Positions 1-64,000 of a DNA stretch of 64,000 nucleotides are shown in pieces. How positions within the stretch are numbered: position 1 is the first letter of the stretch; the number at the start of each line of letters is the position of its first letter. The notes under the pieces were generated by a model, which worked only from the letters and a program-made list of their open reading frames with translations, was not told the DNA's origin and made no database searches. Position numbers and translations under genes: made by a program. The DNA is from Gossypium raimondii (Eukaryota > Streptophyta > Magnoliopsida > Malvales > Malvaceae): assembly GCF_025698545.1 (NCBI RefSeq), contig NC_068566.1, positions 2,587,362 to 2,651,361 on the forward strand, read 5' to 3'.

Positions 1-993
1 CAATGGCAGGACAAGTTCCTTCATTTCTTCTTGCTCATAACTACAGATGAAAACCAATTACATTTAGCAAATTAGTAGCATGATGCAGCCAACAGGATAT
101 CAATGGCTCTAATTTCTACATTTAATGGCCTTAAAATTGAACAAGTAAAGACCAGTTTGGCAGTTTCCTAACTTGTCAATCTTTTGAACAAATGTTAACT
201 GATTTCCAATTATTATATTGGTTTACGAACTATATTCGAAAAAATCTCTACCAGGGAAAGGGTAGTTACCAGGAAGAGTACAAGAACCGGATGAAAACCC
301 GAACTGCGTCATGCTGAACACCGTGGATTGAAATCAATCTCTTATGGCCAACACCCTTTGCTTGTTTCAGCATGCCTCTTAAGACGGGAGAAGCCATGCC
401 CTGTAGGAAAATATCCAGTCAATGGATTGAATCAATGATAAGAACGAAATCATGCAAATCAGCAATGTCACAACCCCACCGTTTCAATGCCTATAACTAT
501 TTACTTACACAGAGGATTGATCATTGTCTATGGTCTAAAACTTGCATATACTATCAAACTGTGTAAGAAACCAAAAAGAGCTTATCTAACTCATCAATGT
601 TTGGACTTGAGAGTGTTTTAATTAGTTTAAATTAAGAAAGAATGAGCCAAACAAGAAAGAAAGAAAAAAAATCACAATTTGGGGTTAGTTCATGACATTA
701 AACAGGCTTTTTACAATCATTAAAATCTGAGATGGAAATACAAGGAGGGGGCTTACAAGAACACCGGCATGTGCATAGATGATTCCACCATCATTAGTTC
801 TAATTGTAACATCGGCCCTATAGCCCCTATCAAAGAGGTTATCCCACAAATCTCTCGTGGCTGTTGACGCACAGCTGTTTCCTTTTGTTGCCGATCCCTT
901 CCGCCGACAGTTCATAGCTGGGCCTGGTAATGGAGGTGGCGTTGGACAAATATTATTGCAACCTTGAGGTGATTGCTTTGTAATAGTTTCCAT
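1..993 (-). CDS. BTB/POZ and TAZ domain protein, 5' half (partial)
   Basis: This is the amino-terminal half of a plant BT-family adaptor, which has a BTB/POZ dimerisation domain followed by a CBP-type TAZ zinc finger and a calmodulin-binding tail. Family members act in the nucleus as scaffolds with CUL3 and bromodomain proteins. Three exons read from the minus strand: 993-757 (79 codons), 400-270 and 40-1, with GT/AG borders and phases 0 and 2. Exon 1 has a basic, Ser-rich leader and then the start of the BTB fold (DVTIRTNDGGIIYAHAGVL). Exon 2 gives GMASPVLRGMLKQ, then LISIHGV and AVRVFIRFLYSS. Exon 3 gives CYEQEEMKELVLPL. The rest of the BTB domain, the BACK-like part and the TAZ finger lie beyond the left edge. 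The BT4 subgroup is my best guess, but the paralogue is not resolved. ATG 993 is chosen because it is followed by the only continuous reading frame into the BTB fold. Confidence 0.85.
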
Positions 994-1930
994 CCGTTCA
1001 ATTTACTTCCCTTTTGGAAGGATTTAATAATTTTTTTCTCCTTGGATCTGAAAATGATTGAAAAAAGCATAGATTTGATCAGCGATTTCACAAATTGCAA
1101 TGCAAAATCAAACAGAAGATTAAGTTAAAAAAAGGAGCAAAAGCAATGAGCATGATTATCAAAAACGTATAAACTACTAATAGTCCCTTGAATATCCACA
1201 TACGGATCCAAAAACTATCTAAAAATTCACGAAATTGAAACATTAAAAAAAATTAAAATTAAAACAAATCTTCACATTTTCTAATCAAATCAAATCAAAA
1301 CTAAACGAAATACGGAAACGCAAAATTCAATAATACGGAAACGCAAAATTCAATAATGACTAAATTAACATGATTTACTCCAAAAAAAAATCTCAAAAAG
1401 ATCAAAATCTCACAGAAAAACTGAAATTAATTGAGGTAAATGAATAACATACATTTTCTTTTTCCTTTTTTTGCTTCTCTTCTTAACGTAATTTGTTTAA
1501 CAGCAAAAATAAAATAAGGAAACGGCGACGACCGATTGCTTCCTTTTCCGGCTGAAAAAAATCTTCAAAGTATAAATAAGAGTCAAATTAAAAGTTAAAA
1601 CACCGCCGGAATCTGATATTCCTAGCACTCAAAATTGCCGACGCCTATCTCAAGCGCCACCGCTATTGCCTACAAGCTTTGGTGCAGAGGCTAAAGATAG
1701 ATAAAATGAAAATGAACAAATAAACAAATAAACAAACTAGAAATTAGAAAATTTTAATTAAAAGGAAATTAAATAAATTTTGGGGAAAAAAAATCAGTTA
1801 CTATTCAAATTCCACTCTGCTCTTCTACGTTTCTTTTCCAACTGTTTTTCACGTGCTTATTTCGGTCACGCGCTTCCACGTCCTCCAACTGTTTTTCACG
1901 TGCTTGATTTCCCCCGTTTTAATCTCCGCT
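994..1930 (-). promoter_or_regulatory. Leader and promoter region of the BT gene, with two G-boxes
   Basis: Upstream of the start codon the sequence is A/T-rich. It contains an exact 23-bp tandem duplication (1311-1333 and 1334-1356) in the probable leader or 5'-UTR intron, and a TATA-like TATTTATAC on the minus strand near 1570. Further up are two CACGTG G-boxes (1850-1855 and 1897-1902). Each sits in an identical 21-bp stretch (1839-1859 and 1886-1906) that begins CCAACTG, so the G-box module itself is duplicated. G-boxes bind bZIP and bHLH factors and would fit the light, sugar and hormone responsiveness known for BT genes. That regulatory role is inferred. Confidence 0.45.
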
Positions 1931-2179
1931 ATGCAAAAAATAAATAAAATAATTCTAACAGTTTGTTTTCAACTGTCTTTGACTTCCCAGTAAATTTTTA
2001 CTAAATTATTGCAAAAAAGTCATGAATTACTCTCTTTTTTTCCATTTTTTATTGCAAAAAAGCTAATGCGAAATTTTTATTTAAATTTTAAAATATATAT
2101 TAATTAAAAATTTATGTGGAAATGAAATAAAGTTTTTGTTGAAATTATAAATTTAAAGGTCTAAAATCATAATATAAGG

Positions 2180-2530
2180 GTATACTTACAAATAATTCGA
2201 GTTTAATTGAACTCGATTAAATGATTATCAAGCCGAGTTCAAATTTGAACTATCAATCGAGCTGAATTTGATATTAGCAACACTTAACTCAAGCACTCGT
2301 GAGCCTTATTCAGTTGAGCTCGAACTTGAAAACGTACGAGCTAAATTAAGCTTGATTTCGAGCTTGTGTACAAAAATTAATAAATGAACTTAATCAAGCT
2401 CAAGCTCAAGCTCAAGTAGTTCAATTATATTTCGGATTGAGAATGTTCGATCGAGTTTGAGCTTCGAATTTCGAGTTGAGCTCGAGCTTTCCAATATTCG
2501 AGCTCAACTTGACTTCAATATACCATATCA
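2180..2530. repeat. GAGCTCGAG/CTTGAGC-rich dispersed repeat
   Basis: About 350 bp is built from short palindromic words such as GAGCTCGA, TCAAGCTCAAGC and CGAGTTGAGC, in both orientations, with a local CAAGCT array at 2395-2416. This AAGCTCGAGC-type filler is common in dicot non-autonomous DNA elements. I could not define clean termini or a target duplication. Confidence 0.5.
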
Positions 2531-4290
2531 TAAAAGTGTTTTTATTTTATTATTATTATTTTATATAAAATTAATAAAAACTCAACCATGATAAAACATA
2601 ATTTATTTTTTATAAATTTTTTTAACCATTTCAACTACTTCAGTATATGATTAATTAGTGATATTAACTCATAAAAATATTCTCGAAATATAATAGTTTA
2701 CTCGTCACATCAATTTAATTAAGATTTTTAGTATATTGTAATTATAAATTAAAATTTGAAAAATAAATGCAGAATCTATTTTTGATGAAAAAATTATTTA
2801 ATTGAAATAATTTTAGCTGTGTTTGTCTACAGCTAATTGTTTGCTGTATAGAGGCAGCCGACGGTCGGGCAGAGCCAATTTTGTTTTGGTTCGGTTAATG
2901 AGCTGGACCGGTACGGTGTAGCAGTCAAAGATGCTTCTCCCATTATTCTTTTTTGCACATGTGCGTTATTCTTTTTAGTATATATTTTTTATATTTTATT
3001 AATTTTTTTTGAAAGATATATTATTTTATCATACTTTTATATTATAATATTAAAATTAAAAAATTAATAAAAACTCGATAAGGTAATCTAGAGGAAGGTT
3101 GATGATGATCCACCCTATACTATCAAATTATTAGGGGTTTGGTGCATGAAATGTTTAATATGATCGAATTTTAATATTATTAATTATATGATATTATAGA
3201 TTTAAAAATAATGTTCCGTGCAATCAATTCACATACTCCTGCATTAATAATAATGTTCATGTCAGTCGAATTAAGACTCAATCGACAAATTAATTTTATT
3301 ACCAATATTACTATATTTATATAATTTTTGGATTATTCTAGAATATTTTTTTATTTTTTAATATAAAATTATGCATCAATAATTGAATCAAGTGTGTGAA
3401 CGCTTTCATTAGTTTTTAAAGCATGTAACCCTATCGACATGTTGACATACTTTTATTAGTTTTGGGGTTATTGATACTTGCTAAATTATAAATAGAAAAC
3501 ACAACTACTACTTTTCCATAAGATCACAGCTCAATAAGGAAAATTCGAGTTGGATTTTGATTCCTAATGAGTTATAGTATGGAATTAAACTTAATCTTTT
3601 GAGAAGAGATTCAATGTATTGTTGCTTGAGAGATAAGTAAATCAAAGGTTCTAAAAGCAACAAAATTTAGTTTATGAAGTCTTACTATTGTTGGTAGATA
3701 TTGAAGCTTTGGGTTTTTAAGTACTTATTTAGGGGGTTTAGTTTTTTAAAAGAAGATTTCGAAGGTTGTTTGTCGGACAACTGGTTGAACTACCAGGTAT
3801 TGTTCTTTGAAGAGAGTTTTGTCCTGAGCCTTTACGAAAAACCAATATATCATGAGAATCTAGTTCAAGAAGAGAGGCGTCTCAGTTGATAATATTTATA
3901 AAACTCGAGAAATGTGTCCGTATAAAGTGTGAATAATAATAGAGGTATCCAAGCATAAGGCGACTCAAACCATCAAATTGAAACTTATAAAACCCTTACG
4001 TGCGACCCTTTAATAATACCTAAATTCGAATCCCACCCTCCACCATATTTAATTGTTATGAATAAAAATTGCGTGGTTGTTTTTCGATTTTTCATCTGAA
4101 TTGATTGTGATATAAACAATTACTACTAGAATGAAGACCCAATGTGACAAAAAGGCTTGCTTGAAAACCCCCGTAGTGACTGAAGCTGTAATTGTGAACA
4201 TGCCGTATGGACTTGAACCATATCATAGCAGCCTGGCCCAAATAAGTGGCTCGTGGAGAAACCCCAAAAAGAAGGAAAATAAACTAAAAC
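2531..4290. other. AT-rich intergenic DNA, no gene seen
   Basis: The stretch holds A/T-rich sequence with short reading frames only. The 62-codon frame at 3701-3889 has no recognisable motif. A patch at 3955-4035 has a GGATTCGAAT-like B-box on the minus strand and could be an old tRNA-derived SINE, but its A-box is unconvincing. Confidence 0.5.
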
Positions 4291-4292
4291 AT

Positions 4293-4366
4293 TGGCGTCG
4301 CCCGGACTCGAACGGGAGACCTTCAGTGTGTTAGACTGACGTGATAACCAACTACACCACGACACC
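4293..4366 (-). tRNA. tRNA-Val (anticodon AAC)
   Basis: The 74-nt minus-strand sequence folds as a cloverleaf: acceptor stem GGTGTCG/CGACGCC with a G.U wobble at 3:70, D-arm with GTGGTGTAGTTGG, anticodon loop TCTAACA giving AAC, and TTCGAGT in the T-loop. There is no intron and CCA is not encoded, as expected for a plant nuclear gene. Compared with the canonical plant tRNA-Val(AAC) I remember, the T-stem has C at position 52 opposite C62, a mismatch where G-C is normal, and the T-loop ends AGT instead of AAC. The gene is intact in length, but these changes make it a possible pseudogene or poorly expressed copy. Confidence 0.9.
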
Positions 4367-4435
4367 ATTGTTGAAATCTTCACATTGCAGATGTTTACTT
4401 ATCAATTCTGAGTATTAGTATTCAACGTCGCTATT

Positions 4436-4870
4436 CAAGTGCTTTCATTTAAGTCATTATGCTGTTAAAATCATTGTTGTATGGGCTTCTCTATTTATAC
4501 CACCTTCATCAATCAAAAGCTCTTCTTCCCCTTCTCTTCTACAAATTTTTTTTTTCTTCATGAAATAACTTTGAACATCACGACTCTACGAACCAAAATC
4601 CAAACCGCTTTCTTCTTTGATCTACAACACTAACCATTCGATCAACTTGGATCTAAAGTATGTTCTTCTACTCGTTGATGGGTACTGATCCACTGTATTG
4701 ATTATTTAATTGTCGCTTGAAACTTGCTAGTTGAACACTTTTTTGAAATAAAAAAAATTAACAATTCAATGACTTAAATGAAAGCTTTCAAATAGTTCCT
4801 TGGCTTAAATGAAAACTTTTGAATAATTCAGTTATCATTTTATAACTTTTTGAAGTTGCTTACTAATATT
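4436..4870 (+). repeat. Long-TIR MITE family A, copy 1
   Basis: The interior reads TTGTTGTATGGGCTTC, then AATCAAAAGCTCTTCTTC, then GATGGGTACTGATCCA. The flanks are inverted copies of a TTCATTTAAGTCATTA / TGACTTAAATGAAA module. The same interior occurs at 40858-41350, 58668-59112 and, inverted and truncated, at 60085-60310. It has no coding capacity. The long inverted ends suggest a Mutator-type or foldback MITE. Confidence 0.65.
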
Positions 4871-4880
4871 TTAGTGACAT

Positions 4881-5480
4881 TAGGGTCTGTTTGATTGCCA
4901 GTAAAATATTTTCCGTAAAATGTTTTACTTTTCTGGAAAATGATTTACTGGAAAATATTTTCTGGTGTTTGATTGAATCTGTGTAAAATATTTTCTGCAT
5001 TGTTTGCGATTTTTTGAAAATATTTTTGAAAAAGTTGTTTTACATATATTAATATATATTAATAAATTTTTATATTTTAAATTATTTTTACATATATTGC
5101 AATGATTTATTTATAATAATACTCAATTATTAAGCTACAATATTAATCGTTATAAATTGAAAAAACTAATATCAAATAAATTATTTGTAATTGTGTTAAA
5201 AATAAGTATTGAATAATTAAAAAACAAGTTCTTGGAAAATCGATAAACATAAGCGCTTTTCTACGGAAATGAAGGAAGGAATGAAGGAGGCGATAGAGAG
5301 GAGAGCACGAAAAATGTCTTACGGAAATTGAAAGGCTAAGACATTTTCCCTAAAATGTAACCCATTTTCCCTTGTTTTGGAGTTTATTTTCCAAATGAAA
5401 AATGTTTTCCGCCAATCAAACGCTGGAAAAGTTAGAAATAATTTTCCGGAAAATCAATTCCGTCAATCAAACAGACCCTA
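4881..5480. mobile_element. MITE with TAGGGTCTGTTTGATTG inverted ends
   Basis: The left end TAGGGTCTGTTTGATTG (4881-4897) is matched by its inverse at 5464-5480 (CAATCAAACAGACCCTA). Sub-terminal AAAATATTTTCC/GGAAAATCAATTCC blocks also pair. The interior is non-coding and TTTTCCGGAAAA-rich. No clear target duplication remains (flanks GTGACAT and AATATAA), so the superfamily is unassigned, with hAT or Harbinger possible. Confidence 0.75.
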
Positions 5481-5904
5481 AATATAATATTTAGAGCTTT
5501 TCGCTTGATTTTATTATCATTAATTTAATTAAAAACCATTCCAATAAGATGAAAAATAAGGGATATTTAATTTCTTTTTTAATTTTTATTTTAGAAAAAA
5601 AATCAATGTTATATACTTAACAAACAAGGATTCAATTAAAAGACATCAAAATTGATTTAACTAGCTTTGTATAAATTATTGATTCATAGGTAATTATTAA
5701 GGATTCTCGATTCAGTCAAAAAAAATTTTGAAGTGTCGTCAACCCAACTCTATCATAACGAAGTCCACAAAATGTAATCTACATCCAAAATAAAACACAA
5801 AATCGAAACACAAAACTTCTTTGTAAACAATATTTTCACGTTATCGACGTCAAAATTACCATAAAAGCCATTGTAGTAGGAGTTAGATTGCAATTTACAC
5901 ATTC

Positions 5905-6105
5905 TACTAAAACATGACAAATTACTCCTTGTACAATAGAGTAAAGAGCAAACTGATCATTTTGTTAAAAAATTCATCTATTTTTATTGTTAAAAACTGG
6001 TCTTTTTACGTCAACTTAAGGTACACATGGCACACCACATATAACTGTCTGGTTATTTCGTTAGTCATACTAATATTTTATAATAGAACTAGATGAAAAT
6101 ATTAA
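5905..6105 (+). repeat. Long-TIR MITE family B, partial copy
   Basis: This is the central part of an element seen more completely at 6895-7205, 17338-17685 and 25365-25655. Shared words are AAAGAGCAAACTGATCATT, GGTACACATGGCACACCAC and CTGTCTGGTTATTTCGTTAG. The right terminal repeat is missing. An (AT)n microsatellite follows at 6222-6239. Confidence 0.6.
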
Positions 6106-6894
6106 TTTACTTAGTTTTATAATAAACGATACAAAATACAATCTAACTTGTAATGCAGAAACCTTCGTAATATTTTACGTATTCACACAACTCTCTGTCA
6201 TATATCTCAAGTAACAATCCATATATATATATATATATAAACATATTGAACTTTTTGTTGTTGTCTTATAGTGTGACCATAATAATTAGCAGTAAGATAT
6301 AGAAGAATTAAACAAGTGTCTAAATGTCTTGAAAAATGTTGAAACTAACTCGCAATTTAATGAGTGAAAGCAACTGAAAACAGGACAATATGGCATTGGA
6401 ACCATGATTTTCCCTCCCAACACACACTCACTTGAGAAATGAAATATTATATCAATTGTTGGTCAGTAACTAAATCCGACATTAAAAAAATAACATTTAC
6501 AGATCATCAGTCAAAGGTTGTTGTTTGACCATCTTGGACTTTCCCTTCCCCCAAGGTTTCAGTCAAAGGTAATTTAGTCCCAAGCACCAAAACCTAAGCA
6601 AAAACAACCCACCCCCCCCCCCTTCCAAATCCAATGTAGCACCACCACTCCAACTAATTACATAAAACTATTTTTATGATAAAATTAGTCATATATGTTA
6701 AAAATAATTATTAATTAATTAAATAAGTTGTTTTCTTTTTAATTTAGAGAAATATGTCGTTTTTAAAGAGAGTGTGTAAAAGCATGTAGAAAGCGCACTG
6801 TCACACACTCTTTCCAAAAACAGTTTATTTTCCTTAACTTTCAAAATATCGGCCTATACGGCTAATTAACAAACTATTTTGGCATATATAGCTA

Positions 6895-7205
6895 ATTCAG
6901 CTGAGGTCCTTATACTATAAGTTAAATTGTATTTTGTCTTATTGTGTGTCTGTACGGTAGGTTAAAGAGCAAATTAGTCATTATATGTTAGAATAAAGTA
7001 CACATGGCACTCCACGTGTAACTATCTGATTATTCTGTTAGTCATATGGGTTTTTAATAGTAAAAATGGATGAAATTTTCAACAAAAAGTTCCAGTTTAC
7101 TCTTTAATTTAATATACATGGACTAATTTGTCTATTTTTGAAGTAAAGAGGGTAAAATGTAATTTGACTCATAGTACGAGACCTTTATAGTACTTTTACC
7201 TCTTT
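6895..7205 (+). mobile_element. Long-TIR MITE family B, most complete copy
   Basis: The left end (GGTCCTTATACTATAAGTTA, running into AATTGTATTTTGTC) is inverted at the right (GGGTAAAATGTAATTTGACT, running into CATAGTACGAGACC), giving inverted ends of roughly 45 bp. The interior has GGCACTCCACGTGTAACT, which contains a G-box-like CACGTG. It has no coding capacity. Long-TIR, non-autonomous elements of this kind are usually Mutator derivatives. Confidence 0.65.
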
Positions 7206-8486
7206 TTTATATGTATTAGATTATGAGACGTTAATGATGTGAATGAAAAATGAATATTTATAAAAAATTTACGAAAATAAATAAGATTTTAATCGAAATG
7301 ATGAAGTTGAAATTGTAGAAATCAAGATATCTTAAATTCAAGTTTTACCATTTGTGGATACGTTCGAGTTTTAGATAAGATTTTGATCCTAAAATTGAAA
7401 ATTTTTGTTTTAGACCTTCTAAATTTTGTATAGCAAAATTATAAACTGACCTTCCAAAAATAATAAAATTTTAATTTAGTTCTAAAAGCTATAAAATATA
7501 AGTCAATCCAATGATAAAATAATATTTTAACTCTTATAAAATATATAACATAATCTCGACTTCCCTCCCCTAGAAAAAAATTCTGACTTTTCCCCATATT
7601 CGAACTTAATTTCTTTCCTTATAACTACAACACTAACATTATATATATGGATGTATATAGTGATTATAGCATTGGATGATAGTTTGAGTATAAAAACCAG
7701 AGTGGGGGGGAGTGGTCCAGCCTTTTGGCACGTGAAGACGCTCCTCCATCAGCTAACTTTCACTGCATCAGTCCCTGCATTTTTCAACTTTCAGTGCTGT
7801 TATCATATCTAACTATCAATGTTTTTCTTGGCATCTCTCCCTCTTTTCTTTAACCAACCCCTGCAACTGCTGGCACCTTATTTTTATAATATACACACTT
7901 CTGGTTTTGCATTAATTCATAAGGCTAGATTTCTCACTACGACCATTGTTTTTAGTCTTATTCTAAGTAAACAGACTGCCCATCCAAAACACTCTTAATC
8001 ACCTTATTTAGTTGATTTTCTTTTATTGTTATTCGACTATTCAGTCAATGACATTTGAAAATTCAATGAATCATGTTTGATTAATAAAGAGTTTACACGT
8101 CAACCGAGTGCTTAACATTAGTTTAAAAAAGATTTCGCATCATTATTTTAAAGTCAATAATAAACGGTGTTATTAATTTGAATTTACTAATAATATCATA
8201 AAAGTAAATTATTAAATTATGTCAAATTAAAGTAAAATGATTAAATCTCAAGTTTTAATAAGTAGAGGAGCAAAACTATAATTGAACCCTTTAGAAAATA
8301 ATGTAGTCCCTCCTCATAAAAAAACAAGCATGGTAAAAGATTTGTAAACTATAGAGACAATTTTCCTTTTTATTTTTTATTTCTTTCATTTTTTTTTAGT
8401 TGAGATTTGAAAATATAAAATTGTTGTATATAAATACCTCGTCAAATAAATCATCAGAAAGAAAGAATACCATTGCAGGGTTATAT
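7206..8486. other. Intergenic DNA, no gene seen
   Basis: AT-rich sequence. A TATAAAAACC box at about 7690 is followed by a G-run and a GGCACGTGAAG G-box, then 150 bp of more mixed composition (7700-7870). It looks like an orphan promoter or leader, but no open reading frame or splice pattern follows it on the plus strand. Confidence 0.4.
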
Positions 8487-8643
8487 TAAGGGTGGGTTTA
8501 GATGGACAGTGCATTTAGATGGATAGTGCGTTTATTTGCGATTAGTGTAAAAACAAAGGTGACGGTAAAATTAGATATTATAGTGTGGGATAAAAAGTAA
8601 ACTAAATGCACTGCACCGCGCCGTCCATCCAAATCCATGTTAG
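8487..8643 (+). mobile_element. Tourist-like MITE (GGGTGGGTTTGGAT family), copy 1
   Basis: It begins TAA then GGGTGGGTTTAGATGG, with interior GTGACGGTAAAATTAGATAT and GCACTGCACCGCGCC, and ends in the degenerate inverse CATCCAAATCCATGTTAG. Two other copies are at 45503-45659 and 59851-60006. The interior GGACAGTGCATTTAGATGG is locally duplicated near the 5' end. About 155 bp, non-coding. Confidence 0.75.
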
Positions 8644-8869
8644 AATTCCTTTAAAAATATCTTTTATCACATTTTAACATATCCACAATAAAATCCTTTA
8701 TAACTTTGTAATCATTTTATCATAAAATGGTTAAGTAAATGGTTAAGTAATTTCCTAATAAAGTTCTCTACGACCCTTCCATTAACTCTAAGATATGGAA
8801 TATCAATTGAGGGATACCCCTATTAATTTTCTGATCTAATAAACCTTACCCATCGCTAGAAATATTCCA

Positions 8870-9060
8870 GTGACGAATCCAGGGGCTGGCAGGTGCCCTG
8901 ACCCCCTTAAAATAGAAAATTTTCTATTTAGGTTTCTTTATAATTTATAAAATTTTAAATTAGTAATGATAAAATTACACATTAACCCTCAAAATTGATA
9001 AAAATTTGATTTAATCTTTTAAAAATTATAAATATATAGACTATTAAAATAATAAAATTG
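8870..9060 (+). repeat. GGGGCTGGCA...GCCCC dispersed repeat
   Basis: A degenerate dispersed repeat. The block CAGGGGCTGGCAGGTGCCC followed by AATTTATAAAATTTTAAATT and TTAAAAATTATAAATATATA recurs at 62085-62290, and a shorter inverted relative is at 58520-58665. It is non-coding and its ends are not defined. Confidence 0.5.
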
Positions 9061-9206
9061 CATTGTTACTATCGAAAAATATACAATTTAATTCCGACCT
9101 CTCAAAATTTTTTTTTTGCCTTCGCCCCTCAAATACTCCAAGATACTATTTACATGCTAACACTCAATCAAAATTCTCGTAGAACTATCTATTTTCTACT
9201 CTCTCT

Positions 9207-9645
9207 AATAAGGGTGTTCATTGTTCGATTAAAACCGAATTTACCGGCAGAACCGATCTAATTCGGTTAATCGGTTGGTGACTGAATTTAGTTCGGTTGG
9301 AAGTCGGTTAATGATTTTTTTGAAATTTTGGTTATCCATTAATTCGATTCGAAATCAGGTAATTAACTGAAATATATATAATATATTTTTTATATTAGCA
9401 ATGTATTTATTGAACTATTATTTTTTATATTAATTAAAACAAATAATATATTATATATAATATTTTTTGAACTATAGAAAAAAAGAAGAAAATGAACATT
9501 ACCAATGTAATTTTTTATATGTTTTGTACTTATTTTAATCAAAAGACAAAAACATATAAATCTGGGTTAATCGATCGAAGTTCTTACATTTCGGGTAATT
9601 CGATTAATAATCAAACCGACCATTTGAACACCCCTACTCTCTAGG
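9207..9645. mobile_element. AGGGTGTTCA-ended MITE rich in CCGAATTAACCG words, copy 1
   Basis: The left end AAGGGTGTTCATTGTTCG is matched by the right end TTTGAACACCCCT. The interior has repeated TTCGGTTAATCGG and GGTAATTCGATTAAT words in both orientations. A related copy occupies about 33310-33822. Non-coding. Confidence 0.6.
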
Positions 9646-11110
9646 ATCACCACTAATATCTTTTAGTACGTCGTGTGAACTATTTTTAGTATCGATAAAA
9701 ATGTTTTTTTAATATATTTTTTTTAAATGTTGATATATCCATCTTAAAAGTTTATAGAGTATGCTACTTGTGCTAGATATGGGCTTTTTTTTTTTGTCTA
9801 AAGAAATGAAGAATTATATAACATTAAATTATTTTTTCAAAGTTGAAAATTAATATTCATATTATTTTTCTTCAACCATTTCCACTTCAATTAGTTGTAA
9901 TAGCTCTTTGCCTCCATATGATAGTTTATGTAAATGTATTTATACCCAATTTATGCAGTAAAATCTCAATTACATTTGTGGAGTTAAAATTTCTACTGTC
10001 ATACACCAATTACGCTTATAGATGTATACTTTTTCTTATTCTACAAGTTACATTAAAATTGTCACGTATCTCTTTTTAAATATTATAAGACACTTGTCAA
10101 CTCCTGATCTTATTTGCGGAGTCTAAAAACTCCACTGACAGTATATTAAATAAGTATATACACGTTAAAAATAAATAAAATAAAAATTGAGGATATTTTA
10201 ACCAATTAGATTAATAATATTTGACAAAATATGCAGTTTTTGGATCTTGTGTATACCCTCTTACTTTGAATTTTTTATGTTCACATTTTTATTCCACTTC
10301 ACTGATTTTGTTCAATAAAATAAAACTCAAAGGGCCAGAACCACCTGCTTCCCACTTTTAAGAATTCTCATTTAAAACGAATTAAAATTTAAATTTAAAT
10401 TTAATCCCTGATTAATTATTTGATATTTAATCTCAAAATGTCACGTCATCATACTTTAACATAATCTAAATTTAAGGACTAAATTGAGAGCAGTTACCAA
10501 ATTTCGAGACCAAATTTAATGATTGGTTGTTACTTTTTCTCTAAAATAAAAATAATTCAATTAAAACATAGATCAAACCAATTAATCTAACATCTAATAA
10601 TCATTTCAAACCATCTTACACGGGGTTTGGTTCATGGAATATAGAAGTACTATTGTCAATCTTATATTTCGGAATTACATTTCTATATTCAATAGTGCCA
10701 AAATTTCGTAATATAAGAGGTAATCTCAATCTGTATTGCTTAAACATCTAAGCATCTATGTTCAAATCGGTTCTCGATTTCTTGATTTATTCTGCTCAAC
10801 CCTAATTTTATTCCAACCTGGACCGAACTACGTTATTAATTAATAGTATAAATTGGATTATAAATTAATTTTATTTTAAATAATAAAACGTTCTAGGTTT
10901 ATACCTTGGTTATTAGGGTAACTAATTTTAATTTATTTTATGCTACACTTATATGTATAATAATTATTATGAAATAATGCAAAATTTGAACATTAAAAAT
11001 TTCTTCATAAGCCTATTCTATAAAGTTGATTGCATTATACCATTGCCTCCCTAAGTACCAGGAACCCTTTTTAAGTTAGTTCAGCCAAATTTAATGTTTG
11101 TTTTGTAATT
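9646..11110. other. AT-rich intergenic DNA, no gene seen
   Basis: Only short, motif-free reading frames are present, for example 9843-10079. The 10380-10560 stretch resembles the decayed 'rest is constant' filler of long-TIR MITEs (AATTTAAGGACTAAATTGAG), but its borders are unclear. Confidence 0.45.
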
Positions 11111-11119
11111 ACAGTGACA

Positions 11120-11345
11120 CTATTAAGTCCTAATTCGATTGGTATCGACATTGTTATTAATATAGGAGGACGTGAGTTCGAATGCGTTGAAGTAAAAAAT
11201 AACATTGTTATCAATGTTTGTAAAAGAATAAATTTTAATCATTTCGTAACTATTGTGTTGATGTTCAACCAACTCGTGACCAATAAAATAAAAAATTTCG
11301 TAAACTTGAATATCGCCGAGAATCCTTTATTATTTATTATTTTAC
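11120..11345 (+). mobile_element. tRNA-derived SINE, copy 1
   Basis: An A-box-like TAATTCGATTGGTAT is followed about 40 bp later by a B-box-like GAGTTCGAATGCG. This RNA polymerase III layout is shared with copies at 37824-37990, 40750-40860 and 42176-42345. The 78-codon frame inside it is incidental. The 3' boundary is approximate. Confidence 0.6.
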
Positions 11346-11769
11346 TATAGTCTAAAGAAAAATGACATCATTCTACACGGTAAGATCTACTTGCGGAACA
11401 GATTGAAAACTAAAATATATTAAGACCTAAATCATAATAAATTTGGATAAAGTCTATATATAATTATACTTAAATTTAGAATAATGTAGAAGAAAACTGA
11501 TACATGATATTTGTGCATAGGTGAACTCGAATCTGGGCAATCAAGGTCCTAAGGCCTCAACTTTGCCAACAAAGTCGATGCATTTTTTTTAAGTATTATT
11601 TATGTCTATTTCGATTGTACCTTCTAATAATGTCATCTCTAAAATTAGAATTTACGATGAGTAAACCATTGGTTATAAAACTTTTTTACTCTAATGACAA
11701 TGGACAAGACCATATTTATATAAAAAATTATATAAAATACAAATGGTTTTAAGTAAAAATTTTAATTAT

Positions 11770-11965
11770 GTCTAATTTGTGACCAAATTTTTATAACCGA
11801 ATTGATGGTCAAATCAGTTAGACAAATGATTGTCGATCCAACCAATTCAATTAAACAAATTATTAAAAAACTTATTAAAATAAAAAAATATATTAAAAAA
11901 TCTATTTAACCGCTCGGTTCAACAGGTTTTTTTTATTCTACTTCAATCAATCCTTACTCGTGACA
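11770..11965. repeat. Dispersed GGTTGAACC/AATTATTAAAAA repeat
   Basis: This stretch (AACCAATTCAATTAAACAAA, then ATTTAACCGCTCGGTTCAAC) belongs to a weakly conserved group that recurs around 35165-35320, 39690-39960, 50262-50540, 60880-61185 and 62350-62540. It typically runs from a GGTTGAACC word to an AATGATTTATTTAA word. Non-coding, with no termini defined. Confidence 0.4.
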
Positions 11966-11976
11966 CCGATTCAATC

Positions 11977-11982
<6 letters not shown>

Positions 11983-12020
<38 letters not shown>
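11983..12020. repeat. (AT)n microsatellite
   Basis: An uninterrupted AT dinucleotide run of about 38 bp lies some 270 bp upstream of the cyclin start codon. It is likely to be length-polymorphic. Confidence 0.95.
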
Positions 12021-12023
<3 letters not shown>

Positions 12024-12284
12024 ACATATATCGTAAGACTAAGGTACAAATCTTGATTCTAGTTACCTAAATAACGCCTCTATATCAGAGCCGCTACTTT
12101 TGGCGGCACCAAAACCGCAAACTCTCATCTCAATCACCATCTTCCCCCTCCTTTCACATCTCCTCGTTCAACTCTTACATACACATTCATACATACATAT
12201 GCAATAAAACGACCAAACCCCCATGCTTTGTTTTCCCCCTGTTCTTCCATAATCCCAGTTCCTTTTTCCTTTCATTTCTGATCG

Positions 12285-15006
12285 ATGAACAGAGACTTAA
12301 ACACTTCGTTTTCCAGTTCTAATCTCTTATGCCAAGAAACCCAACAAGAGCAAGAAGCTTGTTTTTCTGAAACAGCAAAAGAATCCCATCATTACAAATC
12401 ACCATGTTCAGACAATGAAGACGATGATGAATACATTGAGAACTTGGTTCAAAGAGAAACAACTACCGATGATCTATTCACCACTAAAACTTGGCTGAAA
12501 TCTGCTCGTTTTGATGCTATTCAATGGATTTTCAATGTTCGTTTTCTCTTTCTTTTTTTTTTATAATCTCTATTTACATCTTTTTCATCTATTGTTTTTT
12601 TTTTCCAATAAATTTTTACTGTTTTTTTGTTTGTTTTGTTGTGGATTCAGACAAGAGAAACCTTCGGATTCCAAGTTCATACAGCGTATTTATCTGTTAC
12701 TTACTTTGATCGGTTCATTGCAACAAGATCCATTGATGTAAGGGTTTTTTTTTTCTCTGAAATAAATTTACGGGACTAGAATTGAATTTTAAGTTTTTAT
12801 AGGGGTTAAAAGAAAATTTACTATTATATGTTTATATTTTTATAATTTTTATGGGACCTTAAAAAGAAATTTGACCTTTTTTGGACTAAGCCCTGTGCGC
12901 GTTCACCACCTTTGGAGGTGAAGCTCAGCGAGGCAAAGAGCTCTTGGACCCTTAGTTAAATAAGAAAAATATCATTTTTAGTCTTCCGAAAATGAAAAAT
13001 TTTATTTTTGGTCCCTCCTGTTGAGAATGCTCCTCCTAAAATATAATAATTCATTTAAGATTTTTTTAACACTAATTTTTTTTGCTTTGACACCAAATTT
13101 TATAATCCAAAATTTTTAGAAATTTTCATTAGCACCTTGAAATTTTTGAAAAAATTAATTAAATCCCCTAAAATTTTTGAAAATGCTAATTAAGCCTTTT
13201 CAAAAATTTTCAAAAATCCAATTAAACCCTCAAAACTTTTAAAAGTTTCAATTAAACCCCCAAGAACTTTTAATTAAACCCTTAAAACTTAATCCCAAAA
13301 CGTTTGTTACAGGAAGGGAAGATGTGGGCTATTCCATTGTTGTCAATTGCATGTTTATCATTAGCAGCCAAAATGGAAGAACCCAAAGTACCATTTTTAT
13401 CAGAGTTTCATACAAAAGATTATCAATTCGAAAACAAAGTGATTCAAAGGATGGAATTAATGGTGCTCACCACATTGGGATGGAAGATGAGTTCTGCAAC
13501 ACCTTTCTGCTATTTGCATTACTTCATCAGAAAATTTCATGGTGAATTTGAGACTAAAGGATTAATTTGCAAAGCTATTGAATTTATTATAGCTATCATC
13601 AAAGGTAATTAAAAATTTTCAAAAAAAATGATTTTTGAATGAAATTATGAACTGGAAATTTGGGTTTTTAATTCATAGGATTTAATGTTTTTTTTTTTTA
13701 TGTAGAAATGAGTTTGGTGGATTGTAGACCGTCGATTATTGCTGCAGCTGCAGTGTTAGCTGCTTTGAACGGTGGTTTAACAAGGAAAGCAATGGAGGAC
13801 AAGATTGGTTGCATTTCATTGTGGGGATCTTTACAAAGTGTGAGTTTTTTTCCGTTTAATTATAGTTTTAGTCCCTCTACTATGTTAAAAATTTATATTT
13901 AATTCATCTATTTTTCTTTAATACAATGCAATCTCAAACTTACACACGCACACATTACACTACCATACAGACGAACCTATAAATTGAACCCTAATCTCAA
14001 TCAAAGGTGAACTCCCTTTTAGCCAATGGACCTACTTCTGGAGTTCAATTCATCTAGTTTAATTTGTCATAGCTTAGTCTTATATACTTTTATAACATTA
14101 GTCTTGGAATTTAGTCCCTAAACTTTTTTTAATCCACATCAGTCTCGTAGCTCAAGCAAATTTTCCCAATTTTATCATTGAACTTGGATTTGATGTTATG
14201 CCACATCATCATTTGAAAATTTTAAAAATATATAAAATCTAAAAAATACTAAAATACATTTAAAATATAAAGAAGTTATAAAATTTTATTTTCTCATAAA
14301 ATTTTCAAGTAATAATTTGATACAATCTCAAAGAAACACGACATCATAAGTTAATGGAATCAAGTTCAAGGATCAAATTGAAAAAAAACTATCAAATTCC
14401 GGGATGAATGTGGACAACAAAAGGTTTAAAAATCAATATAAGAAAATTTATTAAATTTAAGAATTAAAATTTTTTATCCCATAATGTTATTAATAGTAAC
14501 ATATTCACGAAAATCCACTTCATCACTTTAAAGGCAACAATTAACTATTTTCAGAGTGTTAACATTATTAAATGTTAATACTTCAAACGTGACGATTAAC
14601 ATTATTATCAAATTAGACACGATAATAAAGTTATAAAAGTATGATTCAAAATATTTCAAATTAAAATCCTAAATTTCATCATAAGAGAGGGACTAAAATC
14701 ACAATTAATCCTTTGTCTCAAAGGCTAACAAATCTTTGTGCAACTTTTAAGTATATATTTTTATATTGGATGGAACAGGAACATATATTTTCATGCTATA
14801 ATATGGTGGTGGAAATAGAGATGAGAAAATGTAAGACCCCAAAGTTTGCAATTTCCCCAAAATATTGGTCAGTTGGTGATGTAATTGGTGAAGTTTTTTG
14901 TTCAGATGCCAGTGATGGAGGAGGTGGTGGTGACATTAAGAGGAAACTTACATTCAATCACTCCTCTGATCAAAATAGCCTGTCAAAGAAAATATGTCGG
15001 CCATAA
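12285..15006 (+). CDS. CYCD5: D-type cyclin, CYCD5 class
   Basis: D-type cyclins bind CDKA and drive the G1/S transition by phosphorylating the retinoblastoma-related protein in the nucleus. Five exons join in phase: 12285-12536, 12651-12737, 13313-13604, 13706-13839 and 14779-15006, for 330 aa. Residues 14-18 are LLCQE, the LxCxE retinoblastoma-binding motif. An acidic run (DNEDDDE) follows. The cyclin N-box (WLKSARFDAIQWIFN, TAYLSVTYFDRF, LLSIACLSLAAKMEE) spans roughly residues 70-200, then a shorter C-box to about 285, and a basic tail (IKRKLTF...KKICRP). The C-terminal RKCKTP and KRKLTF layout resembles my memory of Arabidopsis CYCD5;1, hence the class call. CYCD3 is less likely. All introns are GT-AG, and intron 4 (939 bp) holds repeat-like sequence. 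ATG 12285 is the first in-frame start ahead of LxCxE. Confidence 0.92.
14095..14480. repeat. Long-TIR MITE-like sequence inside cyclin intron 4
   Basis: AATTTAGTCCCTAAAC and AATCCACATCAGTC on the left are echoed inverted on the right (GAATGTGGACAACAAAAGG). The core is a low-complexity AAAATTTTAAAAATATATAA, with CATCATAAGTTAATGGAATC and a CACATCATC word. A similar arrangement occurs at 32450-32725. The insertion enlarges the intron without touching its splice sites. Confidence 0.45.
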
Positions 15007-16930
15007 TGGAAATTGGGTAGTTTTATTTTTATTTTTAGTGATAAGATTTAGGGTTTGTACAATTCGATTGATTTGTTTCAATTAGATTTCCCATATCATG
15101 ATTTGGTGTCCTTTTTAGTGTGTGTTTGGGAAATTACCAATTTCCAATTACAAAAAAAGTAAAATATAAATATATAGGATAGTTTTAGGAGGTTTTTTCT
15201 TTAAATAAGATTTTGAGTTGTGAATGGATAAAGCGGTGTTAGAAAAAATTTGTGTTTTATTTTGAACTCTAATCTGATTCAATTTCGGTATTTAATTGAC
15301 TAGATGTCGAAAGACTGATTTGTTTGTACTTTATAATATCTACTGTTTTTAATAAGATGCTTAAAATTGTCCATAGTCCCTCCCTAGTCTTTAAATAAGA
15401 GGATAATGCGCTTTAGTGTACTCAAACTCACGTTCTCTTACACTGACAATAATGACAATACCAATCGAGTTAAGATTTAATCGACGTTTATATTTTCTTA
15501 ATCACGTTGTTAAGAAAAAAATAAATGATTACATATATATTATATTATATTTCACTTGTAATATTTAACCCTACTTTAAAAAAAACATTATAAAGTTTAA
15601 ATGGGGATTGGATTTGCTTGGAAAACTGCAAATGCAGGGGTGAATTTGAATAGACGGGAATTAATTCGTATAATTAATTTATAGTTAAAATGTAAATTCA
15701 TTGTTTTAATAATTTATATTTTTATTATATTTGGGAGTTAAAATATAATTTTACCATTTAATAATTTAAAATTTCATAAATTTTAAAGGATCAAAACTTA
15801 AAATTTCAATTTTGGGGAGATCGAGCAAAGGGGTTATAAATATGGGATTCGAATTAAGATCTATTAAATGTCATTTTTCGCCACAGTGCTAAATTAGGAC
15901 ACAAAAATAAAAAAATAAACTTTATTTTCTTGAAGTTGCAAAGAAGGTGAGGTCTTATTATAACGGGATATTGTGGGATTCTTTTTAAATCAATGACTAT
16001 AGTTAAAATATAGAAATCAGAATACTGCAACCATTTGATCAAGCCATATCAAAAATTAAGAAATTGTGTCGGTGACTTGAAACTCATTAAATCAATTAGT
16101 AGAATACATCGTTTTTCTCCGAAAAATCAATTTCTTTCCTTCATTTAATGTCTAATGTTGAAACGGATTGAATTGATTAAAAAAATAAATTCACGTTTTT
16201 CGATACAAATATTATGCGACATAATCCACAATGGATTAATATTTTTTAAAAAAAGATCCCTATATATTTAGATGTTTAAATAGCTTAATTTTGAAGCAAT
16301 CTTTAGAAATGATAAATGTATTTGAGAGGTCCTTCTATTATAGGATTTGATCAAATTAGCCCTTTACTATTAAATGGATCGACTTAAATAAAATTAACAT
16401 CTACTGTATAAAAAATATCATTTACTATTTAATAGAGCTAATATTGTTTGAAATTTTTACAGTTATGTAAATAATATCTGTTCTTTGAAATTTAATTACA
16501 ATTGAAAAAAACTCGAATCATTTTTTATAGATAAATATTAATTTTATGCGGATTTTTGATTTTTTTAATAATATAAAAACTAAATTTAACCCAATTAAAC
16601 GCAGAGGAATCATAGGGCATTACCCTTTAGAAACATTCGTTTATGGGGATTGAAATTTGGGGGTGTCAGAGGCTCCACACTTGAACAGTGCTCCACATGC
16701 ATTCATGGGGTTCTTAGGATTTATTCAGTCTGGCATTATTAAGTATTTGTATTTTAGTTTCCATTAATTACTATGTAATATGGCCTCTGAACATATACCT
16801 GCAGGCTGCAATTTAAAGTGAGATCATATTTGCCTGCCATTGCCACTGAATTATTTAACTTTAGGACTGTACATGTTTTTTTATTTTTGTTCCTAATGTC
16901 TCTCTCTCATCCCAACAATTGCCATGCTGT
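15007..16930. other. 3' flank of the cyclin gene and AT-rich intergenic DNA
   Basis: The cyclin 3' UTR should lie in the first few hundred bases. The rest is AT-rich, with only short frames lacking motifs. The decayed LTR-like filler 15650-15850 (AATTTTACCATTTAATAATT, TTAAAGGATCAAAACTT) resembles the 8940-9060 and 62150-62290 repeats. Confidence 0.45.
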
Positions 16931-16933
16931 CTA

Positions 16934-17146
16934 AGGTCTAGTTTAAGAAGGTATTTTAAAAGTATTTTTTTGGGAAAAAAACATTTTTTAGGAGAAATTA
17001 AAATTTTTAGTTTTTGAAAAAAAAAAGGTAATTTTGAGTCAATTTTTAACTTGAGAGAAGCATTTTTTCTCTCAAAAAAACAGTTTGTTAAGGAGTGTTT
17101 TTGTCCCAAAAGTGTTTTTTAGAAGCAATGCTAAACAGACCCTAAA
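16934..17146. mobile_element. Short MITE with TAAGGTCTAGTTTA / TAGGGTCTGTTTA ends
   Basis: The left end CTAAGGTCTAGTTTAAGAAG is matched by the right end (inverse of TTTAGGGTCTGTTTAGCATT). The ends resemble those of the 4881-5480 element, but the interior is different (AAAGTGTTTTTTAGAAGC, TTTTTGGGAAAAAAAC). About 210 bp and non-coding. The 82-codon minus-strand frame over it is incidental. Confidence 0.6.
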
Positions 17147-17337
17147 TAAAATCAATGGTCTTCTCAAAAAGAAGGAAAAGTTGTTTGTTTAAATTATAAA
17201 TTTAAGAGTTTTGTTGATACAATGTTGAGATTACGTGGTTTATAGTGATCTATTCAATCGTTGGAAAGTCATAAATCGTTACGAGTGATTGAAGTTTGTA
17301 AAATTTTAATCGAAATTTTTGTAAGAAGAGTTTAGAT

Positions 17338-17685
17338 TATATTTTGCCTCATCTATTTAAAAAATGAGTAAAGTAGTCTTTGTATAGTGTATCAAAGAGC
17401 AAATTGATTCGTTCTATTAAATTTTTCACCCATTTGTACGGTTAAAAACTGGTGTAGCTGATAGAATAAGATGACAGTGACACGTGGCGTGCCACATGTA
17501 CCTTATGTTGATGTATAATGACAAGTTTTTAACAGTAGAAATGGATGAAATTTTTAACAGAATGATTAATTTACTTTTTGATCTAAGGTATAGGAACTAA
17601 TTTACCTATTTTATGAGTAGAAGGGGGCAAAATTCAATTCGGTTCCTAATATAATAGCCTACATGGTATTTTTACCTTTGAAGTT
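17338..17685 (+). mobile_element. Long-TIR MITE family B, copy 3
   Basis: It carries the family words CAAAGAGCAAATTGATTCG, GACACGTGGCGTGCCACATG and AACAGTAGAAATGGATGAAA, and ends with GGGGGCAAAATTCAATTCGG. It is about 350 bp and has the same layout as 6895-7205. A (GA)n run follows at 17737-17752. Confidence 0.65.
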
Positions 17686-18021
17686 TAGATTCTTAGGAGA
17701 GTTGACGGAGGAAGAAAAAATTTGTTGTGCAAAGAGAGAGAGAGAGAGAGAGTCCTTGTTTTTTTGCTATTTGTCGGTTTTAAAATGGGTGCCTTTGTTC
17801 ATGCCCCTAACATAATATGTCTACTTGATATTAGTCCTCTACTCCCTAGAATCCAATTGACCTATTGATGTCATGTCCTCGTAGGTATGTATTGTCATGT
17901 TAAGACAATAGATAAATGTGATGTTCTTCGATACAGAAATTCTAGCAGCAAGTAGTCTGCTCCACTGCACTGAATTAAATCTAGTGGAGTAGAAGACTTC
18001 TTTTCACAACTTTTTACTCTA

Positions 18022-18030
18022 TACTTTAAA
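18022..18030 (+). repeat. 9-bp target duplication TACTTTAAA, left copy (Pack-MULE)
   Basis: The bases immediately left of the GGCATA terminus are TACTTTAAA. The identical nonamer follows the TATGCC terminus at 24295-24303. Nine base pairs is the hallmark target duplication of Mutator-superfamily transposition. Confidence 0.9.
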
Positions 18031-18401
18031 GGCATAATTGCAAAAAAAAAAAAAACAACCCTCAACGGTTGGGGGCTTTTGGTTTTGTGCCATTGGCCTT
18101 TTTTTTTATTGACATCCTCAACATTATGATTTTTCCATAAATTAACTCAATTTTAACAGTAAACATGAGTTGACAATTAGTCGAACGCCGGTCAACGAAA
18201 TAAGCCTATGTGACGTTATAGATGACATCATCTTTTTCTTTTTCATTTTGTTTCCATCTTCTTTCTTCTTCTCCCTTCCTCTCTTTCCCTGCTATTACAG
18301 TAAAAAAATAAAATTTGTAGTTCCCTTTCAATTTCAACTCAACCATTTAACACCTCACTCTTCCACAAGCTTCACTTACACCGGGATTCAACACCACTTT
18401 G

Positions 18402-21400
18402 TGTAACACCCCTAACTCATATCCATCGCCAGAATAGGGTTATAGGGCATTACCAGAGTTTACAAATTAATTTACAAACATTTCATTATTTCATCAAACA
18501 TTCATATTTATAACCAATCAAAATCAAAACATTAATGAGCTAACGTTGGCCAATTTAACTTATTCATGCCATTATAACCAGAATCAAATCATCCAAAATT
18601 ACTGATAAAACCAATGGATAGTGTGATATATCTCCAATAAGCTTCTAATCCAATCGAGCTTCCGATAATCATTTCAATGCATCTAATAATTATACATATT
18701 ACCAATAATAATTCAATTCCAATAATAAAATACATATTTATATAATATTCATCACCAAATAACATTCACTTTAATTAAAATTATACAAAATATAGTTCAT
18801 ACGAACTTACAAAGCTAAATTGCGAAATACCAAAATTTAGGGACATTTTGGTAATTTTCAATTTTCATCAAATTTTCACCCAATCTTGATCTAAATTAAT
18901 ATTTCATTCAATTTATTAATTTAAATAATAAAACAATTCATTTCATGAAATTTGGTCACTTTTGACATTTTTGCAAATTTACCCTTAAAGTTTCACATTT
19001 GTTCAATTCAGTCCTAAACTTAAAACATGTAAATTAGCTATTTTAAAATAATCTCATATTAGCTGAATATTCACATATATTTTTCTCCTCCTCTCCATTC
19101 CACATCCTTGGTATATACATAATACCACTATTTACTTATTTACTCATAACAAGCTATTCACTTAAGTCATGGTGACTAAATTAATCATATCTTAATCTAC
19201 AGAACTCTAAATTGAGATCCACTAATTTTATCTGCAACTAGACTCACATATATTCTTACCACAAAATTTTCAGAATTTTTGGTTCAGCCAATAAATACAG
19301 TTTATTTTTTAAAGTCATCCCTGTTCTGCTGTCTTACAGTTTTGACTCTTCTTCACTAAAAATTAATTATCTTCTCATACGTAATTCAGATGATGTTACC
19401 ATTTAATTATATTGAAAATAGACTCATTAAGGGTTTAAACATTTAAATTTAAGCCCCTAATTTGTTTTCTCCAATTTTTTATGATTTTCCAAAGTCAGAA
19501 TAGGGAACCGGAATTCATTCTGACCTTGTCTCACAAAATTTATTATATCTCATAATTTACAATTCCATTGATTACACTGTTTCTTCTATGAGAAACTAGA
19601 CTCAATAAGATTTAATTTCATATGTTTTTCATCCTCTAATTCAATTTCCATGATTTATGGTGATTTTTCAAAGTTAACCTACTATTTATGTCCAAAACTG
19701 TTTTAGTGCAAAATGTTGATTACTAAATTTATAACACCCTTATTCCCTTTCTCTATAGTATTTCCCATCACTTTCTCTTATTTTTCTTCACTAACATATC
19801 AAGAATATAGAACCTTATACAATAAAACCCTACATTAATATCAATTTCATACTTTTTCAATAATATCAAACTCAAAAATATATTGAAATCTTGATGTTCT
19901 TACCTTGCTCTATTGATTTCAATCTTTAACTTGATTTTCTCTCTCCTCCAGCCTCTATTTCTCGAATCTAACTTGATATTCTAGCTCCCCTTAGTCTCCT
20001 TATCAATTTTCTCTCTTGGTGGCTATGGAAATTTCTTTGAATTCTAAGTGAAAATGGTGAATTTTTGGTGTGATGATCAAATTGTAAAGAAAGAAAAACT
20101 TTCTTTCTTTCTCTCTTCTTCTCACGTTGATGCATGGAAAAATAGTGGGATGATGGCTTTTTTCTTTCTTTCTTTCTACATATATATACTAAATAAAATA
20201 ATAAAATATCATTAAAAAAATCAAATAAAATATTATAAACTAATATTTATTTATTTATCTAAAATATCTCCAACATCATCATTGCCTTCTAGATTTCTCT
20301 CTCCTTCTAATTGACCATTTTTCCCTTCATGATCTTTTAAAATTCCATCCTTCAGTCATCACTCAATTTGGTAAAATTATGATTTAGTCCCTCATAATTC
20401 TTCACTTATTCAATTTGGTCCTAATTCATCCATTTTCCTTAATTTCTAGATCATTTCACCCTTAAAATATTTGCACAATTAATCCTTCAACTTTTTCATA
20501 TTTAACCCCTCAAATTTTAAATATTTACTCTTGGGCAACAAAAATTTTCTCACTTTTGCGAATTAGTCCTTTCTTGCATTAATATGTCATAATATACTTC
20601 CCAATGTTAACATAAATCAAAATTTTGCTTTTTGTCACTTTATTTCCTTATTTTACTATATCAAGTATACCTACTTTCTTACTGTAGTAATTTTCAGGAT
20701 ACTACATTTTTCTCCCCCTTAAAATAAATTTCGTCTTCGAAATTTCCTTGTTCTGTTTTGATCATGAACTTCATCATTTCTATATTCTTTCAGTTATAAT
20801 TTTCTATCCATTCTTATCACTAACATATCAATATAATGTTTTCTTCATGCTGAGGATACAGCTCAAACACACAATCTTTCAACATTCTTTTAGCATGTAA
20901 ACCAAAAATCCTTTAAACCGTATTAGTTCAAGGAAACAAATATTCTGATTGAACTCATTAAATTTAATCAAATTTACCTGAGGAAAAATTCCATCATATA
21001 AATTTTAAGTTCATGCTCTCATTATTTTTTACTTTTGCTTATGACAATTCCTTACACGAAAATCAGAAAAGTCCAGATACCAAAATCACCACATTTCAGC
21101 TCTGAAATTTCATCGTAGCAAAACAATACACTTTTTAAATATGCATGCAAAACAGAATAATAACTGGTCATAAACCAACCAAACCAACAGGGTTTTCGTC
21201 TAACATCATAATTAGCTAACATTCTCATAACATAAGAACTCCATTAAAAACTGAACAATTATACACATATCTCTGAGGATAAAAGAATATATAGAATATC
21301 CAGAAAAGATCATCGTGTTCATTTTGATTGTAATCGTCACACACAGACATCTTTACCACTTAATTATCATTTCTCTGACTAATTTTGTTATCACGAACCT

Positions 21401-23270
21401 CACATTATTCCATTCACTGAAAAAATCAATTCAGAAGAACTTCCAGTAAATACATACGTTCTTTAGGTATCATACCTAAATATTTTGTCTCATCAAATTT
21501 AACTTCTTATTTAATCGTGACATTACATAATCCATAAAATCTTTAAAATAATCTAATATTTCTTTTAAAACTGAGCTCATTTGTTACACTATACTTAACT
21601 CTGTTTGCATTACTAATTATTTGACCACTGAACTCTTTTTAGTTCACATTTATGAGCTTATTCAACATGATTCTCGTAAAAATTTTGTCAAAAAGTAATA
21701 CTGATAAGGGGGTGATGGTGAGGTCGTAAAGCCTCTAACTTACTCTCACAAATACCTATATATATGACTTAGCATTCATCATCAATGTAATACCATCATA
21801 ATCACATAGTTCATTCCAAGCAAATTAACACATCTATTTATTATGAGTGTCTTCTGTCACCCACAATTTCACACAATGGATTTACTTACTCGAGCTCTAT
21901 ATTAATATCTAATTAAATTCCAATACTTTGCTTCCATTTTACTTACCAACATTTGTCAAATTAGAAAACGTCTTACGGTATTTTCTCGATGCCATAGTCC
22001 AACTTTGGTCTTACACGGAATCACATATCACACCAATATCATATCCCAGATATGGTCTTACACAGTAGCACATATCACATCGATGTCATATCCCAGATAT
22101 GGTCTTACACGGAAATCACATATCACATATTGCCATGGTCCAACCATCGTCTTTTCCGTCAATTTGTCTTTTATCACTGAACGAAAGTACTCAACCCTTC
22201 GTTCTACTCAATTTGATCTTCCAATTCAATTTTCATGTTATTATAATGTTTATATTTCAATAATAAAGACATAAAACAAAACATCATATTATTTCTAATT
22301 TAACAGTTAAACATAAGATTCTACCATATAAATATACTGATTACACTTATTCAAGCAAGTGTACATAAACTGTACTTATTGGCTAACCAAAAATTTTGAA
22401 AATTTTGTGGTAAGAAGATATGTGAGTCTAGTTTCAGATAAAATTAACGGATCTCAGTTCGGAGTTCTGTAGCTTAAGATATAATTAATTTAGTGACCAT
22501 GACTCAAGTGAAAAGCTTGTTATGAGTAAATAAGTAAATAGTGGTATTATGTATATACCAAGGATGTGGAATGGAGAGGAGGAGGAAAAATATATGTGAA
22601 TATTCAGCTAATATGAGATTATTTTAAAAATAGCTAATTTACATGTTTTAAGTTTAGGGACTAAATTGAATAAATGTGAAACTTTAAGGGTAAATTTATA
22701 AAATGTCAAAAGTGACCAAATTTCATGAAATGAATTGTTTTATTATTTAAATTAATAAATTGAATAAAATATTAATTTAGATCAAGATTGGGTGAAAATT
22801 TGAGGAAAATAGAAAATTACCAAAATGTCCCTAAATTTTGGTATTTCTGCAATTTAGCCTGGTAAGTTTGTATGAACTATATTTTGTATAATTTTAATTA
22901 AAGTGAATGTTGTTTGGTGATGAATATTATATAAATATGTATTTTATTATTGGAATTGAATTATTATTGGTAATATGTATAATTATTAGATGCATTGAAA
23001 TGATTATCGGAAGCTCGATTGGATTGGAAGCTTGTCGGAAATATATCACACTATCCATTGGTTTTATCAGTAATTTTGGATGATTTGATTCTAGTTATAA
23101 TGGCATGAATAAGTTAAATTGGCCAACGTTAGCTCATTAATGTTTTGATTTTGATTGGTTATAAATATGAATGCTTGATGAAATAATGAAATGTTTGTAA
23201 ATTAATTTGTAAACTCTGGTAATGCCCTATAACCCTATTCTGGCGATGGATATGAGTTAGGGGTGTTACA
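18402..23270 (-). mobile_element. LTR-retroelement derivative with inverted LTR ends, nested in the MULE
   Basis: It begins TGTAACACCCCTAACTC and ends GAGTTAGGGGTGTTACA, flanked by the 5-bp duplication CTTTG (18397-18401 and 23271-23275). On the minus strand 20706-18402 reads as a full LTR of about 2.3 kb (TGTAGTATCC...GTGTTACA). It is preceded by a polypurine tract AAGGGGGAGA at 20720-20711, itself preceded by a decayed polyprotein tail (NFEDEIYFKGEKN), typical of Ty3/gypsy elements. Interior 20721-22365 is the 3' internal region, non-coding. The right arm 22366-23270 is a nearly identical inverted copy of the last 900 bp of that LTR. A normal element has direct repeats, so this is rearranged. 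It splits the MULE between its left arm and the captured gene. Confidence 0.8.
22007..22140 (+). repeat. Tandem repeat of about 50 bp inside the LTR-element interior
   Basis: Three imperfect units start with GGTCTTACAC, each followed by CACATATCACA and ATATCATATCCCAGATAT-like text. Such CATATCCCAGATATGGTC arrays are part of the retroelement's internal region and explain the 89-codon frame here, which is not a gene. Confidence 0.75.
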
Positions 23271-23466
23271 CTTTGATCTTTATATTATAGGGCATTCAAA
23301 CAAAACATGCAGATCAGGATAGAACTCATACTAATATCATAATCAAATCAAAGGTTTACTTAGTAGCTAAAACAACTCCATCAATCAATAAACAATAAAA
23401 AAATGAGTTTTGGTTTCTCAAATGCTCAAGGCACACACACACACATATAGCAAAAGGGTCACTAAC

Positions 23467-24100
23467 CAATTCATCATTGCAGTAAACCTTGAAAGCACCG
23501 GAGCTTTGCAGAAAAGACTGCATTACATTCCTAAGAAGCCAAGTAGTTACAATGGACCCAAACCTGTTTGCAGCAAAGAATAATACCACAGCGATGGTGT
23601 CATATGGATTATGACATAATAATCTCTATAACTCCAATTTAGAAAACTGGAACCACTTTTGAAAGCAAACGTTTCGACAACAATGGTGGATAGTTATCAA
23701 GGATTACATCAATTCCAGGATACTAGGCTTCTAACATCTTCTTCATTGTCACAACGACTCCCCTGCAAATTTTCATCAATTACGTGCTCAATTGTCACTT
23801 GAAGAAAAATATCAACTATAATATCCAAAGAAAAGGAAAGCATCAAAAGAAAAAAAAAATCAAATAGAACCTGTAAGAGCATGAAGCGCAGAAATAGATA
23901 TTTACCGTGCAGCCATAGCCGATTCCTCCAATAACGCTAGGTTTTTTCAAAGGAAAAAAAGAAGAGGAGATAAATTGAATAAGAAATTCAGTTAAAATAA
24001 TATAAGAATGATTAAAGTTACCTATAAAGAAATATCTAGGTTTCAGGATTTAGCGGAGGTTTTGGTAGGTGGGGATGATGATGGTGATGGTGTAAATGAA
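23467..24100 (-). pseudogene. SELT: Selenoprotein-T-like gene fragment captured by the MULE
   Basis: SelT-like proteins are thioredoxin-like ER redox proteins. In plants they use Cys instead of selenocysteine. Three exon pieces read on the minus strand. The first, about 24100-24021, gives HHHHHHPHLPKPPLNPET then a stop. The second, 23936-23871, gives VIGGIGYGCTVNIYFCASCSY, which keeps the CxxC redox motif (CASC). The third, 23762-23467, gives VTMKKMLEA, a stop, YPGIDVILDNYPP, KRLLSKVVPVF, a stop, TPSLWYYSL, a 1-nt frameshift, ANRFGSIVTTWLL and QSFLQSSGAFKVYCNDEL, ending at a GTTAGT donor. A short stretch around the expected AGEQIFPM is deleted. The C-terminal exon is absent. Introns with GT/AG borders persist, so the capture was from genomic DNA, not cDNA. 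With several stops and a frameshift it cannot encode a full protein. Confidence 0.85.
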
Positions 24101-24294
24101 GCTTTTGGAAAAGTGAGGTGCTAAATGGTGGAGTTGAAACTGAAAGGGAACTGCAATTTTTTTTCATACATTTACAGTTAAAATTAGGTTGATTTCTGAA
24201 AAAATTATAATGTTGGAGGTGTCAATAAAAAAAAAAGGTTAATAACCAAAAACCTCCAAATATTAAGTTTTTTCTTTTTATTTGCAAGTATGCC

Positions 24295-24342
24295 TACTTT
24301 AAATTTTCCATTCTTCATTACTTTAAATTTTCCATTCTTCAT
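24295..24342 (+). repeat. 24-bp tandem duplication beginning with the MULE target site
   Basis: Two exact 24-bp units, 24295-24318 and 24319-24342, each start TACTTTAAATTTTCC. The first nonamer of unit 1 is the right target duplication of the Pack-MULE, so the element landed at the edge of this tandem repeat. Confidence 0.85.
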
Positions 24343-24390
24343 AAGAGACATATAATATAGATGATAAAATGGAACAAAATTCATATAAAA

Positions 24391-25300
24391 TCTATACTAC
24401 TATATATAAAAGGAAGGCCCTAAGGGCTTTCCTTATTTGACACGTGTTTTTTACATTATTAATAATAATGGCTAAATTGTATAAAATGTTCAATTTTAAT
24501 TTTGGTCCTTATGTTATGCTCAAATTTGTGATTTAATATTTATACTTTAATTTTTATATAATTTGGTACCTCAACATTTATAATACCATTAGTTACTTTA
24601 AATATTTTATTTTAATTAAAATGTTGACATAAACTTAAAAATTGTTAGCATCATTAAAATTTTATCAAATTCAAGTCTATAACAATATCATTTTTTCACA
24701 TGATTATCGAGTAAGTACCTTTTAAAATTTTTAATGTCACACCAACAAAGTTAACGAAGAATTTTAACAATGTTAACAATCGCCCGTATGCACTTTTTTT
24801 TTCAAAAGGGTTAAATTTTAGTTTTGATCTCTTTAATATGTCTAAATTTAAGATTTAATCTCCACAATTTAATTTTAGCATCAACTGGTTCCTATATTTT
24901 TATAATGTTATTAATTAGTCCAAATAGTTAATATCGTTAACTTTTCGGTTAAAACATTACATGGTTATATATAATTTGAATACCCTAAGAGTCCTAGAGA
25001 CTAACACGTGGTTTCTTTTAGGTTTGCACCAGTCTTACCCCTTTTTTTTTAGTTTTAGAAAAAAATTATTAAATTTTAAATTTGGTCCGTCTATTATGCC
25101 TAAATTTGAGATTTAACTGCTACGCTTTAATTTTTAATATAATTTGGCTCCTGTATTTTTATAATATTATTAATTAGTCCAAATAGTTAATATCATTAAT
25201 TTTTCGATTAAAATATTACGTAGTTATATATAATTTGAATCCCTAAAGGACTTAAAGATAGATAAGTAGCTTTTTATTTCTTTTAGGTTTGCCTTGCTCT
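24391..25300 (+). repeat. Two tandem 235-bp modules after a TCTATACTACTATATATA start
   Basis: The copies at about 24810-25035 and 25066-25300 share GTCTAAATTTAAGATTTAA-like text, ATTAATTAGTCCAAATAGTT, GGTTATATATAATTTGAA and TTCTTTTAGGTTTGC. A third copy lies at 63030-63265. The leading TCTATACTACTATATATA and the AAGGAAGGCCC/GGGCTTTCCTT hairpin at about 24410-24436 resemble a Helitron 5' end, but no CTRR 3' end was found. Confidence 0.5.
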
Positions 25301-25364
25301 TCTTCTTCTTCTTCTTTGACATTATAAGATAATAATCAAACTTCACTTTTTAATGGATAAATTA

Positions 25365-25655
25365 GCCCCTGTCCATTAAATCAAAGAGCAAATTGGTTCA
25401 CCTATTAAAAGTTCCATCTATTTTTAATATTAAAAATTGGTCCATGTAAGCATGAGGGATACGTGGCACACCATGTATCACTATTTGGTTATTCCATCAA
25501 CCACACCAATTTTTAACAGTACAAATGAATGAAATTTTAATAGAAAAGAACGATTTATATTTTGACATGACATATAAAGAGTGATTTACCTATTTTTTAA
25601 GTGGAGGAAGCAAAATACAATTTGACTAATTGTACATTTAACCATTTCTATATTC
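25365..25655 (+). mobile_element. Long-TIR MITE family B, copy 4
   Basis: It carries the family words AAAGAGCAAATTGGTTCACC, GGATACGTGGCACACCATG and AACAGTACAAATGAATGAAA, and ends GAGGAAGCAAAATACAATTT. It sits about 440 bp from the end of the ACA2 coding region and could overlap its 3' flank. Confidence 0.65.
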
Positions 25656-26095
25656 ATTCTTTCACGTTATTTTCATTTCCATATATATATATTTGCATGT
25701 TCATATCTATATCTATATATCGAGTCTCTTGATACAGTGACAAGAAATAGAATGGCATATATTCATGTCAATGAAGACAAAACTTAGAGATAGGCTAAAA
25801 TTTGCAAAGCCAAAACAGGGTGCATAAATTTCGATTACTAGAAAGCGTGAAAACAAAATACTTACATGCCTTGCATGTCAATTAGAAAATGAAATTAACT
25901 AGAGTTTAACAACCTAGAGCTTCACCTATAAACAAAAGAATTTCAATCCACAAAATGTTTCAAAATGTTTGTTTTTATGGTGATCCTTAGTCCCGAAATC
26001 TCTATTTATGATCCGATAGCAATCACTCGTCGTAAATAAAGCAGAGAAAACTTTCTTGCTATTCACTCGGAAGACAGCATCGTGAGTATAGTGGC

Positions 26096-30212
<4,117 letters not shown>

Positions 30213-30420
30213 CACTTTGCCTTTTTTTTTCAGTGCGTTTCAAATCGCTATCGTTCCTAAAACTTCTACATCTGCTCCATTGAGATATATAATGAGAAGA
30301 AACTACGAAGAACGAAGAAGTGTTCAACCGAGTAAAAGGAAATTCCGAGTCAAAAAAGGAATCCTGCATACACCAATAACGCGGAAGTTTCAGCTCCGGA
30401 CACCATTTCCTAGCACTTAA
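30213..30420 (-). promoter_or_regulatory. ACA2 5' leader and core promoter
   Basis: On the minus strand a TATATATCTC box lies at about 30281-30292. Just after it are an ATG and a four-codon frame (ATGGAGCAGATGTAG) that would be a tiny upstream ORF if transcription starts early enough. Then about 60 bp of leader ends in AAAAAAAAAGGCAAAGTG before the start codon. The plus-strand frames here are incidental. Confidence 0.45.
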
Positions 30421-32000
30421 TTAATGTCTTTACAAATTAAGAATTTAGTCCCTGTATTTTTAACTTTCTATGAATTTAGTCTTTTTATTTTTCAGATTTT
30501 AAATTTTAAATCTAATACTTTTATTTTTAAAATTTTTGGTGTGATATTTTAAAATAAAAAACTTAAATTAAAAATAATTTTAACAGTGTTAAAAATATAG
30601 AGACTAAATTTTAAATTTATAAAGAGTACATAGACTTGTGACTAATCCTCCATTCAGTCCTTACACTTTTGAAATTTTGAAATCTACTCCTATTTTTTAT
30701 TACAGGAAATTTATATCCTCTATTTGTCTGATTTAAAATTAAATTTCAATTTATATGAATTCCAATTAAATTTTAATATTTTAATAAATTAAAATTACTG
30801 ATGCATTCCATGTTTATGTTTGGAATAAGTTAAATTCTAAAATTTTAAATAAAATATCAATTTATTTTAATTATTTAACTCATAAAAATTAATTTAATTA
30901 TTTTTTAATTAAATTTTTTTTTAAAAATCTAATTTTTAATACGAGTACTTGATTTGAAAATTTAACTTTACTGCATGAAATTAATATGAAATTTGAATGA
31001 AAGTGGCTTTTTTTGTTTAATGCCCTGGAGAGTGGACCCCGCGGCTCTGGTCCTTTTTTACGCGGTAACTTCTGGGGTTAATTTCATCAAATGTCCCCAA
31101 ACTATTTCTTAAGTTCTACATTGATTCTTAAACTTTAAAACGTTCTAATTTAATCTTCAAAGTATCAATATTATATTAATAGGATCTGTCAGCCTAGCTG
31201 TCTATTTAGAAGTTAAATAGCAATTTGGATTTGAAATGAAACATATTTAAAATAAATTTACGATTATCACGGTGACAACTTAAACAGGGGTACAATCAGA
31301 AACTTGCTTTAGAGAAATAAAAAATGAATCATAAACTTTGAAGGGTCAAAATACAAATTTATCATAATACGAACTTGTAATTTTTAAAATTTTGAAAAGA
31401 CAATTACCATTTTGAGGGGAGGCAATGCTATTGCTGCCCTTGTTTAACTCGGACATGAAAATGATTTTCGAACTAAAAACGAAACAAACAAAAAGTGACT
31501 CGATCGAGAAAATCTAATTAACATACTTAAATGATTCAAACTTAAAATGACTCAAAATTTTAAAACTCATATTAACCTGATTTGGATTAATTTAATACAA
31601 AACCAATGATGTCCTTCCAATTAAATCAAACTAGAATGTTTTGCCCGCTTCTAATTAAAGTAGCGAGATCAATATTAAAATTTTATCGATATCTTATAGG
31701 ACAAATGAAAAAAAAAAGGCACATCTTATGTAAACATTAAGGTACCAAATTATGTATATCGAACATATATCTAGCATGGAAATCACAATTAGCCCAAACT
31801 AGACAAAAATGATTATTTTTAACTTCTCGTATTTGGAAGCTACAAGGTTATTCAAAATTGAGTCAAGTCAAATTTCGTTTTGGGAGTTAAGTTTTCTCAA
31901 CGCTATTTTTATTTATAATGCCTAAATCTAGAAGTTTATTTAAAAAAATCGAACTCCTCATTCCTCAACTCAATAGTTATAAGTGAAATGGTTAAATCAT
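30421..32000. other. AT-rich intergenic DNA upstream of ACA2
   Basis: Low-complexity TTAAATTTTAA-type sequence. Fragments of the AATTTAGTCCCTGTATTTTT filler at 30440-30650 look like decayed long-TIR MITEs. No reading frame has recognisable motifs. Confidence 0.45.
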
Positions 32001-32400
32001 AATTTGGGGCATGTGCTTAACAACAATTCTCACATCGAGGTTTGAATTCTTTTGGGGTCCAAGTTAGGCCATGAACTTGGTAATTGTTCCCACATTGGGA
32101 CTTGAATTTTTTTTATATCCAAATTAGTCATTGAACTTGGCTATTGTTCTCATATTAGGACTTGAACTTGACAATATTCTCATATCGAGACATGAACTTT
32201 AGGATTTTTATGGACTAATTTGAGCAAAAAAAGTTTAAACCCCAATGTGGGAACAATTTCAAGTTCAGGGCATAACTTGAATAGTAAAAAAAGCTCAAGT
32301 CTCAATATGAAAATAATTATCAAGTTCAAGGTAAAACTTGGAAAAAAATTTCAAATCCCAATATGAAGAGATATTTATTTCCTTTTTTGGTGAGGACATT
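32000..32400. repeat. Foldback repeat with ~170-bp imperfect arms
   Basis: Left-arm words (TAATTGTTCCCACATTGGGA, GGACTTGAACTTG, CATGAACTTTAGG) return inverted in the right arm (CCCCAATGTGGGAACAATTT, CAAGTTCAGGGC, CAAGTTCAAGG). The arms meet near 32210-32230, and each arm is itself made of about three tandem degenerate units. Non-coding, probably a foldback or MULE-type MITE. Confidence 0.6.
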
Positions 32401-32449
32401 TTGTCATTCGAGTATCTAATAGATTATTGTTTTCTTTAAGATAAAACAA

Positions 32450-32725
32450 CATTTAATCATTGAAGTTGACGATTTTTTTAATTTAGTCTATGAATTAGTC
32501 TTCGATCCACATTAGTCTTTAAAATTTCTATCAAACATTATAAATTCCTTTAACCCTATCAAGAGGTGTTAATAATATAACATAATTTTAGAGTGACGTA
32601 TCATCGCTTTTTAATGGTATAAAAAAGATCGAACTATTTGACAAAATCCAAATTATATGACTGATGTGGACAAAAAATATCAGGGACTAAATTAAAATTT
32701 TTGCTAAGTTTGGAGACTAAATGTT
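32450..32725. repeat. MITE-like inverted repeat (AATTTAGTC...GACTAAAT)
   Basis: The left (AATTTAGTCTATGAATTAGT, GATCCACATTAGTC) and right (GACTGATGTGGACAAAA, GGGACTAAATT) ends are inverted relatives. The interior carries GACGTATCATC. It resembles the intron sequence at 14095-14480. Confidence 0.5.
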
Positions 32726-33309
32726 GCTTTATTCCATTTATTTATGTTGTGTTTTTTTGTCTCGGTTACCTGCCCTTTTTTGGGTAAACCAAACACATCA
32801 GCCCATTGGCCATTTTGCACTCCATGTTCTAACAGGAGCTCAGAAACTATATATTATATAATTACAATGGGTGGTTGTAAAAAGTTTACGTGATAACTCA
32901 CAGGACAGTTCATGTATATTTTATTACGACATAATATTATTTATTTTATAAGTATCATTAAATAATTTAAAATTTATAAAAATATTTTAAAATTTTGAAA
33001 AAAAACACACAATATACGTGAATTGTTATGTAATATATCATATTTAAATTTTAATGTTTCAAACATTATTTTTACGAAATAATAATAATTTAACTCTTTT
33101 TCAAAAATTTAAAAGCCGAATTTAATTAAAAGGAAAAAAAGTAAAAGCCAAAATAATAAAAAAAACTAAACCCTTTGAGCCGTCCATAAAGAGACATTGC
33201 TTTGGAACCATTTCCTTTATATCGTTGAAACCGCCAAGAAATTTCAATGTCAATGCATGCGGGCCACAAACAAATGAAAGTAATTATACCATAACAACGT
33301 GGTGTACTA

Positions 33310-33822
33310 TCAACTATGAGTATTCATAGTTGGATTAAAATTAAATTAATCGATCCAATCGATTTAATTTGATGATTAAATTTAGTTCGGTCAGAGATTA
33401 ATTAATGATTTTTAAAAAAATTTATTATTAATTAATTCAGTTTGAAAACGGATAATTAACCGAATTAATTAATTAACCGAATATTTGTTATTTTCTAAAT
33501 TTATGTGGTGTTTGATCGTTAACTTTCAAGATTTATTTAGTGATTCGATGTCTTATTTGTTATTTTCACATTCATTTAAAGTTTTATTAAATAAAAGAAA
33601 AGAACGTTAACAATGCATTTTTATACTTATTTTAACCAAAAGATAAAAACATATAAATTTTGGTTAACCGGTTGAATTAACCGAAACATTTCAATTCGGT
33701 TAACGTATTTAAAAAAAACATTGATTCGATTAATGGTTAAATTTTTTTACATTTCGGGTAATTCGATTAATAGTAATTCGGTTCAAATATTAACCGATCC
33801 GACCGTTTGAACGACCCTACCA
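33310..33822. mobile_element. CCGAATTAACCG-rich MITE, copy 2
   Basis: The interior words TTTAGTTCGGTCAGAG, GGTTAACCGGTTGAATTAAC and TTTCGGGTAATTCGATTAAT match 9207-9645. The right end TTTGAACGACCCTACC is a diverged form of TTTGAACACCCCTAC. The left end is eroded. Confidence 0.55.
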
Positions 33823-34998
33823 TCAACTTAATCACATTCTTCTTCTTAACCCCTTAAATACCAAAAGCTACTGTCAGTGCATGTGTATTTATACATTTTT
33901 ATGAACTAAATTAATATCATTTTATTGCTTATATTATAAATTAAATTTATTGATTACATAAAGTCAAATATAAATTTAAGCTTCAACAATCATTTTTAAG
34001 ATTGCAAACTTCCCATCTAATAATTATTCTTAAAGCATATTGGATTAAGTATTTTATAACTTATTTGTTATTGAAATAAAATATTTTAAAGAATATTCTT
34101 TTTGTTAGATTTTATTTTTTTTCAAATCATAAAAAATCAATATTAAGTGGTATTATGCTCACACTTCGTCGGTTCAGTACTTTACAAGTGAACACGTTTG
34201 ATTAAGGAGAGACCTCGCGAGCTTAAATTGAGGGGATCACACACCTAACGCAAATAAAATAATTATCACACGTCATTCCTCAAACATGACAACTCATACT
34301 TAGTACTAATCCTTTAAAGGGTTTAGTAGTAGCAAAAAAGGGTACTCTTTTCTCTTTAATCATAACAAACCTCCATAAACTCTTTGCATTAATGAGAGAC
34401 CAATTTTAATTAAATCAATCAAATTTGAGAATATATTTAATAAAATTTAATTGAATAGTAAATTTATCAAATTTCTCGAAATGTAATGGCAATAACCAAG
34501 TAAATGAGCAACCTTGGCGTTTTCGTGTTGGATTCCAATACAAAAAGACACACCGTCCTTGGACTCTGTTTCACCTCAATTTCTTAGATATTTCCCAGTA
34601 TTTATTAGCAGAATTGAAGCCATAAGTAAAGGACCAACTTCGTATTTCCTTCTTTGCGTTCAACAAATGAAATCTCTTTAAAATCGTGTGGAGCATTTTA
34701 GAGTGTCTTAAATTATATATTTATATGATATAATTACTGTTTATGGATGTGACGTAAATAGATTCTCCTACATGCCTTAATCTGGGGTTAATACGTATTT
34801 TCTAGATGTGAGCTCGCCTACATAACAGTGCGAACCCACATCTGCTTGCACACCTTGTGGTCCCATAGAATGGTACAAACTCCTCACGTGCGAACCACTT
34901 GAAATGCAAGTCAAGACCCAGTCAAATAATCAGATTGCGGATCGGTAATAACGAATACCTTAATGAGTAGATTTTCAATTTTTCTTGAATACTTAATG
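33823..34998. other. Intergenic DNA, no gene seen
   Basis: AT-rich, with short patches of mixed composition (34150-34330, 34790-34930) but no open frame or RNA gene recognised. Confidence 0.4.
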
Positions 34999-35100
34999 TA
35001 CATATAATCTAAGTAACAATTACCAACTTGCACGGGAGCTGGAGAAGTTCGAGTTGCATTCCAGACCCGTGAAAGTAATTGTTACTTAGATTTATATGCA
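34999..35100. other. 102-bp near-perfect hairpin
   Basis: The arms ATATAATCTAAGTAACAATT (from 35003) and AATTGTTACTTAGATTTATA (ending near 35096) pair over more than 20 bp with one bulge. Inside, CACGGG pairs with CCCGTG and TGGA with TCCA. The loop is about GAAGTTCGAGTTGCA. It is either a very small MITE or a transcribable hairpin such as a microRNA-like foldback. There is no coding frame. Confidence 0.6.
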
Positions 35101-35718
35101 AGTTTTAAACATTTTGTTGTTGTTGTTCTCATTACTCAAAGAACATTTCTCACAAGGTTATTTGAAACGGATCAAAATACTGGTTCGAAGGACATTAAAT
35201 CAATTGACCCAAAAATTAAGACTGGTTGAACCAAAATTTTAATATTTTTTATAATTTTTTAATGATTTATTTAATCAAATCAATCGAGACCGATATCGAC
35301 CATCACTTACATACCCTACAATCGGGTCACATCAATACTGACCTAAATAACAGCCCGTTAACCAAGGGAAGACATTTAGCCTACATGCGTGTCTAAAGTC
35401 AATGGAGAAAGGACACAACCACCATTCCAACTACTAGCTTCCTCTCCTGGCAAAACCAACCTCCTCCATACCCCGTCTCTCTCTTGACCGACCACATAAA
35501 CTGCCTCTTCGACGTCCTCCACCTTATCACCAAGGCATGCATTTGTATGATATTCATATTATGTGAGCATATCTCAACGACTCTTTCATTCACTGGGATT
35601 CTTCCATTCACATAAACTATAACAACATTCAAATTGCCTTTCTCCTACGCTGCAATGTTCTTTCACGATGATGGTTTTTAATATGTTTAAAAGTCCACTT
35701 CTGCTATTTGTTTTGCAG
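35101..35718. other. Intergenic or upstream part of the unrecognised gene
   Basis: The dispersed GGTTGAACC repeat occupies about 35165-35320. A less AT-rich stretch at 35380-35640 could hold an upstream exon of the gene that ends at 36198, but I could not find a phase-compatible exon. Confidence 0.35.
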
Positions 35719-36198
35719 TTGGGAGATTCAATATTTCCAAGACCATGCAACGTTTACAACACAATTGGTTTCAAACCGGACACCAGGCATAGATGTCACA
35801 GTAACCATTGGCAAATTTACAAAAGTATGTTGGCTTCTATTTTTTTACCCTAAACCCTCCAAACCCCTTAACAATTATACTTGGCTGCTTAAGGACATTA
35901 AGTTCTTAAGTTGACTCGATCACGTAATCTTTAGGAGACTGCAACAACGTCAATGCCAACTAAACTAACACTCAATCAGCAACCTTAATTGATTCTAAAA
36001 ATGGATGGAACTAAGAACTTTCTAATATGATCACAGAGACTGCGTCACAGCATCATATGTGCACCATCTAGACTGTGCAAAGAAGAGCACCGCAGCAAGA
36101 CATTAACCATTGGAGGAGCTTATGATGATGATCATCTCGTGCTGATCAAAGCTAAGACCAACAATCATGGGAGGCTTAAGAGCATTGTTACAACATGA
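35719..36198 (+). CDS. Unrecognised two-exon 3' gene end
   Basis: The acceptor TTTTGCAG at 35711-35718 opens exon 35719-35824 (WEIQYFQDHATFTTQ, then LVSNRTPGIDVTVTIGKFTK), which closes on a strong GTATGT donor. The acceptor ATCACAG opens exon 36037-36198 (RLRHSIICAPSRLCKEEHRS, then KTLTIGGAYDDDHLVLIKAK, then TNNHGRLKSIVTT and a stop). The two join in phase without stops, giving about 88 residues. I do not recognise the family. Alternating polar and hydrophobic runs such as DVTVTIGKF and HLVLIKAK look like beta strands, as in membrane barrels, but that is speculation. No start or upstream exon was found, so it may be a gene relic or fragment. Confidence 0.45.
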
Positions 36199-36536
36199 AG
36201 AGGTAACAAACTCCTTGCTTACAATCTCAAATCCTATTTAATTTTTAAGCTATTCAATGTTACTTTTAGGCTCATACCTTTATATTCTTTTTTGGGTAAC
36301 CCTAAAAGTACGTCAATAACTAGTTCCATAGATGATTAATATTAATTACTCAAAAATCCACAATAAAAACCCACAATTAAAAAAAAACCCATAACAAGAA
36401 TTGCAATATAGAGCATTTAAGTTTTAAAAAATCCCAGATTCATCCATGTCATAAAACTAAAGCTCAAAAGCAGCAAAATCCCTAATTGATAACATAACAA
36501 AAAACATTTAGATTAATATTATAAAAGGGGATAACC

Positions 36537-36977
36537 TTAATCGACACTCTGCATGATATCCTCAGCCGAAAACTTAGTACCCTTATCCTTATCAGCGGCA
36601 GCGCGTCCTTTAGCCTTACGATCCAGCAATGACTTCCGATCCTTGTCGAGTCTCAGCTTGGTGATGACAACCTTCGATGCGTTGATACCGACGTTGACGG
36701 TCGATCCGTTCACTTTCTCCCGCGTGATACGCTCAATGTGGATCACCCACTTGCGACGGTACACTTGCACGACTTTCCCTTCGCGGCCTTTGTAGGTACC
36801 GCGAACGACTTGGACCTCGTCGTCCTTGCGGACAGGCATGGACCGGACGTTGTATTTGGACCTCAGATCGGTCGAGAGTGGAGCGCTCATCAAAACACGG
36901 CGGACGGACGAAGGTGCCGTGAAATGGGCCTTGCGGCTCTTACGGCGAGAGGAGGAGACGCGTGGGTTGTACTTCAT
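36537..36977 (-). CDS. RPL26: 60S ribosomal protein L26 (uL24)
   Basis: This is a cytosolic large-subunit ribosomal protein that sits near the peptide exit tunnel. The 146-aa single exon begins [20 protein letters not shown] and carries the KOW motif at about residues 51-80 ([20 protein letters not shown] then [10 protein letters not shown]). It is highly basic and has the usual plant length, ending EDIMQSVD. There is no intron, as I recall for Arabidopsis RPL26 genes. Codon use is GC-richer than the surroundings, as expected for a highly expressed gene. The start is fixed by the conserved [15 protein letters not shown] and by the telo-box leader upstream. Antisense frames here are shadows. 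Confidence 0.97.
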
Positions 36978-37009
36978 TTCTGCTGCCGGTGGTGGAGGGG
37001 GAGGGGGTT

Positions 37010-37205
37010 GGGTTTAGGGTTTCCTCTTCTACTCGGCGACGGCTAATGGAGAAAGTGGAGGATTAGGGTTTTGGGCGTATATATATGGTGTTAATAGTGG
37101 CCTAGAGAGCTAGGGTTAATTTCAGAATGTTGTCTATTGGGCTTTTTGGGCCTAAATAGTTTTTTGAAGTGGGCCTCAATATTTAGGCCCAACTTCATTT
37201 TGGGC
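37010..37205 (-). promoter_or_regulatory. RPL26 promoter: telo-boxes, TATA and site II cluster
   Basis: Read on the minus strand, there is a double telo-box AAACCCTAAACCC (37022-37010) in the leader, another AAAACCCTAA (37072-37063), a TATATATAC box (about 37086-37078), and a third telo-like TTAACCCTAGC (37119-37109). Upstream there are five site II TGGGCC/T elements within 37138-37205, in both orientations. Telo-box plus site II is the established signature of plant ribosomal-protein and growth genes, where TCP factors and Pur-alpha-type proteins bind. Confidence 0.8.
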
Positions 37206-37823
37206 TTCACCTCTTTTCCAATTTGATTTTTCCCTAATACACTAATAATTGAATCTATATCAATATTAAAATAATTTAGTCCTCAATTTTACATATTCTG
37301 TCAATTTAGTCTTTGACCCAACTTAAAACATCAATCCTAACTCTTTTCGACTTGGGACTAAGTTAACAGAATGTGTAAAGTTAAAGGCTAATTTTGGTAA
37401 TTTTTTTAGACTTAGGACTAAATTGATAGAATTTATAAATATTGTAATATTAAATTTATTATTATGCCAATAAATAAGAGACCACGGTTAATGATTTAAC
37501 GGAGAAATGATTAAAATATTAAATTTCAGATAATTTTTTTTTAAATTTAGGTAACCAAAATATAAGCAAGTGATTAGGTCACTGTTTTTATAATTTACCC
37601 AAACAATTATAAGAAATTAAGAATTTGGATTGGGATGAGTGGCCATTACAATGTTGAACACATGGTACTCCAAATTGACGACCATAAAATATAGATTCCT
37701 GTCGCTGTCAACAAAGACCGCCTGTATGTGTCATGTGTGTGTCGAGTGGCCTACACTGTACCCTCGTCATGCCAGCAATAGCTGCCGACTTTTTACTCTT
37801 TCTATTTGGCTTAAATACAAAAA

Positions 37824-37990
37824 TTTTCAAATTATAACGTGGGTATTGTTACTAGTGTAAAAAGACGCGGGTTCGAATGTGTCAAAGCACATTAGCCTTC
37901 CATTTAAGGGTTGATGAAGGATTATAGTTAGTCCTAAGCATTTATCAAAAAGAGCAAATATGACAAGAACTTATAACGAGATTAATGTCA
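37824..37990 (+). mobile_element. tRNA-derived SINE, copy 2 (5'-truncated)
   Basis: It starts inside the module with GTGGGTATTGTTACTAG and keeps the B-box (GCGGGTTCGAATGTG). It then has a tail shared with the 42176 copy (AGCACATTA, TAGTCCTAAGCATT, AGAACTTATAACGAGA). The A-box is missing, as is common for truncated SINEs. Confidence 0.6.
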
Positions 37991-40749
37991 AAAAAATTAT
38001 TATAATGAGATCTCGTAAGATTTTTTTTTTAAATTAATAAGTATGGTTTAAAAACAGAAATGAAAATATTGTAATTATTTGATTAAGCCACGTCAGTAAG
38101 TATGGAATTGGATACCAAATACTTGGCTTTTTCTTTGGGAATTAGTTTCTCCCTTTATTTAATGTTAAAAGTGATTGAATTAATTGAAAATAAATTCACG
38201 TTTCTTTATGCAAATCCTACGTGACATAATTAATGGTGAATTGATATTTCTTTTTATTCCTTTTTTATTTCAGCCTTTGTTTTAAAGGATCCCACGGGAT
38301 TCTACTATGATTGGGCCTTTAAATAGATATTAAACATTTAAGTAGTGTTCGAAAAGTCATCTATTAATTGGATTTAAGTGCGATTGCTTATAATTACAGA
38401 GTGATGACATGTTTGGATGACTATTGTAATTGGTGGGTTCCGTCGAATTGAGTATAATTGGAGTATCCCAATTACACTTTCCAATTCTTAAGAGAATTGC
38501 GAAAATGGGAGTTGATTACACAGGTAATTTACACCAATATCTAATTTTAAAAATTTATTTTTATACAAGTTGTAAAATTATATTATAAGCATGACATGTA
38601 TGAGCGTTTGGGATAGTCATGACAAAAAAATTTCTTATATTGTGAATCCTAAAAATATATATTATAAAATAATTTGTGTATTTGATAAAGTTATAACAAA
38701 AATATATATTTTAAATCTTAAAAGATTTCTAAATTTATGGTCGAAATTACATGTTATAAAAGTTTTATAATATATTTATTTATAAAATTTATGGTCAAGT
38801 ATGAACATAACTTATTTATATGTTCATGCTATATATAATAATATACATATTTATAAAAAAATGTTATAAATTTTATCATGATTTATTTATAAAAATAACT
38901 CGCAACTCTTTAATTTGACGCATTCAATGTTTCAAAATATGGTTGAAAATACTCTTTTTTTATTTTAAAAAAATATTTATGATGTTAACAACATCACATT
39001 AATATATCATAAAAAATAGGTGGACCATACTAGCATGTTGCATGTTTTATAACATCAATCTTAGGTGGAATTGAGATGATTCATGTACTTCGAATATTAC
39101 ATGGAAGAAAGAGATGTTCATAATTTTAATGATGCAAATTCAAATTCAAATGACGATGAACTCGGCCAATGATTAATAAATGATATAAGAAGCATGTGTT
39201 AAATATTAAAGATAGAACAACCCGACAAATATGAACTAGAACAATTAAATAAAATTGCATACGATGTTTATTTTTCTTGCTATTTTTATTCTTAATCGTA
39301 TTATCATATACTTTTTTAGACTAACATGATACATGTGATGATTTGGTTTTAATTTTTGTTGCTTGTTTAGAAATTATTTTTATCATACTAATAATTTTTA
39401 TAGAAATTAATATTTTAATAATATAAATGGTGTAATTATGTAATTATAATTTATATTACCAAACATGACATAGGAAATTACGATGTAATTACACATTGTC
39501 AGCAACCAAATACGTCTAGAGAAATATAATTTTTTGTAACTGCAAGAAAATATAATTACTACCTTAATAATTACACTTTCATTCGATTACTCTATGTTGT
39601 CCAAATAGATCTTTAGCCTTTGTTTGATAGGGTGGAAAAAAAATTGGAAGGATGAAAATATAAAGGAGAAGAAAACCAAAGTTGTTTGAATTGGACCAGT
39701 TGAACCGGGAACCAACTGGGATACTTGTATGGAGAAAGGCATTTAATTGGTTGACCCAGGAATCAAAACGAACTAGTTGAACAAAGCAAATAAATTGATT
39801 GAATCGGGCAGTTTAACTAGTTGAACAAGATTTTTAATATATATATTTTTTATTTTTATGATTTATTTAATTGAACTAAGCGGATTGATAAAACCGGTTG
39901 GATTAACAAACCAATGGCATGATTAGTTTGATCATAGATCCGATTTTGAAAACTTTAAAGAAAACTAGAGAAATAGAAAACATAATTTTTTCACCGTTTA
40001 AAAATTACATTTATCCAACAGTCTAATCATATTCTGTATTTAATTTCAAGAAATATATCAAACATATGACTATATTCTGTATTTAATTTTTAAAATATAC
40101 CAAATATATTTTACAAATTAAATTCAGTATTTAATTTTTTAGTTTATCAAACAGCACCATAATCTATAATGTTTCAAATTTTCTATAGCAAATTAGAGGT
40201 AATTTTATAATTTATCCTTTAAAGTAACATGGCTTCAAGTTTTCTTCCCTCTCTTCCATCCAAATTTATTTTCCATCGTACCAAACAGTAATTAGATTCA
40301 TTTTTCTTGTCCCTCTTTCCTTCCTTCATGTTTTCTGCAGAATCGAGTACGCCTTAATGTTGTTTTTGGTAAAACATTTTACCTAAATTACTAATACCAA
40401 CCAATAAAAACGTGACACGAGATAAGTTTTTATTAGATATCATATTTCTCGAGTAAAATAAGATGAAATTGATAGTTTAGGATTATGTACTCTTTCGACT
40501 AAGAGAAGCTTTAGGCACCTAAGTGGGAATATTTAAAATTTAATCCCTTTGTCCTTTAATTTTAATTTCAAGAATTTTATCTCTTTATTTTTTTCAGTTT
40601 TAGTAATTTGGTCTCTCTATATTTAAAATTCACTAGTGTGACAATTTGAAATAAAAAAAATACACTTGATGACCATATTAAAAAAATGACATTAATGGAC
40701 CTAAAATAACAAAAAGAATTTTAATAGTGTTAATAATTAAAACTTGTGC
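37991..40749. other. AT-rich intergenic DNA, no gene seen
   Basis: It includes a run of TTATAAAATTTATGGTCA-type repeats (38580-38900) related to 55080-55560 and the dispersed GGTTGAACC repeat (39690-39960). No frame has recognisable protein motifs. Confidence 0.45.
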
Positions 40750-40860
40750 TGATTGAGTTTTAGCTCGATTGGCATGAGTATTGTTGCCAATACAGGAGGA
40801 CTTGGGTTCAAGTCAAAAACTACACCCAATGTCATTAAATTATTATTAAGATTATATTTT
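40750..40860 (+). mobile_element. tRNA-derived SINE, copy 3
   Basis: The A-box-like TTTTAGCTCGATTGGCATGA and the B-box-like CTTGGGTTCAAGTC are about 40 bp apart. The spacer GAGTATTGTTGCCAATACAG is almost identical to the 42176 copy. Its 3' part is replaced by MITE family A. Confidence 0.65.
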
Positions 40861-41350
40861 GGTCACTTAGCTTCAGAAAATTACAAACTGGTCACTGAAC
40901 TATTTTAATGTTTTCATTTAAGTCATTAAGCTGTTAAAGTTGTTGTATGACTTTCTCTGTTTGCACCAATCGTAGGCTATTTTTTTCTCTTCTAAAGTTC
41001 AATTTTTTTATTGACAAAAAAATGTTCAATTTTTTTTTTCATAAAACAATTTTGAACATTATAGATTTGCGAATCAAAATCCAAACAATTTTCTTCTCCA
41101 ATCTCCGGCACTGACTGTCAGATCAGCATGAATCTAAGATACATTTTTCTACTCATTAATGGGGTACTTATTCATCATACCGGTCATCGAACCGTTGCTT
41201 AGAACTTGCTAACCAGACTTTAAAAAAAAAAACTTAGTAATCCAATAACTTAAATAAAAACTTTCGAATAATTTAATGACTTAAATGAGAACTTTTAAAT
41301 AATTTACTGATCATTTTATAACTTTTTGAAATTAAATAATCAAAACAGAA
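40858..41350 (+). repeat. Long-TIR MITE family A, copy 2
   Basis: The left arm (GGTCACTTAGCTTCAG, TTCATTTAAGTCATTAAG) and right arm (AATGACTTAAATGAGAAC, GATCATTTTATAACTTTT) are inverted relatives. The interior shares GATCAGCATGAATCTAAG and ATTAATGGGGTACTTATTCA with copies at 4436 and 58668. Confidence 0.65.
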
Positions 41351-41617
41351 ATTTACTAATAATTTAATGATCTCCGACGTTAAAAGAATTTTTTTTAGCT
41401 GATAAATGAAATGAAATGTTTTGTTTTTCTTTTAAGAAAATAATGTTGAGTGGGGATAAAAAGGTCGGCATGCATGAAATGTCATAAGTGGCATGCGGAA
41501 GATAAAAAAGAAAAAGGCAGAAACGTTTGTAGCAGCATTGGGGTGAAATTAAAATGTGCATGGAATGGGACGATAAGGCAAACCTAACCACGCATTTCAC
41601 CTACTCACAATTCACAC

Positions 41618-42014
41618 TAGACCTGTCCATGGGCCGGGTAGCCCGGCCTGACCCGACGGCCCGTCCGAAATATGGGAGGATTCGGGTAAAAATATAGGCC
41701 CGAAATATGGGCTTGGGCAAAAAAATAAGGCCCGTTTAAAAAACGGGCCGGGCCTCGGGTACCACTTTTTTGGCCCGGGCCTGGCCCGAATATAATAAAA
41801 ATATATTTTTATTTTTATTTTTTAATTTTAAAATAATTTTTTTATTTTTAAAATAATTTTTTAATGTTTATTTTAAAAATGGGCCGGGCTGGGCCAGGCT
41901 CGGGCTTATGATATTTTTCCGGGCCGGGCCTGGGCAAAATTTTAGGCCCATATTTTGGGCTGGGCCCGGGCCTAGGAGGCGAGCCGAAAATTTTTTCCGG
42001 CATGGACAGGTCTA
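41618..42014. mobile_element. GC-rich hAT MITE (TAGACCTGTCCATG ends)
   Basis: The terminal inverted repeats TAGACCTGTCCATG (41618-41631) and CATGGACAGGTCTA (42001-42014) are perfect. The flanks ATTCACAC (41610-41617) and GTTCACAC (42015-42022) form an 8-bp target duplication with one mismatch, typical of hAT elements. The interior consists of GGGCCGGGCC and CCCGGGCC palindromes around an AT core, so it folds back strongly and is far GC-richer than its surroundings. The reading frame crossing it is not a gene. Confidence 0.85.
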
Positions 42015-42175
42015 GTTCACACCCACACACCCTATTTTCTTTTAGGTAAAAGCCCTCCAATGGCCACATGCCTATCTAAAATCGATGATTTAATCGGTTT
42101 AATTTATATCATAAAATTAGAGAATGATTAAAGTAATATAAAAATTGGATTTAAGCTAATTTAAATTTGTTGCTG

Positions 42176-42345
42176 ATTGAGTCTTAGTTCAATTGGCATG
42201 AGTATTGTTGCTAATATAGGAAGACGTAGTTCAAGTGCGTTGAAGCGCATTATCTTCTTATTTATGGGTCGGAAATGGGCTATGGGTAGTTCTAGGCATT
42301 GTGTTAAAAAAAATATTATCAGAACTATAATGAGATTGTTCCAAA
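42176..42345 (+). mobile_element. tRNA-derived SINE, copy 4 (most complete)
   Basis: A-box TCTTAGTTCAATTGGCATGA (a TRGYNNARNNG match), spacer GTATTGTTGCTAATATAGGA, and a B-box-like GTAGTTCAAGTGCG. Then comes a tRNA-unrelated body (GCGCATTATCTTC, GGTAGTTCTAGGCATTG, AGAACTATAATGAGA). It shares the 5' module with copies at 11120 and 40750 and the body with 37824. Confidence 0.7.
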
Positions 42346-42789
42346 TATATATATATAATTTTGTTGTTATAATTTATAATTTTAATGGTTGTTTGAAAAG
42401 GGTAAAATTGATTGATTGAATTTAAAATCAGTGAATGATTGAGTCGATGTAAGATTTATGATTGAGATTCAATCAATTGAAACGAAAAATGATAATCTAA
42501 TCAATTTCACCATAAATTTATTTTATGATTCACATTAAAATTTGATTTATATATATTTTAAAATTAATTCATGTTTTTTTTCATTAATTTGGATCGATTC
42601 CGTTTTTAGTGTTCTACTCAATAATTGCATTTTTTATTATTTAGGCTTTGAATTTATTGAAACCTACCATTGCTTTTGCTTTATTATTTTATTTAATAAA
42701 TAAATAAACAAAAATCGAGGGTGATCAGATCGAATCTCCAATTTATAGAAAAACATAAGTAGCACATTTTCACAAAATACTAAAATAAA

Positions 42790-43270
42790 GTGATAATGAT
42801 TTTTTACCTCCAACTTTATAAGAAAAGTCATTTGAACCTCTATTTATTTATTTATTTTTTGTCTTTTTAGTCTTTAAAATTGTATTTTTATCAAACCATC
42901 CCAAAATGAAAGGAAAAATTAACATTTTTAACTTTGCTAACATTGTGTATACGTGGATGACATGTCAACATTTAATTAATTTTAAAATTTTAAAAATTCA
43001 AAAAATTATAAAATTATTTTAAAAATTAAACATCTTTAAAATTATAAAAAAAATATATATATTTTTTAAAATAATTAAATGTTGATGTACCATTTACGTG
43101 GCCATCCACATGTATGTCATGTCAGTAAAGTTAACAAATGTTAACTTCTCCGTCCATTTTGGGTGATTTGACAAAAATTGCAAGTTTAAGGGCTAAAAGA
43201 GGCGGAAAAATAAATGGAGGGTTAAAATAATTTTTTTATATAGTTAGAGGGCTGAAAAAGTCATTATGCC
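42790..43270. mobile_element. MULE-type MITE with long inverted arms and 9-bp target duplication
   Basis: The arms of about 220 bp pair: GTGATAATGATTTTTTACCT on the left with the inverse of CTGAAAAAGTCATTATGCC on the right, GGCGG...AAATGG with CCATTT-type text, and ACATTTAATTAATTTTAAA with TAATTAAATGTTGATG. The flanks TAAAATAAA (42781-42789) and AAAAATAAA (43271-43279) match at 8 of 9 positions. The terminus GGCATAATGA resembles the GGCATAATTGC of the Pack-MULE at 18031, so both probably use related transposases. Confidence 0.75.
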
Positions 43271-43297
43271 AAAAATAAAATAAAATGTAGGGTAAAG

Positions 43298-43925
43298 TGT
43301 CACGGGGCTAGATCTTTCGTCTCGCAATCCGTGCGGTCTTAGGCGATCCGTTCGTCTAAACTCGCCTAAGTCAACCTTAACTCAAGTGAGGATTCTTTTA
43401 GAACTCCTCCAAGGCACCAAATTGAAGAGCGGAAGAGATTTATGCCAAAAGAAGCTAACCAAAGAACAACAGAAAGAGCGCTCGCAAAGTGTTTGAGTAA
43501 ATGCTCTCAGAATTCTATTACTCTTAAGAATTCATAATACAATGGAATGGAGTGAGTACAACTGAGGGGGAGGCTCTCTAACTATAGTTGAGCTCCCCCA
43601 AAAACCGACGGTCAAGATACAATTACATCGACGGACGAGATTAATCATATCCCTTTATTTTAGGGATTTACAAGATATGCCATATCAAATCTAATCTAAT
43701 CTTTACAAGATATGATTCCCTCTATCTTCTAAGATTAGTTACCATATTAGCCTAAGTTGTCATTTCTTCCTTACAGCCCAACCAGGCTTCAATCTGACAG
43801 GCTTCTCCAATAACTCTTTGAATCGGGCCAGTTCTCGTAGGCCAGATGATCCCCATCTGAGCAATAGACCTCTATTGGATGCATTTGGTGCGATGGTCAC
43901 GGGCTTTAAACTGCGGCTTGTGACA
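43298..43925. mobile_element. TGTCAC...GTGACA element, probable solo LTR or TRIM
   Basis: It starts TGTCACGGGGCTAG and ends GGCTTGTGACA, with TG...CA termini and the same tetramer AAAG on both sides (43294-43297 and 43926-43929). Its composition is non-AT-rich (CTCGCAATCCGTGCGG, ACTCGCCTAAGTCAACC), quite unlike the flanks. It has no coding frame and no second copy nearby, so a solo LTR of 628 bp or a terminal-repeat miniature element fits best. Confidence 0.6.
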
Positions 43926-45502
43926 AAAGTACCTAGTCGGTCACTCAACTTTTAGGGCGCTTTCATTTTCGTCACCCAACCGTTAATCTCTAACTACAGT
44001 TAACTTGTACACGCCACATCATGTTTACACTTTCATTTTGGTCACCCAACTTCTAAGTTACTTCCATTTTGGTCATCCAAAATATACTATTTATTTTTTT
44101 AATATTGATCAGGGTAAAAACATTAAGGATTTAAGTGAAAAAGCTATAGAAACTAATATAATGCTTTAAAAATGGTCAAATTATACTTGTTTACCCCTTA
44201 CCGAAAGTTCTAAATTTCTTTTTTTTTCTAATATTGAATTTTAATTTTAAAACATCCAAATCAATTAAATAAGTTATTGAAATTTTTTATCCTTTAATAG
44301 TGTCAATCGATTTGTTACTATAATATTAAAATTTTATTTTATATTTCCAAATTAAAATCACCTCAAGTAAATCATTTTAATAATTGTATCTGAAACTCAA
44401 AATTTCTTTTGATTATATGATCTCTAGTCTTTCCATGCTAAAAAAACTCATAAATTTTTCATCACTTCTTTACCCAAACGAAAAACAAACAATTAATTTA
44501 ATTAACGCAATGATTTTTCTTTGCTTTTAGCATAGTATGAAAGATTCAAGATTATATAATCAAAATAATTTATGTTTGCCGACAATTATTAAATATGAGT
44601 TATCGAGTTGATTCATTAAGAATAATATGAAAACATAAAATAAAATTTTAAAATTTAGAAAGAGAGTAATTTAATTAATTTCAATATTACAATAACAAAT
44701 TGTTAATTCATTTTTAAATATTGTTTCGATTTATTAAGATTTACAAGTACAATTGTTGATATAGTTTCTGGTTGGGTGAAATAAGGAGGATGAAGATGTT
44801 CTGGTGAACAGGAAGATGAAAAATAACCGTTGGAAAGAATGTAATTTTTGGAAACATTAAGATAGATTCTCAATTGGTAAAGACGGAGAGTTGAATCATA
44901 AAATTATAGTTTTATATTCTATTCCATGAGACATTTACAATGGTATATCATATCCTCAGAATTGTTGAGTAATGAATGAAAAATTAATACTCAGAGTAAG
45001 TCACTTGTGAATATTTGTTGAGAAAAAGAAAAGTTTAGATCCCACATTGATTAAATATAAAGTGTGAAATATGAATATATACGAGAACTTGCTTAAAATT
45101 ATTGAATAAACTCCAGATTGAGTGAAGATATATTCTATCAAGCCTTGTTTCCTTATTATAAGGATCACTTAACAACAATTATTATTTTATCAAGCCTTGT
45201 TTTCATCGTTTTAATAAAATAAGTTATTATTATTTATTATTTATTTATTTTATAATTTCCTTTGAGGAATTTTATAAATTATTTATATTTGCGAATCTAT
45301 CCGAAAGTGGGATTCCTTTTAAAAACATATATATTGGATTACAGGTGGAATCAAGTCAAAATTTTTTATTAAATTTCATAAATACAATAAAACATGAAAT
45401 TACAAAATAAAATTAATATAGCTTCAAATAACACCAAACAACTTTGCTTAATAAAAAAAATTTAAGGTTTAAAAGTTTTATATTCTTTTAAAATTTAAAA
45501 TT
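43926..45502. other. AT-rich intergenic DNA with decayed MITE filler
   Basis: The part 43926-44100 (GGTCACTCAACTTTTAGG, TTCATTTTGGTCACCC) resembles an arm of a long-TIR MITE. The rest holds short AT-rich sequence without frames of note. Confidence 0.4.
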
Positions 45503-45659
45503 TAAAATGGATTTGGATAGACGACACGTTTAACTGCGGTTTGTGTTAAAAATAATAGTGGCGGTGAAATTAGATATTATAGCGATACTATAATGTAAGA
45601 CAAAAAGTAAGATAAAAGTACTGCACGGCACCCAATTGCCCTTCCAAACCCATCCTTAA
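45503..45659. mobile_element. Tourist-like MITE, copy 2
   Basis: The left TAAAATGGATTTGGATAGAC and right AACCCATCCTTAA are eroded versions of the family ends. The interior matches the others: AGTGGCGGTGAAATTAGATA, TTATAGCGATACTATAAT and TACTGCACGGCAC. Confidence 0.7.
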
Positions 45660-46669
45660 TCAACTTTGTATTTGTTTTTTTTTTATATCTTGATCCTTTA
45701 CTCTTCTTTTGCTAACTTCCCTCTATTTTTGACTATGCTCGTAGAAATTATAAAAAATGATAAAATAGTTTTTGTAACCCTTAACATTTACAATATTTAT
45801 TAATTTAACCCTACTCTTTAAAAATATTTAAATATTCTTAAAAGATTAAAAAATAAAGAATGTTTTCATATTTTAATAAAAAATTCAAAATTACGATTTC
45901 TTTTAAAATTTCAAATTCAAAAATAGAATTTAAAATCTCATTTTAAAATTTAAATATAAATAAATAATTCTAAAATTTTGGAATTTTCTTATAACTTTGG
46001 AAGGAAATAACATATTTATTATAATAATTGAGGTGTAAAAATAAAATAAAAATCTAAAAATTTAAACTTTTACAAGTATAATCCTCACGTAAGCCATCTT
46101 AATGCAAGCCCTAAAGTTGTTAATAATAAAATTCAAGGACTTGAGTAGATAATTGATTATAGATTTTTTCCTCTTTTTATTTTATTTTTTTAAATATAAG
46201 TAAACATACCTTGAAAAATAAAATAAACATAAACCCAGCCAAACAACAATGGACATTGCTTATTAATATTGCGTCACATTTGTTTAGAGTTAATTGCATT
46301 ACACTATGACCCTCGTACAATTAAACCCGAAAATAAACTTCACACCCCATTCAAACTCACCATTACATCTTCAAATTGACCCGAAAATTAACTCTAAAAA
46401 TAAGATTGAAATTATGATATATTATTTTTAATATCTTATAAAAACACGTGTCAGTGTTTTTTTATAATTTTTTATTATAATAAAAAAATATAATTATTTT
46501 TTAATATCTAAAATTGTACTTATTTATTTGTTGTAATTAAGTCCCTTTGGCGTTTGCGTTCATGGATCTTGGTTTGTTATATAAATCAAGAAACAAAATC
46601 CAACCATTTTCGTAATTACTGCTTTTGCATTTCGAACTTCTTCTCTTTCAATAAATTTTTACAACGGAG
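45660..46669. other. Intergenic DNA and upstream region of the APS kinase gene
   Basis: Mostly AAAATTTAAAATTC low-complexity sequence. The last 150 bp before the ATG include the probable leader (CTTTGGCGTTTGCGTTC, TTCGAACTTCTTCTC). A TATATAAATC-like word at about 46578 is a possible TATA box. The competing frame at 46554-46808 is out of phase with the gene. Confidence 0.4.
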
Positions 46670-49788
<3,119 letters not shown>

Positions 49789-50261
49789 GAAAACCCGGTA
49801 ACATAAGTCTTTTTGGAACCAATGAAATTCGTTTCTTTTCTAAATCAAGGAAAAAAACCTTATGGTTCCCTGTATCTGTATGATCCTGTTTCTGGCATGA
49901 AGGAAACTTAATTGTTTCCTGTATGTGTAGTTTTATGTTATTGTATTAGATAGTTAATCAATCGATTAATTAGAATCTGTTTCCTGTATTAGGCCTTATT
50001 AAAAGCCATTGTAATGGGGGGAGTATTTGGGAATGGATTAGGTGGCAAATAAATTGGTGATTTGGTGTATGAATTTGTATCATATGGCATTGTAATGAAT
50101 TTGCTTATGAACAAACTCAGATTTTTCTCTTTTAAGTTGCCCTTTTGAAGTTTGTACAATTCTTCCCTGCTTTTTACTTTTAAGTGCACAGATTTTGTAT
50201 GCATCAAGGATTTTTAGTTTTTCTTTTCCCTCTCTATTTACTGCATGTGGATAATCATACC
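49789..50261 (+). other. APS kinase 3' flank
   Basis: The 3' untranslated region probably extends to around 50050-50110, where AATAAATTGG and TTGTAATGAATTTG resemble a far-upstream and a near-upstream polyadenylation signal. No other gene is visible. Confidence 0.4.
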
Positions 50262-52195
50262 AGTGGTTGAATCAATTAAATCACCAGTTTTCGATTTGTT
50301 CTTTGGTCCAACAATTATTAAATAAATAGTTAAACTTTTATAGGGGTTAAAAATATATTAAAAATAAAAAAAATTGGTTTAATCAGTTTAACTAACAAAA
50401 TTTTTTTTATTTCGGTTTTTGATTTTGAATTAGTTTCAAGGGATTTGTTCAGAAGGTGGTTTAATCTTATGTTTGGATAGATGTTACCAGTCAATTTTTA
50501 GTTCAATTGATTCAACTAGTCGGTTGAATTCAAATAACACTGTAATCGATAAGGGTGTAATTTTTTTAGTGATATTTTTCGCCTGGAATTATGTTATTTA
50601 TTTTCTTAATTATATTATTTATCATTGATTTAGGAAATGATTGGTGAAAAGGGAGTTAAAGTTTATTTTTGTCAAGTTTTTACAGTTTAGACTTTCAACA
50701 TAGTGCAGTTTCAGTATTTTGGCTATAACTTGAGCTATTGGCATCTGTTTTGGACCTATAATATACTGAATCAAAGGAAATTGAAAGGTTTATCTAAACT
50801 TATTTCACAAATGAAGCCCAAAAATGTCAGAAAGACATTCAAAAATGGCTTGGAAGTTTGACGAGTCGAAAAACTTAAAAAAACTTTGCTTTATTGAATT
50901 GAGGGCACTTTTGTATTTTCTCCATTATATTATTTTTACCCTATAAATAGACGTGATTAGATTAAGATTAGAGAGACTTGAACTTAATCGTTCTTAATTT
51001 TATTTTATGGGTTTTTAAACCCTATTTTCTAATTGAAGTAATATTTTAAATTTGATTCCATAAGTTTGTGAGATCGAAATGCTTTTAATCCTTTTTTGCT
51101 CTTTAGTATTTGCATGTCTTTTGATTTAATTACAATTGATTAGATTTGTTAAATATTCGGTTGGTATTTGATTGCTTAGAATGACTGCTTTATCAATTAG
51201 ATAATTAGTTGATCGATTGATTTCTAAGATTCGTGACGACTACATGATTGTTTGTGTAGTGTGTGCATGCGATATAACTTAAATAAACCTTGATAGTGTG
51301 TTTGTTGGTTAGAATTCGGTCTCTTTCATTCTTAAAGCTATTGATAAATTAAATTCCTAAGTGATTGTTATAGGGTTATTTGTCAATAAGGGAAGTAATT
51401 AATGACGATTGTCTTGATTATCGAGAATGTAAGAAAAAATTAAGTTACTAGGCAATTGTCGGTGACTATAACTAATTTATTAAATAACATTGAAATTCAT
51501 TTTTTGCATCAATGACCAAACCCTTGAATTTAACGGAGAATTTACTTTGACTAGAGTTTTTCCTTATTGATTTTTTCATTTTATTTAGTTATTTCTTTTT
51601 ACTTTGTTTTACTTTTAATTTGGGTTTTAATTTTAAATCTCCTTATTTGTTTTTATTTTACTTGTTTGCTAGAGAAATAAAATTATCATTGGTATCTGTG
51701 AATACGGCCTTGTCATTTTCTACTAATTCATTTTTTCAAGATTGTTTTATTTTTGTGGCTTCAACAATCCTACAAATTTATAGGAAGAAATAGAATAATC
51801 CTGGTTAAATAAATATAGCACAAATAATATTTATTTAAGTCACCCTTCACATGTAAAATGAGGGAATTGGACCTCTTATGCATTGAGTCTAATTATATGT
51901 GTTTTCTAGACTTTTGACCCAATATTTTATAATCTAATCCAACTAAATATTTATTTCCTATTCCCAAAATAAATATTAATTAATTAATTTAATTTAATTT
52001 ATATGTTTATTAAATAATTTTTTCAACCCAATTCTGATTCCGTTAAAGTCATGACAAATTTACCGTAAAAGAATTTATGAGAAAATATATTTAATTTCGA
52101 AGCCTTAAATATTTCAAATTAAAGAGTTTGTGAGCTATCTATGGTGCTTGTGTCTGACACCATTCTCTAAAATGGTATCATATATCATGATATGG
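50262..52195 (+). repeat. Decayed LTR-like DNA and dispersed repeat
   Basis: 50262-50540 is the GGTTGAACC dispersed repeat. From about 50583 to 51780 the text resembles a long gypsy-type LTR. It has a CCCTATAAATAGACGTG promoter-like box near 50940, a TTAGAGAGACTTGAAC downstream region, and long AT-rich stretches with GCGATATAACTTAAATAAAC. No second copy, primer site or gag-pol coding is present, so the identification is weak. Confidence 0.35.
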
Positions 52196-55070
52196 TGTAA
52201 CAACTGGTTTTCAGTGAAATTATAACAGTGGTTTCGAGACCACAAATCTGAAGTCAAAAAATTTATTTTAATATCATTTTAATATCTACAGCATGATAAT
52301 ATGATAGTATAAAAATTTCGTTAAGAAATTTTACCGTTTGTATGCTCAATTTGTGAAAAAAGACTAAATCGCGTGAAGTGCGAAAGTGGTGTTCTATTAG
52401 CTAAAGGTGTTAAATAGCTATAGAACATTAAAGTGGGTGTCCTTATATGGTAATTGGACCATTAAAGGTGATAGTGGATGTGCATGGCTTGGCAATTATG
52501 AAAATTTTAAAGTTAGGTAAGGGTAATTTGGTCAATAGGCAATTAAAAGTTAAAATTAAATAAAACAAAAAGGGGTCATCTTTTTCATTCATGCATGAGC
52601 TGATTTTTCTAGCAAAGAAGAGCTTTTACAAAGCTTGAAAATTTTTCAAGAAAGTCCCTTGCATGTAAGTGTTATCTTGTCCCGTTTTTGTTAATTTTTA
52701 TGTTTTTGGAATCGTTGTAGCTTAACCTAGCTAACTAGAGGACTAATTTGCAAAACTATTAAATAGTTTGAGATTTGCCATTGATGAATATGATAAGATT
52801 TTGAAGTTTAATAGAAGAAAATGAATCTTTGTTGTTAAATAAACAGCTTTTGTTAAGCGAGTTTTGTTAAAATTGTCAATTAGGGGTTAATTTATGAAAT
52901 ATGAAAATTGTGTGGTAAATGTGTGAAATTGTGAAATATTTGGGTGCTATATGCATGTATAGAAATCGGCTAGGCTTGGGTATGGATGAAATTGCATGTA
53001 TTTCATTTTACGAGCCTAGGGACTCAATTGTAAAAAGGTTGAAAGTATAGGGGAAAAATGATAATTTTTCCAAAACATGAATTTTGGATTGAATTAAATA
53101 GAGTGAGGTTTAAATTGGTTAAACTTGATTATATAGATCAAGAAAAGCAACATCCGGAATTAAATCGGGGAAAAGACAAAGTAGTGGACTAATCGATGTT
53201 TTATCTTCGTACAAGTTTGTGGTAAGTTCGTGTAATTAAATTGTGTATTTATATGCTTTAATAGAAATATATGTATGCGAATGGTTTAATTATTATGTAT
53301 AATTATCGAGCGCATAACCGATGACATACGAAGAATATTGAGTCCCGTTTGAACCTTAGAAATTCGTAGGATACAAATGACATGTCATTAGGGTTACCGA
53401 TTTGGTTGTGGTACTGCATGTGTTGTGGACACACCATAGCTCGTATGAGCTTACCGATATTCAGCTCGGAGGAGCTTACCGTTTATCGCTCGTATGAGCA
53501 TACATGTACAAGAATTGACAGATTTACAGTTTAGTACATCTCGCGTGTACTACCCGCGTTTCTAACGATATTCTAAGTGATTCAACGGGCATAGTGTTAT
53601 TACGAGATTACACAAGTTCAATACGAACTAGTACAAGTATTTACATGAACATGATTTATATATGATATACGGATACATGGTATAGATGGTACATGTACAT
53701 GAAATTTAATAATTGTTGAATTCATACATGATTCTCGGTTTTATATGAATACATGACTAACTTGGTTAATGGTTATGTGATAGGCTTTGGCCAAATTGAA
53801 TTATGTTATGCTTTGAGTTACTTACCTAAATTTATGGTTAAATGGTAAGTTTAATTCTGTATTATACGAACTTACTAAGCTTAATTGCTTACTCTGTTTA
53901 TTTTCCCGTATTTTATAGTGATTCGAAAGCTCGTTTGGATTGGAAGTTGTCGGAGATCGCATCACACTATCAAACGTTATTTTGGTACTTTTGACTTTAT
54001 ATTTTGGGTTAATTGGCATGTATAGGTCATTTTGGCTAATGGTAGCCCATATGTTTTGTTGTGTTTCAGCCATTTAATTTGGCTTGAATTTGGTTATGCA
54101 AATATGTAAATAGCCTTATAGTATGTGATGTATGGTTTCCATGTGAATGCCTTGGTTGGGAATTGATATTTTGGGTACCTAATGGTTGAGATTGATAAGT
54201 GATATACATGTTAAGTTTTAGGCACAATGATGCATATGTGTGTTTGACCATTTAGGTATGTTGAGATTCATAGTTGCATGATTATAAGTGGTCAATTGAG
54301 GTGTTTATGGACATCATGTTATATGTATGGTCATAACATGTTATAAACTTGATATTGGTTGGTTTTGAATTCCTATTTATGACATGGTTGTATGTAAATT
54401 GTTGAGCTTAGGTTGGTACCAATTTGGGTGAGAAATATGGCTTGGAAAATGGCCTATTTTCGTCCACACGGGCAGAGGCACAGACGTGTATCTCAGCTGT
54501 ATGTGACACACGGCCAGGTGACACGGCTGTGTGTCCCCTGATACCCCTATAGAAATCAAGTCAGTAGCTTCACATGGCCTAGCACACGGGCGTGTGGATT
54601 GGTCGCGTGGCACAAGTTAGTATACCCTCCAGTTTTCACACGGCCTGGCACACAGGCGTGTGGTATGGCCGTGTGACCTAAGTCAGTGAGTTACACGAGC
54701 TAGGACACGGGTAAGGACACGGGCAAGGACACAGACGTGTGGCCCATATCAAATGCCCACATGGCCTGAGACATGGGCGTGTCTCTTGGCCGTGTGAGAC
54801 ACACGATCTGGCCACACGGGTGTGTGTCCCCTGCACTTTGAAAATTTTCAATGTTTTTCTAAAAATTTCTTGAGTACTCAGTTTAGTCCCGACCCATTTT
54901 TAATGTCTATTTGGGACCCCGAGGGCTCATATTAGGGACAATATGATTGAGTATGAATTGTTTTTGATTTGAATGAGAAATGTATATGAAATGTTTGATT
55001 GATTGAGCTATAAGTCTGGTAATGCTCCTTAACCTTGTTCCGACTTCAGATACGAGTTAGGGGTGTTACA
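52196..55070 (+). mobile_element. Probable solo LTR, 2.9 kb, Ty3/gypsy type
   Basis: It starts TGTAACAACTGGTTTTCAG and ends GAGTTAGGGGTGTTACA, with 7-bp TGTAACA/TGTTACA terminal inverts. The flanking pentamers TATGG (52191-52195) and TATAG (55071-55075) are a target duplication with one mismatch. The interior has the TTTCGAGACCACAAATCTGA start and CTAAATCGCGTGAAG. The 3' end is related to the LTR at 18402-20706 (GGAAGTTGTCGGAGATCGC, CTGGTAATGCTC). No internal domain or partner LTR occurs, so it is a solo LTR left by recombination. The 61-83-codon minus-strand frames within are not genes. Confidence 0.75.
54465..54835 (+). repeat. CACACGG/CGTGTG motif cluster within the LTR
   Basis: More than fifteen copies of short palindrome-forming words (CACACGGCC, GGCGTGTG, GGCCGTGTGA, ACACGGGC) occur in 370 bp, some as near-tandem units (GGACACGGGTAA, GGACACGGGCAA). 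I associate such GC-rich arrays with cotton gypsy LTRs. They can form local hairpins. Confidence 0.75.
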
Positions 55071-56629
55071 TATAGTGCAACAAAACCTTTTTTATTTGTA
55101 AAATTAACATTGATTTTATAATATTTATGTTCACAATCAAAATAATTTGTAACTTTAATTATAAAATCTTATATAAGTAAAAATTAATATAAAATTTATA
55201 ATATATAACCTCTATAAAAAGGTATTATAAATAGTCCAAATCTTTCGTAACACTTTTTATAAATAATATACTTTTTGTCATAACTTTAGAAAGTTATTTT
55301 TTATAAGTAAGTGTATTATTTTTATAATATAGCACGGACACGTAAATATGTGATGTCCATACTTGGTCATAACTTTTATAAATAAACATATTGTAACACT
55401 TTTATAATATGTAAATTATTTTTATAATAAACTTTTGACAACTTTAGAAATTTTTAGGGTTTAAATAATATAAGTTTTTGTTATAAATTTATAAAATACA
55501 CAAATTACTTTTATAATATAATTTTTTTGCCATAACCATACTATTCATACATGTTCATGCTTATAATATAACTTTTATAAATTGTATAAAAATATTTTAA
55601 AAAATTAATTTGGATATAATTACTTGCATAATTACTCCATTTCTCACCCTCCATCTCTAAGAATTGAAAAGTATAAATGTGATGCTCCAATTGTACCCAA
55701 TTGAGTGAGATCCACTGATTACAATGATTACTCAAACACTATCCAAGTGTTATCGAAGGATTTCTAGAGTGGTAGCACACTTTTTGATGTTCCTTCTTTG
55801 TCTTTGTTCTTAATTGTTGATCATCATCCATCATTGTGCATGTTCTTCTTAAAGTACTTGTGAAATGCCTTGCTGAAATTTTTAGTGAGCAGTAATTTCT
55901 TTTCCTTTTAAATCTTCCAAGAGAGAGTGAAATTGCCATACCTTCCATCAACACTGCTTTCAACAGATGGAGTCCAACTTGTTCTGATAACATGCCATAC
56001 CTTTACATCGATAGCCTTCTTTACAATAAGCAGATCCATCAAGCAATTGTGGTTGACAGATGATTCCTCCTTCCTTTAGATAGTCTTTAGCTAATAGCCA
56101 GACAATTAGAATCACACTAAAAATAAAATTTTGATGACTCGTTCTGATACTCATTAAAAAGTTTGGTTATTAGCAAGAGTTGTATGGCATGTTGTAACTT
56201 TGCGTAGAACAATTAGTAAAAAGAACACAAATGAATTATTTACGTAATTCGATGATCACCACCAGTGTTTGCAAGGTCACGCTCAAAGAATGAATCCACT
56301 ATATGAATTAAAAACAAAATCACCATATGAGCTCATCTTATGATTACTATAGTCTTGATGTGTATGATGTTATTTGAATAACAAAAAGATCCCCTTGCTC
56401 TCAAATGCCTTACTTCTAAAGGCAGCAGAATTTGAAGTTAATTAATCTTTAAAACGCATCAATGAAAAAGTTGCTTCATGAAAAGATTTTATGTTTAATC
56501 TCCACTCACATTATGAAGAATACTAATACTTTTTTTTTCACAAAAGAGATTAAACCAATGTAAATCTATAGAAGATCTTTATGTAGTACTTGAAGGATTT
56601 CATTTGGCGGTTATTTGAATATATTTTTA
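55071..56629. other. AT-rich DNA, no gene recognised
   Basis: 55080-55560 is TTTATAATATA-type sequence related to 38580-38900. On the minus strand 56154-55739 there are two overlapping frames (KDYLKEGGIICQPQLLDGSA; CKEGYRCKGMACYQNKLDS) interrupted by stops. They have a Cys-rich patch, but I do not recognise the protein and cannot exclude chance. Confidence 0.3.
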
Positions 56630-56972
56630 CTTAACAGTGTTGAGAACGCCATTTTTGTCAAACCATTTGCTATCTTATTGCCCTCTTTGAACACATGTGT
56701 TAAGCGTATCGTCCAATCTTGCTAAAGTAAGTCCTTAATGATTCATATCACTACTGAGAAATCCTATTTCTCTCCGGTTGCTTGAATTTCTTGAATAACT
56801 TTTTTACTATCTGTCTCAAGGATCACATTCTTCATGTCAAGACTCCATGCAATTTGGAGTCCATCCAGAATGCTCCATATCTCTGCCATGGTCGCTGAGC
56901 AATGCCTAATATTCCTTGTGAACCCCGAGATCCAAAATCCATCATGATCACAGACAACTCCAAAATCCAAAA
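56630..56972 (-). pseudogene. RNase H-like (RVT_3) fragment of a retroelement
   Basis: The minus-strand frame 56970-56764 gives FGVVCDHDGFWISGFTRNI, then CSATMAEIWSILDGLQIAWS, then VILETDSKKVIQEIQ, the plant RNase H-like fold with the catalytic-site ETDS. After two or three in-frame stops it continues QDWTIRLTHVFKEGNKIANG and LTKMAFSTL, the C-terminal helix of the same domain. This domain is found in LINE-type retroelements and in the many 'ribonuclease H-like' relics of plant genomes. No reverse transcriptase is adjacent, so it is an isolated, inactivated fragment. Confidence 0.8.
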
Positions 56973-58519
56973 TCGAATACCTTTAAGCTTGTGATTAGTT
57001 GGTCAATTTTTTTTAAAAGATTATCCTCCTAAACAAAGGTCAAGTTGCTAAATCTTATATTTGTCGTATATAAATCTATAAAAAGTTGTCAAATAATAAA
57101 ACACATGCGATGTCATTTGAAGTGATGTAAACCTTTATTTGCTTTTAACTCTTTTGCTTGTGTTCTGTTCGAGTGTTCAAACATTCCTCACTAAGAATTC
57201 ATACATTGGACACCAATAATTTTTAACAAGTAATTTGTGTTTTAAAGATTTTGATATGTTCATGTATTTGTATTTTGTCATGCTACTTTGGTGAAATGGC
57301 AACAAAGAGGGTGTGTCAGGCCTCAGGACAAGGTGCCTCGGGCGATGCACGGGCAAAAGGAGGGTGCGACGCAACAAGAGGTCTAGGGTTTTTGTTTTAC
57401 TGAAAATGTTTAAATGTTTTGGGTCACTGGACCTCTTTTCATTTGGACTTGATGTAATTTAGACTTTGGCCTTTATTATTATTATTTATTTTATTTATTG
57501 GTTTGTTTTTTTGGTTGGGCTCGGGCAAAAATGGCCTATTACACAAAGAAATAGGTTGAGTTATCAACTTTGCTACCATTTATAATGTTATATACAATTT
57601 TAATTTGGTGCATTTGTATATATCAAACTTTAATTTTGGTTTAACTTTCACATTTTACTAGACCTGTTATCTAAGTGGCACAAATTTTCGTTAAACCATG
57701 TGTAAATTACTAATATGACATTTTATTAGGTTAAAAACAAACAAACAAACAAATAAACAAAGAAAAAACTTCTTTAGTTCCTTTCAATTTCGAAAGTGAG
57801 TAACTAAGGGCAATTAATCACGGTTAATTTTTTCATCGATTTTATATAAAATTTATTATCATGATTTCAAATTTAGTTCTTGTAATTTATACATTTTATC
57901 AACTTGGTCATGGTTTAACAAATTTAGCCCGCAATATTTTTGTAAATGTGTAAATGTTGAGGTTTAATTTGTTGAATTATTTAGAATCAAGAATAAATTA
58001 ACAAAATATGTAAACATCAAGGGCTAAATTTGTTATTATACCAATCAAAACTATGTGAAATTGATTAAAGACATTAAGGTCATGATTAATTGTCATTAAT
58101 TGTTCACTTTCAAAATTGAAAGAGATTAAATTACTCTAATTTTTGGAGGGACTAATTTACTCAATTTCAAAATTGAGAGAGACTGACCAAAATAAACACA
58201 CTTAGGAAAAAGAATTTCTTATTTCCCCATGAAATCTATTTTCTTAAATCTATGTATAAATAATTTAAATTTGTTTGTTTGGTTTTAACCTAATACAATG
58301 TCATATTAATAATTTATACATGATTTTACGGAAAATTGTATCACAAATAATGAAATTAGTGAAATATGAAAAGCAAACAAAATTGAAGTTTAATATCTAC
58401 AAATGTACCAAATTAAAATTGATGTATAACATTGTAAATTGTATCAAAATTTATTTATGATTTTGATATTTATTCTGGTTTTTAACTTATGAACGAGGCG
58501 AGTCGATAAATAGGCTAGA
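56973..58519. other. Intergenic DNA, no gene seen
   Basis: 57600-58450 holds a large imperfect inverted arrangement (GCATTTGTATATATCAAAC near 57610 with TTTAATATCTACAAATG near 58390; AACCAAAC and AACCTAATA blocks), probably a long-TIR MITE. The GC-richer 57300-57380 patch has no frame of note. Confidence 0.4.
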
Positions 58520-58667
58520 GCAGGGGTGGAAATAAAAGGAGTCAAAGGGGCTAATGCCCCTAAAATATTTAAAAATTTATCATTAAGCTTTTCAAAAATT
58601 TTAAAAATTTTAATTAAAGTCTTTAAAATTCTCATTAATTTACTTAATTTTAAAAAAATGGTAAATT

Positions 58668-59112
58668 TATGTTTTGGTTACTGAACTTTAAAAGTTACAA
58701 AATGATCATTAAATTATTCGAAAGTTTTTATTTAAGTCATTGAGTTGTTCAAATCGTTGTTGTACAACCTTCTTTGTTTACACCACTTGCACCAATCAAA
58801 AGCTCTCATTCTCCTTTTCTATAGTTCAATATTTTTTAATGAAACAATTTTGAACGTCACAAATCTGAGTTTCTTCGTTGATCTCAAACATTGACCGTTA
58901 GATCAACTTAGATCTAATGTATGTTCTTTTACTCGTTAATGGGTATTGATCTATCGTATGGATCGTCGCATGGAAATCACTAACCAAACTTTTTTAGAAA
59001 AAAATTAACAACTTAATGACTTAAATGAAAATTTTCGAATAGTTCAGTGATCATTTTATAACTTTTTAAAATTGAGTGATAAAAACATAAACTTATTAAT
59101 AATTTAGTGATG
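58668..59112 (+). repeat. Long-TIR MITE family A, copy 3 (clear inverted ends)
   Basis: The left arm (TTATGTTTTGGTTACTGAAC, AAAAGTTACAAAATGATCA, TTATTTAAGTCATTGA) is matched by an inverted right arm (AATGACTTAAATGAAA, GTGATCATTTTATAACTTTT, AAACATAAAC), about 80 bp. The interior is GTTGTTGTACAACC, then CACCAATCAAAAGCTCTCA, then GATCAACTTAGATCTAATG. Confidence 0.7.
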
Positions 59113-59307
59113 TCGGGGGTAATTTACCCTCCAATTTAATCTCTTTTGTTAAATGAAATTTTGCATTTTCAGCTCTTATAAAAACTTTTGACCCTTTTGT
59201 TTTGCCATAACCCCAATCCAAACCGAGCTGAATCGAGAGAAAAGCACAATCGAGTACTACATTCGAATCGATTTTCCATTTTCTTAAGTTTTAGGGTTAG
59301 AAGAAAC

Positions 59308-59849
59308 CTGAAAAGCACAGCAAGTATGAAGGTAAAAGCTGGTCCCAGATTGCTCATTGCAGAAGCTAGAGTTGGGGAGCTATAAGCTATACCTTTGTAT
59401 GCACATATTTGAGCTAAAAACCTGCCCGGCCGAGAAAAATCTTAATTTTCACATTTCCATCTTCAAATTGGCAAAAGAAAATATATGAACACATACCCAA
59501 TAAGCCCAAGAAGGAACAATCTAGAGCCAAGGTAGAAATATTTCAATAAGGGAACCGTTGCTCTTCTGCATTAAAAACAAGCAAAAGTTTTCAATGGTAT
59601 GTCGGGATAGATCATAAACTGTATGAAAAGAAAAATGGATGGTATATTAAGAAATTATCTGGGAAAAATAAAGGATAAAGGGAGAAGAACAAGAGCTGCA
59701 ACAACGTAAGAATATGTGATGAAGATATATTGATTCATACCCTTTGGAGTTGCTTCTTTGAACAAGATGTTTGCACCTTCATTTGTGCATACTGCTGTAA
59801 CCATGGCTATTAATGGAGCAACATCGTTGTAACAGTACCTTCTTGCCAT
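59308..59849 (-). pseudogene. WAT1-related (nodulin MtN21/EamA) transporter, truncated
   Basis: WAT1-like proteins have ten membrane spans and two EamA domains. Arabidopsis WAT1 is a tonoplast auxin exporter. Three exons are visible on the minus strand. 59849-59659 gives MARRYCYNDVAPLIAMVTAV, NEGANILFKEATPKGMNQY and SYVVAALVLLPLSFIFP. 59565-59497 gives RATVPLLKYFYLGSRLFLLG. 59421-59308 gives [20 protein letters not shown], then [18 protein letters not shown]. Phases match. The exon 1 donor reads CCCAG|ATAATT where GT is required, so splicing of intron 1 should fail. The later exons (second EamA half) are missing, with a MITE at 58668-59112 next to the break. A Tourist-like MITE sits one base upstream of the ATG. 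Together these indicate a dead fragment. Confidence 0.85.
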
Positions 59850-59850
59850 T

Positions 59851-60006
59851 TAAGGGTGGGTTTGGATCGACGATTAGGTGCGGTGCAGTGCGTTTAGCTT
59901 ACTTTTTGTCTCACGCTACAGTATCACTACAGTATCTAATCTCACCGCCACCGCTATTTTTACACTAACCGCAGGTAAACGCACCGCCCATCCAAACTCA
60001 CCCTAA
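59851..60006 (+). mobile_element. Tourist-like MITE, copy 3 (intact), at the WAT1-like start codon
   Basis: The terminal repeats GGGTGGGTTTGGAT and ATCCAAACTCACCC (one mismatch) are flanked by TAA on both sides (59851-59853 and 60004-60006), the 3-bp duplication of PIF/Harbinger (Tourist) elements. The interior has GGTGCGGTGCAGTGCG and GCACCGCCCA, inverted relatives of each other. Copies 1 and 2 are at 8487 and 45503. Confidence 0.85.
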
Positions 60007-60084
60007 GTCTCCTTGTGTTTTCACTGGTTTTCTGGGAAGAAAAGAAATGGTAGGAAGATCTTTGGGTAAATTGAACTTTAGCTC

Positions 60085-60310
60085 AATAAACTATTAACAA
60101 GTTTATGTCTTGGTCACTTAACTTCAAAAAGTTACAAAACGGTTGTTGAACTACTCGAAAGCTTTCATTTAAAGTCACTAGTAAGTTCCAAACGACGATT
60201 TGACTATCGGTACGATGGATCAGTACCCATTGACAAATAAAAAAAATTAACCTTAGATTTAAGTCGATTTAGTTGTCAGTGTCAGAGATCAGAGAAGAAA
60301 ATTGTTTAGA
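60085..60310 (-). repeat. Long-TIR MITE family A, copy 4 (inverted, truncated)
   Basis: A terminal arm (GGTCACTTAACTTCAAAAAG, CTTTCATTTAAAGTCACTAG) is followed by the family interior in reverse complement (GATGGATCAGTACCCATTG, AGATTTAAGTCGATTTAG, GAGATCAGAGAAGAAAA). The element lies in the minus orientation, and its far end is lost. Confidence 0.6.
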
Positions 60311-61194
60311 TTAAATCAAAACTCTTATGGAAGTAGTATATTGTTATGATTTTTAGCTCTTTTTTATTATTATAGAGAGGTGGTTAGATTATAATTCTTA
60401 TGTAAACAAAACTTAAGTAGTATATAAACTTAAGTTTTGCGTAGGTTAAGGGTAACAGAGTGTTTTGTGAGTTTGATAGAGTATGAATTTATTTAAGTTA
60501 AGAGTGTAAATGTGTGCATTATTTCTGTAAGCAATTAAGAGAGTCTCTTGAGTTACAAAGTTAAACTTTCGAGGGGGAAGCTTAGAGGGAGAGTGATCTA
60601 GTCTTTGTACAATGGTGAGGTTGTTAAATTGGTGAGTGTTAGACCAGTGTTAGGACTTAAATCATTGGTTGTATTGTGAGAAAGATAGTTAATTGTTACT
60701 TTGAGCAAAGCCAGATGTAGGCTGAGATTGAACTACGTAAACAATCTTGATGTTCTTTTTATTGCTTTTGTACTTTTCATTTCGTGGTTGAAACCGTGGC
60801 CATAATTCCAAACACTATTTTAGCCATAGTTTTGGTTTGCTAAACAAGTACCTCCTTTGCTTTTAAGAATCAAATTGAATTAGCCGATTAAATCAGTTAA
60901 ACTGAAAGAAAAACCTGAAAATTAAGAGAAAAAGTTAGATTGTAAATTTTTTTATACATTTTTTTATTATTTTTAATGATTTTTTATTTAATTTTTATTA
61001 GATCGATTTATAACACCAAAGATTATGCTACATGTGAAAAGATAAAAATTAAACTTATATTAAAGTTTGGAAAAAAAATTCCATTCTTTTTAGCATTCTT
61101 TTTAGCATTCATATGAGAAGTCTTAAAATAAACAAAAATATTTAAATAAATTAAATCAGTTGATTGGATTGATTAAATCGAAAAATAAGTATAA
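60311..61194. other. Intergenic DNA, no gene seen
   Basis: The 60540-60870 stretch has moderately mixed composition (GGGAAGCTTAGAGGGAGAG, GTGGTTGAAACCGTGGCC) like a retroelement LTR remnant, but has no definable ends. 60880-61185 is the dispersed GGTTGAACC-type repeat. Confidence 0.35.
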
Positions 61195-61559
61195 TATTAT
61201 TGTGCAAAAATCAAATGTGATTTCATTTTAACATCTCCACAATATGCGGTGAAGAAGTAGCTTTGGGAGGGCCCACGTCACATTGTTTTAAAACTTGAAT
61301 GATTTTTAGCTTGAAACAATATTTTCAAAATCAAATAATTTCATGCTAGAATTATTTTGGATTTGAATTAGTTTAAGTTGAATAGATTTAAACGAGTTTA
61401 AATAATTTTGAAGTTTATAAGTTACAGATTGTTGGAGTCCAGGTCGATTGCTAGAAGACGGCACTTCGAAAATAAGACTTCTCTCGGAGGAGTCGTAGTT
61501 CAAGTGGTATCATGTTTGCAAATAAGTTGTATATAAGGCCTTAGTTGGTAGTTCAAGCT
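61195..61559 (+). repeat. Direct repeat of ~360 bp, left copy
   Basis: It shares GCTTTGGGAGGGCCCACGTC, GATTTAAACGAGTTTAAATA, GGAGGAGTCGTAGTTCAAG and GTTGTATATAAGGCCTTAGT with 63655-64000, in the same order and orientation, about 2.45 kb apart. The two may be LTRs of one degenerate element or a segmental duplication. Confidence 0.7.
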
Positions 61560-63029
61560 ATGACGCGCCCAACAGTCCAAGTACCTCCATTATTATTCAC
61601 ACGCCCAATACTAACACCTATCTCGAGTCTTGTAGGTATCTATCTCCTCCGATCGAGGTGCCACTCCCTTCGTGAACCATGCACGACTCTCCGTGGAGGC
61701 CAAGGACAAAACCTTGAGACGAGGACAATACTTTCGATTGTTGAGGTCCGGAACGACTGCTCAGAAAACGGTACTTGAAAGATAAAACTTCTTCTAAAGG
61801 AATCGATTTCTCTTCAATATAAATATTTTTATTTTAAATGTAATTATTAAATTTATTTTCGATAACACAAATTAAATCTGCTTCATAAAGATAAAAATAT
61901 TATAACAGAGAAATAATTTAAATAATACAAATTAAATATATATTAAAGAAAAATATTTATATAAGATATTGTGATATAATTTTCATAATATTTTATATAT
62001 TATTAGTTATATACATGTATAGTAATATAATGAATTATACACAATTATTGATATTATATTATATAATACCATTAAATATACTAGGTAATACCAGGGCAAT
62101 AGAGGGCTGGCAAATGCCCCAGTTTCCTAAAATGAGAAATTTAAATTTTAGTCCTTTAAAATTTATAAAATTTTAAATTAGTATATAGTAAAATTGTTTT
62201 AGCTTCCAAAATGATAAAATTTAGATTTAATCCTTTAAAAATTATAAATATATAAGCTATTGAAATGATGATATTTTATTTTAATTCTCATAAAAGATTA
62301 TAAATGTCTTATGTAATACGATTGATTGTCTAACAGATGGAGGGGAAAAAACTTTGGATTCATTGGTCAGTTGAATCAAGAATCGGGGATTTAGTGGGTT
62401 GAATCGGTAATATAGAGTCGAATATAAACCAACTCATTGTGAAATAGTAAAAAATTGAAAATTGAGACAAAAATTAATAATTCATCCGGTAAAATCGATT
62501 TATGAAATTTTTATAGTATTTTTAATTGTTGTTGACCTTTGATTATATATAGATAAATCTCAAAATTATACATGAACTTCAATTTGGTGTAATTAATTAT
62601 ACATGAACTTTAATTCCAGCTTACATATTTTTAAAAATAAAATAAAATATCAATTTATTTTTATATTGGACAAATATAATTATATGTGTCTACAATATAT
62701 AAACATAAAATGATACTCTATATTAATAATTGTGTTAATAATTTATGAAAATTGAATCAAATCAAAATTTCATGTAAAAATTACATAAAATCAAAATTCA
62801 TGCATAAAACTACACATCGGACCAAAATTCATGTATAATTTTAAGATTTAATTCACACATATATATGTAAACATTAAAAAAAAAAAGAATCGACAACTTT
62901 TTAAAGTTTTAAAATAATTTGTTAAAATGAGTTTCTCATGAACTCAAAAGAATTATTCAATAATTTTGTAATTATAAAAAATTATTAAAAAATTGTAATG
63001 TGTATTTTTTTACATTATAGAAAATTGGT
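61560..63029. other. DNA between the direct repeats, no gene recognised
   Basis: 61560-61800 is mixed-composition text with a reprise of the repeat's ACTTCTTCTAAAGGAATCGA words. 62085-62290 is the GGGCTGGCA repeat and 62350-62540 the dispersed GGTTGAACC-type repeat. The rest is very AT-rich. No gag or pol motif is present. Confidence 0.4.
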
Positions 63030-63265
63030 TAAATTTTAGTAATTTTGTTGTTTCTATTATACTTAAATTTAAAATTTAAAATTTATACATTAATTTTTAA
63101 CATAATTTGATCTCTATATTTTTATAATGTTACTAATCAGTCCAAATAATTAATATTGTTAATTTTTTCAATTAAAATATTGTATGGTTATATATAATTT
63201 GAATTCTTACAAGTCTTAGAGTCTGACATGTGACTTCACATTTACTTCAGGTTTGCCTTTTTTTT
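63030..63265 (+). repeat. 235-bp module, third copy
   Basis: The words ACTTAAATTTAAAATTTAA, TACTAATCAGTCCAAATAAT, GGTTATATATAATTTGAATT and TACTTCAGGTTTGCC correspond in order to the tandem pair at 24810-25300. Confidence 0.55.
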
Positions 63266-63654
63266 TGCTTAAATAAAAATTTGGCCTTCAAACTATAGCG
63301 CTTTTCTCAGTTAGATACTTTTTTTTTTTTATCAAATGTAGTACCTAAACTATGATTCTATTACATAGTACTCCAAACTGTTTGTTCCGTTAAAATTTTT
63401 TTAACCAATCATATTATGACACATGGAAAAATTAATTAAATCTAATATATTTTATTTTTTCTTCCTTCTCTCCTCCTTTTTTTTCTTTAATGGTAGAGCT
63501 AAAGTAGACACGGAGAAAAGAAAGTATGTGTAGTGAATTTTTAATAAGGACTAAATTGAATTTTAATAAAAGTAAGAGGATCAAAGTTCAAATACACCAT
63601 AGCAAGAAAAGGTGGAGGGACTAAATATTTTTACCATGATTGTGACATGGTAAA

Positions 63655-64000
63655 TATTGCAATATCATTGTGCAAATATCAAATGTGATTTCATTTTAGC
63701 TTTGGGAGGGCCCACGTCACATTATTTCAAAACTTGGAAAATTTTAAGTTTGACAGAATATTTTCAAGTTGACTTATTTGAATTTGGGATATTTTAGGTT
63801 GATGTTATTTTGGATTTGAATTAATGGATTTAAACGAGTTCAAATAATTTTGAAGTTTATAAATTACAAATTGTTGAGGTTTAGGTCGATTGTCAGAAGA
63901 TGATACTTTGAAAACAAGACTTCTCTCAGAGGAGTCGTAGTTCAAGCGGTATCATGTTTGCAAATAAGTTGTATATAAGGCCTTAGTTGGTGGTTCAAGC
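63655..64000 (+). repeat. Direct repeat of ~360 bp, right copy (cut by window edge)
   Basis: Same order of blocks as 61195-61559: AAATATCAAATGTGATTTC, GGGAGGGCCCACGTCACATT, TAAACGAGTTCAAATAATTT and GTTGTATATAAGGCCTTAGT, ending at the same GGTTCAAGC. It continues beyond the window, so its true length is unknown. Confidence 0.7.

Follow-up and report, generated by a model that had tools for sequence, protein, structure and literature searches.

Pack-MULEs are known from rice, tomato, and other plants, and were reportedly described by Jiang in 2004. The gene fragments that Pack-MULEs carry commonly keep introns. Pack-MULEs are given a target-site duplication of 9 to 11 bp and TIRs of typically 100 to 500 bp (PMC3310237), and multi-copy Pack-MULEs with distinct target duplications and with donors on other chromosomes are described (PMC8277862).

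The element at positions 18031 to 24294 of the window (the whole stretch of 64,000 nucleotides of Gossypium raimondii DNA that was analysed) belongs to the Pack-MULEs; it exists in several copies, and its donor, newly identified here, is a gene similar to selenoprotein T (SelT). With the Pack-MULEs of rice, tomato, and other plants (PMC3310237, PMC8277862, PMC8903248, PMC6446971), it shares long TIRs, a 9-bp duplication, the lack of a transposase, a host gene fragment, a donor on another chromosome, and several copies with distinct duplications, and only the identity of the donor and the host differ. The copy in the window additionally has been split by a retrotransposon, and one of its TIRs is shortened. 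Pack-CACTA and other Pack-TYPE elements likewise hold gene fragments between the TIRs of a non-autonomous DNA transposon, but the ends here read GGCATA and the duplication has 9 bp, in contrast to the 5-bp duplications of CACTA elements (PMC8903248). Four features that define a Pack-MULE (9-bp duplication, TIR length, no transposase, host gene fragment with a donor) were found, the duplication having been checked on the copies on contigs C2 (the window), C12, and C10; the copy on C1 has lost an end. Nothing in the element departs from its kind, and the process is well known. No capture of SelT by a Pack-MULE was found in the literature covered, which included work on Gossypium Pack-MULEs by title and lay mostly outside subscription journals.

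The GGCATA ends and the perfect 9-bp duplication that the earlier note had reported are both present. The element starts with GGCATAATTGC and ends with GCAAGTATGCC, and the duplicated target is TACTTTAAA (Table 1). Its inverted repeats fall into two groups. The outer pair, the MULE TIRs, aligns in two blocks, 18031 to 18163 with 24171 to 24294 (75% alike) and 18307 to 18382 with 24089 to 24164 (88% alike), and has a left member of 356 bp and a right member of about 202 bp, the right TIR being without about 140 bp that are present in the left. These TIRs are shorter and more diverged than the inner pair (18402 to 19305 with 22365 to 23270), which is 96% alike. Without the element nested inside it, the MULE measures 1,390 bp and consists of the two TIRs flanking about 830 bp of SelT-like sequence; since TIRs and donor sequence make up the entire 1,390 bp, a transposase gene of its own is absent. 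No open reading frame of at least 120 amino acids was found within 18031 to 24294. The proposed SelT-like fragment with two introns was recovered as minus-strand coding blocks with two complete introns between them; it is present at 23467 to 24100, where it had been placed, but also extends into donor intron 3 on both sides of the nested element.

Table 1. Features of the Pack-MULE in the window
Feature	Position	Strand	Basis or remark
Left 9-bp target-site duplication, TACTTTAAA	18022..18030	.	Also shorter repeat across empty junction
Left MULE TIR	18031..18386	+	Alignment with right TIR; related TIRs genome-wide
Innermost captured piece, from donor intron 3, separated from the rest by nested element	18387..18401	-	Donor match begins here
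Left CTTTG copy of the nested element's duplication	18397..18401		
Nested LTR-retrotransposon fragment, not MULE	18402..23270	.	Inverted arms; CTTTG; comparison with L056 and L057; absent in other copies and donor
Right CTTTG copy of the nested element's 5-bp duplication	23271..23275	.	
Captured part of donor intron 3	23276..23466	-	Alignment with donor
Captured donor exon 3, broken	23467..23762	-	In the donor frame, two stops plus deletions of 22 and 1 nt
Captured intron 2, complete	23763..23870	-	
Captured donor exon 2	23871..23944	-	
Captured intron 1, complete	23945..24021	-	Acceptor AG now AA
Captured 3' part of donor exon 1	24022..24092	-	One stop, one 1-nt deletion
Right MULE TIR	24093..24294	-	Inner border ambiguous by a few bases
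Right 9-bp target-site duplication, TACTTTAAA	24295..24303	.	

The right target duplication forms the start of a perfect tandem duplication of 24 bases, TACTTTAAATTTTCCATTCTTCAT, at 24295 to 24342. Minus-strand open frames of a P-type calcium ATPase (Cation_ATPase_C and E1-E2_ATPase; 26096 to 29450) start about 1.8 kb beyond the right end of the element; they are probably one gene, whose 3' end faces the element. Further along, an open frame for ribosomal protein L26 lies at 36537 to 36977, also on the minus strand (PF16906, 1.9e-37).

The inner pair of repeats, which begins with TGTAACACC and ends with GGTGTTACA, bounds a nested fragment that has its own 5-bp duplication, CTTTG. This fragment is made up of one LTR of about 2.3 kb, part of an internal region, and about 0.9 kb of the same LTR in inverted orientation, and it matches the LTR-like direct repeats of about 2.3 kb and the internal sequence of elements on C13 and C6 (L056 and L057). 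It is a later insertion, because the other three MULE copies and the donor run uninterrupted through the nest site, where their sequence reads AACACCACTTTGG. As the inverted arms are thus nested and not those of the MULE, about 4.9 kb of the 6.26-kb interval is unrelated to the capture, and of the interval earlier assigned to the MULE as a whole it is the outer ends that stand. The nested element is probably younger than the capture, because its arms differ by 4%, in agreement with its absence from the other copies. Both of its outer ends are alike in kind, and all of it is inside one 5-bp duplication. With a 401-base query over the junction near 22365 to 22370, 41 rows besides the query itself were listed (best 40 of 4,196 candidates scored); none of these crosses the junction, and one is the left arm in the window itself. 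The nested fragment may be an aberrant integration product. The strongest GC skew of the window (-0.40 and -0.35, at 18001 to 22000) coincides with the nested LTR element.

The donor that the earlier note had proposed to look for was found intact on another contig, C9. A search of the genome (750.8 Mb in 281 contigs) with 23272 to 24294 gave at least 52 matches (best 40 of 118 candidates scored), among which the cargo occurs at five places: in the window (C2) and on C9, C12, C10, and C1. The remaining listed rows start at query position 818 or later, which is TIR. The C9 gene has four exons and 227 codons. Its introns (77, 105, and 290 bp) are of the GT-AG type, with the acceptor of the first picked by frame. 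In family searches the protein hits Rdx (PF10262, E 4.5e-20) as well as SelT/SelW/SelH (TIGR02174, E 2.2e-24), and in the PDB there is a single clear relative, 2ljk (E 6.7e-8), the other matches being weak. Donor and window copy are 88.6% identical over 856 alignment columns; the match ends at the TIR borders on both sides, and no TIR match was found in the 9.5 kb examined around the C9 gene. Searching the whole genome at the protein level (all 16 candidates scored, E up to 0.01) turned up 17 matches, each of them at one of the same five places (four on C9, three on C12, five on C10, four on C2, and one on C1), and only C9 reads intact. The single TAG reported inside the fourth C9 match belongs to intron 3, just before exon 4. 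C9 therefore appears to hold the only intact SelT-like gene of the genome. The asserted homology to SelT holds, but the donor is a cysteine form: the redox motif is FCASC in both donor and window copy, and neither has an in-frame selenocysteine codon.

The capture includes the final 72 bp of donor exon 1 and everything that follows, through the first 202 bp of intron 3. Because introns 1 and 2 are complete, the stretch was copied from DNA, as had been proposed, and that reading is further upheld by the donor and by the other copies with the same ends and breakpoints. In an alignment of the four copies with the donor, the intron 3 junction is common to C2, C12, C10, and C1, and the exon 1 junction to C2, C12, and C10; C1 has lost the end nearest exon 1. 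The copy on C12 is flanked by the perfect 9-bp duplication TATTCGAAA, and the copy on C10 by TTTAGATTT (9 of 9 bases in both). Element and duplication are thus more than chance, since C12 and C10 carry the same cargo and like ends with different duplications. A search for further copies with the same arms had been suggested; C12 and C10 do have the MULE ends and C1 has one of them, but the 96% arms are in none of the three.

Empty sites were sought with joined flanks. Those of C12 gave at least 40 matches (best 40 of 497 candidates scored), three covering the whole query (1 to 300) and others nearly so; all three full-length matches, which are repeat copies elsewhere and were inspected, are continuous across the junction, and TATTCGAAA is unchanged and in single copy in L059 but has two changes in L058 and three in L060. 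The window flanks are mostly unique, and matches of 80 to 90 bases to a dispersed repeat cover the empty junction; in one of them (L063, 82 bp, 85%) the site is continuous and the 9 bases are in single copy with two changed. For C10, all seven candidates were scored, two of them being the copy's own flanks; one (C5, query 112 to 213, 102 bp, 80%) spans the empty junction, as seen from the alignment row only, and the other four do not cross it or do so by only a few bases. From the shared breakpoints, the distinct duplications, and the preserved empty C12 site it follows that there was a single capture and then transposition, with copies on at least four contigs.

All four fragments found are broken, so that the cargo is SelT-like as claimed but is a fragment rather than a captured gene. 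In the reading frame of the donor, the window copy is interrupted by three stops and by deletions of 1, 22, and 1 nt, and its intron 1 acceptor is altered; exon 4 and most of exon 1 are missing, and the copy does not qualify as a functional SelT-like gene, which would have an open reading frame with CxxC and a complete C-terminus. The C12 copy has two stops and two changed splice sites. The C10 copy likewise has two stops, along with five indels, and to one of these it has lost the intron 2 donor site. In the C1 copy there are three stops and a changed intron 2 acceptor, and nothing upstream of intron 2 survives. K2P distances from the donor are 0.092 (window), 0.084 (C12), 0.071 (C10), and 0.106 (C1), and those among the copies are 0.122 to 0.162, a nearly star-like pattern centred on a sequence that resembles the donor. 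Changes at codon positions 1 and 2 versus position 3 number 26/293 versus 15/148 in the window, 23/310 versus 15/155 in C12, 21/304 versus 9/153 in C10, and 21/212 versus 7/107 in C1; the two classes are changed about equally, and therefore no codon constraint is visible. Changes shared by pairs of copies occur at eight sites (C12 and C2), six (C1 and C10), five (C1 and C12), and three each (C10 and C2, C10 and C12, C1 and C2), those shared by triples at four, four, and one, and those shared by all four copies at five. A tree-like order of the four copies was sought in these changes; no copying order is given, because these patterns conflict and 21 of 40 shared sites are CG or CHG transitions.

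C-to-T changes were counted on either strand with the donor as reference, and the tests take sites as independent. Pooled over copies, which enters shared changes more than once, they affect 27/117 CG, 54/226 CHG, and 55/827 CHH sites (23 to 24% versus 7% at CHH; Fisher p 2e-7 for CG and 5e-12 for CHG versus CHH). Counting each site once gives 18/32 CG, 37/62 CHG, and 45/232 CHH (p 2e-5 and 2e-9 versus CHH). When introns and exons are taken separately and sites at which all copies share a difference from the donor are set aside, CHG remains in excess in introns (16/66 versus 24/328 at CHH, p 2e-4), where the excess at CG is not significant (3/14, p 0.09); in exons the excess holds (CHG 38/156 and CG 20/99 versus CHH 27/491). 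CG and CHG methylation marks silenced plant transposons, and the bias is therefore best read as consistent with long silencing by DNA methylation. With CG and CHG sites excluded, the copies are 4.3 to 6.7% diverged from the donor. Assuming substitution rates between 3.5e-9 and 7e-9 per site per year, uncalibrated for this genome, this divergence would be roughly 3 to 10 million years old.

The left TIR has at least 41 matches in the genome (best 40 of 242 candidates scored). Of 18 places checked for ends and duplications, C12, C10, and C1 included, seven have perfect 9-bp duplications, one has a duplication with a single mismatch, and two have duplications with two mismatches, which may be chance because several offsets were tried; in the other eight the scan found no 9-bp duplication. 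The interiors of the elements of this family (L021 to L035) differ; three of the 18 compared are the SelT carriers. Nine open frames from seven of the other 15 elements were scanned against Pfam. Two exceed the curated cut-off, matching protein kinase (L023, 1.7e-8) and Ras-type GTPases (L033, 5e-21), one matches SWIRM only below the cut-off (E 0.017), and six match nothing. The 901-base interior of L033 has matches elsewhere, for example at C10:2298560-2298987 (83% over query 40 to 433). L021 and L022 may carry a CRINKLY4-like fragment; the frame of L021 matches no Pfam family. From the kinase-like and Ras-like interiors, this TIR family seems to have captured more than one gene, repeatedly. 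An autonomous partner would be a MULE with these TIRs and a MURA-type transposase. For the MULE transposase domain (PF10551) there are at least 150 matches (best 150 of 2,055 candidates scored), and by eye none of the 150 listed lies within 20 kb of the 41 listed TIR matches.

We are highly confident of the following account as a whole. In one event, a non-autonomous Mutator-like element took up between its TIRs a copy of about 830 bp of the intron-containing SelT-like gene on C9, possibly by template switching or gap repair. It was then mobilised, so that at least four contigs now hold copies; the transposase presumably came from another element. The window copy inserted with its 9-bp duplication, was later split by the LTR retrotransposon, and decayed without encoding a protein, probably under DNA methylation of the type seen on transposable elements, the likely cause of the bias. 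That the SelT-like sequence is instead an ancestral or segmentally duplicated gene, flanked by chance by a pair of MULE ends, is hardly credible: the retained introns do indicate that the fragment was formerly part of a real gene, but there are four dispersed copies with both breakpoints common to three of them and one to the fourth, the homology stops at the TIR border, C12 and C10 differ in their duplications, and the empty C12 site is preserved. With the intact donor elsewhere, these dispersed copies contradict an ancestral SelT gene at this place, the case that the earlier note had named as fatal to a capture. It is equally improbable that the MULE forms a single transposon of 6.3 kb with the long inverted arms as its TIRs, as the earlier note had it. 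The 96% likeness of the arms over 0.9 kb would suit such a reading, but they match LTR-like direct repeats elsewhere, are flanked by a separate 5-bp duplication, and are missing in the other three copies; they belong to the nested LTR-retrotransposon fragment with its CTTTG duplication, and as MULE TIRs they were rejected.

The alternative that the fragment has been kept for a function, for instance as a source of small or antisense RNA regulating the C9 SelT-like gene in trans, we consider unlikely, if less so than the two above. It would accord with the presence of four copies beside one intact donor and with the long methylation that the CG/CHG bias suggests, and maize Pack-MULEs and other capturing elements are reported as siRNA reservoirs in a 2026 review (PMC13317346). 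Against it, all four copies found are broken, their codon positions have changed alike, and their divergence is nearly star-like; nothing points to retention by selection, and the bias fits silencing of the elements alone. Slightly smaller still is the chance we give to the idea that small RNAs from this lineage of at least four long-methylated copies act in trans and tune the single redox donor.

Capture from C9 followed by mobilisation and decay is cleanly resolved in this case, in that a single genome contains the donor together with both capture breakpoints, an empty site, and several insertions that are independent of one another. The copies can thereby serve as a usable natural experiment on whether a single-copy gene is affected by multi-copy fragments of itself, and on the speed at which captured coding sequence may be eroded by methylation.
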